DNA of 64,000 nucleotides. It comes from Propionibacterium sp. (GTDB lineage Bacteria; Actinomycetota; Actinomycetes; Propionibacteriales; Propionibacteriaceae). The stretch spans positions 1 through 64,000 of the forward strand of contig JAAYTZ010000113.1 of assembly GCA_012517965.1 (NCBI GenBank), written 5' to 3'. The notes beneath the pieces were generated by a model. The model worked only from the letters and a program-made list of their open reading frames with translations, was not told the DNA's origin and did no database searches. Of the stretch, positions 1-64,000 are shown one piece after another (the first letter of the stretch is position 1; every line of letters begins with the position of its first letter). The translations under genes were made by a program, and so were the position numbers.

Positions 1-141
1 CACGGCTCCACCGGCCAAAGCAGGTCCGGTGAGCGAAGGCGCCGCAGTGACGGCGTCAAGGTCGCCGAAGCCACCCACGTGGACTCCGCCATCCACAGCC
101 TGCCGACACGCCAAATGGCGCCTTCTTCAGCAGCCTCCTAG
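1..141 (+). other. Left edge; possible tail of a truncated ORF
   Basis: The first frame stays open from the window edge to a TAG at 139-141, with mostly G/C third positions. The translation matches no family I recognise. It could be the last codons of a gene upstream of the PPDK regulator or plain intergenic sequence; the window is too short on this side to decide. Confidence 0.15.
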
Positions 142-170
142 GGTGACGTCGACGACACCGGAGGAGAACC

Positions 171-1064
171 ATGACCGAGCCCGCCGAACCGCTGGAGATC
201 CACCTGCTTGCCGACTCGACCGGCGAGTCGGCCGCCCGCATCGCGCGGGCCGCGGTCGCCCAGTTCCCCACCCGTGAGTTCCGGCTCGTCCGGCATCGCC
301 GGGTCAACACGACCGCCGCCCTGCTGACCGCCCTCGAGGCCGTCCGGGCGCGGGCGGGCAAGCCGACCGCGGTCCTCTTCACCCTGGTCAACGAGGAGCT
401 CGCCCAGTTGGTCAAGTCGGCCTGCGCGGAACTCGACGTGCCGTTCGCCGACCTGATGACGGACGCCGTCCGTGCGCTCGCGCGGATCAGCGGCACCGAG
501 CCCGACCGCCTGCCGCTCCGTCCGGTGGGCGTCGAGGCGGACTACTTCGCCCGGATCTCCGCCATCGACTTCGCGGTGCGGAACGACGACGGCGCCGCGC
601 CGGCGTCCCTGACCGAGTGCGACATCTGCCTGGTGGGGCCCTCCCGGTCGGGCAAGACCCCGCTGTCGATCTTCCTCGGGTATCTGGGCTACAAGGCGGT
701 CAACGTGCCGATCGTGGCGGGCGTCGCGCCGCCGAAGCAACTGTTCGACGTCGACACATGGCGGATCGTCGGGCTGACGATGAGCCCGCAGCGTCTCCAG
801 CAGATCCGCAGCGAACGCGTCCGTGGGCTCGGGGTGACCCGCATGGGGGACGGCTACGACGACCTGGGCCGGATCTACGACGAACTGGACGAGCTCAGGA
901 AGCTCTACCGCAAGCTGGGCTGCCGGATCATCGACACCACCGACATGGCGCTGGAGGAGTCCGCCGCCCGGATCGTCGACATCGTGGAGGAACGGGCGCG
1001 GCAGGCCGGCGGGCAGCTCCGGCGTCCGGCCAACGTGACGAGCAGCCTGCCTCCCCACCGCTGA
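171..1064 (+). CDS. Pyruvate, phosphate dikinase regulatory protein (PSRP/DUF299 family)
   Basis: A 297-residue member of the bifunctional kinase/phosphorylase family. These proteins inactivate pyruvate phosphate dikinase or PEP synthase by ADP-dependent phosphorylation of a threonine and reactivate it by phosphate-dependent dephosphorylation. The P-loop GPSRSGKT is at residues 156-163, and the N-terminal HLLADSTGESA segment is typical of the family. Length is close to normal (about 270-300). The ATG follows a good GGAGGA ribosome site. The target enzyme gene is not in the window; it may lie just upstream of the edge. Family assignment is firm; PPDK versus PEP synthase as target is not decided by the sequence. 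Confidence 0.9.
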   Translation: MTEPAEPLEIHLLADSTGESAARIARAAVAQFPTREFRLVRHRRVNTTAALLTALEAVRARAGKPTAVLFTLVNEELAQLVKSACAELDVPFADLMTDAVRALARISGTEPDRLPLRPVGVEADYFARISAIDFAVRNDDGAAPASLTECDICLVGPSRSGKTPLSIFLGYLGYKAVNVPIVAGVAPPKQLFDVDTWRIVGLTMSPQRLQQIRSERVRGLGVTRMGDGYDDLGRIYDELDELRKLYRKLGCRIIDTTDMALEESAARIVDIVEERARQAGGQLRRPANVTSSLPPHR

Positions 1065-1181
1065 CCCGCGTCGGATGGGGGGCGACGGGCGGGGCGAGAT
1101 GAGCCGACTGGCGCTCGCACGATAGCCTCGACGCCGACGACCGGCCGCCGGCCGGCCGCGTCGACGACAGGAGTGAGGGTA

Positions 1182-2387
1182 GTGATCACCGCCGAGGGGG
1201 CGACCGGGGCCGACGAGGACCTGACCGAGTACGACGCCATCATCGTGGGAGCGGGCTTCGCCGGCGCCACCGTGGCCCGCGAACTCGCCGAACGGGGTGG
1301 CCGCCGGGTCATCGTGCTGGAGGCGCGCGACCACATCGGCGGCAACGCTTACGACCGGTTCGACGATGCCGGCGTGCTGATCCACCAGTACGGCCCGCAC
1401 ATCTTCCACACGACCGACGATCGGGTGTTCGGGTACCTGTCGCGGTTCACCGAGTGGAACGGGTACAGCCACGAGGTGCTCGCCAACGTCCACGGGCAGT
1501 ACCTGCCGGTGCCGTTCAACAAGCGGTCGCTGCGCATCGCCTTCGGCGAGGAGCGCGGCAACCAGCTCATCGCCAAGCTCATCGCCCGGTTCGGCGACGA
1601 GAAGAAGGTGCCGATCAGCGAGTTGCGCAAGGAATCCGACCCCGACCTCGTCGAGATCGCCGACTACGTGTGGGAGAACGTCTTCCTGCACTACACCACG
1701 AAGCAGTGGGGCAAGAACGCCGACGAGATCGACGTGTCGGTCACCGCGCGGGTGCCGGTGTTCATCTCGGAGGACTCCCGGTACTTCACCGATCCCCACC
1801 AGGGCCTGCCCACCGACGGCTACACCCGGGTCTTCGAACGGCTGCTCGACCACCCCGGCATCACGGTGCGCACCGGCGTGGACGCCCGCGGCGTCCTCGA
1901 CGTTTCGACGCCCGGCCGGGTTCTGGTGGCGGGCCGGCCGTACGCCGGCACGATCGTCTACACCGGACCTCTGGACGAGCTCTTCGGCAATCGGTTCGGC
2001 CGGCTGCCCTACCGGTCGCTCGACTTCGTCTTCGAGACGTACCCCGTCGACCGGTACCAGCCGAAGGGCACCATCAACTTCACCGTCTCCGAGGCGTACA
2101 CGCGCATCACCGAGTTCAAGCACATGACCCGGCAGGTGCTGCCCGGCCGGACGACGATCGTGCGCGAGTACAGCCGCCCCTACGACCCGGACGCCGGGAT
2201 GGACCCCTACTACCCCGAGGTCAACGAGGAGGTCCAGCGCATGCACGCCCGCTACAAGGAGCTGGCGGCGGCCCTGCCCTCGTTCCACCCGCTCGGTCGG
2301 CTGGCCGAGTACCGCTACTACAACATGGACGCGACCGTGGCCAACGCGCTGGCCCTCGCCGACGAGCTCCTGAAGGAGAGCAAGTGA
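1182..2387 (+). CDS. glf: UDP-galactopyranose mutase
   Basis: FAD-dependent interconversion of UDP-galactopyranose and UDP-galactofuranose in the cytoplasm, supplying galactofuranose for cell-surface glycans. The dinucleotide-binding motif VGAGFAGA is near the N terminus, followed by the family segment GPHIFHT and the YLPVPFN region. Length (401 residues) is normal. The track starts at GTG 1173, but GTG 1182 is preferred because GGAG at 1170-1173 is correctly spaced for 1182 and too close for 1173. A TAGCCT hexamer at 1123-1128 could be its -10 box. The next gene overlaps by four bases, so glf and a glycosyltransferase are translationally coupled. Confidence 0.95.
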   Translation: MITAEGATGADEDLTEYDAIIVGAGFAGATVARELAERGGRRVIVLEARDHIGGNAYDRFDDAGVLIHQYGPHIFHTTDDRVFGYLSRFTEWNGYSHEVLANVHGQYLPVPFNKRSLRIAFGEERGNQLIAKLIARFGDEKKVPISELRKESDPDLVEIADYVWENVFLHYTTKQWGKNADEIDVSVTARVPVFISEDSRYFTDPHQGLPTDGYTRVFERLLDHPGITVRTGVDARGVLDVSTPGRVLVAGRPYAGTIVYTGPLDELFGNRFGRLPYRSLDFVFETYPVDRYQPKGTINFTVSEAYTRITEFKHMTRQVLPGRTTIVREYSRPYDPDAGMDPYYPEVNEEVQRMHARYKELAAALPSFHPLGRLAEYRYYNMDATVANALALADELLKESK

Positions 2388-3421
2388 GCACCGAACGCCC
2401 GAAGACGATCACCTTCGTCATCCCCTGCTACAACTCGGCGGCGTACATGGACGCCTGCGTCGAGTCGATCCTGGGCGGGGGCCGCGACATCGAGATCGTC
2501 ATCGTCGACGACGGCTCGACGAAGGACGACACCGCCGAGAAGGCCGACGAGTGGGCCGCGGCCCACCCGGACATCATCAAGGTCATCCACCAGGAGAACG
2601 CCGGCCACGGCGGCGCGGTGATGGCGGGCCTGCGGGCGGCGTCCGGCGTCTACTTCAAGGTCGTCGACTCCGACGACTGGCTGGACCGCACGGCCCGCGA
2701 CCTGCTGCTGGCCAAGCTGCGCGGCTTCATCGCCGGCGACAACCTGGTCGACCTGGTGGTCACCAACTACGTGTACGAGCACGTCCAGACCGGGTCGCAG
2801 AAGGTGATCCGCTACCGGGGGGCGCTGCCGACCAACAAGATCATCGGGTGGGACGAGGTGGGCGTCTTCGGCCCCGGCCAGAACATCCTGATGCACGCCG
2901 CGACCTTCCGCACCCAGGTGCTGCGCGACTCGGGGGTCGTGTTGCCCAACCACACGTTCTACGTCGACAACATCTTCGTGTACGTGCCGCTGCCGTACGT
3001 GAAGACCCTGCACTACCTGCCGGTCAACCTGTACCGCTACTTCATCGGCCGGGAGGACCAGTCGGTCAACGAGACGGTGATGATCGGACGCCTCGACCAG
3101 CAGATGCGCATCACCAAGATCATGGTGGACGCCTACGTGCTGCCCGACGAGATTCCCAGCAAGCGGCTCGCCCGCTACATGGAGGGCTACCTGGCCCTCA
3201 TCATCGCGGCGTCGTCGATGTTCGCGATGATCCGGGGGGACGCCGAGGCGATGCGGATGCGGAAGGAGATGTGGGCGAACCTGTACGCCAAGGACGTCCG
3301 GATGGCCCGTCGGCTCGGGCGGCACCCCCTGGTGCTGGGCACCAACCTGAAGTCCGAGGCCGGCCGCAAGACGTCGATCTTCCTGTACCGGATCGCGCAG
3401 CGGCTCTACCGCTTCAACTGA
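2384..3421 (+). CDS. Family 2 glycosyltransferase
   Basis: A 345-residue GT-A type glycosyltransferase. The nucleotide-sugar binding VDDGS motif is near residue 42, and a DSDD metal-binding motif is at about residues 95-98. No membrane segment is evident, so it is probably cytoplasmic or membrane-associated. The start GTG overlaps the glf stop (GTGA) and AAGGAG lies just upstream, so it is coupled to galactofuranose precursor synthesis. A role in making a galactofuranose-containing polysaccharide or glycolipid is inferred from that neighbour only; donor and acceptor are unknown. A strong hairpin follows the stop. Confidence 0.88.
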   Translation: MSTERPKTITFVIPCYNSAAYMDACVESILGGGRDIEIVIVDDGSTKDDTAEKADEWAAAHPDIIKVIHQENAGHGGAVMAGLRAASGVYFKVVDSDDWLDRTARDLLLAKLRGFIAGDNLVDLVVTNYVYEHVQTGSQKVIRYRGALPTNKIIGWDEVGVFGPGQNILMHAATFRTQVLRDSGVVLPNHTFYVDNIFVYVPLPYVKTLHYLPVNLYRYFIGREDQSVNETVMIGRLDQQMRITKIMVDAYVLPDEIPSKRLARYMEGYLALIIAASSMFAMIRGDAEAMRMRKEMWANLYAKDVRMARRLGRHPLVLGTNLKSEAGRKTSIFLYRIAQRLYRFN

Positions 3422-3427
3422 TCCACG

Positions 3428-3461
3428 GCGGCGGCCCGGGCCAGTGGGCCCGGGCCGCCGC
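3428..3461. terminator. Hairpin between convergent genes
   Basis: A perfect 15-bp stem (3428-3442 with 3447-3461) and an AGTG loop lie seven bases after the glycosyltransferase stop, followed by CGCGTTT. It sits between two convergent genes and could end transcription from both sides. Confidence 0.75.
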
Positions 3462-3474
3462 GCGTTTCGAGCCG

Positions 3475-4383
3475 CTAGATCGCGGCCGCCTCGTCGGGGA
3501 TCTCGTCCTCGAAGGACGGGTGCAGCTGGGTCAGCCGGATCACCCCGCCGACCGCGACGCAGCCGAGGATGAACATCATCGTCCCGGAGACCGCGTTCAT
3601 GTTGACGCCTTCGCCGAGCACGGCGATGCCGAACAGGAACGCCACGACCGGCGAGGTGATCGTCATCGAGGCGACGACGATCTCGGCCGGCCCGGTCGCA
3701 TAGCCCTGCTGCACCATCCAGCCGGCGGTGGCGCTGCCCAGCAACAGGGCGACCATGATCGACCAGAAGGCGGGGTCGGAGGCCCAGCCCGCGTGGGTCC
3801 GGGCGAACTCGATGAGCGACTTCGCGAGGGCGGCCTCCAGGCCGTAGAAGAACGCGCCGCCGGACGCCCAGAACAGGCAGCGCCACCGGAACGGACCCTT
3901 CGCCCCCGCCAGGCCCAGTCCGATCGCGCACAGGTAGATGACCAGGGCCCCCAGGAACACCCGGGTCTGGCTGAGGTCGCTCTCGGGGGCGGCGAACACC
4001 GAGCTGATGACGACGAAGGCGACCGTGGCGCCGACCGTCACGCCGACCGCCGTCAGGATGGGATTGGAAGGCCGTTTCTTGTGAGCCCACGCGGCGATCA
4101 TGATCGACCACGGGAAGGCCAGGATGCCCATGGGCTGGACGACCGACACGGGGGCCATCGTCAGGGCGAGCACCTGGAGCGCGAGCGAGAAACCCATCAA
4201 CAGGAGGCCCAGCAGCCATCGGGGCCGCTTGACCGTGTAGTAGAGGGTGGAGAAGTCGAGATGCTTCCGGGTGGCGTTGCCGTCGGTCTCCTGACCGACG
4301 GCGTGGTGCTGCAGGTAGGCCGACATGGCGAAGCAGAACGACCCGATCGCCTGCAGGACGATCGCCAGCGGGATGATCTGCAC
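3475..4383 (-). CDS. DMT-superfamily (EamA-like) membrane transporter
   Basis: About 302 residues with nine to ten hydrophobic segments and an inside-out repeat character, as in drug/metabolite transporters. The N-terminal membrane segment (LAIVLQAIGSFCFAMSAYLQ) and a second-half VVASMTITSPVVAFLFGIAVLGE segment resemble EamA/NIPA-like proteins. Substrate cannot be told. The track extends to 4443, but GTG 4383 is preferred because AAGGAAA lies five bases upstream and the protein then begins directly with the first membrane helix. It is convergent with the glycosyltransferase. Divergent or operon partners are not evident. Confidence 0.75.
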   Translation of the reverse strand: MQIIPLAIVLQAIGSFCFAMSAYLQHHAVGQETDGNATRKHLDFSTLYYTVKRPRWLLGLLLMGFSLALQVLALTMAPVSVVQPMGILAFPWSIMIAAWAHKKRPSNPILTAVGVTVGATVAFVVISSVFAAPESDLSQTRVFLGALVIYLCAIGLGLAGAKGPFRWRCLFWASGGAFFYGLEAALAKSLIEFARTHAGWASDPAFWSIMVALLLGSATAGWMVQQGYATGPAEIVVASMTITSPVVAFLFGIAVLGEGVNMNAVSGTMMFILGCVAVGGVIRLTQLHPSFEDEIPDEAAAI

Positions 4384-4524
4384 GGGTTTCCTTGTCGCGT
4401 CTCGGACGCCGCGGCCACGGCCAGCACGCGGCTCCCGGGACACCGTACCGCAGCGACCCCCGGGCGCCTACCGCTCCCGGGCGGGTGTCGGCCCGGCCCA
4501 CGCGGCGTCCGGAACCGAGCCAGG

Positions 4525-4551
4525 GGCGCGCCCGGTCGGACCGGGCGCGCC
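4525..4551 (-). terminator. Terminator hairpin after hcp
   Basis: A perfect 12-bp stem (GGCGCGCCCGGT / ACCGGGCGCGCC) with a three-base loop lies eleven bases past the hcp stop on the minus strand. There is no U-tract, which is common for terminators at this GC content. Confidence 0.65.
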
Positions 4552-4561
4552 GTGTCGGGGC

Positions 4562-6142
4562 TCAGGCGCCGATGGTCGCCAGGTCGTGGCGGGCCGTCGT
4601 GGTGGGCCGCAGGCCGAAATTGTCGACCAGCACGTCGAACACCTCGGGGGAGACGAACGCCGGCAGCGTGGGGCCGAGGAAGATGTTCTTCACCCCCAGG
4701 CTCAGCAGCGACAGCAGCACGCACACGGCCTTCTGCTCGTACCACGACAGCACCAGGGTCAGCGGCAGGTCGTTGATGCCGACGCCGAAGGCGTCCGCCA
4801 GCGCCGAGGCCACCTTGACCGCGGAGTAGGCGTCGTTGCACTGGCCCATGTCGAGGATGCGCGGCAGGCCGCCGAGCGTGCCCAGGTCGAGGTCGTTGAA
4901 CCGGAACTTGCCGCACGCCAGGGTGAGGACGAGCGTGTCCGGTGCGGTCTTCTCGACGAACTTGGTGTAGTAGTTGCGGCCGTGCAGGGCGCCGTCGCAC
5001 CCGCCGACCAGGTAGATGTGCTTGAGGTCCCCGGCCTTGACGGCGTTGATGACCGTCTCGGCCGCGCCCAGCACCGTGTGGTGGCCGAACCCCGTGGTCA
5101 TGGTCGTACCGCCGTTGATGCCGTGGAAGCTGTGCGGCTCCGACCAGCCGCCCAACTCCTTCGCGCGCTCGATGACCGGGGTGAAGTCCTTGTGGCCGTT
5201 CTCGTCGGCCGGGATGTGCTTCAGGCCCGGGTAGGCCACGACGGACGTGGTGAACACGTTGTCGGCGTAGTTCTGCTTGGGCGGCATCAGGCAGTTCGTC
5301 GTGAACAGGAACGCGCCCGGGACGTGCTTGAACTCCTTCTGCTGGTTCTGCCAGGCGGTGCCGAAGTTGCCCTTGAGGCAGGAGTACTTCTTGAGGCCGG
5401 GGTAGGCGTTGCCGGGCAGCATCTCACCGTGGGTGTACACCGAGACGCCCGTGCCCTCGCACTGCTCGAGCAGCATGGCCATGTCGTGCAGGTCGTGGCC
5501 GCTGATGACGACGAACGGCCCGGGCTGGATCTCCATCGACACGGAGGTCGGCTCGGGGTGCCCGTAGGAGCCGGTGTTGGCCTCGTCGAGGATCTCCATG
5601 CAGCGGAAGTTCGCCAGGCCGAAGTCGTGCAGCAACTGCAGCCACTCGGCGTCCTCGTGGTGCCGTGACGCCTCGGCCATCCCCGAGATCAGCCAGCCGT
5701 CGACCGTCGCGTCGCGGCGGCCCAGCATGTGCGCGTGGTGGGCGTAGGCGCCCATGCCCCGCAGCCCCAGGATCAGCAGCGCGCGGCAGGAGCCCTCGAC
5801 GCCACCCTCCCCGAAGATGCCGCTCGGCCCGTCGACGGCCTCCAGGGGGGTGTCCACCCCGCCGCTGAGCGCCAGCCTGCGGGCCGCGATGTCGTCGGCC
5901 ATGCGGTTGCAGGCGTCCTCGTCGAAGCTGACGTTCGTGACGGTGGTGAACAGGGCCTCCATGAACAGGACCGGCAGGTCGGCGTCCACCGGGAGGTCCT
6001 GCACCGCGACGGCCAGCTTCATCAGTTCGTAGGTGATGCGGTCCTGCGCGTCCGCGGTGGGGATCGACTTGCCGCAGACGCCGACCTCGACGCAGCCGGT
6101 GCCGCGTGCGGTCTGCTCGCACTGGTAGCAGAACATGCCCAT
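4562..6142 (-). CDS. hcp: Hybrid cluster protein / hydroxylamine reductase
   Basis: A 526-residue Fe-S protein; the family reduces hydroxylamine in vitro and acts as a nitric oxide reductase under nitrosative stress in enterobacteria. The N-terminal cysteine cluster MFCYQCEQTARGTGC...GVCGK binds the first Fe-S cluster. C-terminal segments such as CFG-type and KFRFN regions of the hybrid-cluster fold are recognisable, and length is normal. The start at 6142 has AAGGAG eight bases upstream; a second ATG two codons in is possible. It is divergent from a Crp/Fnr regulator, with a dyad between them (see regulatory entry), so NO- or oxygen-responsive control is likely. No hcr reductase gene is adjacent. 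Confidence 0.95.
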   Translation of the reverse strand: MGMFCYQCEQTARGTGCVEVGVCGKSIPTADAQDRITYELMKLAVAVQDLPVDADLPVLFMEALFTTVTNVSFDEDACNRMADDIAARRLALSGGVDTPLEAVDGPSGIFGEGGVEGSCRALLILGLRGMGAYAHHAHMLGRRDATVDGWLISGMAEASRHHEDAEWLQLLHDFGLANFRCMEILDEANTGSYGHPEPTSVSMEIQPGPFVVISGHDLHDMAMLLEQCEGTGVSVYTHGEMLPGNAYPGLKKYSCLKGNFGTAWQNQQKEFKHVPGAFLFTTNCLMPPKQNYADNVFTTSVVAYPGLKHIPADENGHKDFTPVIERAKELGGWSEPHSFHGINGGTTMTTGFGHHTVLGAAETVINAVKAGDLKHIYLVGGCDGALHGRNYYTKFVEKTAPDTLVLTLACGKFRFNDLDLGTLGGLPRILDMGQCNDAYSAVKVASALADAFGVGINDLPLTLVLSWYEQKAVCVLLSLLSLGVKNIFLGPTLPAFVSPEVFDVLVDNFGLRPTTTARHDLATIGA

Positions 6143-6189
6143 GGATGGTTCTCCTTCTGCCGGGACTGGTGATCCCGGCGTCGTCGGGT

Positions 6190-6201
6190 GACCGATCGGT
6201 C
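6190..6201. promoter_or_regulatory. Palindrome at the predicted hcp transcription start
   Basis: GACCGATCGGTC is a perfect 12-base palindrome between hcp and the Crp/Fnr regulator. It would cover +1 to +12 of the predicted hcp transcript, a position suited to a repressor. No factor can be assigned. Confidence 0.35.
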
Positions 6202-6207
6202 GCCGTC

Positions 6208-6250
6208 AGGCTAGGGTCACCGAACCGGCGCGTCTGTTGCCGGGGCAACA
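6208..6250 (-). promoter_or_regulatory. Predicted hcp promoter with Crp/Fnr-type dyad at -41.5
   Basis: On the minus strand TAGCCT (6213-6208) is a plausible -10 box, placing +1 at 6201. The perfect palindrome TGTTGCCGGGGCAACA (6235-6250) is then centred at -41.5, the classic class II activator position for Crp/Fnr proteins. The -35 hexamer is poor, as expected for an activator-dependent promoter. The same dyad lies 21 bases before the regulator ATG, so autoregulation is also possible. Confidence 0.5.
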
Positions 6251-6270
6251 CTCCGCGGGAAAGGGAAGGG

Positions 6271-7029
6271 ATGGCGGCTGGAGGGGCGTCCGCCGGGCGC
6301 AGCGCACCCGTGCTGTCCCTGGCCGACCGGCGCACGCTGCTCGCCAGCCCCTTCGGGCGTGGGCTGGGGCCGCGGGATCTCGCCGTCATGTGGGGCGTGG
6401 ACCTGGGCACCGGCGAACCCGACGGGGCCGCGCCGTGCGTCCGGATGGCCCACCGGTCCCGGGGCAAGACCCTGGCGTGGGCCGGCCAGCCGCAGACGAC
6501 GTTCTTCGTGCTGCTCGCCGGGCGGCTGGAGGTGGTCCGGCATCGGGCGGACGGTGCCCGGCGGGTGCTGGACGTCGTCGGGCCGGGGTCCGTCTGCGGC
6601 GCGGTCACGGCGTTCGCCCCGGACCCGCGCTGGCCGGCGGACGTGGAGGCGGCCGAGGACGTCCGGTTGCTGATCGTGTCCGTGCCGCTGCTGGTGGCCG
6701 AGGGGGCCACGGACCCCACCCGGCAGCGTCTGCTTCGGAACATGCTCGGCGTCTTGGCGGAACGGGCCCGGCACCTCCATGCCCGCGGCGAACTGCTCGC
6801 CCGGCGCGGGCTGCGGGAGCGGCTGTCGTTCTGGCTGGTGCACAATGCGGACCCGGCCGGCCGCGTCGCCGGGGTTCTCACCCGCCAGGGCCTGGCCGAC
6901 CACCTCGGGGTCTCCCGGGCCTCGATGACCCGCGAGCTCGGCCGGATGGCCGATGAGGGCCTGATCGCGGTGCGGGGACGCTCCTTCGAGATCCTGGACG
7001 CCGAGGCGCTGCGCCGCCTCGCCGGGTAG
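6271..7029 (+). CDS. Crp/Fnr-family transcriptional regulator
   Basis: A 252-residue regulator with an N-terminal cyclic-nucleotide-binding beta-barrel (about residues 35-145), a dimer helix (about 150-185) and a C-terminal winged helix with LTRQGLADHLGVSRASMTREL at about 203-223. No clustered N-terminal cysteines are seen, so an Fnr-type Fe-S cluster is unlikely; haem or a nucleotide ligand is possible. The ORF track starts upstream, but ATG 6271 follows a GGGAAAGGGAAGGG tract. It is divergent from hcp, which suggests it is the hcp activator, functionally like HcpR or Dnr; that link is inference. Confidence 0.88.
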   Translation: MAAGGASAGRSAPVLSLADRRTLLASPFGRGLGPRDLAVMWGVDLGTGEPDGAAPCVRMAHRSRGKTLAWAGQPQTTFFVLLAGRLEVVRHRADGARRVLDVVGPGSVCGAVTAFAPDPRWPADVEAAEDVRLLIVSVPLLVAEGATDPTRQRLLRNMLGVLAERARHLHARGELLARRGLRERLSFWLVHNADPAGRVAGVLTRQGLADHLGVSRASMTRELGRMADEGLIAVRGRSFEILDAEALRRLAG

Positions 7030-7145
7030 GTCGGCTTCCGCGTCCGGTCCGGTGGCGGGGCAGCGCCCGGCACTGTCGGTGGGCCACTCTAAGCTGCCAC
7101 CGGGAGCCGATGTCCGGCCCCGGCACCCCCGCGGGAGGAGACCCC

Positions 7146-8765
7146 ATGACCGGCCCTGGCACCCCGTCCCATCCCGTCCCGCCGCCGCCCGAGGGTGGAG
7201 GCGGGCCGGGCCGGCCCGTCTACGAGTACGGAGTGCCCACCACCCCACCGCCTCCCCCCGGGGCACCCGCCCAGCCGCAGTTCTCGTACGGGCCGCCGCC
7301 GGGGGGGCAGGTTCCGTACGGGACGCCCCAGGACCGGCCCTGGTTCGACCGGACCGTAGCGCAGCCGCCGCTCGCCGTGCCGCCCGTGGCGCCGCCTCCG
7401 AAGCGCCGGTTCGTCCCGCTGGCCGTCGGCGTCGCCGTGCTGGCGCTCGTCGGCGCCGGCGCGGCCATCCTGCCTCGGCTGCTCGGCGGTTCGGGGCCCC
7501 AGCCGGCCGCGGTCGTGCCGGCGCAGGCGGTCGCGTACGCAAGCTTCGACCTCAACCCGACGCTCGCCCAGAAGGCCGCCGCGGCCCAGTTCCTCAACAA
7601 GTTCCCGGCCTTCCAGGGTCGGCTCACCGACAGCACCGACCTGCGCCGGGTCGTCTTCGAGCAGCTGCAGCGGGGGGAGGATCCCGTCTTCGAGGAGTTC
7701 GACTACGACGCCGACGTCAAGCCGTGGCTCGGCGACCGGTTCGCGGTCACCGCCGTGCCGGGTGAGTCCCGGGCGCTGGGGGCCGTGGTGCTGGCGGTCA
7801 CGGACGAAGCCAAGGCCAAGGCCAGCCTGCAGAGGTTGACCGCGTCCGACGACGCCACCGAGTGTCGGGTGGCGGACGGTTTCGCGGTCTGCGCCGAGCG
7901 GGGAACGCTGGCGCAGGTCACCGTGACCGACCGGGCCCGCTCGCTGGAGGCCAACCAGGCGTTCGCCGCCGATGTCGCGGCCGTCCCCGGCGACGCGGTG
8001 GGGACGTTCTGGGCCGATCTCGGCGCGGCCGCCGCGCTGGTGCCGACCGACTCCGGCACGGGCAACACCGTCGCCGGTCGCCTGGCCGGGAAGGTTCGGT
8101 TCGACGGCGCCGCCGCGGTCGAGCTCGCCGGCGTGAGCCGGGGCGTCCGGGCGGCGACCGACTCCGGGGTGCCCTCCGGCACGCGCTTCGACCTGCTGCC
8201 CGCCGGAACGCTCGCCGCGCTGAGCATCAACGGGCTGGGCCGGCAGGTGCAGGGCGCCTGGCCGGAGATCTCCCAGCAGGTGGGTGAGGAGTCGATCGAG
8301 GCTCTCGGGTCGTCGCTCGGCCTGGCGCTGCCCGACGATCTGGCACTCCTGCTGGGGGACCACTCCACCCTCGCCTTCGGCGGGATGGGGGCGCTCGGCC
8401 TGCCCGAACTCGCCCTGGTGACCGACGGCGACCAGGCGCTGGCGGCGCGGGTGGCCGCCCGGACGGGGGGCTTCCTGAGTGCGCGCGAGGTCTCCGGGTC
8501 GACGGTGCTGGCCACCTCGGGCACCTTCGCCGGCACGGTGACCTCCGGCGGCCTGACGGGCCTGCCCGCCTTCCAGGCCGCGGTGCCCAACGCGCAGTCC
8601 GCGGACGCCGTCGCCTACGTCGACATTCCCGGGCTGCTGAACGTGGCCGGCCCGTCCTTCCCGGCCGAGAACCGGGTGAACCTGGACCCCCTGCAGGCGG
8701 TCGGGCTGGCGGCCACCCAGCGGGGCAGCGAGGGCACGTTCACCGTCCGGGTGACCACCCGGTAA
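7146..8765 (+). CDS. DUF3352-like membrane-anchored protein
   Basis: A 539-residue protein of unknown function. It has a proline- and glycine-rich N-terminal cytoplasmic region, one transmembrane segment (FVPLAVGVAVLALVGAGAAIL) at about residues 90-110, and a large extracytoplasmic domain with the DUF3352-type pattern of repeated PADAVAYASFDLNP-like segments and VTDGDQAL near the end. Start ATG 7146 is preferred over 7110 because a strong GGAGGAG lies five bases upstream. A strong hairpin follows the stop. Related actinobacterial proteins are envelope-associated, but no role is established. Confidence 0.7.
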   Translation: MTGPGTPSHPVPPPPEGGGGPGRPVYEYGVPTTPPPPPGAPAQPQFSYGPPPGGQVPYGTPQDRPWFDRTVAQPPLAVPPVAPPPKRRFVPLAVGVAVLALVGAGAAILPRLLGGSGPQPAAVVPAQAVAYASFDLNPTLAQKAAAAQFLNKFPAFQGRLTDSTDLRRVVFEQLQRGEDPVFEEFDYDADVKPWLGDRFAVTAVPGESRALGAVVLAVTDEAKAKASLQRLTASDDATECRVADGFAVCAERGTLAQVTVTDRARSLEANQAFAADVAAVPGDAVGTFWADLGAAAALVPTDSGTGNTVAGRLAGKVRFDGAAAVELAGVSRGVRAATDSGVPSGTRFDLLPAGTLAALSINGLGRQVQGAWPEISQQVGEESIEALGSSLGLALPDDLALLLGDHSTLAFGGMGALGLPELALVTDGDQALAARVAARTGGFLSAREVSGSTVLATSGTFAGTVTSGGLTGLPAFQAAVPNAQSADAVAYVDIPGLLNVAGPSFPAENRVNLDPLQAVGLAATQRGSEGTFTVRVTTR

Positions 8766-8770
8766 CCTGG

Positions 8771-8791
8771 CCCGGCCCGGCGAGGGCCGGG
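8771..8791 (+). terminator. Terminator hairpin after DUF3352 gene
   Basis: CCCGGCCC and GGGCCGGG form an 8-bp stem with a five-base loop five bases after the stop codon. No U-tract follows. Confidence 0.55.
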
Positions 8792-8849
8792 TCCCCGTCC
8801 GACCTTCCGGCACCGCCGGGAGCGCTTCCCCAAGAAAGGTCCCGCTGTC

Positions 8850-10055
8850 ATGCCGTCCGCGGTGCTGGACATCCTGCTGCTCGCCCTGTTCCTCGGCCGA
8901 CTGGTGCGAGGACTCCGTGCGGGCTTCATCGTGACCGTGTTCGACGTGGCCGGCCTTCTGGCGGGCCTGTTGACCGCCCTGTGGGTCGGGCCGCGGCTCC
9001 TGGCGCTGGTCCCGCAGTGGGGAGAGCTGCCCCAGCTCCGGGCGATCGCGCTCCTCGGGATCGTCGCGGTGGCGGCCTGGATCGGTGACGCGTCGTTCGG
9101 CGTCCTGGGTCGCCAGCTACGGGCCGCGAACACGCTCGCGGGGCTGCGGGTGCTCGACCGGCTCGCCGGCGGCGTGGCGTCCGTCGTCATCGTCGCGCTG
9201 GCGGTCTGGTTCGTCGGGACGGCGGTCAAGCCCATCGTGCCCCCCGTCGTCGTGCAGGCGATCGACGGGTCGCGCATCCTCACCCGGGTGGACGCCGTGG
9301 TGCCGCCGGAGGTGGGGCGGATCGCCGGCCAGGCGACCCGGGTGCTCGACGAGGCCGGCTTCCCGCGCGTGTTCACCGGCCTCGGGTCCGAGCCGTCGCT
9401 GCCGGCCACCAGCCCGGACGCCGGGGTGGTCGAGGCGGCCGGCGTGCGCCGCGCCGCCTTCTCGGTGGTGAAGGTCACCGCGGTCGCCACCCAGTGCGGC
9501 CGAATGCAGGAGGGAAGCGGCTGGGTCGTCGCCCCCGAGCGCATCGTCACCAACGCGCACGTGGTCGCCGGCGGCGAATCCGTCACCGTGCAGGTGCGCG
9601 GGGTCGGGGTCCGGTCGAGCGCCACGGTGGTGACGTTCGACCCCGCCCTGGACCTCGCCGTGCTGGCCGTCCCGGGGCTGCCTGCCGCGCCCCTGGCCCG
9701 GGCGGGCGCACAGCCGCCCGGGACGACGCTCGTGGCGGCCGGATTCCCGTTGGACGGGCCCTACGAGGCGACCCCGATGACGGTGCGCGGCACCCTGAAC
9801 GCCGAGGGCGACGACATCTACGGCCGCTCGGGGGTCACCCGCGAGATCTACGCCCTGTACGGCGACGTGCAGCCCGGCAACTCCGGAGGCCCGCTGCTCA
9901 CGGTCGAGGGCCGGGTCGCCGGCACCGTGTTCGCCAAGTCGGTGGCCGACCCCACGACCGGGTACGCGCTCACCGACGCCGCCTCCGACGCGGTGCTGGA
10001 CGCGGCGGCGTCCGACAGCACCCCGGCGTCGACGGGGGCCTGCACAGCGGGCTGA
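8850..10055 (+). CDS. marP: MarP-family membrane-anchored serine protease
   Basis: A 401-residue protein with a CvpA-like domain of four membrane segments (about residues 1-130) and a periplasmic trypsin-like protease domain. The catalytic triad is readable: His237 in TNAHVV, Asp268 in DPALDLAV and Ser345 in GNSGGPL. Two cysteines (about 216 and 398) bracket the protease domain and could form a disulfide, as in the mycobacterial enzyme. The M. tuberculosis homologue preserves intrabacterial pH under acid stress through cleavage of cell-wall enzymes. A weak AAAGG precedes the start. It appears to be transcribed alone. Confidence 0.9.
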   Translation: MPSAVLDILLLALFLGRLVRGLRAGFIVTVFDVAGLLAGLLTALWVGPRLLALVPQWGELPQLRAIALLGIVAVAAWIGDASFGVLGRQLRAANTLAGLRVLDRLAGGVASVVIVALAVWFVGTAVKPIVPPVVVQAIDGSRILTRVDAVVPPEVGRIAGQATRVLDEAGFPRVFTGLGSEPSLPATSPDAGVVEAAGVRRAAFSVVKVTAVATQCGRMQEGSGWVVAPERIVTNAHVVAGGESVTVQVRGVGVRSSATVVTFDPALDLAVLAVPGLPAAPLARAGAQPPGTTLVAAGFPLDGPYEATPMTVRGTLNAEGDDIYGRSGVTREIYALYGDVQPGNSGGPLLTVEGRVAGTVFAKSVADPTTGYALTDAASDAVLDAAASDSTPASTGACTAG

Positions 10056-10073
10056 GCGGCGACCGGTGCCCGC

Positions 10074-10079
10074 TATGAT
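10074..10079 (+). promoter_or_regulatory. Predicted -10 box of DUF1846 gene
   Basis: TATGAT lies 31 bases upstream of the DUF1846 start codon, one of the better -10 matches in the window. The -35 region is weak. Confidence 0.5.
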
Positions 10080-10109
10080 CCGCAGGGCGCAACGGAAGGG
10101 CTGGGGTTG

Positions 10110-11600
10110 ATGCGGCGCATCGGGTTTGATCGAGACAAGTACCTGGCGATGCAGTCGGAGCACATCGAGGCCCGGCGCCGGAGCTTCGGCGGCAAGCTCT
10201 ACCTGGAGTTCGGCGGCAAGCTCTTCGACGACATGCACGCCTCGCGGGTCCTGCCCGGCTTCACCCCCGACAACAAGATCGTCATGCTCGAGCGCATGAA
10301 GGACGAGGTCGAGGTCGTCGTCGTGGTGAGCGCCCGTGACCTCGCCGGCAACAAGGTCCGGGCCGATCTGGGCATCTCGTACGACGCGGACGTGCTCCGC
10401 CTGATCGACGCCTTCCGCTCCTACGGCCTCTACGTCGGCAGCGTGGTCATCTCCCACATGACCGAGGACAACCGGCAGGCCCGGACCTTCAAGCGGAAGC
10501 TGGAGAAGCTGGGCCTCAAGGTCTTCCGGCACTTCCCGATCAAGGGCTACCCGCACGACGTGTCGCACATCGTCAGCGAGCACGGCTACGGCAGGAACGA
10601 GTACGTGGAGACCGAGCGCGACCTGATCGTGGTCACCGCCCCCGGCCCGGGCAGCGGGAAGATGGCCACCTGCCTGTCGCAGCTCTACCACGACCATCAG
10701 CGGGGCATCCGGTCCGGGTACGCCAAGTTCGAGACCTTCCCGATCTGGAACCTGCCGCTCGACCACCCCGTCAACGTGGCCTACGAGGCGGCCACCGCCG
10801 ACCTCGACGACGTCAACATGATCGACCCGTTCCACCTGGCCGCGTACGGCCAGCAGGTCGTCAACTACAACCGCGACGTCGAGATCTTCCCCGTCCTCAC
10901 GCTGCTGTTCGAGCAACTGCTCGGCGCCTCGCCCTACAAGTCGCCCACCGACATGGGGGTGAACATGGCCGGGTACTGCATCAGCGACGACGAAGCCTGC
11001 CGCGAGGCGTCCAAGCAGGAGGTGATCCGGCGGTACTTCAAGGCGCTGGTCCACGAACGCAAGGAGGCGCTGGAGCCCACGGCATCCGACCGGATCGCGC
11101 TGCTGATGGGGCAGCTGGGCATCTCCACCGACGACCGCCCCGTCGTGGGTCCGGCCCGAGAGCTCGAGAAGCGCACGAAGGGGCCCGCCGCCGCGCTGGA
11201 GCTGCCGGACGGACGCATCGTCACCGGCAAGACGTCGGCGCTGCTGGGCAGCAGTTCGGCGGTGTTGCTCAACGCCCTCAAGGCGCTGGCCGGCATCCCC
11301 CACGGGCTGAAGCTGTTGGCGCCCGAGACGATCCAGCCGATCCAGACGCTCAAGACCCAGCATCTCGGCAGCCGGAACCCGCGCCTGCACACCGACGAGG
11401 TGCTTATCGCGCTGTCGGTGAGCGCCAACGCGAACCCGGCCGCGCGGGCCGTCCTGGACGAGTTGCAGCACCTGCGCGGCTGCGACGTCCACACGACCGT
11501 GATCCTGGGGTCGGTCGACGAGGGCATCTTCCGCAGCCTCGGAATCAACGTCACGAGCGAGCCCGTGTACCAGAATCGGAACCTCTACCGGAAGCACTGA
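10110..11600 (+). CDS. DUF1846 family protein
   Basis: A 496-residue conserved protein. The start ([18 protein letters not shown]), [24 protein letters not shown] and [18 protein letters not shown] segments are hallmark DUF1846 sequence. Structures of the family show an NTP-transferase-like fold, but the reaction is not established. Length is normal. The track begins one codon upstream at TTG; ATG 10110 is used. The gene is followed 14 bases later by a GH13 glucosidase gene, so the two may be co-transcribed, though no functional link is known. Confidence 0.88.
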
Positions 11601-11614
11601 CGGAGGGGGCGCCC

Positions 11615-13612
11615 ATGCGGTGGTGGCGCAGCGGGCCCGGACGCCGAGCCAACCCGACCCTCGACGAGGACGCCCGGGTGCGGGACTTCTACGAGCACCC
11701 CGTCGGCCGGGATCTGATCGACAAGCTCCTCGTGGGTCAGGGGCGGTCCAACCGCTGGGTGACCAATCCGGTGGTCGGCCGCCTCCGGCTGCGCACCGTG
11801 GCCCGGCTGGCCCACCGGTTTACGGGCCCGGACTTCGTGTCGACCCTGATCCGGCTGGTCAACGTCGAACCGGACGCCCCCAATCCCGACCCGCCGGAGG
11901 AGGTGCCCGGCGCGGCGCCCGAGCCGGCCTGGTGGAAGCAGTCCGTCTTCTACCAGGTCTACCCGCGCAGCTTCGCCGACTCCGACGGCGACGGCATCGG
12001 CGACCTGGGGGGCATCCTGAGCCGACTCGACCACCTGGCCGGCCTCGGCGTCGACTGCCTGTGGCTGAGCCCCATCTACGATTCGCCCGGCGAGGACGGC
12101 GGCTACGACATCCGCGACTACCGGGCCGTCATGCCCGAGATGGGCACCCTCGAGCAGCTGGACGCCCTGATCGCCGGCTGCCACGCCCGCGGCCTGCGGA
12201 TCATCCTCGACCTCGTCGTCAACCACACCTCCGATCAGCACGAGTGGTTCCAGCGGGCGCTGGCGGACCCCGACGGGCCCTACGGCGACTACTACTTCCT
12301 GCTTCCCGCCGACCCGGAGCACCCGGACCGGCCCCCCAACAACTGGAAGTCGGCGTTCTCGACGTCGGCGTGGCGCTGGTTGCCGGAGATCCAGCGCTGG
12401 CAGCTCCATCTCTTCGCTCCGAGCCAGCCGGACCTCAACTGGGAGAACCCGCGCGTCCGGGAGGAGGTCGTCGACCTGTGTCGGTGGTGGTTCGACCGCG
12501 GCATCGACGGCTTCCGGATGGACGTCATCAACTTCATCTCGAAGACGCCCGGCCTGCCGGACGGGCACGACTTCGTGGGTGAGGTCGTCGACGTCGTCGG
12601 TGTCGAGCACTACTTCTACGGCCCGCGGCTGCACGAGTTCCTGCGGGAGCTGCGCGACAAGGCGTTCGCGGGCTCGGCGGTGCGCGAGCCGAAGGTCATG
12701 GTGGGGGAGACCCCGGGTGTCGGCGTCGAGACCGGACGCCTCCTCACGGCCGCCGACCGCGGCGAGCTGGACCTGATCTTCAACTTCGACCACCTCGAAT
12801 CGGGCGCGCACACCCGCTACGACGATTACCGCTACGACCTGGAGTTCTACAAGCGGTACATGATCGACTACCAGTCGCGGCTGGGGGCCCTGGACTGGCT
12901 GACGCTGTTCTTCGAGAACCACGACAACCCGCGCATGATCAGCAAGGTGAACCCCGACCCCCAGCACCGCACGGCGCTGGGGAAGCTGCTCGGCACGCTG
13001 CTGCTGACCCTCCGCGGCACCCCCTTCCTCTACCAGGGGCAGGAGATCGCGGCGATCAACCAGCCGTTCGAAGGCCTCGACGACCTGCGCGACGTGGAGT
13101 CGCTCAACCGCTTCCGGGCTCAGGTCGAGGCGGGGGCGTCCGAGGAGGAGGCCTGGGCCCAGGTGATGGCCAGTTCCCGCGACCATGCGCGGGTGCCGCT
13201 CCGCTGGGACACCTCCCCGGGCGGCGGGTTCACCACCGGGACCCCCTGGATCGTGGGTCGCGACACGGCCCCCGGGTTCAGCGTCGCCGAACAGGACGCC
13301 GACCCGGCGTCCGTCCTGCACCACTACCGGCGGCTGCTGGCGCTCCGGCGCGCATCGCGGGCCCTGCGCGTCGGGGACATCGAGTTCCTGGACATCGACC
13401 GCGTCGGCTACTTCGGCTGGGTGCGGACGGCCGGCGACGAACGGCTTCTCGTCCAACTCAACCTCACCGAGGCTCCGCTCGACGTGCCCGCTCCCGAGGA
13501 GGGCGCCGTCCTGGAGCTGGGGAGCCACGGCCCGGACGCCAGCGCGACGCTGGCACCCTACGAGGCGCGGATGTACCGGCTCAAGGCCTCCAGCCGCGCG
13601 GGCTGTCGTTGA
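11615..13612 (+). CDS. GH13 alpha-glucosidase with N-terminal extension
   Basis: A 665-residue alpha-amylase-superfamily hydrolase, probably cytoplasmic and acting on oligosaccharide alpha-1,4 or 1,6 linkages. The catalytic domain starts near residue 108 (WWKQSVFYQVYPRSFADSDGDGIGDL). It contains DLVVNHTSDQHEWF, the nucleophile motif DGFRMDVINF, the acid/base segment VMVGET and FFENHDNPR, which resemble oligo-1,6-glucosidases. The first ~105 residues are not part of the standard fold and include a DFYEHPVGRDLIDKLL segment. There is no signal peptide. Its last 32 bases overlap the end of the convergent M24 peptidase gene. Exact substrate (isomaltose, maltose, sucrose, trehalose) is undecided. 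Confidence 0.9.
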   Translation: MRWWRSGPGRRANPTLDEDARVRDFYEHPVGRDLIDKLLVGQGRSNRWVTNPVVGRLRLRTVARLAHRFTGPDFVSTLIRLVNVEPDAPNPDPPEEVPGAAPEPAWWKQSVFYQVYPRSFADSDGDGIGDLGGILSRLDHLAGLGVDCLWLSPIYDSPGEDGGYDIRDYRAVMPEMGTLEQLDALIAGCHARGLRIILDLVVNHTSDQHEWFQRALADPDGPYGDYYFLLPADPEHPDRPPNNWKSAFSTSAWRWLPEIQRWQLHLFAPSQPDLNWENPRVREEVVDLCRWWFDRGIDGFRMDVINFISKTPGLPDGHDFVGEVVDVVGVEHYFYGPRLHEFLRELRDKAFAGSAVREPKVMVGETPGVGVETGRLLTAADRGELDLIFNFDHLESGAHTRYDDYRYDLEFYKRYMIDYQSRLGALDWLTLFFENHDNPRMISKVNPDPQHRTALGKLLGTLLLTLRGTPFLYQGQEIAAINQPFEGLDDLRDVESLNRFRAQVEAGASEEEAWAQVMASSRDHARVPLRWDTSPGGGFTTGTPWIVGRDTAPGFSVAEQDADPASVLHHYRRLLALRRASRALRVGDIEFLDIDRVGYFGWVRTAGDERLLVQLNLTEAPLDVPAPEEGAVLELGSHGPDASATLAPYEARMYRLKASSRAGCR

Positions 13613-14720
13613 GCCGGCGCGGCCGGCCGTCGGCGCCGAGGAGCACGATGTCCTCGACGCGGACGCCGAACCGGCCGGGCAGGTAGATCCCGGGCTCGAC
13701 GCTGAAGCACTGGCCGGGGGCGAGCGGGTCGGTGTTTCCCCGGACCAGGTAGGGGGGCTCGTGCACCTCCAGCCCGATGCCGTGGCCGGTGCGGGTGATG
13801 AAGTGCTCGCCATACCCGGCCTCGACGACGACCGCGCGCGCGGCGGCGTCGACGGACTCGCAGGTCGCGCCGACCACCGCGGCCCCGACTCCAGCCTCCT
13901 GCGCCGCGCACACCACGGCGTGGACGTGGGCGAACTCGGGGTCGTTCGGTTCGCCGAGGCAGTACGTGCGGGTGCTGTCGGAGTTGTAGCCGGACGCCGC
14001 GGGACCGCCGATGTCGACGACCACCGGATCGCCCGCGCGGATCACCCGGTCGGACGCCGAGTGGTGCGGCGCGGCTCCGTTCGGCCCGGACGCCACGATG
14101 ACGAAGTCGGCGCGGGCGTGGCCTTCGGCGACCAGGGCCGCGGCGATGTCGGCGGCCACCTCGGCCTCGGTGCGACCCGGGCGGAGCCAGCGGGTGATCG
14201 CCGCCTGGACCCGGTCGTTGGCGGCGGCGATCGCGGTGAGCGCGGCCGCCTCGTCGGCGTCCTTGCACGCCCGTTGGGGGGCGGTGAGCGCGCCGGCGAG
14301 GCCGATGTCGGCCGGGGCGGCGGCCCGCTGGAGGGCGAGCAGGTGGCGGGCCGGCAGGTGGTCGTCCACGGCCAGCCGGGCGCCGCGGGGGAGGGCCCGG
14401 GCGAGCAGCGCATGGGCGTCCTCGCCGTCGGCCCAGCTGCGCACGGCCAGGCCCAGGGCCGTGATCGTGGCGTCCCAGCCGGGTCGCTCCAGCGCGGGCA
14501 CGAGGAGCAGCGGGTCGCCGTCCGGGCGGACCACGAGCGCCGTGAGCCGCTCGTGTGAGCCCTGATCGTGGCCCAGGTAGTACCGCAGATCGGCGCCCGG
14601 AGCGAGCACGACCGCGTCGACGCCGGCGGCTCGGGCGGCTTCCGCGAGGACGCGCAGGCGTGCGCCGTGGTCGGCGGGGGCCGGGGCCCAGGTGAGCAGC
14701 GGGTCGGTGGGGGCCTTCAC
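13581..14720 (-). CDS. M24 family Xaa-Pro-type aminopeptidase
   Basis: A 379-residue pita-bread-fold metallopeptidase. An N-terminal creatinase-like domain (about residues 1-150) precedes the catalytic domain. Metal ligands are visible: Asp in VVDIGGPAASGYNSDSTR (two Asp), His in RTGHGIGLEVHE, and Glu in FSVEPGIY and RVEDIVLL. It probably removes N-terminal residues before proline in cytoplasmic peptides. The GTG start has no Shine-Dalgarno and a TAGCGT box sits at the leaderless position. It follows the tail-anchored protein gene by 27 bases on the same strand, and its 3' end overlaps the GH13 gene. Confidence 0.9.
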   Translation of the reverse strand: MKAPTDPLLTWAPAPADHGARLRVLAEAARAAGVDAVVLAPGADLRYYLGHDQGSHERLTALVVRPDGDPLLLVPALERPGWDATITALGLAVRSWADGEDAHALLARALPRGARLAVDDHLPARHLLALQRAAAPADIGLAGALTAPQRACKDADEAAALTAIAAANDRVQAAITRWLRPGRTEAEVAADIAAALVAEGHARADFVIVASGPNGAAPHHSASDRVIRAGDPVVVDIGGPAASGYNSDSTRTYCLGEPNDPEFAHVHAVVCAAQEAGVGAAVVGATCESVDAAARAVVVEAGYGEHFITRTGHGIGLEVHEPPYLVRGNTDPLAPGQCFSVEPGIYLPGRFGVRVEDIVLLGADGRPRRLNDSPRGWRP

Positions 14721-14727
14721 GTCCCGG

Positions 14728-14733
14728 ACGCTA
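14728..14733 (-). promoter_or_regulatory. Leaderless -10 box of M24 peptidase gene
   Basis: TAGCGT on the minus strand puts +1 at 14721, one base before the GTG start at 14720; no Shine-Dalgarno is present. Confidence 0.5.
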
Positions 14734-14747
14734 GCAGGGCGGGCGCG

Positions 14748-15941
14748 TCACCCGAGCCAGCCGAGGACCTTGGCGAGCACGAACAACCCCCCGATGACCA
14801 GGGTGACCACGAGACCGATCAGGAAGCCCGCCCAGCCGTCACCCAGTTGGGACCGTTCCGGCGGCAGCGGCGCCGCCCCCGGGGCCGGCACGTCCGCCGG
14901 CCGGTCGACGGGTGGCGCGGTCTGGGGCGGTGCGGCCTGCAGCGGCGCGGGCGCGCCGGCCGTGCGCACCGGTGACCCCGCGGCGGCGTCCGGGCTCGGC
15001 GGCGGAACCGGCGTGGCGACGGGGCGGACCGGGCGGTAGACGGCGTCGACGGCCGGTTTGGTCGCCGGTTCGGGCGGGACTGTGGGGGCCGGGGTGGCCG
15101 GTTCCGGCGGAGCGGGGGGCGGGCTCACCCGCTCGGTGGTGCGGTAGAGGCTGTCGTAGGTGTCCACGGCGGTGGAGGTGCCGTTCAGGCCGAACTCGGC
15201 CGCCGCGGCCGACTCGTCCGCCGCGGCCGACTCGGCCCACTCGGACACCGGAGGCTCGGGGATCGGCTCCACCAGGGCGGGTTCCGGTTCGGCGGCGGCG
15301 GGGATCGTGGGCGCCGGGCCGGCCTCGACCGGAGGCGCCGGTTCGAGGGCCTCACTGTCCGACCGGAGGGCGGCGGCCTTCAGCGCCTCGGTCGGGGCGT
15401 CCGGGTCGACGGCCGTCGGCACGTGCTCGGCCGCGCCCTCCGTCACCGCGGGCGGGAGCGGGGGCGCCTCGACGTAGGCGAGTCGGCTGCGCGGCTCCTC
15501 GACCAGCACGCGGTGCAGCATGCGGGGCAGAGCGGTCGCCGCCACCGGTGGGACGAGGAACGTCATCGTCGGGCCGTCGGGCGAGCGCAGGTCGAACCGC
15601 CCCCACACCTCGCCCCGGATCGTCACGGGGGACTGGCTGACCGTGGTGTCGGGGCCCAGGGCGGCGATCTTCGCGTGGTACGGCCGCGCCGGGTCGGTGC
15701 GCCAGACCAGCGCGCACCGGGACCGCTGGATCAGCAGGGTGCCGTAATCCAGCTTGCGGCCCGGGACGCCGACGGGCAGGACGTAGCGCACCGGTTCGTC
15801 GTCGAGCACCACGGCCGCGAAGCGGGACGCCCCGCCGCGCAGAACGAAGCGGCTCAGGTCGTGGAAGCGCTGCTCGCCCGGCACCAGATCCAGGACCGCG
15901 ACCGCACCCTCACTGATGCGCGCCGCCAGATCGTCGGCCAT
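14748..15941 (-). CDS. Tail-anchored proline-rich protein, unknown function
   Basis: A 397-residue protein I do not recognise. Residues 1-135 look like a folded cytoplasmic domain (LDLVPGEQRFHDLSRFVLRG, RGEVWGRFDLRSPDG). A long Pro/Ala/Glu-rich low-complexity stretch follows (about 150-350), then a single C-terminal membrane helix (GFLIGLVVTLVIGGLFVLAKVLGWL). No signal peptide is present, so the topology is cytoplasmic domain with a C-terminal anchor. A GAGGAGG site precedes the ATG. It is upstream of the M24 peptidase gene on the same strand, although that gene also has its own promoter-like box. Confidence 0.7.
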   Translation of the reverse strand: MADDLAARISEGAVAVLDLVPGEQRFHDLSRFVLRGGASRFAAVVLDDEPVRYVLPVGVPGRKLDYGTLLIQRSRCALVWRTDPARPYHAKIAALGPDTTVSQSPVTIRGEVWGRFDLRSPDGPTMTFLVPPVAATALPRMLHRVLVEEPRSRLAYVEAPPLPPAVTEGAAEHVPTAVDPDAPTEALKAAALRSDSEALEPAPPVEAGPAPTIPAAAEPEPALVEPIPEPPVSEWAESAAADESAAAAEFGLNGTSTAVDTYDSLYRTTERVSPPPAPPEPATPAPTVPPEPATKPAVDAVYRPVRPVATPVPPPSPDAAAGSPVRTAGAPAPLQAAPPQTAPPVDRPADVPAPGAAPLPPERSQLGDGWAGFLIGLVVTLVIGGLFVLAKVLGWLG

Positions 15942-16021
15942 TCGTTCCCCTCCTCGGCGCCCGCAGCCGTCCGACCCGGGCGGGCCGCGTCCGGCGGAAC
16001 GCTACCCCCGAGCCTAAGCCA

Positions 16022-16053
16022 GGCGGCCCGTCCCCCTTGGGAGACGGGCCGCC
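16022..16053 (-). terminator. Terminator hairpin after tpx
   Basis: GGCGGCCCGTC (16022-16032) pairs perfectly with GACGGGCCGCC (16043-16053) over a ten-base loop, about 55 bases past the tpx stop and before the next minus-strand gene. Confidence 0.6.
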
Positions 16054-16108
16054 GTGGGCCGGAAAAGCGCGGATCGGGTCGGACGCCGTCGGCTCCCGTC
16101 GGAGGAAC

Positions 16109-16606
16109 TCAGCCGAGCGCCTTCACTGCGGCGTCGTAGTCGGGCTCCTGGGTGATCTCGGGGACGAGCTCGGTGTGGACGACGGTGCCGTCGGCGTCCA
16201 CGACGACGACCGAGCGGGCGTTCAGGCCGGCCAGGGGGCCGTCGAGCATCCTGGTGCCGTAGGTCTCGGGGAAGTCGGAGCGGAAGGTCGAGCCCGTCAC
16301 CACGTTCTCGATGCCCTCGGCGCCGCAGAAGCGGCCCAGGGCGAACGGCAGGTCGGCCGAGATGCACAGCACGGTGGTGTTGTCCAGGCCGGCGGCCAGT
16401 TCGTTGAACCGGCGCACGGACGCCGCGCACACGCCGGTGTCGATGCTCGGGAAGATGTTGAGGACGACGCGGCGCCCGGCGTAGTCGGCGAGCTTCACAT
16501 CGGCGAGGTTGCTGCCGGTCACGGTGAACTCGGGGGCGGAGCTGCCGACGGTGGGCAGGTCGCCGCTGGTGTGGACGGGGTCACCCTTGAACTTGGTTTC
16601 AGCCAT
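16109..16606 (-). CDS. tpx: Thiol peroxidase (atypical 2-Cys peroxiredoxin)
   Basis: A 165-residue Tpx that reduces hydroperoxides with thioredoxin. Peroxidatic Cys60 is in [11 protein letters not shown] and resolving Cys94 in LGRFCGAEG, the standard Tpx spacing. Length is normal. No Shine-Dalgarno is seen and TACAAA lies at the leaderless -10 position, so leaderless initiation is plausible but the box is weak. It is divergent from a DUF2892 gene, and a CsoR/CstR-type inverted repeat lies between them, hinting at shared control by copper or persulfide; that is inference. Confidence 0.95.
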
Positions 16607-16699
16607 GCATGGTTTGTAGCACCCCTGGGGGCGCAGCGGGAGTCTCGGTCCGGCACGTCCGGGCCCGCGGGGGGGCGGAACGGCACCGCTGGTGCGGCT

Positions 16700-16715
16700 A
16701 TACCCCCCAGGGTAT
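16700..16715. promoter_or_regulatory. CsoR/CstR-type operator overlapping a -10 box
   Basis: ATACCC-CCCA-GGGTAT is a perfect inverted repeat with a four-base spacer, the shape of operators bound by CsoR-family repressors (Cu(I)-sensing CsoR, persulfide-sensing CstR). It overlaps TATGCT (16713-16718), a good -10 box for the DUF2892 gene. The CsoR-family regulator itself is not in this window. Confidence 0.6.
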
Positions 16716-16790
16716 GCTGGCCGTGGCTCTCGGCGCTCGACCGCCCGGCCCGTCCGACGGGCCGGCGACGCCGGGGAAAGGGGTGCTGTG

Positions 16791-16982
16791 ATGAAACCGA
16801 ACGAGTCGAACGTCGACCGGGCGATCCGCGTGGTGGTCGGGCTGGTCCTGGCCTACGTGGCCTTCACGACGACGGGGCTGGTGTCGATCCTGTTGTGGGT
16901 CGTCGCCGCCGTGCTGCTGCTCACCGGGATCGTCGGGTTCTGCCCGCTGTACCGGCTGCTGAACTTCTCGACGCGACGGTGA
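16791..16982 (+). CDS. DUF2892 small inner-membrane protein
   Basis: A 63-residue protein with two hydrophobic helices and the GFCPLYRLL ending typical of DUF2892/YgaP-type membrane domains. In several bacteria this domain is fused or adjacent to a rhodanese and participates in sulfur transfer or sulfide stress; here no rhodanese is fused. The ATG follows GGGGAAAGGGG. A CsoR/CstR-type operator sits about 75 bases upstream. It overlaps the next gene by four bases, so the pair is an operon. Confidence 0.85.
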
Positions 16983-17413
16983 CCGGGGCGCCACGGGCCG
17001 CCGAGGTCCTGGCCGGCCTGCTGGACGAGGCCGCCCGGTCGCTGCAGCGGCTGGCCGGGGGTGCGGCCGTCTGCACGTTCACGCGCGCGGGACAGCCCGT
17101 GCCCGGCATCAAGTACGCGGAGGGTCGCTGGGCCGCGCTGCGGGAGACGCAGCGCAGGGCGACCGTCTCCGCGCCGCCGGGGGGCACGGCCGGGGTGGAC
17201 GACCCGGTGCTCGCCACCGCCGCCGAGGTGCGCGCCACCTGGGCGAAGAACCTGCAGCGCGCCCACGAACGGAAGGCCGGCCCCGACTGGATCGCCTACC
17301 ACACCGGCGGCCTCGACGCGCTCGCCGACCTGGCGCTCCACGCGGCTCCCGGGGGCCGTCTCGGGGGGCAAGACGCCCGTCCGGCCTGGGGAACGGCTGT
17401 CAAGCTCGGCTGA
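16979..17413 (+). CDS. Small conserved-looking protein coupled to DUF2892 gene
   Basis: A 144-residue protein that I do not recognise. GTG 16979 overlaps the DUF2892 stop (GTGA) and gives a continuous frame to 17413. The protein is helical and soluble, with one cysteine (AAVCTFTRAG) and a central VPGIKYAEGRWAALRE segment. Codon use is normal for the window. Translational coupling to a DUF2892 protein behind a CsoR/CstR-type operator suggests the same stress regulon, but no function can be read from the sequence. Confidence 0.65.
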   Translation: MTGAPRAAEVLAGLLDEAARSLQRLAGGAAVCTFTRAGQPVPGIKYAEGRWAALRETQRRATVSAPPGGTAGVDDPVLATAAEVRATWAKNLQRAHERKAGPDWIAYHTGGLDALADLALHAAPGGRLGGQDARPAWGTAVKLG

Positions 17414-17439
17414 TCCACCGTCGAGTCCGTGAGGTTCGC

Positions 17440-19038
17440 ATGCCCCAGTTGCCCGTCGCACCCGACGTCTTCCACGTCTACGACACGACCCTGCGCGACG
17501 GCGCCCAACAGGAGGGGCTGCGGCTCACCGTCCACGACAAGCTCCGCATCGCGCGCGCCCTCGACGACCTCGGCGTCACGTTCATCGAGGGCGGCTGGCC
17601 GGGCGCCAATCCCAACGACACCGCCTTCTTCCGCGCCGCCGCCGACGGCGAACTCAGCCTCCGCAACGCCGAGCTGGTCGCGTTCGGGGCCACGCGCCGG
17701 GTGGGCGGGAAGGCGTCCTCCGACCCCCTGACCCGCGCCCTGCTGGACGCCGAGACCTCCACGATCACGCTCGTGGCCAAGAGCCACGACCAGCACGTCT
17801 ACCGCGCGCTCAAGACCACGCTCGAGGAGAACCTCGCGATGATCACCGACACCGTGCGGTTCCTGACCGGCGAGGGACGCCGCGTCTTCCTCGACGCCGA
17901 GCATTTCTTCGACGGCTACCGCGCCAATCCCGGCTACGCGCTCGAGGTCGTCAAGACCGCCGCGGACGCCGGCGCCGTCGCCGTCGTGCTGTGCGACACG
18001 AACGGCGGCATGCTGCCCAGTTGGATGGGTGAGGTCGTGGACGCCGCGGGCCAGGTCGGCATCGACCTCGGCATCCACTGCCACAACGACACCGGGTGCG
18101 CGGTCGCCAACACGATCGCCGCGGTGGACGCCGGCGCGATGCACGTGCAGGGCACCGTCAACGGCCACGGCGAGCGCACCGGCAACGCCGACCTGTTGAC
18201 GATCATCGCCAACCTGCAGCTCAAGTACGGGTGGGAGCTGGTGCCGCCGGAGTCGCTGGCGAAGCTCACCTCGGTGTCGCACCAGGTGGCGGCGATCACG
18301 CACGTCCAGCCGAACGCCCGCGCCCCCTACGTCGGCCACTCGGCGTTCGCGCACAAGGCCGGGCTGCACGCGTCGGCGATCAAGGTGGACGCCAACCTGT
18401 ACCAGCACGCCGACCCCCAGCTGGTCGGCAACGACATGCGGATGCTGGTCTCCGACATGGCGGGCCGGGCCAACATCCAGCTCAAGGGCGACGAACTCGG
18501 CTACGACCTGTCCGACCGGGACCTGGCGGCGTCCATCACCGAGACGATCAAGGAGCGCGAGGCCAACGGCTACAGCTACGAGGCGGCCGACGCGTCCTTC
18601 GAGCTGCTCGTCAAGGAGGCCCTGGGCCAGCTGGAGGACTTCTTCGAGGTCGTGCACTGGCGCGTCCTCACCGGCGACGAGGCCAAGGACGACGGCGACT
18701 CCGAGGCCGTCGTCAAGGTGCGCATCGGCGACCACACCACCGCGCTCGTCGGTGAGGGCAACGGCCCGCTGAACGCGCTCGATTCGGCGCTGCGGTCGGC
18801 GCTGCGCCTGGCCCACCCCGCGGTCGACACCTACGACCTCGTCGACTACCGGGTGCGCATCCTCGACCAGGGGCACGGCACGGACGCCATCGTGCGGGTC
18901 CTCATCGACATGACCGACGGCATCCGCACCTGGACGTGCGTCGGCGTCGGCAGCAACGTCATCGAGGCGTCCTGGGAGGCGCTGCACGACTGCTACCGCT
19001 GGGGGCTCGCCGCGGGCGCCGGCCGCGACGACTCCTGA
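17440..19038 (+). CDS. cimA: (R)-citramalate synthase
   Basis: A 532-residue member of the isopropylmalate/citramalate synthase family. It condenses pyruvate and acetyl-CoA to citramalate, the threonine-independent entry to isoleucine. The TIM barrel starts with YDTTLRDGAQQEG, the metal site includes GIHCHNDTGCAVAN, and a C-terminal LeuA-type regulatory domain follows (about residues 400-530, with VKVRIGDHTTALVGEGNGPLNALDSAL). Overall sequence matches the CimA subgroup rather than LeuA, but pyruvate versus ketoisovalerate specificity is inferred. A short GAGG precedes the ATG. The leuCD genes 22 kb downstream can perform the following isomerisation. Confidence 0.85.
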   Translation: MPQLPVAPDVFHVYDTTLRDGAQQEGLRLTVHDKLRIARALDDLGVTFIEGGWPGANPNDTAFFRAAADGELSLRNAELVAFGATRRVGGKASSDPLTRALLDAETSTITLVAKSHDQHVYRALKTTLEENLAMITDTVRFLTGEGRRVFLDAEHFFDGYRANPGYALEVVKTAADAGAVAVVLCDTNGGMLPSWMGEVVDAAGQVGIDLGIHCHNDTGCAVANTIAAVDAGAMHVQGTVNGHGERTGNADLLTIIANLQLKYGWELVPPESLAKLTSVSHQVAAITHVQPNARAPYVGHSAFAHKAGLHASAIKVDANLYQHADPQLVGNDMRMLVSDMAGRANIQLKGDELGYDLSDRDLAASITETIKEREANGYSYEAADASFELLVKEALGQLEDFFEVVHWRVLTGDEAKDDGDSEAVVKVRIGDHTTALVGEGNGPLNALDSALRSALRLAHPAVDTYDLVDYRVRILDQGHGTDAIVRVLIDMTDGIRTWTCVGVGSNVIEASWEALHDCYRWGLAAGAGRDDS

Positions 19039-19057
19039 GCGACGCTCCGGGCACCAC

Positions 19058-19063
19058 TACGCT
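19058..19063 (+). promoter_or_regulatory. Leaderless -10 box of DUF1707 gene
   Basis: TACGCT places +1 at 19070, one base before the GTG start at 19071; no Shine-Dalgarno is present. Confidence 0.55.
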
Positions 19064-19070
19064 CGGGGGC

Positions 19071-19727
19071 GTGAACACCGACGACCACCTGCGGGTCGGC
19101 GCTCCCGAGCGGCAGCGGGCGCTGGAGGCCCTGGGGCGCGCACGCGCGGAGGGGCGGCTGACCGACGACGAGTACGACCAGCGCTCGGACGCCGCCCGGC
19201 TCGCCCGCACGCGCGGCGACCTGCGAGGGCTGCTGGCCGACGTGGTCGCCCCCGTGCCGCTGTTCGAGCTGATCGCCGGCGAGCCGGTGGCGCCGCCCCG
19301 CGACCCCGGCTACAGCTGGGACGACCCGCTGGTGCTCACCGCGGGCTGGGACAACGAGACTCGCCTCGGCCGCTGGGAGGTGCCGCCGTTCCTCGAGGTG
19401 GCCCCGCTCGGCGGGAACGTCAAGCTCAACTTCGTGGACGCCGTCCCGGTCTCGTTGGTCATCGACATCGTGGTGGACGGCCGCGCCGGCAACCTGGTGC
19501 TCGTGGTGCCCGAGGGCTGGGGGGTCAACACCAGCCGCGTCGACAAGGGGATGGGCTCGATCAAGAACCGGGTCGCCGAGCGCGCCGCCCCGGGCCACCC
19601 GCAGATCATGGTGCGCGGCAACAACCGGCTGGGCGACATCGTCGCCCGTTATCCGAACCGTTTCGACACCTGGCAGCTCAACCGCGCCCTGCCGCCGTCG
19701 CAGCGCCGGCGCCCCGAGCTGCGGTGA
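19071..19727 (+). CDS. DUF1707 domain protein
   Basis: A 218-residue protein whose first ~55 residues (LRVGAPERQRALEALGRARAEGRLTDDEYDQR) are a DUF1707 SHOCT-like domain, common in actinobacteria. The remainder is a beta-rich region with VSLVIDIVVDGRAGNLVLVVPEGWGV, resembling the cell-wall-active-antibiotics-response/toastrack type of domain. No membrane segment or signal peptide is seen. The track ORF begins upstream, but GTG 19071 sits at the leaderless position of a TACGCT box. A bidirectional hairpin follows the stop directly. Function is unknown. Confidence 0.8.
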   Translation: MNTDDHLRVGAPERQRALEALGRARAEGRLTDDEYDQRSDAARLARTRGDLRGLLADVVAPVPLFELIAGEPVAPPRDPGYSWDDPLVLTAGWDNETRLGRWEVPPFLEVAPLGGNVKLNFVDAVPVSLVIDIVVDGRAGNLVLVVPEGWGVNTSRVDKGMGSIKNRVAERAAPGHPQIMVRGNNRLGDIVARYPNRFDTWQLNRALPPSQRRRPELR

Positions 19728-19745
19728 CGCCGGCCCCCGCCGGCG
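19728..19745. terminator. Bidirectional terminator hairpin
   Basis: CGCCGGC-CCCC-GCCGGCG is a 7-bp perfect stem occupying the 24-base gap between the convergent DUF1707 and thymidine phosphorylase genes. Confidence 0.55.
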
Positions 19746-19751
19746 GCCCCG

Positions 19752-21029
19752 TCAGGTGATCCGGCCCAGCACCAGCGGGCCGCGCTCGACGGGCTCCCGG
19801 GAGATCGCCACGGCCCCCTCGAGGGTCTCCAGCGCCCGCGGCAGGCGGTCGGCGTCGTCGGTGTGCAGCCGGAACAGCTCCTGCCCGGCCCGCACCGGAT
19901 CGCCCACCGACGCCGTCCAGGTCACCCCGGCCGCCGCCTGCACGGGGTCCTCCTTGCGGGCCCGGCCGGCCCCCAGCCGCCACGCGGCCAGGCCCACGGC
20001 CAGGGCGTCCATCGACGCCACCCAGCCATCGGACGCCGCCCGCACCACCTCGGTGTGCCGCGCGACCGGCAGGGGGGCGTCCGGGTCGCCGCCCTGGGCG
20101 GCGATCATCCGCCGCCAGACGTCCATCGCCCGGCCGGACGCCAGCGCGGCCGCCGGGTCGGCGTCCACCCCGGCGCAGGCCAGCATCTCGCGGGCCAGCG
20201 CGAGGGTCAGCTCCACCACGTCGGCGGGCCCACCGCCGGCCAGCACCTCGACCGATTCGGCGACCTCGACGGCGTTGCCCGCCGAGCGGCCCAGGGGGGC
20301 GCACATGTCGGTGACGAGGGCGACCGTGTTGACGCCGGCGGCCTTCCCGAGGGCGACCATCGTGCGGGCCAGGGCGTCCGAGTCCTCGCGCTTCTTCATG
20401 AACGCGCCGGCCCCGGTCTTCACGTCGAGCACCAGCGCCGAGGTGCCCTCGGCGATCTTCTTGCTCATGATCGAGGCGCTGATCATCGCGATCGACTCGA
20501 CCGTGCCGGTCACGTCGCGCAGCGCGTACAGCTTCTTGTCGGCCGGGGCCAGCCCCGAGCCGGCGGCGCAGATGACCGCGCCGACGTCCTCGAGCTGGGC
20601 GAGCATCTCCTCGTTCGACAGCGCCGCCCGCCAGCCCGGGATCGCCTCCAGCTTGTCGAGGGTGCCGCCCGTGTGCCCCAGCCCGCGGCCGGACAGCTGC
20701 GGCACGGCCACCCCGCACGCGGCCACGAGCGGCGCCAGCGGGAGCGTGATCTTGTCGCCCACCCCGCCCGTGGAGTGCTTGTCGGCCGTCGGTCGCGACA
20801 GCGACGAGAAGTCCATGCGGACGCCGCTGTCGATCATCGCCTGCGTCCAGGTCGGCAGCTCGCGGTCGTCGAGCCCGCGGAAGAAGATGGCCATCGCCAG
20901 CGCGGCCATCTGCTCGTCGCCGACGCGGCCGTCGGTGTAGGCCGCGATCAGCCACCGGATCTCGTCGTCGGACAGCGTGCCACCGTCCCGCTTGGTCCGG
21001 ATCAGGTCGACGACGTCGAAGGTGCTCAT
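19752..21029 (-). CDS. deoA: Thymidine phosphorylase (pyrimidine-nucleoside phosphorylase)
   Basis: A 425-residue glycosyltransferase that converts thymidine and phosphate to thymine and deoxyribose-1-phosphate in nucleoside salvage. The signature TADKHSTGGVGDKITLPLAPLVAACG, the substrate-binding SGRGLGHTGGTLDKLE and the DVKTGAGAFM segment are all present. Length is normal. The ORF track runs far upstream into shadow sequence; ATG 21029 is chosen because CATAAT places +1 exactly on it and no Shine-Dalgarno exists. It could accept uridine as well as thymidine (Pdp-type); sequence alone does not separate them. Confidence 0.92.
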   Translation of the reverse strand: MSTFDVVDLIRTKRDGGTLSDDEIRWLIAAYTDGRVGDEQMAALAMAIFFRGLDDRELPTWTQAMIDSGVRMDFSSLSRPTADKHSTGGVGDKITLPLAPLVAACGVAVPQLSGRGLGHTGGTLDKLEAIPGWRAALSNEEMLAQLEDVGAVICAAGSGLAPADKKLYALRDVTGTVESIAMISASIMSKKIAEGTSALVLDVKTGAGAFMKKREDSDALARTMVALGKAAGVNTVALVTDMCAPLGRSAGNAVEVAESVEVLAGGGPADVVELTLALAREMLACAGVDADPAAALASGRAMDVWRRMIAAQGGDPDAPLPVARHTEVVRAASDGWVASMDALAVGLAAWRLGAGRARKEDPVQAAAGVTWTASVGDPVRAGQELFRLHTDDADRLPRALETLEGAVAISREPVERGPLVLGRIT

Positions 21030-21035
21030 GGCGGC

Positions 21036-21041
21036 ATTATG
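21036..21041 (-). promoter_or_regulatory. Leaderless -10 box of deoA
   Basis: CATAAT on the minus strand puts +1 at 21029, the A of the deoA start codon. Confidence 0.6.
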
Positions 21042-21095
21042 GCCCGGCTCGGCCCGCCGCGGACCGGGCGCTGCGGCGTCCGGCGACCCGACCGC

Positions 21096-21101
21096 TAACG
21101 T
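21096..21101 (+). promoter_or_regulatory. Leaderless -10 box of FAH-family gene
   Basis: TAACGT puts +1 at 21108, the A of the start codon; no Shine-Dalgarno is present. Confidence 0.55.
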
Positions 21102-21107
21102 GGGCCC

Positions 21108-21926
21108 ATGCGCATCGCACGGTACGTCGTGGGGGAGAACCCGGTTTACGGAGTGGTCGAGCTGGCCGAGGACGGCGGGGAGCACCCCGACACGATCCTG
21201 GCGCTCACGGGCGACCCCCTCGCCGGCCCCGTCAAGTACACCGGCGAGCGGGTGCACCTCGACGACGTGCGGCTGGTGGCGCCGGTGATCCCGCGCAGCA
21301 AGATCGTGGCGATCGGCCGCAACTACGTCGAGCACATCCGCGAGCTGGGCAACGCGATCCCCGAGCAGCCGGTCAGCTTCCTCAAGCCCAACACCGCCGT
21401 GATCGGCCCCGGCGAGCCGATCGTGCTGCCGCGGGTGGCGCGGGAGGTGCACTACGAGGGCGAGCTCGCGGTCGTCATCGGGCGCATCTGCCGCGACGTC
21501 CCCGCCGAGCGCGTCGCCGACGTCGTCTTCGGCTACACGGTCGCCAACGATGTGAGCGCCCGCGATCTGCAGAAGTCGGATGTCCAGTGGGGGCGCGCCA
21601 AGGGCTTCGACACGTTCTGCCCCCTGGGCCCCTGGATCGCCACCCACCTCACCGTCGAGGAGGCGTCCGACCTCGAGATCGTCACCTCGGTCCAGCACGC
21701 GGACGGCACTCGGGTCGAGGGGCAGCGGGCCAGCACGGCCCTGATGATGCGCGGCATCTCCGAGCTGGTTCAGTTCGTGTCGTCGTGGTGCACGCTGCTG
21801 CCCGGCGACGTGATCCTCACCGGGACGCCCGCCGGCGTCGGCCCGATCGTCCCCGGCGACCGGGTCGACATCACGATCGAGGGCATCGGCACCCTGTCCA
21901 ACCCGGTCGTCGCCCAGGACGCCTGA
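21108..21926 (+). CDS. Fumarylacetoacetate hydrolase family protein
   Basis: A 272-residue FAH-superfamily enzyme. Family members hydrolyse or decarboxylate acylpyruvates such as fumarylpyruvate or oxaloacetate, using a divalent metal bound by Glu-Glu-Asp. The segment VHYEGELAVVIG carries two Glu ligands and FGYTVANDVSARDLQ the Asp; IGRNYVEHIREL and LTGTPAGVGP are also typical. The N-terminal ~60 residues are the usual short domain. Start ATG 21108 is at a leaderless position. The next gene starts immediately after the stop. Substrate is not decidable. Confidence 0.88.
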   Translation: MRIARYVVGENPVYGVVELAEDGGEHPDTILALTGDPLAGPVKYTGERVHLDDVRLVAPVIPRSKIVAIGRNYVEHIRELGNAIPEQPVSFLKPNTAVIGPGEPIVLPRVAREVHYEGELAVVIGRICRDVPAERVADVVFGYTVANDVSARDLQKSDVQWGRAKGFDTFCPLGPWIATHLTVEEASDLEIVTSVQHADGTRVEGQRASTALMMRGISELVQFVSSWCTLLPGDVILTGTPAGVGPIVPGDRVDITIEGIGTLSNPVVAQDA

Positions 21927-22970
21927 GTGGCGGCCCGCAGACGCAAGCCGGACGCCCGCGCCGCCGGTCCCGCGGGTTCCCCCGGTGCCGGCCGGGGCAC
22001 GGCGGCCGTCCCCGCGGCGTCCGGCCTGGACGCCGCCCTGCCGGTCGTCGCGGTTGCGGACGGGGTGGAGTACACCGGAATCCTCCGGACGGCGACCCAC
22101 CACCCGTTCGTGGGCTTCCTGGGCGTGGTGCTGGGCATCGCGAGTTTCTTCACGTTCACGCCGCTGGTGACGCAGCTGCTCGTGGGTGCCTTCTGGTTGG
22201 CGACCGGACGGCAGGGCACGTTCGCCGAGACCTACGCGGCGCTGCTGCGCTACGAGCATCCGTTCGGGATGATCGCCGCGCAGCTCGGGATCGCGATGCT
22301 GATTCCCATCTCGCTGGCCCTGCTGCGGTTCGTCCACCGGGTGCGGCCCGGCTACGTGTTCTCGGTGACGGGACGCCTGCGCTGGGGCCCCCTGGGCGTG
22401 TTCCTGGGGGTGGCGCTGGTGAGCCTCAACGCCGTCCTGTGGCTCACGAACGCGCTGCTCGGCCGCACCTACACGCTCTCCCCCCAGCCGGGGCTGCTGG
22501 CGTTCCTGGTGGCGATCCTGCTGACGTCGCCGCTGCAGGTGGCCGCAGAGGAGATCTTCTTCCGCGGCTACCTGCTGCTCGCCCTCGGCTCGCAGGTGCC
22601 CATCAAGTGGTTCGGGATCGTGGCGTCGGCGTTCGTGTTCGCCCTGTTCCACGGCACGCAGAACCCCTGGCTGTTCGGGAGCCGGTTCGCGTTCGGCGTG
22701 CTCGCCGCGGTGCTCGTGGTGTACGTCGGGGGCCTCGAGGCCGGTATCGCCGCGCATGTGATCAACAACGTGTTCGCGTTCGTCTACGCCGGCCTCACGA
22801 CCGGCATCGACGAGCTGAAGGCGATCCGCGAGATCACGCCGGTGGACGCCGTCGGCGAGATCGTGATGTACGCCGTGTTCACGGTGATCGCCCTGCTCGT
22901 CGCCCGCCGGCTGGGTCTGGAGACCCGCACGGCGGCGTCCGGTTTGGTGCGGGCCCAGGGAGTGGGGTAG
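21927..22970 (+). CDS. CPBP (CAAX) family intramembrane protease
   Basis: A 347-residue membrane protein with about eight hydrophobic segments after a ~40-residue Ala/Pro/Arg-rich cytoplasmic N terminus. The CPBP catalytic motifs are present: EEIFFRGYLL (motif 1), FALFHG (motif 2) and HVINNVFAF (motif 3). These Glu/His residues form the glutamate-dependent protease site. Bacterial relatives act in bacteriocin immunity or prenyl-protein processing, but most are uncharacterised. The GTG start directly follows the FAH-family stop codon, so the two are co-transcribed. Confidence 0.85.
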   Translation: MAARRRKPDARAAGPAGSPGAGRGTAAVPAASGLDAALPVVAVADGVEYTGILRTATHHPFVGFLGVVLGIASFFTFTPLVTQLLVGAFWLATGRQGTFAETYAALLRYEHPFGMIAAQLGIAMLIPISLALLRFVHRVRPGYVFSVTGRLRWGPLGVFLGVALVSLNAVLWLTNALLGRTYTLSPQPGLLAFLVAILLTSPLQVAAEEIFFRGYLLLALGSQVPIKWFGIVASAFVFALFHGTQNPWLFGSRFAFGVLAAVLVVYVGGLEAGIAAHVINNVFAFVYAGLTTGIDELKAIREITPVDAVGEIVMYAVFTVIALLVARRLGLETRTAASGLVRAQGVG

Positions 22971-22980
22971 AGTTCTTCCT

Positions 22981-23000
22981 CGCTGGCCCCCGGGCCAGCG
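22981..23000 (+). terminator. Hairpin after the CPBP gene
   Basis: CGCTGGCCC and GGGCCAGCG form a near-perfect palindrome ten bases after the CPBP stop, separating it from the tRNA genes. Confidence 0.5.
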
Positions 23001-23037
23001 GTTCTGTGAGAGGGGCTCCACCCCCTCCCACATGCCA

Positions 23038-23109
23038 AGGGGTATGGGGTAATTGGCAGCCCGCCGGATTCTGGTTCCGTCAGTCTAGGTTCGAGTCCTA
23101 GTACCCCTG
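23038..23109 (+). tRNA. tRNA-Gln (anticodon CTG)
   Basis: The acceptor arms AGGGGTA and TACCCCT pair over 7 bp. The anticodon loop TTCTGGT gives CTG, and the T loop is in AGGTTCGAGTCCT. CCA is not encoded. It is the first of two tRNA genes in a short cluster. Confidence 0.93.
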
Positions 23110-23175
23110 CGGAAGGCCGATTCGCAGCGCCCACAAGGCTCTGCTAGGGTCTCCCAGTCGCCACAAGCGACACCT

Positions 23176-23251
23176 GGCCCCGTTGTGTAGCGGCCTAGCA
23201 CGCCGCCCTCTCAAGGCGGTAGCGCGGGTTCGAATCCCGTCGGGGCTACCA
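23176..23251 (+). tRNA. tRNA-Glu (anticodon CTC)
   Basis: GGCCCCG pairs with CGGGGCT, including one G-U pair at the end. The anticodon stem CCGCC/GGCGG surrounds CTCTCAA, giving CTC. The T arm is GCGGGTTCGAATCCCGT and CCA is encoded. A strong intrinsic terminator follows. Confidence 0.95.
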
Positions 23252-23254
23252 CAG

Positions 23255-23291
23255 ACGAACCCCCTGGTCATCCAGGGGGTTCGTCGTTTTT
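23255..23291 (+). terminator. Intrinsic terminator after tRNA-Glu
   Basis: A 13-bp perfect stem (ACGAACCCCCTGG / CCAGGGGGTTCGT), TCAT loop and a following CGTTTTT tract make this the clearest classical terminator in the window. Confidence 0.92.
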
Positions 23292-23396
23292 CCGGGGGCC
23301 GCGATCGACGGGTCGTGTCGGTGCGAGCCCGCGCCACGGGTCGCGGTCGACCGCCCCCTGCCGGATGATGGGGCAGAGAGTGCGAAGGAGTGACCG

Positions 23397-25071
<1,675 letters not shown>

Positions 25072-25072
<1 letters not shown>

Positions 25073-26322
25073 TGGCCCCCGCGGACCGCACCGTGGTGGT
25101 GGACAACATCGGCCACCTCGTCACCAACGACGCCGCACGCGGCGGCGGCCCGCTGGGGATCGTCACCGACGCCGCGGTGGTGGTGGAGGGCGAGCGGGTC
25201 GTGTGGGTGGGGCCCCGGAGCGCCCTCGACCGGGTCGGGGCGGACGAGCGGGTGGACGCCGGCGGGGGCGCCGTCGTCCCGGGTTTCGTCGAGTCCCACA
25301 GCCACCTGGTCTTCGCCGGCGAGCGGGCCGAGGAGTTCGCCGCCCGCATGGCGGGGCGTCCCTACGCGGCCGGGGGCATCCGGACGACGCTCGCCGCCAC
25401 GCGGGCCGCGTCGGACGCCGCGCTGGCCGGGAACGTCACCCGCCTGAGCCGGGAGTACCTGCGGCAGGGCACCACCACGCTCGAGTGCAAGTCGGGCTAT
25501 GGGCAGACGGTCCGCGACGAGCAGCGGTCGGTGCGGATCGCTCACGACCACGCCGACGAGGCCACCCTGCTGGCGGCGCACGTGCTGCCGCCGGAGTTCG
25601 AGGGGCGTCCGGACGACTACGTGCGGATGGTGGTCGACGAGATGATCCCGGCCTGCGCGCCGTACGCGTCCTGGATCGACGTCTTCTGTGAGCGCGGCGC
25701 GTTCGCCTACGACGAGGCGCGGGCGGTGCTCGAGGCCGGCCGGGCCGCCGGCCTCGGCGTCCGGGTCCACGGCAACCAGTTGACGCAGGGACGCGGCGTC
25801 CAGTTGGCCGTCGAGATGGGGGCGGCGAGCGTCGATCACGTCTGCCACACGGACGCCGCCGACGTCGACGCGCTGGCGTCCGCCGACACCGTGGCGACGC
25901 TGCTGCCGGCCGCGGACTTCTCCACGCGCAACCAGTACCCCGACGCCCGCCGCCTGTTGGACGCCGGCGTGACCGTCGCGCTGGGGGCCGACTGCAACCC
26001 GGGCACGAGTTACACGACGTCGATGCCGTTCTGCATCGCGGTCGCCGTCCGCGACCTGCATCTCACGCCCGACGAGGCGCTCTGGGCCGCGACGGCCGGC
26101 GGGGCGCGGGCGTTGCGCCGCGACGACGTGGGCGTCGTGGCGGTCGGCAAGCGCGCCGACCTGGCGTTCCTGGACGCCCCGTCGCACGTTCACCTGGCGT
26201 ATCGGCCGGGGGTCCCGCTCGTGCGGCGGGTGCTGCGGGCCGGCCGGCTGGTCGCCGAGGCGGAATGGTGGGAGCCCGGCGCCGGCCTGCCGGCGGCCGC
26301 AGGCCGGGGGAGCGTGCGGTGA
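25072..26322 (+). CDS. hutI: Imidazolonepropionase
   Basis: A 416-residue amidohydrolase that opens imidazolone-5-propionate to N-formimino-glutamate, step three of histidine use. The metal-binding motif is [10 protein letters not shown], and [27 protein letters not shown] and [18 protein letters not shown] match the family. The ATG overlaps the hutU TGA (TGATG) and GGAGG lies five bases upstream. The hutG start overlaps its stop, so the three hut genes are tightly coupled. Confidence 0.95.
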
Positions 26323-27275
26323 CGGCGTCGCTCCGGGCGTCCGCCCCGTGGACGGGCCGCGACGACGGGCCCGGCGACCAGCACGCCCGCTGGCACTCGG
26401 TGATCGGGCCGGCCGCGCCGGGGGTGGGCGCCGACGTGATGGTCGTGGGGTTCTGCAGCGACGAGGGGGTGCGGCGAAACCTCGGGCGTCCGGGGGCCGT
26501 CGACGGGCCGGCGGCCGTGCGCGCCGCGCTGGCCCAACTGGCGGCCCCGCGGCGTGCGGACGGCTCGGTGCCGGCGCTGGCCGATGCCGGCGACGTGCTG
26601 GTCGGCGACGGCGACCTCGAGGGCGCCCAGGAGCTGCTCGGCGACGCGGTCCGCCGGATCGTCGACGCCGGCGCCCTCGCGGTGGTGGTGGGTGGCGGCC
26701 ACGAGGTGGCCTACGGCACCTTCCTGGGCGTCGCGGCGAGCCGCCGCGCGGCCCCGCCCGCCCGGCTGGGGGTGCTCAACCTCGACGCGCACTTCGACCT
26801 GCGCGCGGCCGACCGGGCCACGTCCGGGACGCCGTTCCGGCAGATGTTCGACCGGCAGGCCGAGCGGGAGCGTTCGCTCGCCTACGCCGTCGCCGGCCTC
26901 TCGCCGGCCAACAACACCCGGGCGTTGTTCGACGCCGCCGAGCGCCTGGGCGTCGCGGTGCTCCCCGACGACGCGTGCACGCCCGAGGCGTGCCGCCGCT
27001 TCGCGGAGGACTTCCTGGCCGGTGTCGACGTCGTGCAGCTCAGCGTCGACCTGGACGCCCTGCCGGCGGCGGTCGCCCCGGGGGTCAGCGCCCCGGCGGG
27101 CTTCGGGGTGGAGGTGCCGGCCGTGCGTGCGCTGTGCCGGACGGTGGCCGCCTCGGGCAAGCTGGCCGTCGTCGAGGTGGCCGAGTTGAGCCCGCGCTTC
27201 GACGTCGACCAGCGCACGGCCCGCCTGGCCGCCCGCCTGATCGACGAGACCGTGCGCGTGGCGACGTCCGCCTGA
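26319..27275 (+). CDS. hutG: Formimidoylglutamase
   Basis: A 318-residue ureohydrolase of the arginase fold that releases formamide and glutamate from formiminoglutamate. Manganese-ligand motifs are [18 protein letters not shown] and [18 protein letters not shown]. The GTG start overlaps the hutI stop (GTGA). Histidine ammonia-lyase (hutH) and a hut repressor are not in the window. Arginase or agmatinase are less likely given the hut neighbours. Confidence 0.93.
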
Positions 27276-27344
27276 CCTCCGGGTCCTCCTCCCAAGGGCC
27301 GGGGCGTGCGAGCGACCGGAGGGGACACTGGGTTGCTCGGTTTT

Positions 27345-27360
27345 GTTGCGTGGACGCAAC
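27345..27360. repeat. Inverted repeat upstream of the subtilisin gene
   Basis: GTTGCG-TGGA-CGCAAC is a perfect 6-bp dyad in the 255-base gap between hutG and the S8 peptidase gene. A GACAAT hexamer about 100 bases further on could be a promoter. It may be an operator or a hairpin at the end of the hut transcript; neither is decided. Confidence 0.4.
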
Positions 27361-27530
27361 GGCTGCCCCCGGAGGGTGCGCGCCGGTGAGCCGGCGGGAG
27401 CGTCCGGGCCCGGGCGACCCGGGGATGAGGACCCCTGGCGCCACCGCCGTGCCGGCACGACAATGAACCGTCGCCGTCACCCCGGCGGCGACGCCAGGCC
27501 GGCGGGATTCCCGCCGTAGAGGAGGCGGCC

Positions 27531-28706
27531 ATGCTCGAGAAGTACGTCATCCTGCACAAGCCGGACGCCGTCCGTCCGGGTCGCGGCCCGGGGGCCTTCC
27601 CGGCTGCGGAGGAGGAGCCTCGTCCCCCACGCGTCGACGTCGACGAACTCAAACCCGCCCGCGCGGCCGCCGTCCGGCAGCACCGCTCGACCATGGCCAT
27701 GGCGCCGGTGATGCCCATGAAGCTCATCCAGCCGGTCGCGATCGGCGAGGCGGACGCCGCCGCCGCCGGCCCGACGTGGGGCGTCCGGGCGGTCGGGGCC
27801 GACACCTCGCCGTGGACCGGTGCGGGGGTCGTCGTCGCCGTGCTCGACACCGGCATCGACCCCAACCATCCGGCGTTCGCCGGCGTCCAGCTCGTCCGGC
27901 GGAACTTCACCGAGGAAGGGGACGACGACGCCCACGGCCACGGCACCCACTGCGCCGGCACGATCTTCGGCCGGGACGTCGCGGGCACCCGCATCGGCGT
28001 GGCCCGCGGCGTCCAGAAGGCGCTGATCGGCAAGGTGCTGGGCGAGGGCGGCGGCGGCAGCGACCAGATCGTGCAGGCCATCAACTGGGCCGTCGGGGAG
28101 GGCGCCAACGTGTTGTCGATGTCGCTGGGCATCGACTTCCCCGGCTACGTCGCCTACCTGGAGGGCAAGGGTGTCCCGACGGACCTCGCCACCTCGATGG
28201 CGCTCGAGGGCTACCGCACGAACGTCGACCTGTTCGAGGCCATCGCGGCGCTGGTGTCGGCCCAGGCGGGGTTCGGCAGGACCGCCCTGCTGGTCGCCGC
28301 CGCCGGCAACGAGAGCCGCCGCGACGTCAACGCCGACTACGAGATCGCCGTCAGCCCGCCGGCCGTCGCGAAGGGGTTCGTCTCCGTCGCCGCGCTGGCC
28401 GACGCGGCGTCCGGCTTCGCCATCGCCGACTTCTCCAACACCGGCGCGCGGGTCGCCGGCCCCGGGGTGAACGTCGTCTCCGCGAAGCGGGGCGGCGGCC
28501 TGGTGTCGATGAGCGGCACCTCGATGGCGACCCCCCACGTGGCGGGGGTGGCCGCCCTGTGGGCGCAGAAGCTCGCCGCGGAGAACTCCCTCGACCTCCG
28601 GAACCTGGAGGCGCGCCTGACCGGCACCGCCTCCGCCGCTCGGCTCGTCGCCGGGTTCGACCCCGTGGACGTCGGCGTCGGCATGGTGCAGGCCCCGCAG
28701 GACTGA
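27531..28706 (+). CDS. S8 family (subtilisin-like) serine peptidase without signal peptide
   Basis: A 391-residue subtilase. The catalytic triad is visible: Asp in AVLDTGID, His in DAHGHGTHCAG and Ser in MSGTSMATPHVAG. The first ~95 residues contain VDVDELKPARAAA and VMPMKLIQPV, resembling a shortened inhibitor-like propeptide. There is no signal peptide or membrane segment, so it is predicted cytoplasmic or non-classically exported. A GAGGAGG site precedes the ATG. It is the first gene of a block with two metallopeptidase-like genes on the same strand. The substrate is unknown. Confidence 0.9.
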   Translation: MLEKYVILHKPDAVRPGRGPGAFPAAEEEPRPPRVDVDELKPARAAAVRQHRSTMAMAPVMPMKLIQPVAIGEADAAAAGPTWGVRAVGADTSPWTGAGVVVAVLDTGIDPNHPAFAGVQLVRRNFTEEGDDDAHGHGTHCAGTIFGRDVAGTRIGVARGVQKALIGKVLGEGGGGSDQIVQAINWAVGEGANVLSMSLGIDFPGYVAYLEGKGVPTDLATSMALEGYRTNVDLFEAIAALVSAQAGFGRTALLVAAAGNESRRDVNADYEIAVSPPAVAKGFVSVAALADAASGFAIADFSNTGARVAGPGVNVVSAKRGGGLVSMSGTSMATPHVAGVAALWAQKLAAENSLDLRNLEARLTGTASAARLVAGFDPVDVGVGMVQAPQD

Positions 28707-28736
28707 CCCCCCGCGCGATCGGACCGAGGGCCGAGC

Positions 28737-30728
28737 ATGGGCGACACCAGCGCCGGCACCAACCGGCCGGCCGTTCCGCTGCCCGCGCGGCGCCGGCTGC
28801 GCACGTTCGCGTTCGACCCGATGTCGACCCGGCTGTCGGGCCGCTTCCTGACCCTCGACATCCCCTTCGAACCCGACCTGGGACCGGGCCCGGCCGGGGA
28901 CCTCGTCGTGGTCGTCGACTACGACCCGGTCCGCCGGCTCTGGTACGAACCGGTCCACCTGGACGATCCCGCCGTCCTGGCCCAGGACGGACTCCGCCCC
29001 GTCGAGAACGACCCCCGGGCGCACCAGCAGATCGTCTACGCCGTGACGATGAGCGTCATCGAGCGCTTCGAGCGGTACCTGGGGCGCCGGTTCCGGTGGC
29101 GGGGCACCGCGCGGCTCCGGCTGGTCCCCCACGCCTTCGAGGAGCGCAACGCCTTCTTCGACGCCACCCGCGGCGCGGTGCTCTTCGGCTACTACGAGGC
29201 CGACCGGCGCGACCCCGGACGGAACCTGCCCGGGCAGATGATCTTCACCTGCCTGTCCTCCGACATGATCGCCCACGAGGTCACGCACGCGATCATCCAC
29301 CGCCTCCGCCGCTACTACACGCACGCCACCAACCCCGACGTCTACGGCTGCCACGAGGCGTTCGCCGACCTGATCGCGTTGTTCCAGCACTTCGTGCACC
29401 GCGACGTCGTTCTCGAGGCGGTCGCCGCCGGCGCGGCCGACCTGGGCCGGAGCACCGGCCTGCTGGCGTTGGCCCACGAGTTCGGCGAGTCGTCCGGACG
29501 CGGGACCTCGCTGCGGTCGGCCATCGGGACGCCGCCCGACCCGACGGCCTTCGCCGCCACCCGGGAACCCCACCGCCGCGGCGCCTGCTTCGTGGCGGCC
29601 CTCTTCGACGCCTTCCTCGCCGACCATCGGCGGGCCAGCGCGGACCTGCTCCGGCTGGCCACCGGCGGCTCCGGCGTCCTGCCGCCCGGGGCCATCCCGC
29701 CCGACCTGGCCCGCCGCGTGGCCGACGAGGCGGTCGCGTCGGCCGACCGCCTCCTGGCGATGATCGTCCGGGCCATCGACTACCTGCCCACGGTCGACGT
29801 CACCTTCGGCGACGTGCTGCGCGCGATCGTCACCGCCGACCGCACCTTCCACCCCGACGACGCCGTGAACCTGCGCGCGACGCTGGTGGAGTGCATGCGG
29901 AGCCGCGGCATCCGACCCGACCGCGTCACCTCGCTGGCCGAGGAATCGCTGCTGTGGCCCCGGCCGGCGCAGCCGCTGAGCCTCACCGAACCGGACGGCG
30001 TCGACCTCGCCCCCGTGATCCTGGCCGCCACCCGGAACCTCGACCCGACGGGCGAGGCCGGCCTCAAGGGGGAGCAGGTCTTCCGGCAGGTCACGACCTG
30101 GGCGAACCGGCACGCGCTCGAACTCGGGCTGAGCCCCGACCCGGCCCTGCCCATCGCGCTCACCGGCATCCACGTGGCCTACCGCCGCACCCAGGACGGC
30201 CAGACCCTCCCCGAGATCGTGGTGCAACTCACCCAGCGGCGACGCGACCTGGAGGCGTCCGGCGTCACCTCCGGCGCCGACCTCCCGTTGCTGGCCGGCA
30301 CCACCGTGATCGCGGCCGTCGACGGCCGGGTGGAGTACCTGGTGCCCAAGCCCTTCCCGCTGTCCGCCGACGTGCTCGCGACCGTGCCCGCCGGGCACGT
30401 CGCGCGGGCCCACCACGAGGCCGGGGAGCGGCGGCTCGCGGCCTTGCGGGACTGGCTCGCCGGCGTCGACGAGGCCGACGCCAGGCCGCGGGCCGCGGCC
30501 GCACCGGTACCGCCGGTCCACGTGGGCCGGTGGGAGATCGACCCGGCCGACCCCGCCGCGACCAAGAGCCACGCCGACCGCCCGCTGTTCGACCCGGTCT
30601 TCGTCGCGGACCCGGCCACCCTCCCGGGCTCCCTGGCGCAGGCCCTGCAGTCCCTGGGGCTGCGGAAGCTGACCCGCGACGCGGACGCCGCCCGTGGGGG
30701 GGCCGCCCCCGACGACCCGTCGGCCTGA
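28737..30728 (+). CDS. Gluzincin-like (HExxH) protein, unknown role
   Basis: A 663-residue protein with thermolysin-like zinc motifs: HEVTH at residues 180-184 and a probable third ligand Glu207 in CHEAFAD. Conserved-looking flanks are DPRAHQQIVYAVTMSVIERFERYLG and FDATRGAVLFGYYEADRRDPG. The C-terminal ~430 residues are helical and match nothing I know. No signal peptide or membrane helix exists. It starts 30 bases after the S8 gene, with a modest GAGGG upstream, so the two are probably co-transcribed. Peptidase activity is inferred from motifs only. Confidence 0.75.
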   Translation: MGDTSAGTNRPAVPLPARRRLRTFAFDPMSTRLSGRFLTLDIPFEPDLGPGPAGDLVVVVDYDPVRRLWYEPVHLDDPAVLAQDGLRPVENDPRAHQQIVYAVTMSVIERFERYLGRRFRWRGTARLRLVPHAFEERNAFFDATRGAVLFGYYEADRRDPGRNLPGQMIFTCLSSDMIAHEVTHAIIHRLRRYYTHATNPDVYGCHEAFADLIALFQHFVHRDVVLEAVAAGAADLGRSTGLLALAHEFGESSGRGTSLRSAIGTPPDPTAFAATREPHRRGACFVAALFDAFLADHRRASADLLRLATGGSGVLPPGAIPPDLARRVADEAVASADRLLAMIVRAIDYLPTVDVTFGDVLRAIVTADRTFHPDDAVNLRATLVECMRSRGIRPDRVTSLAEESLLWPRPAQPLSLTEPDGVDLAPVILAATRNLDPTGEAGLKGEQVFRQVTTWANRHALELGLSPDPALPIALTGIHVAYRRTQDGQTLPEIVVQLTQRRRDLEASGVTSGADLPLLAGTTVIAAVDGRVEYLVPKPFPLSADVLATVPAGHVARAHHEAGERRLAALRDWLAGVDEADARPRAAAAPVPPVHVGRWEIDPADPAATKSHADRPLFDPVFVADPATLPGSLAQALQSLGLRKLTRDADAARGGAAPDDPSA

Positions 30729-30781
30729 GGCGTCCCGGGGGCCGCGTTTCCCCTACGATCGCGCCAGGATCGGAGGTCACC

Positions 30782-31537
30782 ATGGCCCACACCGAGGGCA
30801 CGCTGCTGCTCCTGCGGCACGGCGAGAGCGTGTTCAACGCGTCGAAGACCTTCACCGGCCTCCTGGACGTCGGCCTCACCCCCGCCGGCGAGCGGCAGGT
30901 GGGGGTCGCCGCGGCCCTGATCCGCGAGGCCGGCCTGCACCCCGACCTCGTGGTCCGCTCGCCGATGTGGCGCGCCATCCGGACCACCGACCTGCTGCTG
31001 GACGCCCTGGGCCTCGACGGCGTCCCCGTCGAATCGTCGTGGCGGCTCTCCGAGCGCGACTACGGCTGCCTGACCGGGGTCTCCAAGGCGGACGCCCGCG
31101 CCCGGCACGGCAAGGAGGCGTTCTTCACCTGGCGCCGCACCATGCACGGACGCCCGCCCGCGGCGTCCGCGGAGCAGGTGGCGTCCTGGCGCGAACCGGC
31201 GCCGCTGGCGGAGGCCGGGCCACTGCGCCCCGGCATGGGGGAGTCGCTGCACGACGTCGTCGAGCGCGTCCGCCCGCTCTGGGACGACCTGCGCGACCGG
31301 CTGGGACGCGGCGACTGCGTCTTCGTCGTCTCCCACGGCAACACGCTCCGGGCCCTGTGCGCGGTCATGGCGGGGCTGAGCGACGAGGAGACCGAACGCC
31401 TCAACATCCCCGCCGGCCACCCGCTGGTGTTCCGGGTGGACGCCGCCGGCGGCGTCCACCCGAGGTCGGGCTCCTACCTCGACCACGACGCGGCGAGCGC
31501 CGCGGCGGAGCGCGTCGCCGCCGAGGGCGGCACCTGA
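30782..31537 (+). CDS. Phosphoglycerate mutase family protein (dPGM-like)
   Basis: A 251-residue histidine-phosphatase-superfamily enzyme. The catalytic histidine is in LLLLRHGESVFN, followed by FTGLLDVGLTPAGERQ as in BPG-dependent phosphoglycerate mutase. LSERDYGCLTG, FTWRRTMHGRPP and VVSHGNTLRALC complete the dPGM pattern. It differs from typical GpmA in several segments and lies in an accessory block, so it may be a second mutase or a phosphatase rather than the main glycolytic enzyme. GGAGG precedes the ATG, and a TACGAT box about 28 bases upstream could give its own promoter. Confidence 0.82.
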   Translation: MAHTEGTLLLLRHGESVFNASKTFTGLLDVGLTPAGERQVGVAAALIREAGLHPDLVVRSPMWRAIRTTDLLLDALGLDGVPVESSWRLSERDYGCLTGVSKADARARHGKEAFFTWRRTMHGRPPAASAEQVASWREPAPLAEAGPLRPGMGESLHDVVERVRPLWDDLRDRLGRGDCVFVVSHGNTLRALCAVMAGLSDEETERLNIPAGHPLVFRVDAAGGVHPRSGSYLDHDAASAAAERVAAEGGT

Positions 31538-31546
31538 GGCCGCCCG

Positions 31547-31778
31547 CTACCTGCGCGGCGAACGGAGCTGGTGCAGCCGGCGCCGGGCGTCCGGCTTCGC
31601 GGACGGTCCCGGCTCCCAGGTCGCCACCCACGGCCCTGACGCCGCCGGTGTCACCACGCCGTCCTCGCAGAACGCGAAGCGGCCGGCCAGGACCCCGCGG
31701 GCGGCCCGCCGGTCGGCGGCGTCCGTGTTCTCCCACAGCGCCCGGAACAGCGTCTCCGCGCGCTCACCCCCGATGGTT
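31547..31778 (-). pseudogene. Coding-like remnant without a start codon
   Basis: The 482-base gap 31538-32019 has no complete gene. On the minus strand one frame ending in TAG at 31547 reads like protein (GGERAETLFRALWENTDAADRR, ARGVLAGRFAFCEDGVV) for about 75 codons. No ATG, GTG or TTG is in frame upstream, and the reading runs into an unusually AT-rich patch (CCTTGAAAACAAACCAACC, near 31782-31800). The rest of the gap to 32019 shows no coding signal on either strand beyond an upstream extension of the M4 ORF. This looks like the 3' end of a gene cut by a past rearrangement. Confidence 0.35.
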
Positions 31779-31913
31779 CGAACTGCCTTGAAAACAAACC
31801 AACCTACCGCGCCTGGGGAGGCCCGGGAAGGTGCCGCAGCCCCCCTCGGCGGACCGGCCGCGGGCGGGCCGGCCGGGGGACGGCGTCCCCTGGTGCGAGG
31901 TCACCGCCGGGGC

Positions 31914-31925
31914 CCAGAATGCGGG
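31914..31925 (+). repeat. 12-base repeat CCAGAATGCGGG, copy 1
   Basis: The same 12 bases recur at 35099-35110, so copies bracket the M4 gene as direct repeats. An 11-base inverted copy occurs at 35363-35373. Confidence 0.4.
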
Positions 31926-32019
31926 TGGGACGAGCTGCGCGCACGGTTGCCGCAGCGACTCCCGGGGCAGTTCCCCTCCGACCGACGTGGATTCACCGCC
32001 CGAACGGCAGGAGGAGACC

Positions 32020-35016
32020 ATGAAGAACATCACCAACGAGCAGCGCACGCTGCTCGAAGCGCTCCGGGAACGCGGCCGGGTCGACCAGGTCCGCTGGAGC
32101 GAGGAGCGCGGCGTCGCGAGCCTGCTGCGCGGCAGGCTGCTGGGTCCGGAACAGGCGCGGACGGTCGAGGAGGCCGTCAAGGCCGTGCTCGAGGAGTACG
32201 GCCCCCTGGTCGGCCCACCGGACGTCGCCGACAGCTGGCGGCCCTCGCCGCTCACCGGGCCCCGCGACGCGCGGAAGATCCGCGCCTTCCAGGTGTTCCG
32301 CGACGTGCCCGTCTACGGCGCCACGCTGCTGGTCTTCCTCGACGACCAGGGCGGCGTGTCGCGCCTCCAGAGCAGCTTCTGGCGCGAAGTGAAGGTGACG
32401 GCCGAAGCGGACCTCAAGGAGGAGTCGGTCGGCGAGCACGTCCTGGGCCTGCTGCGCCGCAGTCCGGACGCCGAGAAGTTCGAGGCCCGCTGGCGGCGCG
32501 AGAAGGGCGGTGACCCGTGGGCGCGCGAGCACTTCCCGCTGGTCACCCCGCCGCGGCGCTACTGGCACCCCGTCGACGGCGCCTTCCACCCCGCCTTCCT
32601 GGTGTGGGCCCACCTGCCCGCCGAGTGGATCGGCGTGGACGGCAAGCCGCGCAGCGCCATCCTGCAGTCGGAGGTCATGCTGGACGCCGCCACGGGCGCG
32701 GTGCTGTGGTCCGAGCCGACCCGGGAGGGCGTCTACACCGACGACGGAGGGGACGGCCTGTCCACGCTCACGACCGGGTCGGCCTACGTCACCCGGCCGC
32801 TGCAGATCGTGCACGACGAGCACGGCACGCACTTCCTGCTCAACCGGCTGTCGACCCCCGTCACCCGGACGTCCGACTTCAACGGCGGCACCCTCTCCAG
32901 CACGACCGCCGGCACCCAGCTGCAGAACGACGCCAACCTCTCCCAGGACGCCGACGGGCACTGGGACGCGACGACGACGAGCTGCGTGGAGGCGGACCGG
33001 GTGGCGGCGCAGCAGCCGGAGACCGACGGCCACGCCAACGCCCAGGCGGCCCTGGACTTCTACCACGGCCTGGGCTGGGATGGCTTCGACGACGGCGGCT
33101 ACGGGGCCGCGTGCCTCGTGCGGATCGCGACTCACATCGGGATCGACGCCAACGCCTTCTTCGACAAGTACACCGAGTCGCTGCCGGGCGGCGGAACGAA
33201 GTACCACGGGTACCTCGGGTTCTACGACGGCACGTGTGCCGGGGGCGCGGTGGACTTCGACTTCATGGCCGGCGACCCGATCATCTTCGGTCACGAGTTC
33301 CAGCACGCGGTCACCTTCTTCGGGGCCGCCAAGTCGACCGGCGAGCCGGGACACCTCTACGGCACGTCCTGGCTCGGGGCGATCCGGGAGGGGTTCTCCG
33401 ATACCTTCGGGTGCCTGCGCCGGGGGCTCTACGTCAACCCGGCGTTCTTCCCGGACGGCGCCACCCACGCCCCGGCCCTGCCGTTCCGGCGCGTCGAGTT
33501 CCCGCGGAGCACGGCGACCGACGGCGGCGACTGGTACTGCGACCACTACGACGACCGCGGGTTCGGGTCGACCGACAAGTACTTCCTGTCGACCATGCTG
33601 TCGCACGCGGCGTTCCTGGCGGGGGAGGGCGGCGTCCATCAACGGGCGGCGCGACCCGCCGAGCTCATCCCGGTCGTCGGGGTGGGGCGGGAACGGATCC
33701 TGGAGATCTTCCACTACGCCCTGACCCACTTCTTCGACACGATCCCCACGACGCTGAACGGGGAGACCCTCATCGAGGCGGGCAAGTTGCTGCTCGACGC
33801 TGCCGAGGAGGTGAGCGGAAGCACGCGCACCTGCGAGTACGTGCAGCTGCGCCGCGCCCTCTACGCGGTCGGTCTGTACCCCTACGACGACGCGTACGTG
33901 GCGCAGCCCTACGGTGGGGAGGCGTGCATGCTGCCCTGGACGATCGCCTGGCGGTTCTCGCAGCCCTACCTGGGCTTCCCCGCCTCGTGGTGGCGCTCAC
34001 CCGACCTGTTCATCAACAACGGGTCCGGCGTCGAGTACAACGCCGAGGTCGGCGTGGAGAACCAGGTCTACGCCCGCGTCCGCAACATCGGCGACCAGAC
34101 GCTGACGAACGTCCGGGTGCGGTTCTACTTCGCGCCGATGGGCACCGGCCTGCCACCCGGCATCGCCGGCTGGCACCCCTGCCAGGACGCCGGCGGCACC
34201 GACTGCGTCCTCGACATCCCCACCCTGGCGGGAGGCGACGAGACCATCGCGAACCCGGCGGCTCCGCCGGCCGCCTCGGGTGTCCGGTGGTTCCTCGACC
34301 CGGCGTACGTGGTGCCGGGCGTGGACCACTTCTGCCTGCGGGCCCGCATCGAGTGCACGGCACCCAACCACGATCACGACTGCCCCTACGAGGTCCAGTC
34401 GAACGTGAGCTACTCCGGCGATCCCGCAGACGGCGCCACCCTGGGCTTCCAGGTGGCCAACTGGGTCGATCCCGAGCCGGTCGGGCTCGATCTGCGGGTG
34501 ACCCACACGCTGCCGCGGGGCTTCGCGGTGCGGCCGAAGGCCGGCACCCCGAAGGAGCTCGTCCTGCGGCCCGGCAAGCCGCAGACCCTCGTGTGGGAGG
34601 TGGTGCCGCCCGCCCGGCCCGGCACGGTGCTGGCGCCCCCCTACGACGGCCGGGTCGAGGGCAAGGTCGCCGGCAAGGTCGAGGGCCGGCTGATCGGTGA
34701 GCTGAGCGACGTGAAGGTGGGGCTGCGCCCCCTGACCCCGTCCCGGTCGGTGGTGACCGTGCACGGGCACCTCGCCGGGCGCGTCGACGACAAGATCGTC
34801 CTCGACGGGCAGCTGTCCGGACAGCTCGATCGGGCCACCGGCGCGCTGACCGGCGAGTTCGTCGGCAGCGTGGCGGGACCGCGGCTGAAGTACCGGCCGA
34901 GCTTGGCGCTGAAGGTCGAAGGCGTCCTCGAGCCGCTGCGGGCCGTCCACTTCACCCAGGCGGTGCGCGGCGAGCCCGTCGGCGGTGTGACGTTGACCTT
35001 CGCACCGAAGAGGTGA
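32020..35016 (+). CDS. M4-type metallopeptidase with CARDB-like and C-terminal repeat regions, no signal peptide
   Basis: A 998-residue multidomain protein. An FTP/PepSY-like propeptide region (about residues 75-220; FQVFRDVPVYGATLLVFLD) precedes the thermolysin-like domain, with HEFQH at 425-429 and Glu457 in IREGFSDTFG as zinc ligand. A CARDB-like beta domain follows (about 680-815; YARVRNIGDQTLTNVRVRFYF), then a tail of GRVEGKVAGKVEGRL-type beta repeats (about 870-990). Thermolysin relatives are normally secreted, yet no signal peptide is visible from ATG 32020, which has a strong GGAGGAG. An upstream in-frame extension to 31831 also lacks one. Export route and substrate are unknown. Confidence 0.85.
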   Translation: MKNITNEQRTLLEALRERGRVDQVRWSEERGVASLLRGRLLGPEQARTVEEAVKAVLEEYGPLVGPPDVADSWRPSPLTGPRDARKIRAFQVFRDVPVYGATLLVFLDDQGGVSRLQSSFWREVKVTAEADLKEESVGEHVLGLLRRSPDAEKFEARWRREKGGDPWAREHFPLVTPPRRYWHPVDGAFHPAFLVWAHLPAEWIGVDGKPRSAILQSEVMLDAATGAVLWSEPTREGVYTDDGGDGLSTLTTGSAYVTRPLQIVHDEHGTHFLLNRLSTPVTRTSDFNGGTLSSTTAGTQLQNDANLSQDADGHWDATTTSCVEADRVAAQQPETDGHANAQAALDFYHGLGWDGFDDGGYGAACLVRIATHIGIDANAFFDKYTESLPGGGTKYHGYLGFYDGTCAGGAVDFDFMAGDPIIFGHEFQHAVTFFGAAKSTGEPGHLYGTSWLGAIREGFSDTFGCLRRGLYVNPAFFPDGATHAPALPFRRVEFPRSTATDGGDWYCDHYDDRGFGSTDKYFLSTMLSHAAFLAGEGGVHQRAARPAELIPVVGVGRERILEIFHYALTHFFDTIPTTLNGETLIEAGKLLLDAAEEVSGSTRTCEYVQLRRALYAVGLYPYDDAYVAQPYGGEACMLPWTIAWRFSQPYLGFPASWWRSPDLFINNGSGVEYNAEVGVENQVYARVRNIGDQTLTNVRVRFYFAPMGTGLPPGIAGWHPCQDAGGTDCVLDIPTLAGGDETIANPAAPPAASGVRWFLDPAYVVPGVDHFCLRARIECTAPNHDHDCPYEVQSNVSYSGDPADGATLGFQVANWVDPEPVGLDLRVTHTLPRGFAVRPKAGTPKELVLRPGKPQTLVWEVVPPARPGTVLAPPYDGRVEGKVAGKVEGRLIGELSDVKVGLRPLTPSRSVVTVHGHLAGRVDDKIVLDGQLSGQLDRATGALTGEFVGSVAGPRLKYRPSLALKVEGVLEPLRAVHFTQAVRGEPVGGVTLTFAPKR

Positions 35017-35098
35017 GCCGACCGGGGGCGTCCCGGCGAGACCGCCGGGGCGCCCCCGCCCATTCCCAGGACGGACGAGCCGATCTCTCGGCTGGATT

Positions 35099-35110
35099 CC
35101 AGAATGCGGG
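35099..35110 (+). repeat. 12-base repeat CCAGAATGCGGG, copy 2
   Basis: Identical to 31914-31925. Its core forms the left half of the dyad AATGCGG-GCAG-CCGCATT (35103-35120) just upstream of the metY leader promoter. Confidence 0.4.
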
Positions 35111-35120
35111 CAGCCGCATT
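35103..35120. promoter_or_regulatory. Dyad upstream of the metY leader promoter
   Basis: AATGCGG and CCGCATT are perfect 7-bp inverted halves around GCAG. The dyad ends where the putative -35 box begins, a suitable site for an activator or repressor. No factor is assigned. Confidence 0.4.
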
Positions 35121-35147
35121 TGCATTTCGAGGGACGGCGTCTACCCT
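35120..35147 (+). promoter_or_regulatory. Predicted promoter of the metY leader
   Basis: TTGCAT (35120-35125), a 16-base spacer and TACCCT (35142-35147) place +1 at 35154, one base before the ATG of the Cys-rich leader ORF. This is the same leaderless geometry as many genes in the window. Confidence 0.55.
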
Positions 35148-35154
35148 CTACCCC

Positions 35155-35235
35155 ATGCACACCACGTCCTGGCCCCTCGGAAGCGCTCTCGTCGCTGTCC
35201 GCGCCATGATGTGTTGTTGTCGAATGTCGGCCTGA
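35155..35235 (+). CDS. Leaderless 26-residue leader peptide with Cys-Cys-Cys
   Basis: A short ORF too small for the track, ATG 35155 to TGA 35233-35235. It encodes 26 residues ending in MMCCCRMSA. The three cysteine codons are all TGT (35212-35220), a codon rare at this GC content. It begins one base after a predicted +1, has no Shine-Dalgarno, and is 227 bases upstream of metY. Leaderless small ORFs with runs of cysteine codons that attenuate sulfur genes are known in mycobacteria, so a cysteine-sensing role is proposed: slow decoding of the Cys codons when Cys-tRNA is short would alter folding of the downstream leader. Expression is not shown. Confidence 0.7.
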   Translation: MHTTSWPLGSALVAVRAMMCCCRMSA

Positions 35236-35462
35236 TCCGACCGAAGGCCACCCCACTCCCATCAGGGGGTTCGGGGTCGGGCCCGCTTCGTGGCCCTGGG
35301 TGGCCGAGTCTCAGTCGCTCCGCCGGGTGTGCCCGAGGCGACTGAATTGCCCATTGTGCGATCCCGCATTCTGCGGTGTTTCGACGCATTTCGCTCACAT
35401 TGTGGGCGCGGCGATTCGTCGCGCCCGCGTGGTGAATCCGCAACAAGTCCAAGGAGAGAATC
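35236..35462 (+). promoter_or_regulatory. metY: metY leader with candidate attenuator hairpins
   Basis: The stretch between the leader ORF and metY has no gene. GTCGG-CCTGAT-CCGAC (35226-35241) folds over the leader ORF stop codon. CCACCC...GGGTGG with an internal GGGCC/GGCCC pair can form a larger mid-leader structure. GGGCGCGGCGATTCGTCGCGCCC (35404-35426) forms a strong hairpin about 25 bases before the metY ribosome site AAGGAG. These elements fit a translation-coupled attenuator, but no U-tract terminator is visible, so Rho-dependent or translational control is as likely. No known riboswitch consensus was recognised. Confidence 0.5.
35363..35373 (-). repeat. Inverted 11-base copy of CAGAATGCGGG
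   Basis: CCCGCATTCTG is the reverse complement of the core of the repeats at 31914 and 35099 and lies inside the metY leader. Confidence 0.35.
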
Positions 35463-36746
35463 ATGCCGTTGCGTCCCGAGACGCTGTCCGTCCACGCCGG
35501 CCAGGAGCAGGCCGACCCCACCACCAACGCCCGGGCCGTGCCGATCTACCAGACGACGTCGTACGTGTTCGACGACACGGCGCACGCCGCCGACCTGTTC
35601 GCGCTCCGGACGTCCGGCAACATCTACACCCGCATCATGAACCCCACCCAGTCGGTGTTCGAAGCCCGCGTCAACGCCCTCGAGGGCGGGGTCGGGGCGC
35701 TCGCGACGGCGTCCGGAGCGGCGGCGATCACCTACGCCGTGCTGAACCTGGCGAGCGCCGGCGACAACATCGTGGCCACCTCCACCCTCTACGGCGGCAC
35801 CTACGCGCTGTTCGCCCACACGCTGCCGCAGTTCGGCATCGAGACCCGGTTCGTCGACCCCGACCGGCCCGACGATCTCGCCCGCCACGTCGACGACCGC
35901 ACGCGGCTGGTGTTCGGCGAGATCATCGCCAATCCGCTCATCAACGTCCTCGACCTGGACGCCTGGTCCGCCGCCGCCCACGCCCTCGGCCTGCCACTGG
36001 TCGTCGACAACACCGTCGCCACCCCCTACCTGGCGCGGGTCTTCGACCACGGCGTCGACGTGTCGGTGCACTCGGCCACCAAGTACCTCGGTGGTCACGG
36101 CACCTCCATCGGCGGCATCATCGTGGACTCCGGCCGGTTCGACTGGGCCGCCCACCCCGGCCGCTTCCCGGGGCTGACCAGGCCGGACGCCGCCTACCAC
36201 GACGTCGTCTGGACCGACGCCGCCGGGCCGGCCGCCTATGTGACCCGCGCCCGCACCGTCCTGCTCCGCAACACCGGCGCGGCCATCACCCCGTTCAACG
36301 CCTGGCTGTTCCTGCAGGGGCTGGAGACGCTGCACCTGCGCCTCGAACGGCACAGCAGCAACGCCCTCGCCGTGGCCCGTCATCTGGAGGACCACCCCGC
36401 CGTCGCCTGGGTCAACTACGCAGGCCTGCCGTCGAGCCGCTGGCACGCCATCGCCGACCGGGTGCTGACCGGCCGCGGTTACGGCGGCATCCTCTCGTTC
36501 GGTCTCAAGGCCGGACGCGAGGCCGGCGCCCGCCTGGTGGAGAACCTCGGCCTGTTCTCCCACCTGGCCAACATCGGCGACGTCAAGTCGCTGGTCATCC
36601 ACCCCGCCTCGACCACCCACTCCCAGCTGACGGACGCCGAACTCCGACTCGCCGGCGTCGCCCCCGAACTCGTGCGGCTGTCCATCGGCGTCGAGCACGT
36701 CGACGACATCATCGCCGACCTCGACCAGGCGCTCGCCGCCCACTGA
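35463..36746 (+). CDS. metY: O-acetylhomoserine sulfhydrylase
   Basis: A 427-residue PLP enzyme of the Cys/Met metabolism family. It makes homocysteine from O-acetylhomoserine and sulfide. The PLP lysine is in SVHSATKYLGGHG; PIYQTTSYVF, YTRIMNPTQ and FSHLANIGDVKSLVIHPASTTHSQL are typical of MetY rather than MetB/MetC. AAGGAG is seven bases before the ATG. A 450-base noncoding leader with a Cys-rich ORF precedes it, and a strong terminator follows, so it appears to be a single-gene transcript under sulfur control. Confidence 0.95.
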   Translation: MPLRPETLSVHAGQEQADPTTNARAVPIYQTTSYVFDDTAHAADLFALRTSGNIYTRIMNPTQSVFEARVNALEGGVGALATASGAAAITYAVLNLASAGDNIVATSTLYGGTYALFAHTLPQFGIETRFVDPDRPDDLARHVDDRTRLVFGEIIANPLINVLDLDAWSAAAHALGLPLVVDNTVATPYLARVFDHGVDVSVHSATKYLGGHGTSIGGIIVDSGRFDWAAHPGRFPGLTRPDAAYHDVVWTDAAGPAAYVTRARTVLLRNTGAAITPFNAWLFLQGLETLHLRLERHSSNALAVARHLEDHPAVAWVNYAGLPSSRWHAIADRVLTGRGYGGILSFGLKAGREAGARLVENLGLFSHLANIGDVKSLVIHPASTTHSQLTDAELRLAGVAPELVRLSIGVEHVDDIIADLDQALAAH

Positions 36747-36755
36747 CCACCGCGA

Positions 36756-36787
36756 GCGCCCGCCGCACCCGCTCGTGCGGCGGGCGC
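36756..36787 (+). terminator. Terminator hairpin after metY
   Basis: GCGCCCGCCGCAC and GTGCGGCGGGCGC form a perfect 13-bp stem with a six-base loop ten bases after the metY stop. Confidence 0.72.
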
Positions 36788-36800
36788 GCCCGGGGCCCGG

Positions 36801-36806
36801 CATACT
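36801..36806 (+). promoter_or_regulatory. Leaderless -10 box of ERCC4-Lsr2 gene
   Basis: CATACT places +1 at 36813, one base before the GTG start at 36814; no Shine-Dalgarno is present. Confidence 0.5.
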
Positions 36807-36813
36807 GACCGAC

Positions 36814-37824
36814 GTGCCCGAGTCCACCGCCGGACGTCGTGGGTCCGAGTTGCTCATCGTGCGCAACCCGGACCAGGCCTCGAAACTGCCCTACCTGATG
36901 CTCCTGCCCCTGGGCGACGGGCTGGTGTTCCGCACCTCCGACACCTGGCCCCGGACGAAGGCGCTGTACTGCCACCCGGTCGCCCGCGACGAGTGGCCCG
37001 CCGAACCCGAGCTCGTCGAACGGACGCCGATCCGCTCGTGCGTGCGCCGGGGGGCCGCGATCGACCTGGTGCTCGAGCGGGGCCGGGAGAACCGTTCTCA
37101 GTTGGTCTACACCACCGCCCGCGGCCGCGACGTCGTCTTCTGGCAGTTGCCCCGCACCCGCAAGCAGGCGCGTCCCGACGTCCGGACGCCGACGGCGCGG
37201 GCCGCCGGCGTCCCCGACCTGGAGATCGTGGTCGACACCCGGGAGCAGTACGCCTACCGGTTCGCCGGGCAGCAGGTCACCACCGTCAAGCGGGCCCTGG
37301 CGTGCGGGGACTACGCGGTCACGGTCGAGGGTCGGGTCGTCGCCGCCGTGGAGCGCAAGTCGCTGGCCGACCTGGTCTCCAGCCTGCTCGCCGGGACCCT
37401 CCGGTACGCCGTCGGAGATCTCGCCGCCCTGCCACGGGCGGCGGTCGTCGTCGAGGACCGCTACTCGGGCGTCTACCGACTCGACCGGGTTCGGCCCGCC
37501 GTCGTCGCCGACGGGCTGGCCGAACTGCAGGTGCGCTGGCCCACGGTGCCGATCGTGTTCGCCGAGACCCGGCCTCTCGCCGAGCAGTGGACCTACCGTT
37601 ACCTGGCGGCCGCGTCCGTGTGGGGCCGCACCGAACTGGCCGTCGCCGCGCGGCTGGGCCCGGACGCCCCTCCGCCGGAGACGGCGGCAGCCCCCGGCAC
37701 CACCCCCGCGCCGCCCACGAGCGAGGTGCGGGCCTGGGCGCGGGCGTCCGGCCTGGACGTGCCCGACCGCGGCCGACTCCGTCCCGAGGTCTGGGCGGCG
37801 TGGCGGGCCGCGCACGGGCAGTGA
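36814..37824 (+). CDS. ERCC4-type nuclease with C-terminal Lsr2-like DNA-binding domain
   Basis: A 336-residue protein. Residues ~135-260 form an ERCC4/XPF-type nuclease domain: VDTREQ, GDYAVTVEGRVVAAVERKSLADL (GDYn-ERKxxxD catalytic motif). The C-terminal ~35 residues (VRAWARASGLDVPDRGRLRPEVWAAWRAAHG) match the DNA-binding half of Lsr2, an AT-rich-DNA nucleoid protein. The N-terminal ~110 residues are not recognised. A joined structure-specific nuclease and Lsr2-type AT-hook-like domain suggests cleavage directed to AT-rich or xenogeneic DNA, or DNA repair; that is inference. The track start at 36775 is upstream of the preferred GTG 36814. Confidence 0.82.
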   Translation: MPESTAGRRGSELLIVRNPDQASKLPYLMLLPLGDGLVFRTSDTWPRTKALYCHPVARDEWPAEPELVERTPIRSCVRRGAAIDLVLERGRENRSQLVYTTARGRDVVFWQLPRTRKQARPDVRTPTARAAGVPDLEIVVDTREQYAYRFAGQQVTTVKRALACGDYAVTVEGRVVAAVERKSLADLVSSLLAGTLRYAVGDLAALPRAAVVVEDRYSGVYRLDRVRPAVVADGLAELQVRWPTVPIVFAETRPLAEQWTYRYLAAASVWGRTELAVAARLGPDAPPPETAAAPGTTPAPPTSEVRAWARASGLDVPDRGRLRPEVWAAWRAAHGQ

Positions 37825-37922
37825 GCCGACCCCGTGGGCTCGTCGTCGTGGGTGCCGAGGCCGCCCGCTGCCCCGTGCAACAACCGACCCATTCGCCGTC
37901 GAGGCGCACGAGAGCGAGAACT

Positions 37923-37949
37923 TACGGTACCGTAGGTTACGGTTTCGTA
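37923..37949. promoter_or_regulatory. Tandem TetR-type operators before nitronate monooxygenase
   Basis: TACGGTACCGTA (37923-37934) is a perfect palindrome and TACGGTTTCGTA (37938-37949) an imperfect second copy, centres 15 bases apart, in an AT-richer patch 20-46 bases before the start codon. Spacing and shape fit two dimers of a TetR-family repressor. No TetR gene is adjacent. Confidence 0.6.
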
Positions 37950-37968
37950 GTTCGGATTGAGGATCTTC

Positions 37969-39399
37969 ATGAGCGGTCAGCGCCCCACCATCATTCAAGG
38001 CGGCATGGGGGTGGGGGTGTCCTCGTGGCGTCTCGCCCGAGCGGTCTCCCGCACCGGGCAACTCGGCGTCGTCTCGGGCACGGCCCTCGACGGCGTGCTC
38101 GCCCGCCGGCTGCAGGACGGCGACCCCGGCGGCGACGCCCGCCGGGCCCTGGCCCACTTCCCGTCGCCCGCCATCGCCCAGCGCGTGCTCGACGCCTACT
38201 TCCTCGAGGGGGGACGCCCGGAGGGGCGGCCCTACCGGCCGCACCCGACGCTCACGATCGACCCCAGCCGGTCGGCGGTCGAACTGGCGCTCGCCGGCAA
38301 CTTCGTCGAGGTGTGGCTGGCCAAGGAGGGCCACGACGGCGTCGTCGGCATCAACTTCCTGGAGAAGATCCAGATCGCCACGCTGTCGGCGGCGCTCGGC
38401 GCCATGCTGGCCGGTGTCGACTACGTGCTGATGGGGGCCGGCATCCCGAAGGAGCTGCCGCGCGTGCTCGACGACTTCGCCGCCGGCCTTCCCGCCCGGC
38501 TCACCGTCGACGTCACCGATCAGACGCGCACCCACACCGCCGTCCTCGACCCGGTCGCCCACCTCGGCGCCGACCTGCCGGCGCTGCGGCGTCCGCAGTT
38601 CCTCGCGATCGTCTCGGTGCACGTGCTGGCCGGCTACCTCGCGCGGGACGCCGCGATCCGGCCGGACGGGTTCGTCGTCGAGGGGCCGGTCGCCGGCGGC
38701 CACAGCGCCCCGCCCCGCGGCAAGATGGTGCTGGACGAGGCGGGTGAACCCATCTACACCGCCAAGGACGAGGCCGACCTCGCGAAGATGGCCGCGCTCG
38801 GCCTGCCGTTCTGGCTGGCGGGCGGCTGGGGCACCCCCGAGAAGGTCGCCGAGGCCCGCGCGGCGGGGGCCGCCGGCGTCCAGTGCGGCACGATCTTCGC
38901 GCTGGCGGCCGAGTCGGGGCTGGCCCCGGCCCTGCGGGCGCGCATCGTGGACGCCGTGCGTGCCGGCACGCTGGTGGTCCGGAACGACCCGCTGGCGTCC
39001 CCCACGGGCTTCCCGTTCAAGGTGGCCGCGCTGGAGGGCACGCTGTCCCAGCCGGAGGTGTACGCCGCCCGGCCCCGCATCTGCGATCTGGGCTACCTGC
39101 GTCAGCCCGCCGAGCGGCCCGACGGGTCCGTGGTGTACCGCTGCCCGTCCGAGCCCGAGCACATGTACGTCCGCAAGGGCGGCGACGTCGCCGACACCGT
39201 GGGGCGCGTGTGCCTGTGCAACTCGCTGTTCGCCGACATCGGGCTGCCGCAGCGGCGCCCCGGCGGTTACGTCGAACCGTCGGCGGTGACCCTCGGCCAG
39301 GATCTCGTCGGGGCGCGGCGGCTGCTCGCCGAGCACCCCGAGGGCTACAGCGGGGCCGAGGCCGTCGCCTGGCTGCTGGGCTCGGCACCCCAGCCCTGA
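37969..39399 (+). CDS. Nitronate monooxygenase family flavoprotein
   Basis: A 476-residue TIM-barrel FMN enzyme related to 2-nitropropane dioxygenase and enoyl-ACP reductase II. The N-terminal IIQGGMGVGVSSW, the FMN-binding region VEGPVAGGHSAPP and [32 protein letters not shown] are visible. It is longer than standard enzymes (about 320-370), with an extended insert and a C-terminal part containing VYRCPSEPEHMYVRKGG. It may detoxify nitroalkanes or act on lipids. ATG 37969 follows TTGAGGA. Upstream tandem TetR-type operators imply inducible expression. Confidence 0.8.
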   Translation: MSGQRPTIIQGGMGVGVSSWRLARAVSRTGQLGVVSGTALDGVLARRLQDGDPGGDARRALAHFPSPAIAQRVLDAYFLEGGRPEGRPYRPHPTLTIDPSRSAVELALAGNFVEVWLAKEGHDGVVGINFLEKIQIATLSAALGAMLAGVDYVLMGAGIPKELPRVLDDFAAGLPARLTVDVTDQTRTHTAVLDPVAHLGADLPALRRPQFLAIVSVHVLAGYLARDAAIRPDGFVVEGPVAGGHSAPPRGKMVLDEAGEPIYTAKDEADLAKMAALGLPFWLAGGWGTPEKVAEARAAGAAGVQCGTIFALAAESGLAPALRARIVDAVRAGTLVVRNDPLASPTGFPFKVAALEGTLSQPEVYAARPRICDLGYLRQPAERPDGSVVYRCPSEPEHMYVRKGGDVADTVGRVCLCNSLFADIGLPQRRPGGYVEPSAVTLGQDLVGARRLLAEHPEGYSGAEAVAWLLGSAPQP

Positions 39400-39451
39400 C
39401 GCGGAACGGGGGACGCGGCGACGCCGCGCCGGGGGGCTGTGTCGGGTCTGG

Positions 39452-39457
39452 CATTCT
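39452..39457 (+). promoter_or_regulatory. Leaderless -10 box of rhomboid-like gene
   Basis: CATTCT places +1 at 39464, one base before ATG 39465; no Shine-Dalgarno is present. Confidence 0.5.
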
Positions 39458-39464
39458 TGCTGCC

Positions 39465-40289
39465 ATGAGCAGACTGTGGCCGGAACGCAGCGGCGACGCC
39501 TGGGCACGCATCGGACGCCTCGAGGTCACCTCGGTCATGGCCGTGGTGCTGCTGACCGTGGCCGGCTGGCTCGTCTGGGTCGTCGTGCCCGGCCTGACCG
39601 CCCTGCTGGCGTTCACCCCCGACCTGCTGCTGGCGGGCCACGTCTGGCGGCCGTTCACCTGGCCGGTCGCCGGGGCGCTCGGCCTGTTCCCCGTGCTCAA
39701 CCTCGTCTTCTTCTGGTACTTCGGCACCGAGCTCGAGAACCAGATCGGACGCCGACGCATGGCCGCGCTGCTGGTCGGCATCTGGGCCAGCCTGACCCTC
39801 GCCGCCCTGGTGGCGGGCCTGGTGCTGCCCGGCACGGTGGGGCTGGCGGGCATCGGGCTGGTCGAGTTCCTGGTGCTGCTGCTCTGGGTCGCGGAGTACC
39901 CGAACCGTCCGCTCTTCTTCGGCATCAAGTCGTGGGTGTTCGGTGCCGTGCTGCTGGGGCTGCAGTTGCTGCTGATGGTCGCGAGCCGCGACGCCGCCGG
40001 CCTCGTCAGCCTGCTGCTGAGCCTGGTCCTGGTGGCCGTGCTCGCCAAGCGGCAGGGTCTGCTGACGGAATACGCCTTCGTCCCGGGCGGAGCGCGGCCG
40101 CAGCGCCGGCGTCCGGCCCGGCAGACCCGCGCGCAGAAGCAACAGGCCAAGCAGGCGACCGTCCGCGCCACCGACCGGGAGCGGCTCGATCAGCTCCTCG
40201 ACCGCATCAACGAGGCGGGCATCGGGGCGCTGACCGACGCCGAGCGCAAGGAGCTGACCGCCATCCGCGACCGGCTGCGCAAGGGCTGA
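39465..40289 (+). CDS. Rhomboid-like membrane protein, probably inactive
   Basis: A 274-residue membrane protein with six hydrophobic segments. The loop HVWRPFTWPVAGALGLFPVLNLVFFWYFGTELE matches rhomboid-family L1 regions. The GxSG serine and the histidine expected in later helices are not seen, so it is probably a pseudoprotease. The cytoplasmic tail is Arg/Gln-rich and ends in a helical LDQLLDRINEAGIGALTDAERKEL motif shared with other rhomboid-like proteins. It ends 11 bases from the convergent IclR gene. Role unknown. Confidence 0.78.
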   Translation: MSRLWPERSGDAWARIGRLEVTSVMAVVLLTVAGWLVWVVVPGLTALLAFTPDLLLAGHVWRPFTWPVAGALGLFPVLNLVFFWYFGTELENQIGRRRMAALLVGIWASLTLAALVAGLVLPGTVGLAGIGLVEFLVLLLWVAEYPNRPLFFGIKSWVFGAVLLGLQLLLMVASRDAAGLVSLLLSLVLVAVLAKRQGLLTEYAFVPGGARPQRRRPARQTRAQKQQAKQATVRATDRERLDQLLDRINEAGIGALTDAERKELTAIRDRLRKG

Positions 40290-40299
40290 TCGCCCCCGC

Positions 40300-41025
40300 T
40301 CAGCCCTCGGCGCCGCTGCGCCGCAGCACCTCGGAGAGGCGCTCCGCCGCGGCGATGACCGCGGGGGCGTGCAGGCGCCCGGGCTGCCGGGTGAGCCGCT
40401 CGATCGGACCCGACACCGACACGGCGGCGATGACCTTCCCCGAGGGGGACCGCACCGGGGCCGACACCGACGCGACCCCGGCCTCGCGTTCGGCGACCGA
40501 CTGGGCCCAGCCGCGGCGGCGCACCGTGGCCAGCGCGACCGCTGAGAAGGAGGCGCTGGCGAGGCCGCGCTGGATGCGCTCCGGGTCCTCCCAGGCGAGC
40601 AGCACCTGGGCGGCCGAGCCGGCCGACATCGTGAGCTGCGCGCCGACCGGGATGGTGTCCCGCAGGCCGGACGGCCGCTCGGCGGCCGCCGCACACACGC
40701 GCAGGTCCCCCTGGCGGCGGAAGAGCTGGGCCGACTCCCCGGTGATGTCGCGGAGCCGGTTGAGCACCGGGCCCGCGGTGGCGAGCAGCCGGTCCTCGCC
40801 GGCGGCCGAGGCGAGCTCGCTCAGGCGCGGGCCGAGGACGAAGCGGCCCTGCAGGTCGCGGCTGACGAGCCGGTGGTGCTCCAGCGCGACGGCGAGCCGG
40901 TGGGCGGTGGGCCGGGCCAGCCCGGTGGCGCTGACCAGGCCGGCGAGCGTGGTGGGCCCCTGCTCGAGAGCGGTCAGCACGAGTGCTGCCTTGTCGAGCA
41001 CTCCGACGCCGCTTGAATTGTCCAT
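40300..41025 (-). CDS. IclR-family regulator divergent to leuCD (LtbR/NdgR-like)
   Basis: A 241-residue IclR protein with an N-terminal winged helix (VLDKAALVLTALEQGP, LAGLVSATGLARPTAHRLAVAL) and a C-terminal ligand-binding domain. Divergent placement against leuCD is the layout of LtbR in Corynebacterium and NdgR in Streptomyces, which repress leucine biosynthesis, so this is its probable role. The track extends to 41109, but ATG 41025 starts at the normal point before the helix and has no room for an upstream Shine-Dalgarno; CAGTCT at the leaderless position is a weak -10. The 98-base intergenic region must hold both promoters; no clean operator was recognised. Confidence 0.85.
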   Translation of the reverse strand: MDNSSGVGVLDKAALVLTALEQGPTTLAGLVSATGLARPTAHRLAVALEHHRLVSRDLQGRFVLGPRLSELASAAGEDRLLATAGPVLNRLRDITGESAQLFRRQGDLRVCAAAAERPSGLRDTIPVGAQLTMSAGSAAQVLLAWEDPERIQRGLASASFSAVALATVRRRGWAQSVAEREAGVASVSAPVRSPSGKVIAAVSVSGPIERLTRQPGRLHAPAVIAAAERLSEVLRRSGAEG

Positions 41026-41123
41026 AAGGTAAGACTGCCGTCTCGGACTTCGGTCGCGCAACCCACAATGGTACGCGGGACGGCGCCGGTGTCGCCCCGA
41101 CCGGAACACCCGATGGAGGAGCG

Positions 41124-42524
41124 ATGACGGGCAAGACCCTAGCTGACAAGGTCTGGGAGAGCCATGTGGTGCGCAGCGCGGCGGGGGAGCCCGACCTGCT
41201 CTACATCGACCTGCACCTCGTCCACGAAGTCACCAGCCCTCAGGCCTTCGACGGGCTGCGGCTCGCGGGCCGGCGGGTGCGGCGTCCGGACCTGACGCTC
41301 GCCACCGAGGACCACAACACCCCCACCGAGCACATCGACCAGCCGATCGCCGACCCGGTCAGCCGGCTGCAGGTCGAAACGCTGCGCCGCAACGCGGCGG
41401 AGTTCGGCGTGCCGATCCACTCGCTGGGCTCCAGGGACCAGGGCGTCGTCCACATCATCGGCCCCGAGCTCGGCCTCACCCAGCCCGGCATGACGATCTG
41501 CTGCGGTGACAGCCACACGGCCACGCACGGCGCGTTCGGTGCCCTCGCGTTCGGCATCGGCACCTCCGAGGTGGAACACATCCTGGCCACCCAGACGCTG
41601 CCCCAGGCCCGGGCCAAGCGGATGGCCGTCAACGTCGTGGGCGCGCTCGCCGAGGGGGTCACCCCCAAGGACCTGATCCTGGCGCTCATCGCCCAGGTCG
41701 GCACCGGCGGCGGCGCCGGGTACATCGCCGAGTACCGCGGCCCCGCCATCGAGGCGATGTCGATGGAGGGGCGCATGACCGTCTGCAACATGAGCATCGA
41801 GTGGGGCGCGAAGGCCGGCATGATCGCCCCCGACCAGACCACCTTCGACTACCTGGCCGGACGCCCCAACGCCCCCACCGGCGCCGACTGGGATGCCGCC
41901 GTCGCCTACTGGCGCTCCCTGCGCACCGACGACGACGCCGTGTTCGACGCGGAGGTCACCCTGGACGCCTCGGCCGTCCAGCCGTTCGTCACCTGGGGCA
42001 CCAACCCCGGCCAGGGCCTGCCGCTGTCGGCGTCCGTCCCGTCGCCGGACGACTTCGCCGACCCCGTCGACCGAGCCGCCACCCAGCGGGCCCTCGAGTA
42101 CATGGGCCTCACCGCCGGCACCCCGCTGCGCGACATCCGGGTCGACACGGTCTTCGTCGGCTCCTGCACCAACGGCCGCCTGGAGGACCTGCGCCTGGCG
42201 GCGTCCGTCCTGAAGGGGCGCAAGGTGGCCGACGGCGTCCGCATGCTGGTCGTGCCGGGCTCGGCCCGGGTGCGCCTCGCCGCGATGGCCGAGGGCCTCG
42301 ACAAGGTCTTCATCGACGCCGGCGCCGAGTGGCGCGAGGCCGGCTGCTCGATGTGCCTGGCGATGAACCCCGACAAGCTGGAGCCGGGGGAGCGCTCGGC
42401 GTCCACCTCGAACCGCAACTTCGAGGGCCGTCAGGGCAAGGGCGGCCGCACCCACCTGGTCTCGCCCGCCGTCGCCGCCGCGACGGCCGTGCGCGGCACC
42501 CTGTCGTCCCCCGCGGACCTCTGA
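41124..42524 (+). CDS. leuC: 3-isopropylmalate dehydratase large subunit
   Basis: A 466-residue aconitase-family subunit that binds the 4Fe-4S cluster and isomerises isopropylmalate in leucine synthesis; it may also process citramalate for isoleucine. Cluster cysteines are in VGSCTNGR and [11 protein letters not shown], and [13 protein letters not shown]-type segments ([30 protein letters not shown]) are intact. TGGAGGA precedes the ATG. CACAAT at 41064-41069 may be its -10 box. leuD follows after 14 bases. Confidence 0.97.
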
Positions 42525-42538
42525 TCGGAGACAAGGAC

Positions 42539-43144
42539 ATGGAGCAGTTCGTCACCCACACCGGCGTCGCGGTCCCGCTGCGCCGCAGCAACGTCGACAC
42601 CGACCAGATCATCCCCGCGGTCTACCTCAAGCGCGTCACCCGCTCGGGCTTCGAGGACGGCCTCTTCGCCGCCTGGCGGACCGACCCCGGGTTCGTGCTC
42701 AACCAGCCCGCCTACGCGCGGGGCACGGTGCTCGTCGCCGGCCCCGACTTCGGCACCGGCTCGTCGCGGGAGCACGCCGTCTGGGCCCTGCAGAACTACG
42801 GCTTCCGCGCCGTCATCGGCAGCCGATTCGGGGACATCTTCCGCGGCAACGCCGGCAAGGCCGGCCTGCTAGTGGCCACCGTCGGCCAGGACGTCGTCGA
42901 GACGCTGTGGGCCCTGCTCGAGGACGCCCCGGGCACCGAACTCACCGTCGACCTGCCGAACCGGGTCATCCGGGCCGGCGCCGCCGAGTACCCCTTCACG
43001 ATCGACGACTACACCGCGCACCGACTGCTCAACGGGCTCGACGACATCGGGATCACCCTGCAGAGCGAGGCCGCGATCGCCGCCTTCGAAGCGACGCGGC
43101 CCGCGTTCAAGCCGACGACCCTGCCGGTGCGCGTCGCCGACTGA
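42539..43144 (+). CDS. leuD: 3-isopropylmalate dehydratase small subunit
   Basis: A 201-residue swivelling-domain partner of LeuC. The motifs [15 protein letters not shown] and [15 protein letters not shown] are diagnostic. The ATG follows GGAGACAAGG, and the gene is 14 bases downstream of leuC, so the pair is one operon. Length is normal. A new promoter-like TAGGGT box lies after it for ddl. Confidence 0.97.
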
Positions 43145-43163
43145 GCCGGTCGGGGGCCTTCGC

Positions 43164-43169
43164 TAGGGT
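43164..43169 (+). promoter_or_regulatory. Predicted -10 box of ddl
   Basis: TAGGGT lies about 47 bases before the ddl ATG, giving a short leader that contains the GAGGAGGAG ribosome site. Confidence 0.4.
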
Positions 43170-43215
43170 GATCCGTGGCGCGGCGGGGGCCGCGGCCGAG
43201 GAGGAGGAGCACCGC

Positions 43216-44343
43216 ATGCCCGACCACACCGGACGCGTCCGCGTCGCGATCGTCTTCGGGGGGGTCAGCTCCGAACACGGGGTGTCCTGCCTCACCGCCG
43301 GCGGGGTGACCCGTGCGATCGACACCGACCGCTTCGAGGTCGTCGGCATCGGCATCACGCCCACCGGTCGCTGGGTGCAGGTCGACCCCGACGAGATGCG
43401 CGGCCTCGAGGTGGTCGAGGGCCGCCTGCCCCGGTTGGACGAGGCGCGACCCGAGGCGGTCGTCCTGCGCGGCGACGGCGCCGGAGCCGGCCGGGTGGCC
43501 ACCCTGGAGGGTGACCGCCTCGTCGACGTCCGCACGTTCGACGTCGCGTTCGCCCTGCTGCACGGCCCCTTCGGCGAGGACGGCACGATCCAGGGCCTGT
43601 TCGAGATGCTCGGCATCCGGTACGTCGGGTGCGGGGTGGCCGCCAGCGCCAACGGCATGGACAAGGACGTGATGAAGCGCCAACTCAAGGGCGCCGGCCT
43701 GCCGGTGTGCCCCTGGGTGACGATCCCGCTGACCGAGTGGCACGCCGACCGGCAGCGCTACCTCACCAAGATCGCCGTCGACCTCACCTTCCCGGTCTAC
43801 GTCAAGCCGGCCCGCGCCGGATCGTCGATGGGCATCTCCCGGGTGACCGCCCCCGACGGGCTGACCGCGGCCATCGAGGAGGCGCAGCGCCACGACCCGA
43901 AGGTCATCGTCGAGGAGGGCTTCGTCGGCGTCCGCGAGATCGAACTCGCCGTGCTGGGGGTCACCGCCGGACGCCCGCGGGTCTCCACCGCCGGCGAGAT
44001 CCAGATGCACACCGACGACGCGTTCTACGACTACGAGGCCAAGTACACCCCGGACGAGCAGGTGACCCTCGCGATCCCGGCCGAGGTCAGCCCGGCCCTG
44101 CTGCGGCGCATGCAGAAGGTCGCCGCCGCCGCCTTCACCGCGCTGGACTGCGAAGGCCTGGCCCGCGTCGACCTGTTCGTCACCCCCGACGACGAGGTGT
44201 GGGTCAACGAGATCAACACCATGCCCGGGTTCACCCGGTTCTCGATGTACCCCAGCCTGTGGGCGGCCTCCGGGCTCGCCTACCCCGACCTGATCGCCGA
44301 GCTGATCCAGCTGGCCCTCGACCGGCCGCTCGGCCTGCGATGA
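43216..44343 (+). CDS. ddl: D-alanine-D-alanine ligase
   Basis: A 375-residue ATP-grasp enzyme that makes the D-Ala-D-Ala dipeptide of peptidoglycan. VFGGVSSEHGVS, HGPFGEDGTIQGL, YVKPARAGSSMGIS and VNEINTMPGFT are conserved. FYDYEAKY has the tyrosine typical of D-Ala-specific enzymes rather than the VanA/VanB D-lactate type. GAGGAGGAG precedes the ATG. It overlaps thiL by four bases. Confidence 0.96.
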   Translation: MPDHTGRVRVAIVFGGVSSEHGVSCLTAGGVTRAIDTDRFEVVGIGITPTGRWVQVDPDEMRGLEVVEGRLPRLDEARPEAVVLRGDGAGAGRVATLEGDRLVDVRTFDVAFALLHGPFGEDGTIQGLFEMLGIRYVGCGVAASANGMDKDVMKRQLKGAGLPVCPWVTIPLTEWHADRQRYLTKIAVDLTFPVYVKPARAGSSMGISRVTAPDGLTAAIEEAQRHDPKVIVEEGFVGVREIELAVLGVTAGRPRVSTAGEIQMHTDDAFYDYEAKYTPDEQVTLAIPAEVSPALLRRMQKVAAAAFTALDCEGLARVDLFVTPDDEVWVNEINTMPGFTRFSMYPSLWAASGLAYPDLIAELIQLALDRPLGLR

Positions 44344-45317
44344 CCCCGGCGCCGACCCGTCCCGGCGTCCAGGGGCCGACGGTCGCCGACGTCGGCGAGT
44401 TCGGGCTGATCGCGGCGATCACCGCGGGGCTGGCGCCGACGGCGTCCGTGCCGGTGACGGTGGGCGACGACTGCGCGGTGCTCGCGCCGACGGGCCGGCT
44501 CGCGGTCTCGACCGACTCGATGGTGGAGGACGTCCACTTCCGTCGCCAGTGGTCGAGCGCCCGCGACGTGGGCCGCAAGGCGGTGGCGTCCGCGATGGCC
44601 GACGTCGTCGCCATGGGGGCGCGCCCGCTCGCCCTCGTGGTCGCCGTCGTGCTCCCGCCCGACCTGCCCGCCGCCTGGGCGCAGGAGTTGGGCGTCGGCA
44701 TCCGCCAGGAGGCGGACCTCTGCGGAGCGGTGCTCGCCGGCGGGGACACCGCGGGCGGGGAGAAGATCGTCGTCGCCGTGACGGTGTTCGGCGACCTCGA
44801 GGGCCGGACGCCGATCCTGCGGTCCGGCGCCCGGCCGGGGCAGGTCGTCGCCTACATCGGCAACCTCGGCATGGCCGAAGCCGGGCTGACCGTGCTCCGG
44901 CGCGGCTTCCGGTCGCCGGCGGCCGTCGTCAACGCGCACCGCGTCCCGGCGCCCCCCTACGACCAGGGCATCGTCGCGGCCGAGGCCGGCGCGACCGCCA
45001 TGATCGACTGCTCCGACGGGCTGGTCGCCGACCTGCGGCACCTGGCCGAGGCGTCCGGGGTGGTGATCGCGATCGAGACCGAGAACCTCGCGGTCGCCGA
45101 GCCGCAACAGACGGTCGCCGCGGCCATCGGGCGGGCCGACCCCCTGGACTTCGTGCTCCGCGGCGGCGACGACCACGCCCTGCTCGCCACCTTCGAGCCC
45201 GGCCGGGTGCCGGCTGGCTGGACGGTCATCGGCGGCGTCGCGGCCGCCGACGGCGACCCCGGCGTCCTCGTCGACGGGGCGCCCTTCACGGCGACCGAGG
45301 GCTGGAAGCACTTCTGA
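44340..45317 (+). CDS. thiL: Thiamine-monophosphate kinase
   Basis: A 325-residue PurM-fold kinase that phosphorylates thiamine monophosphate to the diphosphate cofactor. Markers are VGDDCAVL, STDSMVEDVHFR, GGDTAGG and the C-terminal IDCSDGLVADL with LRGGDDHALL. ATG overlaps the ddl stop (ATGA), so it is translationally coupled to a peptidoglycan gene, a pairing often seen in actinobacteria. Length is normal. No thiamine riboswitch was seen upstream. Confidence 0.94.
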   Translation: MTPAPTRPGVQGPTVADVGEFGLIAAITAGLAPTASVPVTVGDDCAVLAPTGRLAVSTDSMVEDVHFRRQWSSARDVGRKAVASAMADVVAMGARPLALVVAVVLPPDLPAAWAQELGVGIRQEADLCGAVLAGGDTAGGEKIVVAVTVFGDLEGRTPILRSGARPGQVVAYIGNLGMAEAGLTVLRRGFRSPAAVVNAHRVPAPPYDQGIVAAEAGATAMIDCSDGLVADLRHLAEASGVVIAIETENLAVAEPQQTVAAAIGRADPLDFVLRGGDDHALLATFEPGRVPAGWTVIGGVAAADGDPGVLVDGAPFTATEGWKHF

Positions 45318-45378
45318 CCCCGGGCCGCCACGGCCCGACACGCACTCGGCCCACCGAGGGCGGCCGCCGCGGCCTTGT

Positions 45379-45384
45379 TAGGGT
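45379..45384 (+). promoter_or_regulatory. Predicted -10 box of ftsK
   Basis: TAGGGT places +1 at 45391, one base before the ftsK ATG. A GGAGG is also present but would then be at the extreme transcript end, so initiation mode is ambiguous. Confidence 0.4.
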
Positions 45385-45391
45385 GGAGGCC

Positions 45392-47917
45392 ATGGCGACC
45401 CGCGCGTCTTCCCCCACGCGGAGCCGTTCCGCGTCCTCCCGCACCGGGGGGGCGCGATCGGGCTCCGCCGGCACCGGAAGCAGAAGAACCACCACCTCCC
45501 GCACGAAGGCGACCGCCGCGGGCGGTTTCGCCGCGTTCGGGCGGGGCGTCGGCCGCGTGCTCGTCGCCGTGTGGCGCGGCATCGCCCGGGTCGTCGGTGG
45601 CTTCGTCCGGTCGCTCGGCAACGTGGCCCGCGAGGTCGACCCGCCGCTGCGCCGCGACGGCGCCGGGCTGGCGCTGCTGGCGTTCGCCCTGGTCACGGCG
45701 GCCGCGTTCTGGTTCGCCCTGCCCGGCCTGGGCGGCGACTGGCTGCGCCTGGGGATCTCGACGGTGTTCGGCACCTTCAGCTACGCGCTGCCGCTGTGCG
45801 CCCTGGCCATGGCGTGGCGCACGCTGCGCAACCCACAGGCCAACGGCCCCGCCGGCCGGCAGGTGGTCGGCTGGTCGGCGCTCGTCCTCGGCGTCCTGGG
45901 GCTGGTCAACATCGCCAAGGGGCTGCCCACCCCGCAGCAGCCCGAGCAGCTCCGTGCCGCCGGCGGCATGCTGGGCTTCATCTCGTCCAGCTTCCTCTCC
46001 GACCTGCTGACCCGCTGGATCGCCGCCCCCATCCTCGTGCTGGTCAGCGTGTTCGGCGTCCTGGTCGTGGTCGGGATCCCCCTGCACGAGGTGCCCGAGC
46101 GCGTCCAGCGCGTGCGCCGGGTGCTGGCGGGCGCGCGGCGTCCGGAACTCGAGTACCGCACCTCCGAGCCGTACGAGACGCCGCTGATCCTCGAGCCGGT
46201 TCCCGACGACGAGCCGCCCGCCCTCGAACCCGGACGCCCGCGGTCGCGCCGGGGACGGGCGGCCGCCGCGCCGGCGGCGTCCGCGCCGTTCGGGCTGAGC
46301 CCCGAGGAACCCGACGACCTCGACGATGCGGACGCCGGCAGCGCCCGCCCGCCGGTCAACGCGGGCCGGGCGCCCGGCGCCCGAACCGGGGACCTGGTCC
46401 CCCCGGCCCACTCGAACGCGCCGCTGCGGGCCGAGCAGTTGATGCTGTCCGGCGACGTCCAGTACGTGCTGCCCGATCCCGCCATCCTCAAGCCGGGGGA
46501 CACCCCGAAGGCCCGCACGGAGGCGTCCGACGCGATCGTGGGGCGGCTGACCGACGTGCTGTCGCAGTTCGACATCGACGCCCGCGTCACCGGCTACCAG
46601 CGGGGCCCGACGGTGACCCGGTACGCCGTCGAGCTGGGCACCGGGGTCAAGGTCGAGAAGGTGCTCTCGCTGAGCAAGAACATCGCCTACGCGGTGGCGT
46701 CGCCGGAGGTGCGGATCCTGTCGCCGATCCCGGGCAAGTCCGCCATCGGCATCGAGATCCCGAACCGGGACAAGGAGATCGTCTCGCTCGGCGACGTGCT
46801 GCGGTCGCCGCGTGCCCGGGGCGAGCAGCACCCGCTGACCGTTGGGCTGGGCAAGGACGTCGAGGGCGGCTACGTGGTCGCCAACCTCGCGAAGATGCCG
46901 CACCTGCTGGTCGCCGGCGCCACCGGGTCGGGCAAGTCGTCGTTCGTGAACTCGATGATCACCTCGATCCTGATGCGGGCCACGCCCGACGAGGTGCGCA
47001 TGCTGCTGGTCGACCCCAAGCGGGTCGAGCTGACCCACTACGAGGGCATCCCGCACCTGGTCACCAAGATCATCACGAACCCCAAGAAGGCCGCCGAGGC
47101 GCTGCAGTGGGTGTGCCGCGAGATGGACACCCGCTACGACGACCTGGCCGCGTTCGGGTTCCGGCACATCGACGACTTCAACAGGGCCATCGCGGCGGGC
47201 CAGGTCAAGCTGCCGCCCGGTTCGGAGCGCACGCTCGAGCCCTACCCCTACCTGCTGGTGATCGTCGACGAGCTGGCCGACCTGATGATGGTGGCCCCGC
47301 GCGACGTCGAGGACTCGATCGTCCGCATCACCCAGTTGGCGCGGGCGGCCGGCATCCATCTGGTGCTGGCGACGCAGCGGCCGTCCACCGATGTCGTGAC
47401 CGGCCTGATCAAGGCGAACGTTCCGTCGCGGCTGGCGTTCGCGACCTCGTCGATGACCGACTCGCGCGTGATCCTCGACCAGCCGGGCGCCGAGAAGCTG
47501 GTCGGCCAGGGGGACGGGCTGTTCCTGCCCATGGGGGCGTCGAAGCCGATCCGGGTTCAGGGTGCCTGGGTGACCGAGGCCGAGATCCGGTCGGTGGTGG
47601 CGATGGTCTCGCAGCAGCTGGCGCCCCAGTACCGCGACGACATCGCGGCCCCCGCCGAGTCGGCCAAGGTGGCGGAGGACATCGGCGACGACCTGGAGCT
47701 CGTGCTGGAGGCCGCCACGCTGGTGGTCAACCTGCAGCTGGGGTCGACCTCGATGCTGCAGCGCAAGCTGCGGGTCGGGTTCGCGAAGGCCGGCCGTCTG
47801 ATGGACATCCTGGAGACCCGCGGCGTCGTCGGGCCGTCGGAGGGCTCGAAGCCGCGCGAGGTGCTGGTCAAGCCCGACGACCTGGAGGACGTGCTCGCCA
47901 ACCTGCGCGAGGGCTGA
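45392..47917 (+). CDS. ftsK: FtsK/SpoIIIE-family DNA translocase
   Basis: An 841-residue chromosome translocase at the division septum. After a Ser/Thr/Arg-rich N terminus, three to four membrane segments lie at about residues 85-240, then a linker, then the motor. The motor contains GATGSGKSSF (Walker A), LLVIVDELADLMM (Walker B) and LATQRPSTDVVTGLIKANVPSR. The C-terminal gamma winged helix (LQLGSTSMLQRKLRVGFAKAGRLMD) that reads chromosome polarity motifs is complete. The four-membrane-helix region is typical of the actinobacterial form. The ftsK-rimO-pgsA order is disturbed here by three inserted metabolic genes. Confidence 0.95.
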   Translation: MATRASSPTRSRSASSRTGGARSGSAGTGSRRTTTSRTKATAAGGFAAFGRGVGRVLVAVWRGIARVVGGFVRSLGNVAREVDPPLRRDGAGLALLAFALVTAAAFWFALPGLGGDWLRLGISTVFGTFSYALPLCALAMAWRTLRNPQANGPAGRQVVGWSALVLGVLGLVNIAKGLPTPQQPEQLRAAGGMLGFISSSFLSDLLTRWIAAPILVLVSVFGVLVVVGIPLHEVPERVQRVRRVLAGARRPELEYRTSEPYETPLILEPVPDDEPPALEPGRPRSRRGRAAAAPAASAPFGLSPEEPDDLDDADAGSARPPVNAGRAPGARTGDLVPPAHSNAPLRAEQLMLSGDVQYVLPDPAILKPGDTPKARTEASDAIVGRLTDVLSQFDIDARVTGYQRGPTVTRYAVELGTGVKVEKVLSLSKNIAYAVASPEVRILSPIPGKSAIGIEIPNRDKEIVSLGDVLRSPRARGEQHPLTVGLGKDVEGGYVVANLAKMPHLLVAGATGSGKSSFVNSMITSILMRATPDEVRMLLVDPKRVELTHYEGIPHLVTKIITNPKKAAEALQWVCREMDTRYDDLAAFGFRHIDDFNRAIAAGQVKLPPGSERTLEPYPYLLVIVDELADLMMVAPRDVEDSIVRITQLARAAGIHLVLATQRPSTDVVTGLIKANVPSRLAFATSSMTDSRVILDQPGAEKLVGQGDGLFLPMGASKPIRVQGAWVTEAEIRSVVAMVSQQLAPQYRDDIAAPAESAKVAEDIGDDLELVLEAATLVVNLQLGSTSMLQRKLRVGFAKAGRLMDILETRGVVGPSEGSKPREVLVKPDDLEDVLANLREG

Positions 47918-47948
47918 GTCTCGCTCGGCGTCCGTGCCACGATGGGGC

Positions 47949-49316
47949 ATGGACGCCGACCTGCTGATCCGCAACGCCCGCCTCGTCGCCACCCTGGACG
48001 CCGACCGCCGGGAGCTGCCCGGCGGCTGGGTCGCGATCACGGACGGCCTGGTCAGCGGAGTGGGGGCCGCCGCCGATCCCGAACCCGCCGCGCGCGAGAC
48101 CCTGGACGCCGCGGCGTGCCTGGTCACGCCGGGCCTGGTGAACACCCACCATCACCTCTACCAGAACCTGACCCGGGCCTATCGGCCGATGACGAGCGCG
48201 CCGCTGTTCGGCTGGCTGCAGACCCTCTACCCGCTGTGGCGGGGCCTCAACGAGGAGGCGTCCTACGCCTCGGCGTGGGTGGGGCTCGCCGAGCTGGCCC
48301 TGTCGGGGTGCACGACGAGCACCGACCACCTCTACCTGCACCCCCGCGACGGCGGCGACCTGCTGAGCGCCGAGATCCAGGCGGCCCGCGACCTCGGCGT
48401 CCGGTTCCACCCGACCCGCGGGTCGATGAGCCTGTCGGCGAAGGACGGCGGCCTGCCGCCCGACGATGTGGTCGCCGACGACGACGAGATCCTGGCCGCG
48501 TGCGAGGACGCCGTCGCACGCCACCACGACCCCAGCCACGGCGCCATGGTGCGGATCGCGCTGGCGCCCTGTTCGCCGTTCTCGGTGACCCGGGAGCTGA
48601 TGGTGCGGTCGGCGGAGCTGGCCGAGCGGCTCGGCGTCCGCCTGCACACGCACTTCGCGGAGAACGCCGAGGACGACGCGTTCTCGCTGGAACGGTACGG
48701 GTGCCGCCCCTACCAGTATCTGGAGGACGTGGGCTGGGTGACCGACCGCACCTGGGTGGCGCACTGCGTGATGCCGAACGAGGCCGAGATCGCGAAGCTG
48801 GGGGCGGCGCGCGTCGGCGCGGCCCACTGCCCGTCGTCGAACCTGATCCTCGCGTCGGGGATCGCTCCGGTGGTCGCTCTGCGGCGCGCCGGCGTCCACG
48901 TGGGGCTCGGGGTCGACGGTTCGTCGTCGGCGGATTCCGGGTCGCTGTGGCTGGAGGCCCGCCAGGCCATGCTGCTGGCGAAGCTGCGCGACGGAGCGGG
49001 GGCGGCGGACGCCCGGCTGGCCCTGGAGCTGGCGACCGTCGGCGGGGCGGGCTGCCTGGGGCGGAGCGGCGAGATCGGCGTCCTGGCCGTGGGGTCGGTC
49101 GGCGACGTTGCCGTCTGGGATCTGACCGGGATCACCTTCGCCGGCGCGATCGACGACGCCGTCGAGGCGTGGCTGCGCTGCGGACCGGCCGCCGCGCGCG
49201 ACACGATCGTGGCGGGCCGGGCGATCGTGCGCGACGGCGTCCTGGTGTCGTCGCGGGTGCCCGAGATGCTGCGCCTGCACGAGGCGCACGCCCGCCGGCT
49301 GCAGGGTCTGCTCTGA
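47949..49316 (+). CDS. Amidohydrolase, probable 8-oxoguanine deaminase
   Basis: A 455-residue amidohydrolase of the AtzA/TrzN/SsnA group. Metal ligands are in VNTHHHLYQNLTRAY and the HTHFAEN and GVDGSSSADSG segments. The overall pattern, including LFGWLQTLYPLWRGL and STDHLYLHP, fits 8-oxoguanine deaminase family proteins that salvage oxidised guanine or related heterocycles. Substrate is inferred from family resemblance. CACGAT close to the start may give a near-leaderless transcript. It is convergent with the lipoprotein hydrolase, only ten bases apart. Confidence 0.82.
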   Translation: MDADLLIRNARLVATLDADRRELPGGWVAITDGLVSGVGAAADPEPAARETLDAAACLVTPGLVNTHHHLYQNLTRAYRPMTSAPLFGWLQTLYPLWRGLNEEASYASAWVGLAELALSGCTTSTDHLYLHPRDGGDLLSAEIQAARDLGVRFHPTRGSMSLSAKDGGLPPDDVVADDDEILAACEDAVARHHDPSHGAMVRIALAPCSPFSVTRELMVRSAELAERLGVRLHTHFAENAEDDAFSLERYGCRPYQYLEDVGWVTDRTWVAHCVMPNEAEIAKLGAARVGAAHCPSSNLILASGIAPVVALRRAGVHVGLGVDGSSSADSGSLWLEARQAMLLAKLRDGAGAADARLALELATVGGAGCLGRSGEIGVLAVGSVGDVAVWDLTGITFAGAIDDAVEAWLRCGPAAARDTIVAGRAIVRDGVLVSSRVPEMLRLHEAHARRLQGLL

Positions 49317-49325
49317 CGGCGGCGA

Positions 49326-50321
49326 TCAGGCCAGGACGCGCGCCAGGAAGGGCACGACCAGGCCCTGGAGCACCTCCGGGGAGTAGAGGCGCCCGTCGAT
49401 ATGGCCCGCCGTGATCAGCTCCAACTGCACCGGGCCGCCCGCGGCGGCCAGGGCGGACGCCATCCTGCGGCTCTGCGCGGGGGGCACCACGCAGTCCTCG
49501 GTGCCGTGCACCAGCAGCATCGGCGTCCGGCGGCCGGCCGCGTGCGAGACGGGGCTCGCGGCGACGGCGGCCCGGAGGCCCGCGCCGCGGGTGGGGTCGG
49601 CGCCCAGCAGCGCGGCGACGACGGCGGTGCCGGCCGCCGGCAGCGGACAGCCTGCCTCCGTGAGGTCGACTCCCAGGTTGGTCAGATCGGACACCCCGTA
49701 GAGGCTGACGACGGCCCGGGCCGAGGAGGGTGGCCCGGCGACACCCTCCGCGCCCTCCCAGGCGGGCTCGTCGGCGGTGAGCGCGGTCAACTGGGCGAGG
49801 TGCGCGCCCGCGGAGTCGCCGGCGAGCGCGACCCGGTCGGCGTCCAGGGCGAGTTCGTCGGCGTGGGCGCGCAGGAAGCGGACCGCGGCCTTCACGTCGT
49901 GCAGCTGAGCGGGGAACCGCGCCTGCGCGCTGAACCGGTACTGCACGCTCGCCACCGCCCAGCCCTGCGCCAGCAGCGCCTCCCGGAGCGCGCCGTAACC
50001 GGTGCCCGCGGGCATCGCCTTGTCGCCGAAGGCCCACGACCCGCCGTGCACGAACACCACCACCGGCCAGGGGCCCCGACCCGCGGGGAAGTGCACGTCG
50101 AGGGCTTGCCGGGTCGGGTCGGTGCCGGCGTAGGGGACGTCCGTCAGCGTGCCGCCGGGCCGGGGGTCGAGCGCCGGCGTGCCGGGCGTGGTGGCGGACG
50201 GGAGGGCGGCCGGGGGCGCGCCGGGGGCGTCCGCCGGGGGGCTCGTGGCCGGCGCCGCCCCGCAGCCCGCGAGCAGCAGGAGCGCCATCGCCGCCGCGAC
50301 CCCGCGGCCGACCCTGGTCAT
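49326..50321 (-). CDS. Alpha/beta-hydrolase lipoprotein
   Basis: A 331-residue esterase-like protein. The N terminus has a lipoprotein signal peptide with lipobox LLAGC (Cys at about residue 20), then a Pro/Ala-rich linker, then an alpha/beta-hydrolase domain. The oxyanion motif [12 protein letters not shown], nucleophile GDSAGAH, Asp in HGTEDCVV and His in TAGHID complete a BD-FAE/HSL-type triad. It probably cleaves acyl esters on the outer face of the membrane. It is 13 bases downstream of the aminotransferase stop on the same strand. Confidence 0.88.
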
Positions 50322-50334
50322 CCGAGGCGCCGGG

Positions 50335-51555
50335 TCAGGAACGCTTCGTCTCCAGGAACGAGGCGATGCGCCCGATGGCCTCGGTGAGCATGCCGACGTC
50401 GGGCAGCGCCACCAGGCGGAAGTGGTCCGGTTGGGGCCAGTTGAAGCCGGTGCCGTGGGTCACCAGGATCTTCTTGGCGCGCAGCAGCTCGATGACGAAC
50501 GCCTGGTCGTCCTCGATCGGGTACACGTCGGGGTCGAGGCGCGGGAACACGTACAGCGCGCCCTGCGGTTCGACGCAGCTGACCCCGGGAATCTGGTTGA
50601 GCAGCTTCCAGGCGAGCTTGCTCTGGTCGTAGAACCGGCCGCCCGGGACGATGTACTCGTTGATGCTCTGGTACCCGCCGAGCGCGGTCTGGATGGCCTG
50701 CTGCCCGGGCACGTTGGAGCACATCCGCATGTTCGCGAGCAGCGTGATGCCCTCGATGAAGTCGGACGCCATCTCCTTCGGCCCGGTGATCACGACCCAA
50801 CCGGCCCGGTAGCCGCACACGCGGTAGGCCTTCGACAGGCCGCTGAACGTCAGGCAGAGCACGTCGTCGCCGGCGAACGTGGCGGTGTGGTGGTGCACGT
50901 GGTTGTCGAAGATGATCTTCTCGTAGATCTCGTCCGAGAACAGCACCAGTTGGTGCCGCCGGGCGATGTCGACGAGGCCCTTGACGATCTCCTCGCTGTA
51001 GACCGCGCCGGTGGGGTTGTTGGGGTTGATGATCACCATCGCCTTGGTGTGCTCGGTGATCTTGGCCTCGATGTCGGCGAGGTCGGGGTTCCAGTCGTTC
51101 GTCTCGTCGCACAGGTAGTGGACGGCCTTGCCGCCGGACAGCGTGACGGCACCGGTCCACAGGGGGTAGTCGGGCGCCGGGACGAGGATCTCGTCACCGT
51201 CGTCGGTGTAGGCCTGCAGCACGAGCGAGATCAACTCGCTGACGCCGTTGCCGATGTAGACGTCGTCGACGTCGACGCCGGTGAGGCCCTTCGACTGGTA
51301 GTAGTTGGCGACGGCGGTGCGCGCCGAGTAGATGCCGCGGCTGTCGGAGTACCCCTGCGACTCGGGCAGGTGGTGGATCATGCTGGCCACGATGGCTTCG
51401 GGCGCCTCGAAGCCGAACGGTGCCGGGTTGCCGATGTTGAGCTTGAGGATCTTGTGCCCCTCGGCCTCCAACCGCTGGGCCTCGACGAGGATGGGCCCCC
51501 GCACGTCGTAGCGGACACCCGCGAGCTTGCGGCTCTGGTAGATCTTTCGGCGCAT
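50335..51555 (-). CDS. Alanine (glutamate-pyruvate) aminotransferase, AlaA-like
   Basis: A 406-residue class I/II PLP aminotransferase. The start ([48 protein letters not shown]) is closely like AlaA enzymes. [25 protein letters not shown] and the PLP-lysine segment [18 protein letters not shown] are present. It makes alanine from pyruvate and glutamate. The track ORF extends further upstream, but ATG 51555 is one base after the predicted +1 from an AATAAT box. Its promoter overlaps the divergent rimO promoter. Confidence 0.92.
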
Positions 51556-51562
51556 GGGCGCG

Positions 51563-51582
51563 ATTATTCCACCCACTACGCT
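51563..51582. promoter_or_regulatory. Overlapping divergent leaderless promoters
   Basis: In the 33-base gap between the aminotransferase and rimO, AATAAT (51568-51563, minus) places +1 one base before ATG 51555, and TACGCT (51577-51582, plus) places +1 exactly at the rimO GTG 51589. Each -35 region must lie inside the other promoter or gene. Confidence 0.6.
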
Positions 51583-51588
51583 GGGCCG

Positions 51589-53061
51589 GTGACCGACCCC
51601 ACCACCGTCCACATCGTCTCGCTGGGCTGCGCCCGCAACGAGGTCGACTCCGACGAGTTGGCCGGACGCCTCGAGGCCGGCGGCTTCCGGCTCGTCGACG
51701 AGCCCGCGGACGCCGAGGCGATCGTCGTCAACACCTGCGGCTTCATCGACTCGGCGAAGAAGGACTCGATCGACACGCTGCTCGCCGCCGCCGACCTCAA
51801 GGGCGGCACCACGCGGCGTGTCGTGGCGGTGGGCTGTCTCGCCGAGCGGTACGGCCGCGAACTCGCCGAGGCCCTTCCCGAAGCGGACGCCGTCCTGGGC
51901 TTCGACGCCTACGCCGAGATCGACGCCCGGCTGCGCCGGATCATGGCGGGCGAGCACCTCGAGGCCCACGTCCCGGCCGATCGGCGCCGACTGTTGCCGC
52001 TGGCGCCTTCGGACCGCCGGCCCGCGGTCGCCGACGTCGCGGTGCCCGGCCTCTTCCAACCCCAGCTGCTGCAACCCACGGACGCCCCGGCGCACCCCGA
52101 TCTGCCCGCGGCGGCCGTCCCGGCGTCCGGGCCGCGGCCGATCCGCCGCCGGCTGACGCCCGGCCCGTCGGCGCCGGTGAAGATCGCGTCCGGCTGCGAC
52201 CGGCGCTGCGCTTTCTGTGCCATCCCGAGCTTCCGCGGCTCGTTCGTGTCGCGGCCCGTGGCCGACGTGGTCGCCGAGGTGCGCGCCCTGGTGGAGCAGG
52301 GCGTCCGGGAGGCCTTCCTGGTCTCCGAGAACTCGACCTCCTACGGCAAGGACCTCCGCGACCCGGACGCCCTCCCGCGCCTGCTGCGCGAACTGTCGGC
52401 GATCGACGGGCTGGAGTGGGTCCGGGTGAGTTACCTGCAGCCCGCGGAGGTGCGGCCGGGTCTGATCGAGGCGATGTGCGCCACCGAGAAGGTCGTGCCC
52501 TACTTCGACCTGTCGTTTCAGCACGCCTCGACCCCGGTGCTACGCCGGATGCGGCGCTACGGCAGCCCGGAGCAGTTCCTGGGGCTGCTCGACCGCATCC
52601 GGTCGCTGGTGCCGCACGCGGGCGTCCGTAGCAACGTGATCGTGGGCTTCCCCGGAGAGACGGACGCCGACGTGCAGACCCTGGTCGACTTCGTCTCCGC
52701 GGCCCGCCTGGACGCCCTCGGTGTCTTCCCGTACTCCGACGAGGAGGGCACCGAGGGGGCCGGCCTGGCCGCCCACGTCGACCCGGACACTGTCGCGGAG
52801 CGGTTCGACCGGGTCGCCACGCTGGCGTCCGCCCTGTGCGACGCCCGGGCGGAGGAGCGGATCGGCGAACGCGTCCGGGTGCTGATCGAAGCCCGCGAGG
52901 GCGACGCGGCGGTGGGGCGGGCGGCCCATCAGGGGCCCGAGGTGGACGGGACGACCCAACTGGCGGATCCGGCCGGCCGTTACCGGATCGGGGACCTGGT
53001 CTGGGGTAGGGTCGCCTCGTCCGTGGGTGTGGACCTGATCGCCGAGGGAGAGCGTCCGTGA
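51589..53061 (+). CDS. rimO: Ribosomal protein uS12 methylthiotransferase
   Basis: A 490-residue radical-SAM enzyme that methylthiolates an aspartate of ribosomal protein S12. The MTTase N-terminal domain has [10 protein letters not shown] and [14 protein letters not shown]; the radical-SAM cysteines are in [17 protein letters not shown]; a TRAM-like end is present. An unusual Pro/Ala-rich insert of about 60 residues separates the two domains (around 130-190). GTG 51589 is chosen at the leaderless position. It overlaps pgsA by four bases. Confidence 0.95.
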
Positions 53062-53666
53062 GTGCCCCGAGCCAGCCGGTGAAGCCGAGCAACTGGAACG
53101 TGCCCAACGTGCTGACGGCGATCCGGTTGGTCCTGGTGCCGGTGTTCGCGTGGCTGCTGCTGGCCCACCCGGCCGACCCAGGGCTGCGCTGGGTGGCGAA
53201 CGCGGTGTTCATCGCGGCGATCCTCACGGACATGGCCGACGGGAAGATCGCCCGGAAGTACAACCTGGTCACGAACTTCGGGAAGCTGTGGGATCCGATC
53301 GCCGACAAGGCGCTCACCGGCATGGGCTTCATCGGCCTGTCGATCCTCGGCGAGCTGCCGTGGTGGATCACCGTGATCATCCTGCTGCGGGAGTGGGGGA
53401 TCACGATCCTGCGGTTCTGGATCCTGAAGTACGGCACGGTCATGGCGGCCAACAAGGGCGGCAAGCTGAAGACCGTGACGCAGTCGGTCGGCCTGGCGAT
53501 GTTCATCCCCGGCCTGGCGTTCCTGCCCGCCTGGTGGGGTGTGATCGCCTGGGTCGTGATGATCGCCGCCTTCGCCCTGACCGTCTGGACCGGCGCCGAC
53601 TACCTGATCGCCGCCAAGAAGACCCGCGACGCCTACCACGCCGAACACCCTGAGGAGAAGAAGTGA
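53058..53666 (+). CDS. pgsA: CDP-diacylglycerol-glycerol-3-phosphate 3-phosphatidyltransferase
   Basis: A 202-residue membrane enzyme of phosphatidylglycerol synthesis. The CDP-alcohol phosphotransferase signature reads [27 protein letters not shown], with four to six membrane segments around it. GTG overlaps the rimO stop (GTGA), and its own stop overlaps cinA in the same way. The tail is basic/acidic ([11 protein letters not shown]). Order rimO-pgsA-cinA-clgR is typical of actinobacteria. Confidence 0.94.
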
Positions 53667-54163
53667 CCGACCTGCTCGCCCTCGCCAAGAAGGTGCTCAA
53701 GACGCTGACCGAGCGCGACCTCACGCTCGCCACCGCGGAGTCGCTCACCGGCGGGCTCCTCGGAGCGACGATCACCGAGGTGCCCGGCGCGTCGAAGGTC
53801 TACCTGGGCGGGGCCATCGCCTACACGACACCGGTCAAGGAGTCGCTGCTCGCGGTCGACCACAAGGAGATCGAGGCGTTCACCGTCGTGAGCTCCCAGG
53901 TGGCGTCGGGGATGGCGTCCGGCATTCACGACGCCACCGGTGCCGACTGGTGCATCGCCGTCACCGGCGTCGCCGGGCCCGACCCGAGCGAGGGCCACGA
54001 CCCGGGTGAGGTGTGGATCTGCGTGCGCGGCCCCCAGATCGGCGCCCTGCCGCCGGCGGTGCACACGCAGCAGTTCCAGTTCGCGGGGGACCGGCAGGCG
54101 GTCCGGCAGGCGACGGTGGAGGGCGCGCTGTCGATGCTCCTGCGTGTCCTGTCGCCCGTGTAG
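53663..54163 (+). CDS. CinA C-terminal-type nicotinamide-nucleotide amidohydrolase
   Basis: A 166-residue stand-alone CinA C-terminal domain (PncC type), which deamidates NMN to nicotinate mononucleotide. TAESLTGGLLGATITEVPGAS, GGAIAYTTPVK and AVTGVAGPDP are the family motifs. The N-terminal molybdopterin-binding half of full CinA is absent. GTG overlaps the pgsA stop. A TAGGGT sequence that includes its own stop codon could start transcription of clgR. Confidence 0.92.
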   Translation: MTDLLALAKKVLKTLTERDLTLATAESLTGGLLGATITEVPGASKVYLGGAIAYTTPVKESLLAVDHKEIEAFTVVSSQVASGMASGIHDATGADWCIAVTGVAGPDPSEGHDPGEVWICVRGPQIGALPPAVHTQQFQFAGDRQAVRQATVEGALSMLLRVLSPV

Positions 54164-54226
54164 GGTGGCTCTCTCGGAGACGATCTCGGACGCCTGCCGA
54201 CTGGGCGCTCTGGGAGGGGAGGTGTG

Positions 54227-54511
54227 ATGCAGGGATTGTTGATGCGCGATCTGCTCGGGCGGACGCTGCGCGAGGTCCGGATGGCGTCCGGCCTGACCCT
54301 GCGTGACGTGTCCTCCTCGGCGCGGGTGTCGCTGGGCTACCTCTCGGAGATCGAGCGTGGCCAGAAGGAGGCCTCCAGCGAGTTGCTGGCCGCCGTCTGC
54401 GCCGCGTTGTCGGTGCCCCTGGGCGAGGTGTTGCGCTCGGTCGCGGACAAGGCGGACGCCGTCGCGACCGTGACGCCGCTGCCCGTCCACGACGGCGCCC
54501 GGGCCGCCTGA
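54227..54511 (+). CDS. clgR: ClgR-like XRE-family transcription regulator
   Basis: A 94-residue helix-turn-helix protein: [52 protein letters not shown] matches the ClgR group, which activates clp protease and stress genes in actinobacteria. Position after pgsA-cinA and before recA is the conserved one. ATG 54227 is preferred over GTG 54224; a GGGAGGGGAGG tract precedes both. ClgR in Corynebacterium and mycobacteria also acts on DNA-repair promoters, which fits its neighbour. Confidence 0.85.
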
Positions 54512-54515
54512 CGCG

Positions 54516-54710
54516 GTGCGCGAGACCGAACTGCGCCGCCGGCTGGTGAAGCATCTGGGGGCCGCCTACGCGTCCGCGTGGGCCGCCCAGACCACCCTCG
54601 GCGAACTGGGCAGCCGAACCGTCGAGGAGGCGATCGCCGACGGGGTCGACTTCGCGCGCATCTGGCGGGCGGTGTGGTCGGCGTTGGACCTGCCGGAATC
54701 GGAGCGTTAG
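54516..54710 (+). CDS. DUF3046 family small protein
   Basis: A 64-residue protein (MRETELRRRLVKHLGAAYASAWAAQTTLGELGSRTVEEAIADG region) typical of the DUF3046 gene just upstream of recA in actinobacteria. GTG 54516 starts five bases after the clgR stop. It is helical and soluble; no function is known. The 166-base gap to recA holds the SOS promoter. Confidence 0.85.
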   Translation: MRETELRRRLVKHLGAAYASAWAAQTTLGELGSRTVEEAIADGVDFARIWRAVWSALDLPESER

Positions 54711-54734
54711 CCCGCTCCGCGTGTCGCGCCCCGT

Positions 54735-54750
54735 TCGAACACGTGTTCGG
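54735..54750. promoter_or_regulatory. LexA (SOS) box of recA
   Basis: TCGAAC-ACGT-GTTCGG differs by one base from the actinobacterial LexA consensus TCGAAC-N4-GTTCGA. It is directly followed by TAGTGT (54751-54756), a -10 box, so LexA would block the promoter spacer. Confidence 0.88.
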
Positions 54751-54831
54751 TAGTGTGGTCGTCGAGCACAACGATCGTGGGTGGTTGTCCACAGCGGACG
54801 GGGCGGGTGACGGAATGTCGGAGCCGGTTCC

Positions 54832-54837
54832 TACAGT
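54832..54837 (+). promoter_or_regulatory. Second candidate recA promoter (-10)
   Basis: TACAGT 40 bases before the recA ATG could be a LexA-independent start, similar to the two-promoter design of mycobacterial recA. The -35 region is weak. Confidence 0.35.
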
Positions 54838-54876
54838 GAGAGCGACCCGAGACGAAGGCACGAAAGGAACACGGTC

Positions 54877-56031
<1,155 letters not shown>

Positions 56032-56038
56032 GCCGGGC

Positions 56039-56590
56039 GTGCCACGCCACAGGCACGGACGGGCCGAGCCGGAGGGCCGCGACAGCGGCCCACCGGCCGA
56101 CCCGGTCGCGGTCGCCCGGGAGATCGCCCTGCGCCAGCTCACCGCGCGCAGCCGCACCCGCGCCGAACTCGAACGGGCGCTGGGCAGCCGGGGCGTCCCG
56201 CCCGACGCCGCGGCCGAGGTGCTCGACCGGTTCGAGGAGTTGCGGCTCGTCGACGACGCCGGCTTCGCCGAACAGTGGGTGGAGAGCCGGCAGCGGGCCG
56301 GGCGCAGCGCCCGCGTCCTGGGGCAGGAGTTGCGCGCCAAGGGGGTGGACGCCGAGACCGTCACCGAGACGCTGGCGCACCTCGACGACGAGTCCGATTA
56401 CCGGGCCGCGTTGGCGTTCGCGCACCGCAAGGTGCGCTCCCTGCGGGGGGTGACGCCCCAGGTCCGCGATCGTCGGCTCACCGGCGCGCTGGCCCGGCGC
56501 GGGTTCTCGTCGCCGGTGATCCGGCGGGTCCTCGCCGAGGTGACCGGGGGGCTGGTCGAGCCGGAGGAGTGCGACCCGGCCGCGGACTGA
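56039..56590 (+). CDS. recX: Regulatory protein RecX
   Basis: A 183-residue helical-repeat inhibitor of RecA. Three-helix repeats are visible (AREIALRQLTARSRTRAELERAL, VLDRFEELRLVDDAGFAEQWVESR, RRLTGALARRGFSSPVIRRVL). It starts eight bases after recA, so both are made from one transcript. The N-terminal ~25 residues are charged and variable. The hairpin downstream separates it from rny. Confidence 0.92.
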   Translation: MPRHRHGRAEPEGRDSGPPADPVAVAREIALRQLTARSRTRAELERALGSRGVPPDAAAEVLDRFEELRLVDDAGFAEQWVESRQRAGRSARVLGQELRAKGVDAETVTETLAHLDDESDYRAALAFAHRKVRSLRGVTPQVRDRRLTGALARRGFSSPVIRRVLAEVTGGLVEPEECDPAAD

Positions 56591-56645
56591 GGCCTCGGAA
56601 CGCGGTGGTCGCGGCGCACGGGCAGTCCCGCCCGCATGGTGTACC

Positions 56646-56668
56646 GGTGCCGGTCGCTCGCCGGCACC
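56646..56668 (+). terminator. Terminator hairpin after recX
   Basis: GGTGCCGG and CCGGCACC form a perfect 8-bp stem with a seven-base loop 55 bases past the recX stop and just before the rny -10-like TACGAT. Confidence 0.55.
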
Positions 56669-56699
56669 GCCTACGATGACAGGGCGCGAGGAGGTGAGG

Positions 56700-58322
56700 G
56701 TGAGCACGGAGATCCTGATGACGGCCGCGTTGGCCCTGCTCGCCGTCCTCGTCCTGGTCGCGCTGATCTTCATCGTGCGCATGACGAAACTGATGACCCG
56801 CTGGCGCCGCCCGCTGGAGCCCCGGCCGGAGGCGTCCGGGAAGAGGCAGGCGGCCCTGGAGAAGGCGAGCCTCGAGAAGGCGCGCGCCGAGGTCGACACC
56901 ATCCGGCTGGAGGCGGAGCGACTCCGCATCCAGGCCAGCGAGGTGCTGGCCGTCCAGAACGAGGTGATCGCCCGGCAGAAGGACGAGCTGGACCAGCGCG
57001 CCGAGGAGCTGGCGCGCCGGGAGGCGGAACTCACCCGGTCGCGCCGGTCGGCCGACGAGCACGAGGGGGAGTTGGTCCGCCAGCAGGACGAGGTACTGCA
57101 GCGGCTGTCCGCCCTGGCCCGGCGGGAGGCCGAGGTCGAGCGACGCTCCGCCGAGCTGGCGGGGGCGGAGGCGAGGGCCCAGGCAACCCTCGAGCGCATC
57201 TCGGGCATGCGGCTGGAGGAAGCCAAGGCAGCCCTGATGAGCCGCGTCGAGCACGAGGCTCGACTGGCGGCGGCGACATTGGCCCGCGAGATCGAGGACG
57301 ACGCCCGCGCGGCGGCGGAGGGCCGCGCCCGGGCGATCATCGTGGAGTCGATCCAGCGCCTCGCGTCCCAGCAGACCACCGAGTCGGTCATCAGCACCGT
57401 GCCGCTGCCCAGCGAGGAGATCAAGGGTCGCATCATCGGACGCGAGGGACGCAACATCCGGGCGTTCGAGCAGACGACCGGGGTGAACGTGATGATCGAC
57501 GACACCCCGGAGACGGTGCTCCTGTCGTGCTTCGACCCCGTCCGGCGCGAGACCGCGCGTATCACCCTGCAGGAGCTCGTGCGCGACGGCCGCATCCATC
57601 CCGCCCGCATCGAGGAGGCCTACGAACGCGCCCTGGCGACCGTCGAGGAGCGGTGTCTGCGGGCGGGTCAGGACGCCCTCGTCGAGATGAGGATCACCGA
57701 CCTGGCGCCCGCGCTCGTGCCCATCGTCGGCGCGCTGCAGTACCGCACCTCGTACGGTCAGAACGTCCTGAGGCACCTGGTCGAGTGCGGCCACGTCGCC
57801 GGCCTGATGGCCGCCGAGCTGGGCCTCGACGTGGAGGTCTGCCGCCGGGCCGCCTTCCTGCACGACATCGGCAAGGCGCTCACCCACGAGGTCGAGGGCT
57901 CGCACGCCAAGGTCGGCGCCGACCTGGCCCGCCGACACGGAGAGCATCCCGACATCGTTCACGCCATCGAGGCCCACCACAACGAGGTCGAGCCGCGCAC
58001 CGTCGAGGCCGTCTTGACCCAGGCGGCCGACGCGATCTCGGGTGCTCGGCCGGGCGCCCGGCGGGAGAGCCTGGAGGCGTACGTCCAGCGGCTGGACCGC
58101 CTGGAGAAGATCGCCGCCGAGCACCCGGGAGTCGACCGGGTGTTCGCGATGCAGGCGGGTCGGGAGATCCGCGTCATGGTGAGCCCCGACGCCGTCTCGG
58201 ACGCCGAGGCGCAGGTCGTCGCCCGCGAGATCGCCAAGCAGGTGGAGTCGGAGCTGACCTATCCGGGCACGATCCGCATCACGGTCGTCCGGGAGTCGCG
58301 CGCCACCGAACTCGCCCGCTGA
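56700..58322 (+). CDS. rny: Ribonuclease Y
   Basis: A 540-residue membrane-tethered endoribonuclease for mRNA turnover. One N-terminal membrane helix, a long coiled coil (about residues 45-200), a KH domain (IKGRIIGREGRNIRAFEQ) and an HD domain (FLHDIGKALTHE) are in order. GTG 56700 is preferred over ATG 56676: GAGGAGG lies just upstream, and the earlier ATG overlaps a TACGAT -10-like box. It follows recX and is convergent with the glutamine-synthetase-family gene. Confidence 0.95.
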   Translation: MSTEILMTAALALLAVLVLVALIFIVRMTKLMTRWRRPLEPRPEASGKRQAALEKASLEKARAEVDTIRLEAERLRIQASEVLAVQNEVIARQKDELDQRAEELARREAELTRSRRSADEHEGELVRQQDEVLQRLSALARREAEVERRSAELAGAEARAQATLERISGMRLEEAKAALMSRVEHEARLAAATLAREIEDDARAAAEGRARAIIVESIQRLASQQTTESVISTVPLPSEEIKGRIIGREGRNIRAFEQTTGVNVMIDDTPETVLLSCFDPVRRETARITLQELVRDGRIHPARIEEAYERALATVEERCLRAGQDALVEMRITDLAPALVPIVGALQYRTSYGQNVLRHLVECGHVAGLMAAELGLDVEVCRRAAFLHDIGKALTHEVEGSHAKVGADLARRHGEHPDIVHAIEAHHNEVEPRTVEAVLTQAADAISGARPGARRESLEAYVQRLDRLEKIAAEHPGVDRVFAMQAGREIRVMVSPDAVSDAEAQVVAREIAKQVESELTYPGTIRITVVRESRATELAR

Positions 58323-58364
58323 CGCGGCGCCGGGAGCACCAGCCCCCGGCGGCCACCGCCCGGC

Positions 58365-59858
58365 TCAGCCGATGTGGAAGTACCGGCGCACCAACTCGTC
58401 GAGCAGGTCCTTGCGCTCCAGCAGTTGCAGGCGCAGGTCCTGGTCTCCGTAGCTCATCAGTCGCGCGGCCCAGGAGTCGATGAGCCCGGGCGGGAACACT
58501 CCGTCCTTCTCGTAGCTCGCGCGCTGCTCCAGCAGCCGCAGGGCGGATTCGTAGCAGGAGGCCGGCAACTGGTCGAGGTGGGGCATCTGGCCGGCGTCGC
58601 CCGAGACGTACCGCTGCTCGGCGTACTCGAGCATGCCGGGGGTGGTGAGGCCCTCGCGGGCCGCCACTGCGATGCCGGCCAGCAGGAGATGGATGTTGGC
58701 CGAACCGTCGGGGCTGCGCAGTTCCACGGTCTGGGCGTCGTTCGGCAGGTCGCCGACCTCGCCCTCCTGCGGGTTGGCGTCGCGGAACATGGACCCGTCG
58801 AGGTTCTGCCAGCCGAGCGGAACCCGCACCAGCGTCGACCGGTTGCGGTCGCCCCAGCAGATGGCGGTGGGCGCTTCCTGGTGCGGGACGAGTCGGAGGA
58901 AGGAGGTGGGCACGGTGTTCCCGAAGGCCGTCAGGGACGCCGCGTGCGACAGGTACCCGCCGATCACCTTCCGGGCCTCCTCGGTGAGGCCCTGGCCCTG
59001 GGAGAACACGTTCGTGGTGCCCTGCATCAGCCGGGTGTGGAAGTGCATGCCCGAACCGGCCTGGCCGACGACGATCTTCGGCGAGAAGCTCACCTCGAGC
59101 TTGTACTTGTAGGCGACCTGGCGCACGACCCACTTGGCGAGGGCCATCTGGTCGGCCGCCTCGTTCACCGGGGTGGGCAGGAACTCGATCTCGTGCTGCA
59201 CGTGCTGCTGGCCGTTGGCCACGAAGTTGCCGACCTCGGCGTGCGCGTACTTCAGTGCGCAGCCCATCTCGGCCAGGTGGTAGAGCGTCTCCTGGCGGAT
59301 CTCCCCCCACTTGGAGAAGGGGGGCGCCTCGTGGTAGCCGCGCTGCTCGACGACGGGGTACAGCGGTTCGGCCGGGCTGAACAGGTAGTACTCCAGTTCG
59401 CCGAGCGCCTCCAGTGTGTAACCGGTGGCCGCGGTCAGCGACGCCTGCGCCTTGCGCAGGATGTGCTCCGGGGCGCTGGCCAGCGGCTGGCCGGTGACGT
59501 CGTAGAACGAGCAGAGCAGGTCGAGGGAGGGGGTGTCGCCGAACGGATTGATGAACGCGGTGCGGAAGCGCGGCACGACGTAGAGGTCGGAGGACGTGGC
59601 GTCCACGAACGTGAACAGCGAGGAGCCGTCGACGCGTTCGCCCATCGTGAGCACCCGGTCGAGTTGCGCCTTCGACTGGATGACGAAGTTCAGCATCTTC
59701 AGGCGGCCGTCGCCGCCGAGGTAGCGCAGGTTCAGCAGGCGGATGTCGTGGTCCTCGATGTAGGCCATGATGTCGGCCTTCGTGAACTCCTCTGCGGGCT
59801 TGCCGAGGGCCCGCACCAGTTGGTTCGGGTTGAGTGCGACAACATCGGTTGCGATCAC
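58365..59858 (-). CDS. Glutamine synthetase family protein, atypical
   Basis: A 497-residue protein with a beta-grasp domain (DGSSLFTFVDATSSDLYVVPRF) and a catalytic barrel: GSGMHFHTRL, RNRSTLVRVP and VELRSPDGSANIHLLLAG correspond to type I GS metal- and substrate-binding segments. The adenylylation-site loop of classical GlnA (NLPPEE-type with its tyrosine) is not found near the end, so it is probably not adenylylated. The divergence leaves open another gamma-glutamyl ligase role. GTG 59858 follows AAGGAGG. It is divergent from miaB. Confidence 0.82.
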   Translation of the reverse strand: MIATDVVALNPNQLVRALGKPAEEFTKADIMAYIEDHDIRLLNLRYLGGDGRLKMLNFVIQSKAQLDRVLTMGERVDGSSLFTFVDATSSDLYVVPRFRTAFINPFGDTPSLDLLCSFYDVTGQPLASAPEHILRKAQASLTAATGYTLEALGELEYYLFSPAEPLYPVVEQRGYHEAPPFSKWGEIRQETLYHLAEMGCALKYAHAEVGNFVANGQQHVQHEIEFLPTPVNEAADQMALAKWVVRQVAYKYKLEVSFSPKIVVGQAGSGMHFHTRLMQGTTNVFSQGQGLTEEARKVIGGYLSHAASLTAFGNTVPTSFLRLVPHQEAPTAICWGDRNRSTLVRVPLGWQNLDGSMFRDANPQEGEVGDLPNDAQTVELRSPDGSANIHLLLAGIAVAAREGLTTPGMLEYAEQRYVSGDAGQMPHLDQLPASCYESALRLLEQRASYEKDGVFPPGLIDSWAARLMSYGDQDLRLQLLERKDLLDELVRRYFHIG

Positions 59859-59961
59859 CGGGTCCTCCTTGAGACGGTTCTCGCCATCTTGTCATCCCGG
59901 AGCGGCGCGGTCGCGCGCCTTCCCGGCCCGTGAGCGGGTTGGCCGCCGGGGGCGTCCGGGT

Positions 59962-59967
59962 TACCCT
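59962..59967 (+). promoter_or_regulatory. Near-leaderless -10 box of miaB
   Basis: TACCCT places +1 at 59974, four bases before the miaB ATG; no Shine-Dalgarno is present. Confidence 0.45.
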
Positions 59968-59977
59968 TGCCGCCGTT

Positions 59978-61444
59978 ATGACGACGATCGCCGAACCGCG
60001 CAGCTACCAGGTCATCACCTACGGCTGCCAGATGAACGTCCACGACTCCGAGCGCATCGCCGGGCTGCTCGAGGCCGCGGGCTACGTGCGTGCGCCCGAA
60101 GGCGTCCAGGCCGACGTCGTCGTGTTCAACACCTGTGCGGTCAGGGAGAACGCCGACAACCGGCTCTACGGCAACCTGGGCCACCTGCGCCCGGTCAAGC
60201 TCGCCCACCCCGGCCTGCAGATCGCCGTCGGTGGCTGCATGGCCCAGAAGGACAAGGACATCGTGCTCGCCCGCGCCCCGTGGGTGGACGTGGTGTTCGG
60301 CACCCACAACATCGGCTCTCTGCCCGTGCTGCTGGAGCGGGCGCGCAGCCTGGCCGCGTCCCAGATCGAGATCGAGGAGGCGCTCACCCGCTTCCCGTCG
60401 ACCTTGCCGACCCGCCGGGAGGCCGCCCACGCGGGCTGGGTGTCGATCAGCGTGGGCTGCAACAACACCTGCACCTACTGCATCGTGCCCGCCCTGCGGG
60501 GCCGGGAGGTCGACCGGCGTCCCGGCGACGTGCTGGCCGAGATCCAGCTCCTGGTCGACGAGGGAGTCCAGGAGGTGACCCTGCTGGGCCAGAACGTGAA
60601 CACGTACGGGGTCGAGTTCGGCGACCGGGAGGCGTTCTCCAAGCTGCTGCGCGCCTGCGGGCGCATCGACGGGCTCGAGCGCGTCCGGTTCACCTCGCCG
60701 CACCCGGCCGCCTTCACCGACGACGTGATCGCCGCGATGGCCGAGACCCCCAACGTGATGCCCAGCCTCCACATGCCGCTGCAGTCGGGTTCCGACCGCG
60801 TGCTGAGCGCGATGAGGCGCAGCTATCGGGCCGACCGGTTCCTCGGCATCATCGAGCGGGTCCGTGCGGCCATCCCGGACGCCGCGATCACCACCGACAT
60901 CATCGTCGGTTTCCCCGGCGAGACCGAGGCCGACTTCGCCGAGACGCTGCGGGTCGTCGAGGCGTCCAGATTCGCCGCCGCCTTCACGTTCCAGTACTCG
61001 ATCCGGCCCGGCACGCCCGCCGCGACCATGCCCGACCAGGTGCCCAAGCAGGTGGTTCAGGAGCGCTACGAGCGTCTGGTCGACCTGGTCGGCGAGATCG
61101 CCTGGGCCGAGAACCGCACGTTCGAGGGGCGGACCGTCGAGGTGCTGTTCGCCGCCGGCGAGGGCCGCAAGGACGCCGCCACGAACCGCCTCTCCGGGCG
61201 GGCGCGCGACAACCGCCTCGTGCACGTGGCGATCCCCGAGGGCGCCGAGCGGCCGCGTCCGGGCGACCTCGCCGACGTCGAGATCACCTACGCGGCCCCG
61301 CACCACCTCAACGCGGACGCCGGCCCGACCAACCTGCGCCGGACCCGGGGCGGCGACGCCTGGGCCGCCCAGCAGGCGGCCGCGGCCGAGCCGGACGCCC
61401 CGCGACCCGCCGCGGTGCGCCTCGGCCTGCCGACGCGGACCTGA
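59978..61444 (+). CDS. miaB: tRNA-2-methylthio-N6-dimethylallyladenosine synthase
   Basis: A 488-residue radical-SAM methylthiotransferase acting on i6A37 tRNA, downstream of Mia[33 protein letters not shown] and GGCMAQKD form the N-terminal cluster domain; the radical-SAM motif is [13 protein letters not shown]; a TRAM domain ends the enzyme at about residue 440, followed by an Ala/Pro-rich tail. ATG 59978 is chosen over earlier track starts because of the near-leaderless promoter. miaA follows after 30 bases. Confidence 0.96.
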
Positions 61445-61461
61445 GCGGCTCCGCCGTCGGG

Positions 61462-61467
61462 GACAAT
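61462..61467 (+). promoter_or_regulatory. Leaderless -10 box of miaA
   Basis: GACAAT places +1 at 61474, one base before the miaA ATG; no Shine-Dalgarno is present. Confidence 0.55.
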
Positions 61468-61474
61468 CGACGCC

Positions 61475-62395
61475 ATGACCCTGCCGATCCTCGCCCTGCA
61501 CGGCCCCACCGCCAGCGGCAAGTCGACCCTCGCGGTCGACGTCGCGCTGGCGCTGGGCGCGCTCGGGCGTCCGGCGGAGGTCGTCAACGCCGACTCGATG
61601 CTCGTGTATCGGGGCATGGACATCGGCACCGCCAAGCCGACCGAGGCCGAGCGGCGCGGCGTCCGGCACCACCTGATCGATCTGCTCGAGGTGACCGAGA
61701 CGGCCTCGGTGGCCGACCTGCAGCGGCTGGCCCGCGCGGCGATCGCCGACTGCCACGCGCGCGGCGTCGTCCCGATCGTGGTGGGCGGGTCGGCGCTGTA
61801 CATGCGGGCGATCCTCGACGAGTTCGAGTTCCCGGGCACCGATCCCGCGGTGCGGGCCCACTGGGAGGCCGAACTGGCCCGCCTCGGTGCGGAGGCGTTG
61901 CACGGCGTCCTGGCCGCCCGGGCCCCGGACGCCGCCGCGGACATCCTGCCCGGCAACGGCCGCCGCATCGTCCGGGCGCTGGAGATCCTCGACCTGGGCG
62001 CCCCCCTGACGCCCACACTGCCCGCGTGGACCTACGCGCTGCCCGGCGTCCGCTCCTGGGGGCTGGAGCTGCCGCGCGCGGTGCTGGACGCCCGCATCGA
62101 GGCCCGCGTCGGCCAGATGTGGGCCCAGGGCTTCGTCGACGAGGTGCGGGGCCTGCTGCCGCGGGGCCTCGAGCGGGGCCGGACCGCGCCGCTGGCCCTG
62201 GGCTACCGGCAGATCCTGCAGTTCCTGCGCGGTGAGATCAGCGAGGCCGAGGCTCGCGAGGCCACCGTCCGGGGCACCCGGAGGTTCGCCCGCAAACAGC
62301 TCGGCTGGTTCCGGCGGGACGCCCGGATCACCTGGCGGCCCGCCGGGAGTCGGGACCTGGCGGCCGAGATCGCCGCGGAGGCCGTCGAAGGCTGA
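61475..62395 (+). CDS. miaA: tRNA dimethylallyltransferase
   Basis: A 306-residue P-loop enzyme that prenylates A37 of tRNAs reading UNN codons, the substrate step for MiaB. P-loop GPTASGKST, NADSMLVYRGMDIGTAKPT, VVGGSALYMRAI and ALGYRQILQFLRGE are conserved. It has its own GACAAT leaderless promoter although it also lies just after miaB. It ends four bases from the convergent antitoxin-like gene. Confidence 0.96.
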   Translation: MTLPILALHGPTASGKSTLAVDVALALGALGRPAEVVNADSMLVYRGMDIGTAKPTEAERRGVRHHLIDLLEVTETASVADLQRLARAAIADCHARGVVPIVVGGSALYMRAILDEFEFPGTDPAVRAHWEAELARLGAEALHGVLAARAPDAAADILPGNGRRIVRALEILDLGAPLTPTLPAWTYALPGVRSWGLELPRAVLDARIEARVGQMWAQGFVDEVRGLLPRGLERGRTAPLALGYRQILQFLRGEISEAEAREATVRGTRRFARKQLGWFRRDARITWRPAGSRDLAAEIAAEAVEG

Positions 62396-62398
62396 GGC

Positions 62399-62971
62399 TC
62401 AGGCCGTCGGCGCGCCGCCGCCCGGCTGCCGGAGGGCCTTGTCGAGCCGCTCCTTCGCGCTGGCCTGCAGGTGGTCGATGCGTTCGGCGTACCGGCCGCC
62501 GGTCTGCGCGTCCACGAAGTCGCCGACCTTGTCGACCAGCCCGGTCAGGTTCTCCTTGTGCTCGGCCGCGAACGTCCGCAGCCGGACGATCGCCGCGTCG
62601 AGTTCGGCCTTCGCGGTCTGGGCCGATGCCGCGAACGCATGCTCGGCCTGGCCGGGGGGTTGCTTCCAGGACGGAGCGGCAGTCTGCTCGTCGTCGAGGC
62701 TGAACGGGTCGGCGGCGGGGGCGTCCGGGGCCGGGGGCGCGGCCGGCGCCGGGGCGCCCAGGCTGTCGACCTGGCGGCGGGCGAAGTCCTGGGCCTTGTC
62801 GATCTTGTCGGCGAAGCGGCCGCCGGTCTGCTTGTCGATGAAGTCGCCGAGCCGGTCGATGGCGCCGGTGAGCTCGGCGGAGTGGCCGGCGGCGTAGCCG
62901 CGCAGGCGCTCGAGGGCGGCCTTCGCCTCGCTGACGACGTCCCGGGAGCCGGGGGTCGGGTTCTCGGTCAT
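62399..62971 (-). CDS. Tandem MT0933/Rv0909-like antitoxin-domain protein
   Basis: A 190-residue protein with two copies of a short helical motif: HSAELTGAIDRLGDFIDKQTGGRFADKIDKAQ (about residues 29-60) and HKENLTGLVDKVGDFVDAQTGGRYAERIDHLQ (about 137-168), joined by an Ala/Pro linker. The motif matches the MT0933-type antitoxin family; single-copy relatives are about 60-75 residues. No toxin gene is adjacent, so an antitoxin role is doubtful. AGGAGG lies six bases before the ATG. Confidence 0.8.
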   Translation of the reverse strand: MTENPTPGSRDVVSEAKAALERLRGYAAGHSAELTGAIDRLGDFIDKQTGGRFADKIDKAQDFARRQVDSLGAPAPAAPPAPDAPAADPFSLDDEQTAAPSWKQPPGQAEHAFAASAQTAKAELDAAIVRLRTFAAEHKENLTGLVDKVGDFVDAQTGGRYAERIDHLQASAKERLDKALRQPGGGAPTA

Positions 62972-62983
62972 GGGGATCCTCCT

Positions 62984-63008
62984 GTCGCGTGGCGTCCGTC
63001 GCGTGGCG
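62984..63008. repeat. Short direct repeat upstream of the double-antitoxin gene
   Basis: GTCGCGTGGCG occurs twice (62984-62994 and 62998-63008), 14 bases apart, in the region between the antitoxin-like gene and dapF. It may be regulatory or chance. Confidence 0.3.
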
Positions 63009-63073
63009 GGGCGCCGCTGTCCCCATCGTGCCGAGGCGGTTGCGCCCAGCCAAGGGCCTTCGGGTGGCTGTGG

Positions 63074-63079
63074 GAGAAT
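63074..63079 (+). promoter_or_regulatory. Leaderless -10 box of dapF
   Basis: GAGAAT places +1 at 63086, one base before the dapF ATG; no Shine-Dalgarno is present. Confidence 0.5.
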
Positions 63080-63086
63080 CGTGCCC

Positions 63087-63938
63087 ATGCCACGCGCGCT
63101 GTCTTTCGCCAAGGGCCATGGGACGCTGAACGACTTCGTCATCCTGACCGACCCCGACGGCGCCCACGACCCCACGCCGGCCGAGGTGCGTTTCCTGTGC
63201 GACCGCCGCGCCGGGGTGGGCGGCGACGGCATCCTGCGGGTCGTCCGCGCGCGGCACATCGCCGGCTGGACCGGCGACCCGGACGCCTGGTTCATGGACT
63301 ACCGGAACGCCGACGGGTCGCTGTCGGAGATGTGCGGCAACGGCGTCCGGGTGTTCCTGCTGTTCCTCAAACACGCCGGCCTGGTGCCCGCCGACACCGA
63401 CACCCTGGAGATCGGCACCCGCGCCGGCGTCCGCACCGGCACCTACCTGCCCGACGGCGAACTGCGCATCTGGATGGGGCGGCCCCAGGTGGACGCCCCC
63501 GGCGTCCGCGTCGCGATCGGCGAGGAGGGTTGGCTGGCCCGGGCGGTGGACGTCGGGAACCCGCACGCCGTGTCGATCCTGGACGCCGACGACTCCCTGG
63601 CCGCCCTGGACCTGACCACGCGGCCCGCCTGGACGCCGGCGGAGCGGTTCCCGCAGCAGGCGAATCTGGAGTTCGTCGAACTCCTGGGCGGCGACGAGGT
63701 GCGCATGCGGGTGTTCGAGCGCGGGGTGGGGGAGACGTTCTCGTGCGGCACCGGCACGGTGGCGGCGGCGTCCGCGGTGGCCGCGGCGCAGGGGCGTCCC
63801 GAGGGATCGTGGACCGTGCACGTTCCCGGCGGCACGCTCCGCGTCGACCTGACCGGCGGCGACGCCTACCTGACCGGGCCCGCCGTCATCGTCTACGAGG
63901 GCACCATCGAGATCCCGGACCTGGAGGACCATGCCTGA
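63087..63938 (+). CDS. dapF: Diaminopimelate epimerase
   Basis: A 283-residue PLP-independent racemase converting LL- to meso-diaminopimelate for lysine and peptidoglycan. The two catalytic cysteines are in SEMCGNGVR and FSCGTGTVAAA. VGNPHAVSI and FERGVGET are conserved. ATG 63087 is leaderless by promoter geometry. The miaA-dapF order with hflX following is common in actinobacteria. Its end overlaps the next start by eight bases. Confidence 0.96.
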   Translation: MPRALSFAKGHGTLNDFVILTDPDGAHDPTPAEVRFLCDRRAGVGGDGILRVVRARHIAGWTGDPDAWFMDYRNADGSLSEMCGNGVRVFLLFLKHAGLVPADTDTLEIGTRAGVRTGTYLPDGELRIWMGRPQVDAPGVRVAIGEEGWLARAVDVGNPHAVSILDADDSLAALDLTTRPAWTPAERFPQQANLEFVELLGGDEVRMRVFERGVGETFSCGTGTVAAASAVAAAQGRPEGSWTVHVPGGTLRVDLTGGDAYLTGPAVIVYEGTIEIPDLEDHA

Positions 63939-64000
63939 GCACGACCCGACCGACCCGTTCGACGCCGAGTGGGCCGACCCCGAGGGGGACGTCGACGGCG
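63931..64000 (+). CDS. Start of the next gene, probably GTPase HflX (partial)
   Basis: ATG 63931 overlaps the dapF end and is preceded by GGAGG. The 23 visible residues (MPEHDPTDPFDAEWADP) are an acidic N-terminal region without a diagnostic motif. The HflX call rests only on the usual gene order after dapF and is cut by the window edge. Confidence 0.45.
   Translation, partial: MPEHDPTDPFDAEWADPEGDVDG

Follow-up and report, generated by a model that had tools for sequence, protein, structure and literature searches.

The window (the whole 64,000-nt stretch of Propionibacterium sp. DNA analyzed here) carries on its plus strand a metY gene encoding O-acetylhomoserine (O-acetylserine) sulfhydrylase (positions 35463 to 36746; TIGR01326 score of 624 bits, above the cut-off of 495), which is the regulated gene in the reading developed below. 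Both the identity of this gene and the 446-nt gene-free stretch in front of it (35017 to 35462) had been given in the original prediction, which was made from the sequence alone, and both were borne out. Direct reading places the metY ribosome-binding site, AAGGAG, at 35451 to 35456. Within the gene-free stretch, a short plus-strand ORF runs from 35155 to 35235 (26 codons plus TGA at 35233 to 35235; peptide MHTTSWPLGSALVAVRAMMCCCRMSA), an architecture that is conserved in relatives. Three consecutive TGT cysteine codons, also foreseen near the ORF end, are read directly at 35212 to 35220, forming a CCC run 4 codons from the end of the ORF. Given that cysteine accounts for 0.87% of window codons, the chance of such a run within 26 codons is ∼1.6 × 10−5 by composition. 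TGT makes up 13 of the 144 Cys codons in window genes, compared to 6/6 in the two leaders of the window genome, the second of which is described below.

Upstream of the ORF, a −35-like hexamer, TTGCAT (35120 to 35125, plus strand; its counterpart is TTGACC in most leaders of genus g9), is separated by 16 nt from a −10-like hexamer, TACCCT (35142 to 35147), which ends 7 nt before the ATG at 35155. Given the positions of the two hexamers, transcription is predicted to begin with the A of this ATG or a neighboring nucleotide. The sequence before the ATG (TACCCTCTACCCC, read directly) contains no purine-rich ribosome site, and the start is thereby leaderless in sequence terms, with a −10 hexamer about 6 to 7 nt 5′ of the start codon and no ribosome site. 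The promoter hexamers, the ORF length, and the missing ribosome site were as predicted; the ORF start, predicted at 35154, lies one base later, at 35155. Measured against the consensus of Escherichia coli, which is the consensus used by the promoter scan, the window promoter is weak and was not called. Its TANNNT −10 pattern is nevertheless common to all related leaders. The leader peptide matched no NCBIfam family, and neither a riboswitch (SAM-IV included) nor a T-box was matched by Rfam in the window leader. One small RNA match in the window (E value of 0.97, other strand) was discarded as chance level.

We scanned both strands of 89 metY upstream regions from Propionibacteriaceae (locus L157 was left out), a sample that represents part of the family and a search that single-Cys leaders or other start types would escape. 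Leaderless Cys-run ORFs were present in 24 of the 89 forward regions and in 0/89 reverse strands. Twenty-one of these are leaders with adjacent Cys codons (CC type), distributed as 16 in genus g9 (for example, MTSTSPATMCCCCAPSMACCRMR), 4 in genus g22 (for example, MFTHGSSSATVVGATVMCCRML), and the window leader; the two-adjacent-Cys criterion misses the CPC leader of genome G059, and a looser search added three, namely, G059 and two weaker cases. All 21 CC-type leaders have TANNNT 6 to 7 nt before the start. When the g9 leaders were aligned, the ORF was alignable throughout, and the interval between its stop codon and metY was unalignable. Start, frame, and a contiguous run of Cys codons near the 3′ end are thus kept in several genera while the flanks vary, which is the pattern that the original prediction had proposed as a check on its own reading. 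The same prediction had allowed for either an independent or a shared case. The leader proved to be a shared trait of the family rather than a one-off, and a second example stands before cysE in the window genome itself. The synonymous share of single-base codon differences was 0.34 against a neutral expectation of 0.23. That this excess is modest may reflect an additional constraint on the DNA sequence, as TTGTCGAATG hardly varies among the three genera and recurs in almost every g9 and g22 leader. Most of the upstream regions that have no leader contain a promoter-like hexamer only 30 to 50 nt from metY, leaving no room for a leader.

The second leader of the window genome, MSPGSAGAHAEQRGTARCCCQA, lies 80 nt before cysE, which encodes serine O-acetyltransferase (TIGR01172), with TAGTGT positioned 6 nt 5′ of its ATG (loci L250 [G000:C39:18000-24200], L270, and L301; minus strand). 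Leaders before cysE were also found in genus g18 (five genomes, ...ALMCMCCC(C)RLG) and in g9 (two genomes), and a weaker one was found in an additional genome from the window's genus. The g18 and g9 versions keep the Cys run within other flanks and with other codons (TGCTGC, CMCCCC). The metY leader of two genomes, G138 and G044, stands at the start of a metY-cysK-cysE operon. A search of six genomes with the pattern TGYTGYCGNATG returned mostly chance matches, plus one further leader, MSASVYTIVRPACCRMRMCCR, which in a g9 genome (G051; L205, L230, L268, G051:C8) heads a DUF4395 gene, a thioredoxin-like gene, cysK, and a cystathionine-synthase-type gene; DUF4395 (PF14340) is absent from the window's genome. 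The Cys-run ORF is thus the first ORF before cysteine or sulfur genes, both in the window genome (metY and cysE) and in relatives (metY-cysK-cysE). Since the leaders precede metY, cysE, metY-cysK-cysE, and cysK sets, their targets are genes of cysteine and homocysteine synthesis.

The window genome contains two metY copies (35463 to 36746 in the window and G000:C98:25178-26446; 73% identical), and the leader is present only at the window copy. The window's genus is represented by 12 further genomes, none of which has such a leader before its best metY match; the metY found in those genomes is only of the other type, related to the copy at G000:C98. The trait is therefore patchy, and the window metY is a second copy. 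In a phylogenetic tree, the window metY joined its closest relative, the copy of G059, a member of genus g18 (support 98/91), apart from the g9/g22 group. This grouping with a g18 gene suggests that the window metY may have been acquired by transfer. Like the window leader, that of G059 (TAGCTT, 7 nt, ATG; ...LCPCRRMH; full peptide MHSQPRVDGPVRPTPSLCPCRRMH) begins with MH and contains the GTCGAATG core, so that within this pair the leader was probably inherited together with metY.

The Cys codons of the window leader belong to a nucleotide core, ATGTGTTGTTGTCGAATG (35209 to 35226, plus strand), that is identical before metY in another actinobacterial family (f35). We searched a 16-nt core in 395 genomes of the class and found it before metY in f35. 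The core is identical at wobble positions across the two families and contains rare TGT and CGA codons, a composition that fits a sensitive stall site. In f35, members of genus g131 and a single g134 genome have a Cys-run ORF (MCCCRMTSR and variants) about 135 to 150 nt before metY; because a riboswitch precedes it and its ribosome site is GAGG, it is not leaderless. The riboswitch is SAM-IV (RF00634), detected just 5′ of the ORF in 10/10 f35 loci tested (L316 to L323, L326, and L338; 95 to 113 bits), with SAM-IV at about 1352 to 1458 and the Cys ORF at ∼1500 in plus-oriented loci, followed by metY. SAM-IV therefore resembles the window leader in standing before metY, but it does so in another actinobacterial family; the window has none, whereas in f35 the riboswitch and the Cys-run ORF stand in tandem. 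This order, SAM-IV, Cys-run ORF, metY, could represent a two-signal RNA leader for methionine and cysteine, and such leaders would make two-signal RNA control directly testable. We regard as evenly balanced the broader proposal that the Propionibacteriaceae-type Cys-run leaders define a sulfide-capture regulon (metY, cysE, metY-cysK-cysE, and DUF4395-cysK) and that metY in f35 is governed by SAM and Cys-tRNA through the stacked SAM-IV/ORF.

Attenuation by polycysteine leaderless short ORFs has been shown experimentally in Mycobacterium smegmatis (Canestrari 2020, doi 10.1111/mmi.14498, as described in PMC9031893, PMC9094748, and PMC13236596). The attenuators of M. smegmatis and M. tuberculosis (Canestrari 2020, as described in those accounts; Shell 2015, PMC4633059) are, like the window leader, leaderless, with contiguous Cys codons near the end; they likewise come first in the mRNA of sulfur or cysteine genes and are conserved while their flanks vary. 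The targets differ, being metY and cysE in the window genome and, in the mycobacterial example named by those accounts, the cysA2 locus. The window leader is also distinct in belonging to a Propionibacteriaceae-type family with a conserved CCRM core and in that ribosome-site masking is not evident. Cys leader peptides were previously predicted for Mycobacterium and Propionibacterium acnes, ahead of their cys operons, and for Bifidobacterium longum, ahead of cbs (Seliverstov 2005, PMC1262725). Those leaders come from the same phylum (P. acnes from the same family) and share with the window leader Cys runs near the stop codon and the lack of a terminator. In the sections of the 2005 report drawn on here, no RNA element is reported for methionine operons, no metY case is named, and leaderlessness, a feature of the window leader, is not considered. 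Judged by sequence, the window case matches the mycobacterial and 2005-predicted leaders in every testable feature, although masking is weak in the window.

We consider it likely that the window ORF is a cysteine-responsive, ribosome-stalling leader that controls metY. The sensing half of this model is well supported by the ORF itself, its promoter spacing, its conservation, its placement before metY, cysE, and metY-cysK-cysE, and its choice of rare Cys codons. From these features we infer the transcription start, translation, stalling, the direction of the response, and the output step, as follows. Transcription would start with the A of the ATG at 35155 or right next to it, and ribosomes would translate the short ORF in a leaderless manner. 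When Cys-tRNA is scarce, a ribosome would stall within the run of three rare TGT codons close to the ORF end and alter the fate of the downstream leader RNA such that metY is expressed, and MetY would then capture sulfide. When Cys-tRNA is plentiful, the ribosome would finish the ORF and the leader would revert to a state that lowers metY expression.

Three other readings were weighed. The Cys codons could be a coincidence, encoded by chance in the long untranslated leader of a promoter that simply lies far upstream of metY, and the lack of significant pairing of the Cys tract in the window (see below) is compatible with this. However, the same start spacing recurs before metY and cysE in many genomes and on none of the reverse strands, and the 3.27-Mb window genome has just 7 copies of TGTTGTTGT, two of them in the metY and cysE leaders. 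These comparative data largely refute coincidence, which we find scarcely credible. An unlikely reading, if a somewhat better one, takes the core ATGTGTTGTYGTCGAATG to be mainly an RNA element, such as a binding or pairing site, with translation secondary. Its identity at wobble positions in two families, with rare TGT and CGA codons, would be expected of such an element; rare codons would also be expected, however, if they sharpen the sensitivity of stalling, and the cysE leaders of g18 and g9 preserve the Cys run amid different flanks and codons. A response to redox state, sensed through the nascent peptide or the Cys pool, has been suggested as an alternative for mycobacterial Cys-rich upstream ORFs (PMC4633059). 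We judge it very improbable here that redox state rather than cysteine supply is the signal, given that the targets are genes for cysteine and homocysteine synthesis.

Within the preferred reading, a stalling cysteine leader, two output steps can be weighed against the structure of the leader RNA. A small hairpin, GGCCT/AGGCC, spans the ORF stop codon (35229 to 35249, from sequence and folding), and folding yields two strong hairpins on the plus strand, both without a U tract: TCAGTCGC...GCGACTGA at 35311 to 35345 and a G+C-rich hairpin at approximately 35401 to 35433, ending ∼18 nt before the metY ribosome site. The hairpins in the original prediction therefore exist, but they are not established as the attenuator it proposed, because there is no terminator and, in the window, the Cys tract shows only weak masking of the metY ribosome site. 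A search for an intrinsic terminator or trp-type attenuator found no terminator-like site in the window leader, and the predicted fold of the whole leader was only modestly more stable than those of shuffled sequences (z = −2.0). A candidate masking element, CAACAA (35441 to 35446, plus strand), is complementary to the TTGTTG of the Cys tract and lies 4 nt before the ribosome site but is no better than chance: pairing of the Cys tract near the ribosome site did not exceed that of shuffles (P = 0.47 to 0.71), and the modeled freeing of the site by a stalled ribosome was small (2.6 to 1.5 kcal/mol, a gain of about 1 kcal/mol). In some g9 leaders, among them those of G177, G081, and G067 (P = 0.002), the Cys tract can pair with a segment directly 5′ of the metY ribosome site, the helix running to 16 uninterrupted pairs in G177 and G081. 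In a further four g9 leaders, making the Cys tract unavailable is predicted to free the site by 2 to 5 kcal/mol. A general helix between Cys tract and ribosome site was rejected, since it reached significance only within a subset of g9, with a single g22 leader marginal (median P = 0.41 over 21 leaders); the combined masking P value of 0.002 over metY leaders treats related species as independent and is therefore overstated. RNAalifold applied to g9 and g22 recovered only an ORF-internal hairpin in g9 (TCGACG/CGTCGA, in the first 50 nt of the ORF around the first Cys run; L008 and others), the stop-to-metY intervals being unalignable.

The same cysteine sensor could instead act through Rho-dependent termination in the stop-to-metY interval, with a stalled ribosome shielding the loading site, an output proposed for the mycobacterial and P. 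acnes cys leaders (Seliverstov 2005, PMC1262725, in the sections drawn on here). No intrinsic terminator is present, and all 20 CC-type leaders other than that of the window have an interval rich in C and poor in G (skew of 0.15 to 0.42, versus 0.00 ± 0.13 upstream of metY genes that lack a leader). Intervals of most cysE leaders are C-rich as well, reaching 0.47 in the window genome and 0.49 to 0.67 in g18. In contrast, the window interval is unbiased (skew of 0.01; maximal C/G of 1.15) and strongly structured, and a Rho-type C-rich loading site is absent from it. Moreover, C-richness may merely keep the RNA unstructured, and the mechanism reported for mycobacteria, in the accounts cited here, is translational. 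On balance, this analysis favors translational unmasking of the metY ribosome site as the window output, at somewhat better than even likelihood, over termination by Rho, which we consider possible but doubtful.

Read in this way, the leaders would extend the mycobacterial cysteine switch to another bacterial family and to new genes (metY and cysE) and would bring cysteine leader control to the methionine side of sulfur metabolism. Among the reported cases compared here, as described in the sources cited, the experimentally tested ones are mycobacterial. From their distribution and clear conservation, the leaders point to ribosome-read cysteine control being common across Actinomycetes but overlooked by annotation. 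The Streptomyces lividans metL leader before metNIQ, which is leaderless by its mapped transcript start (PMC8079986), ends in ...GARCMCRRMCAF and shares CxCRRM with the G059 metY leader (...LCPCRRMH), a comparison of two peptides only. Its authors read it as a methionine/threonine leader (PMC8079986); however, its CMCRRMC pattern resembles the cysteine leaders described here, and it may be rereadable as one of them. Separately, a possible Cys leader, VSMENGVRTRITRACLMCCCR, was observed in a genome of f47, another actinobacterial family (L307, G556), shortly before a gene that, read by eye, is rhodanese-like.
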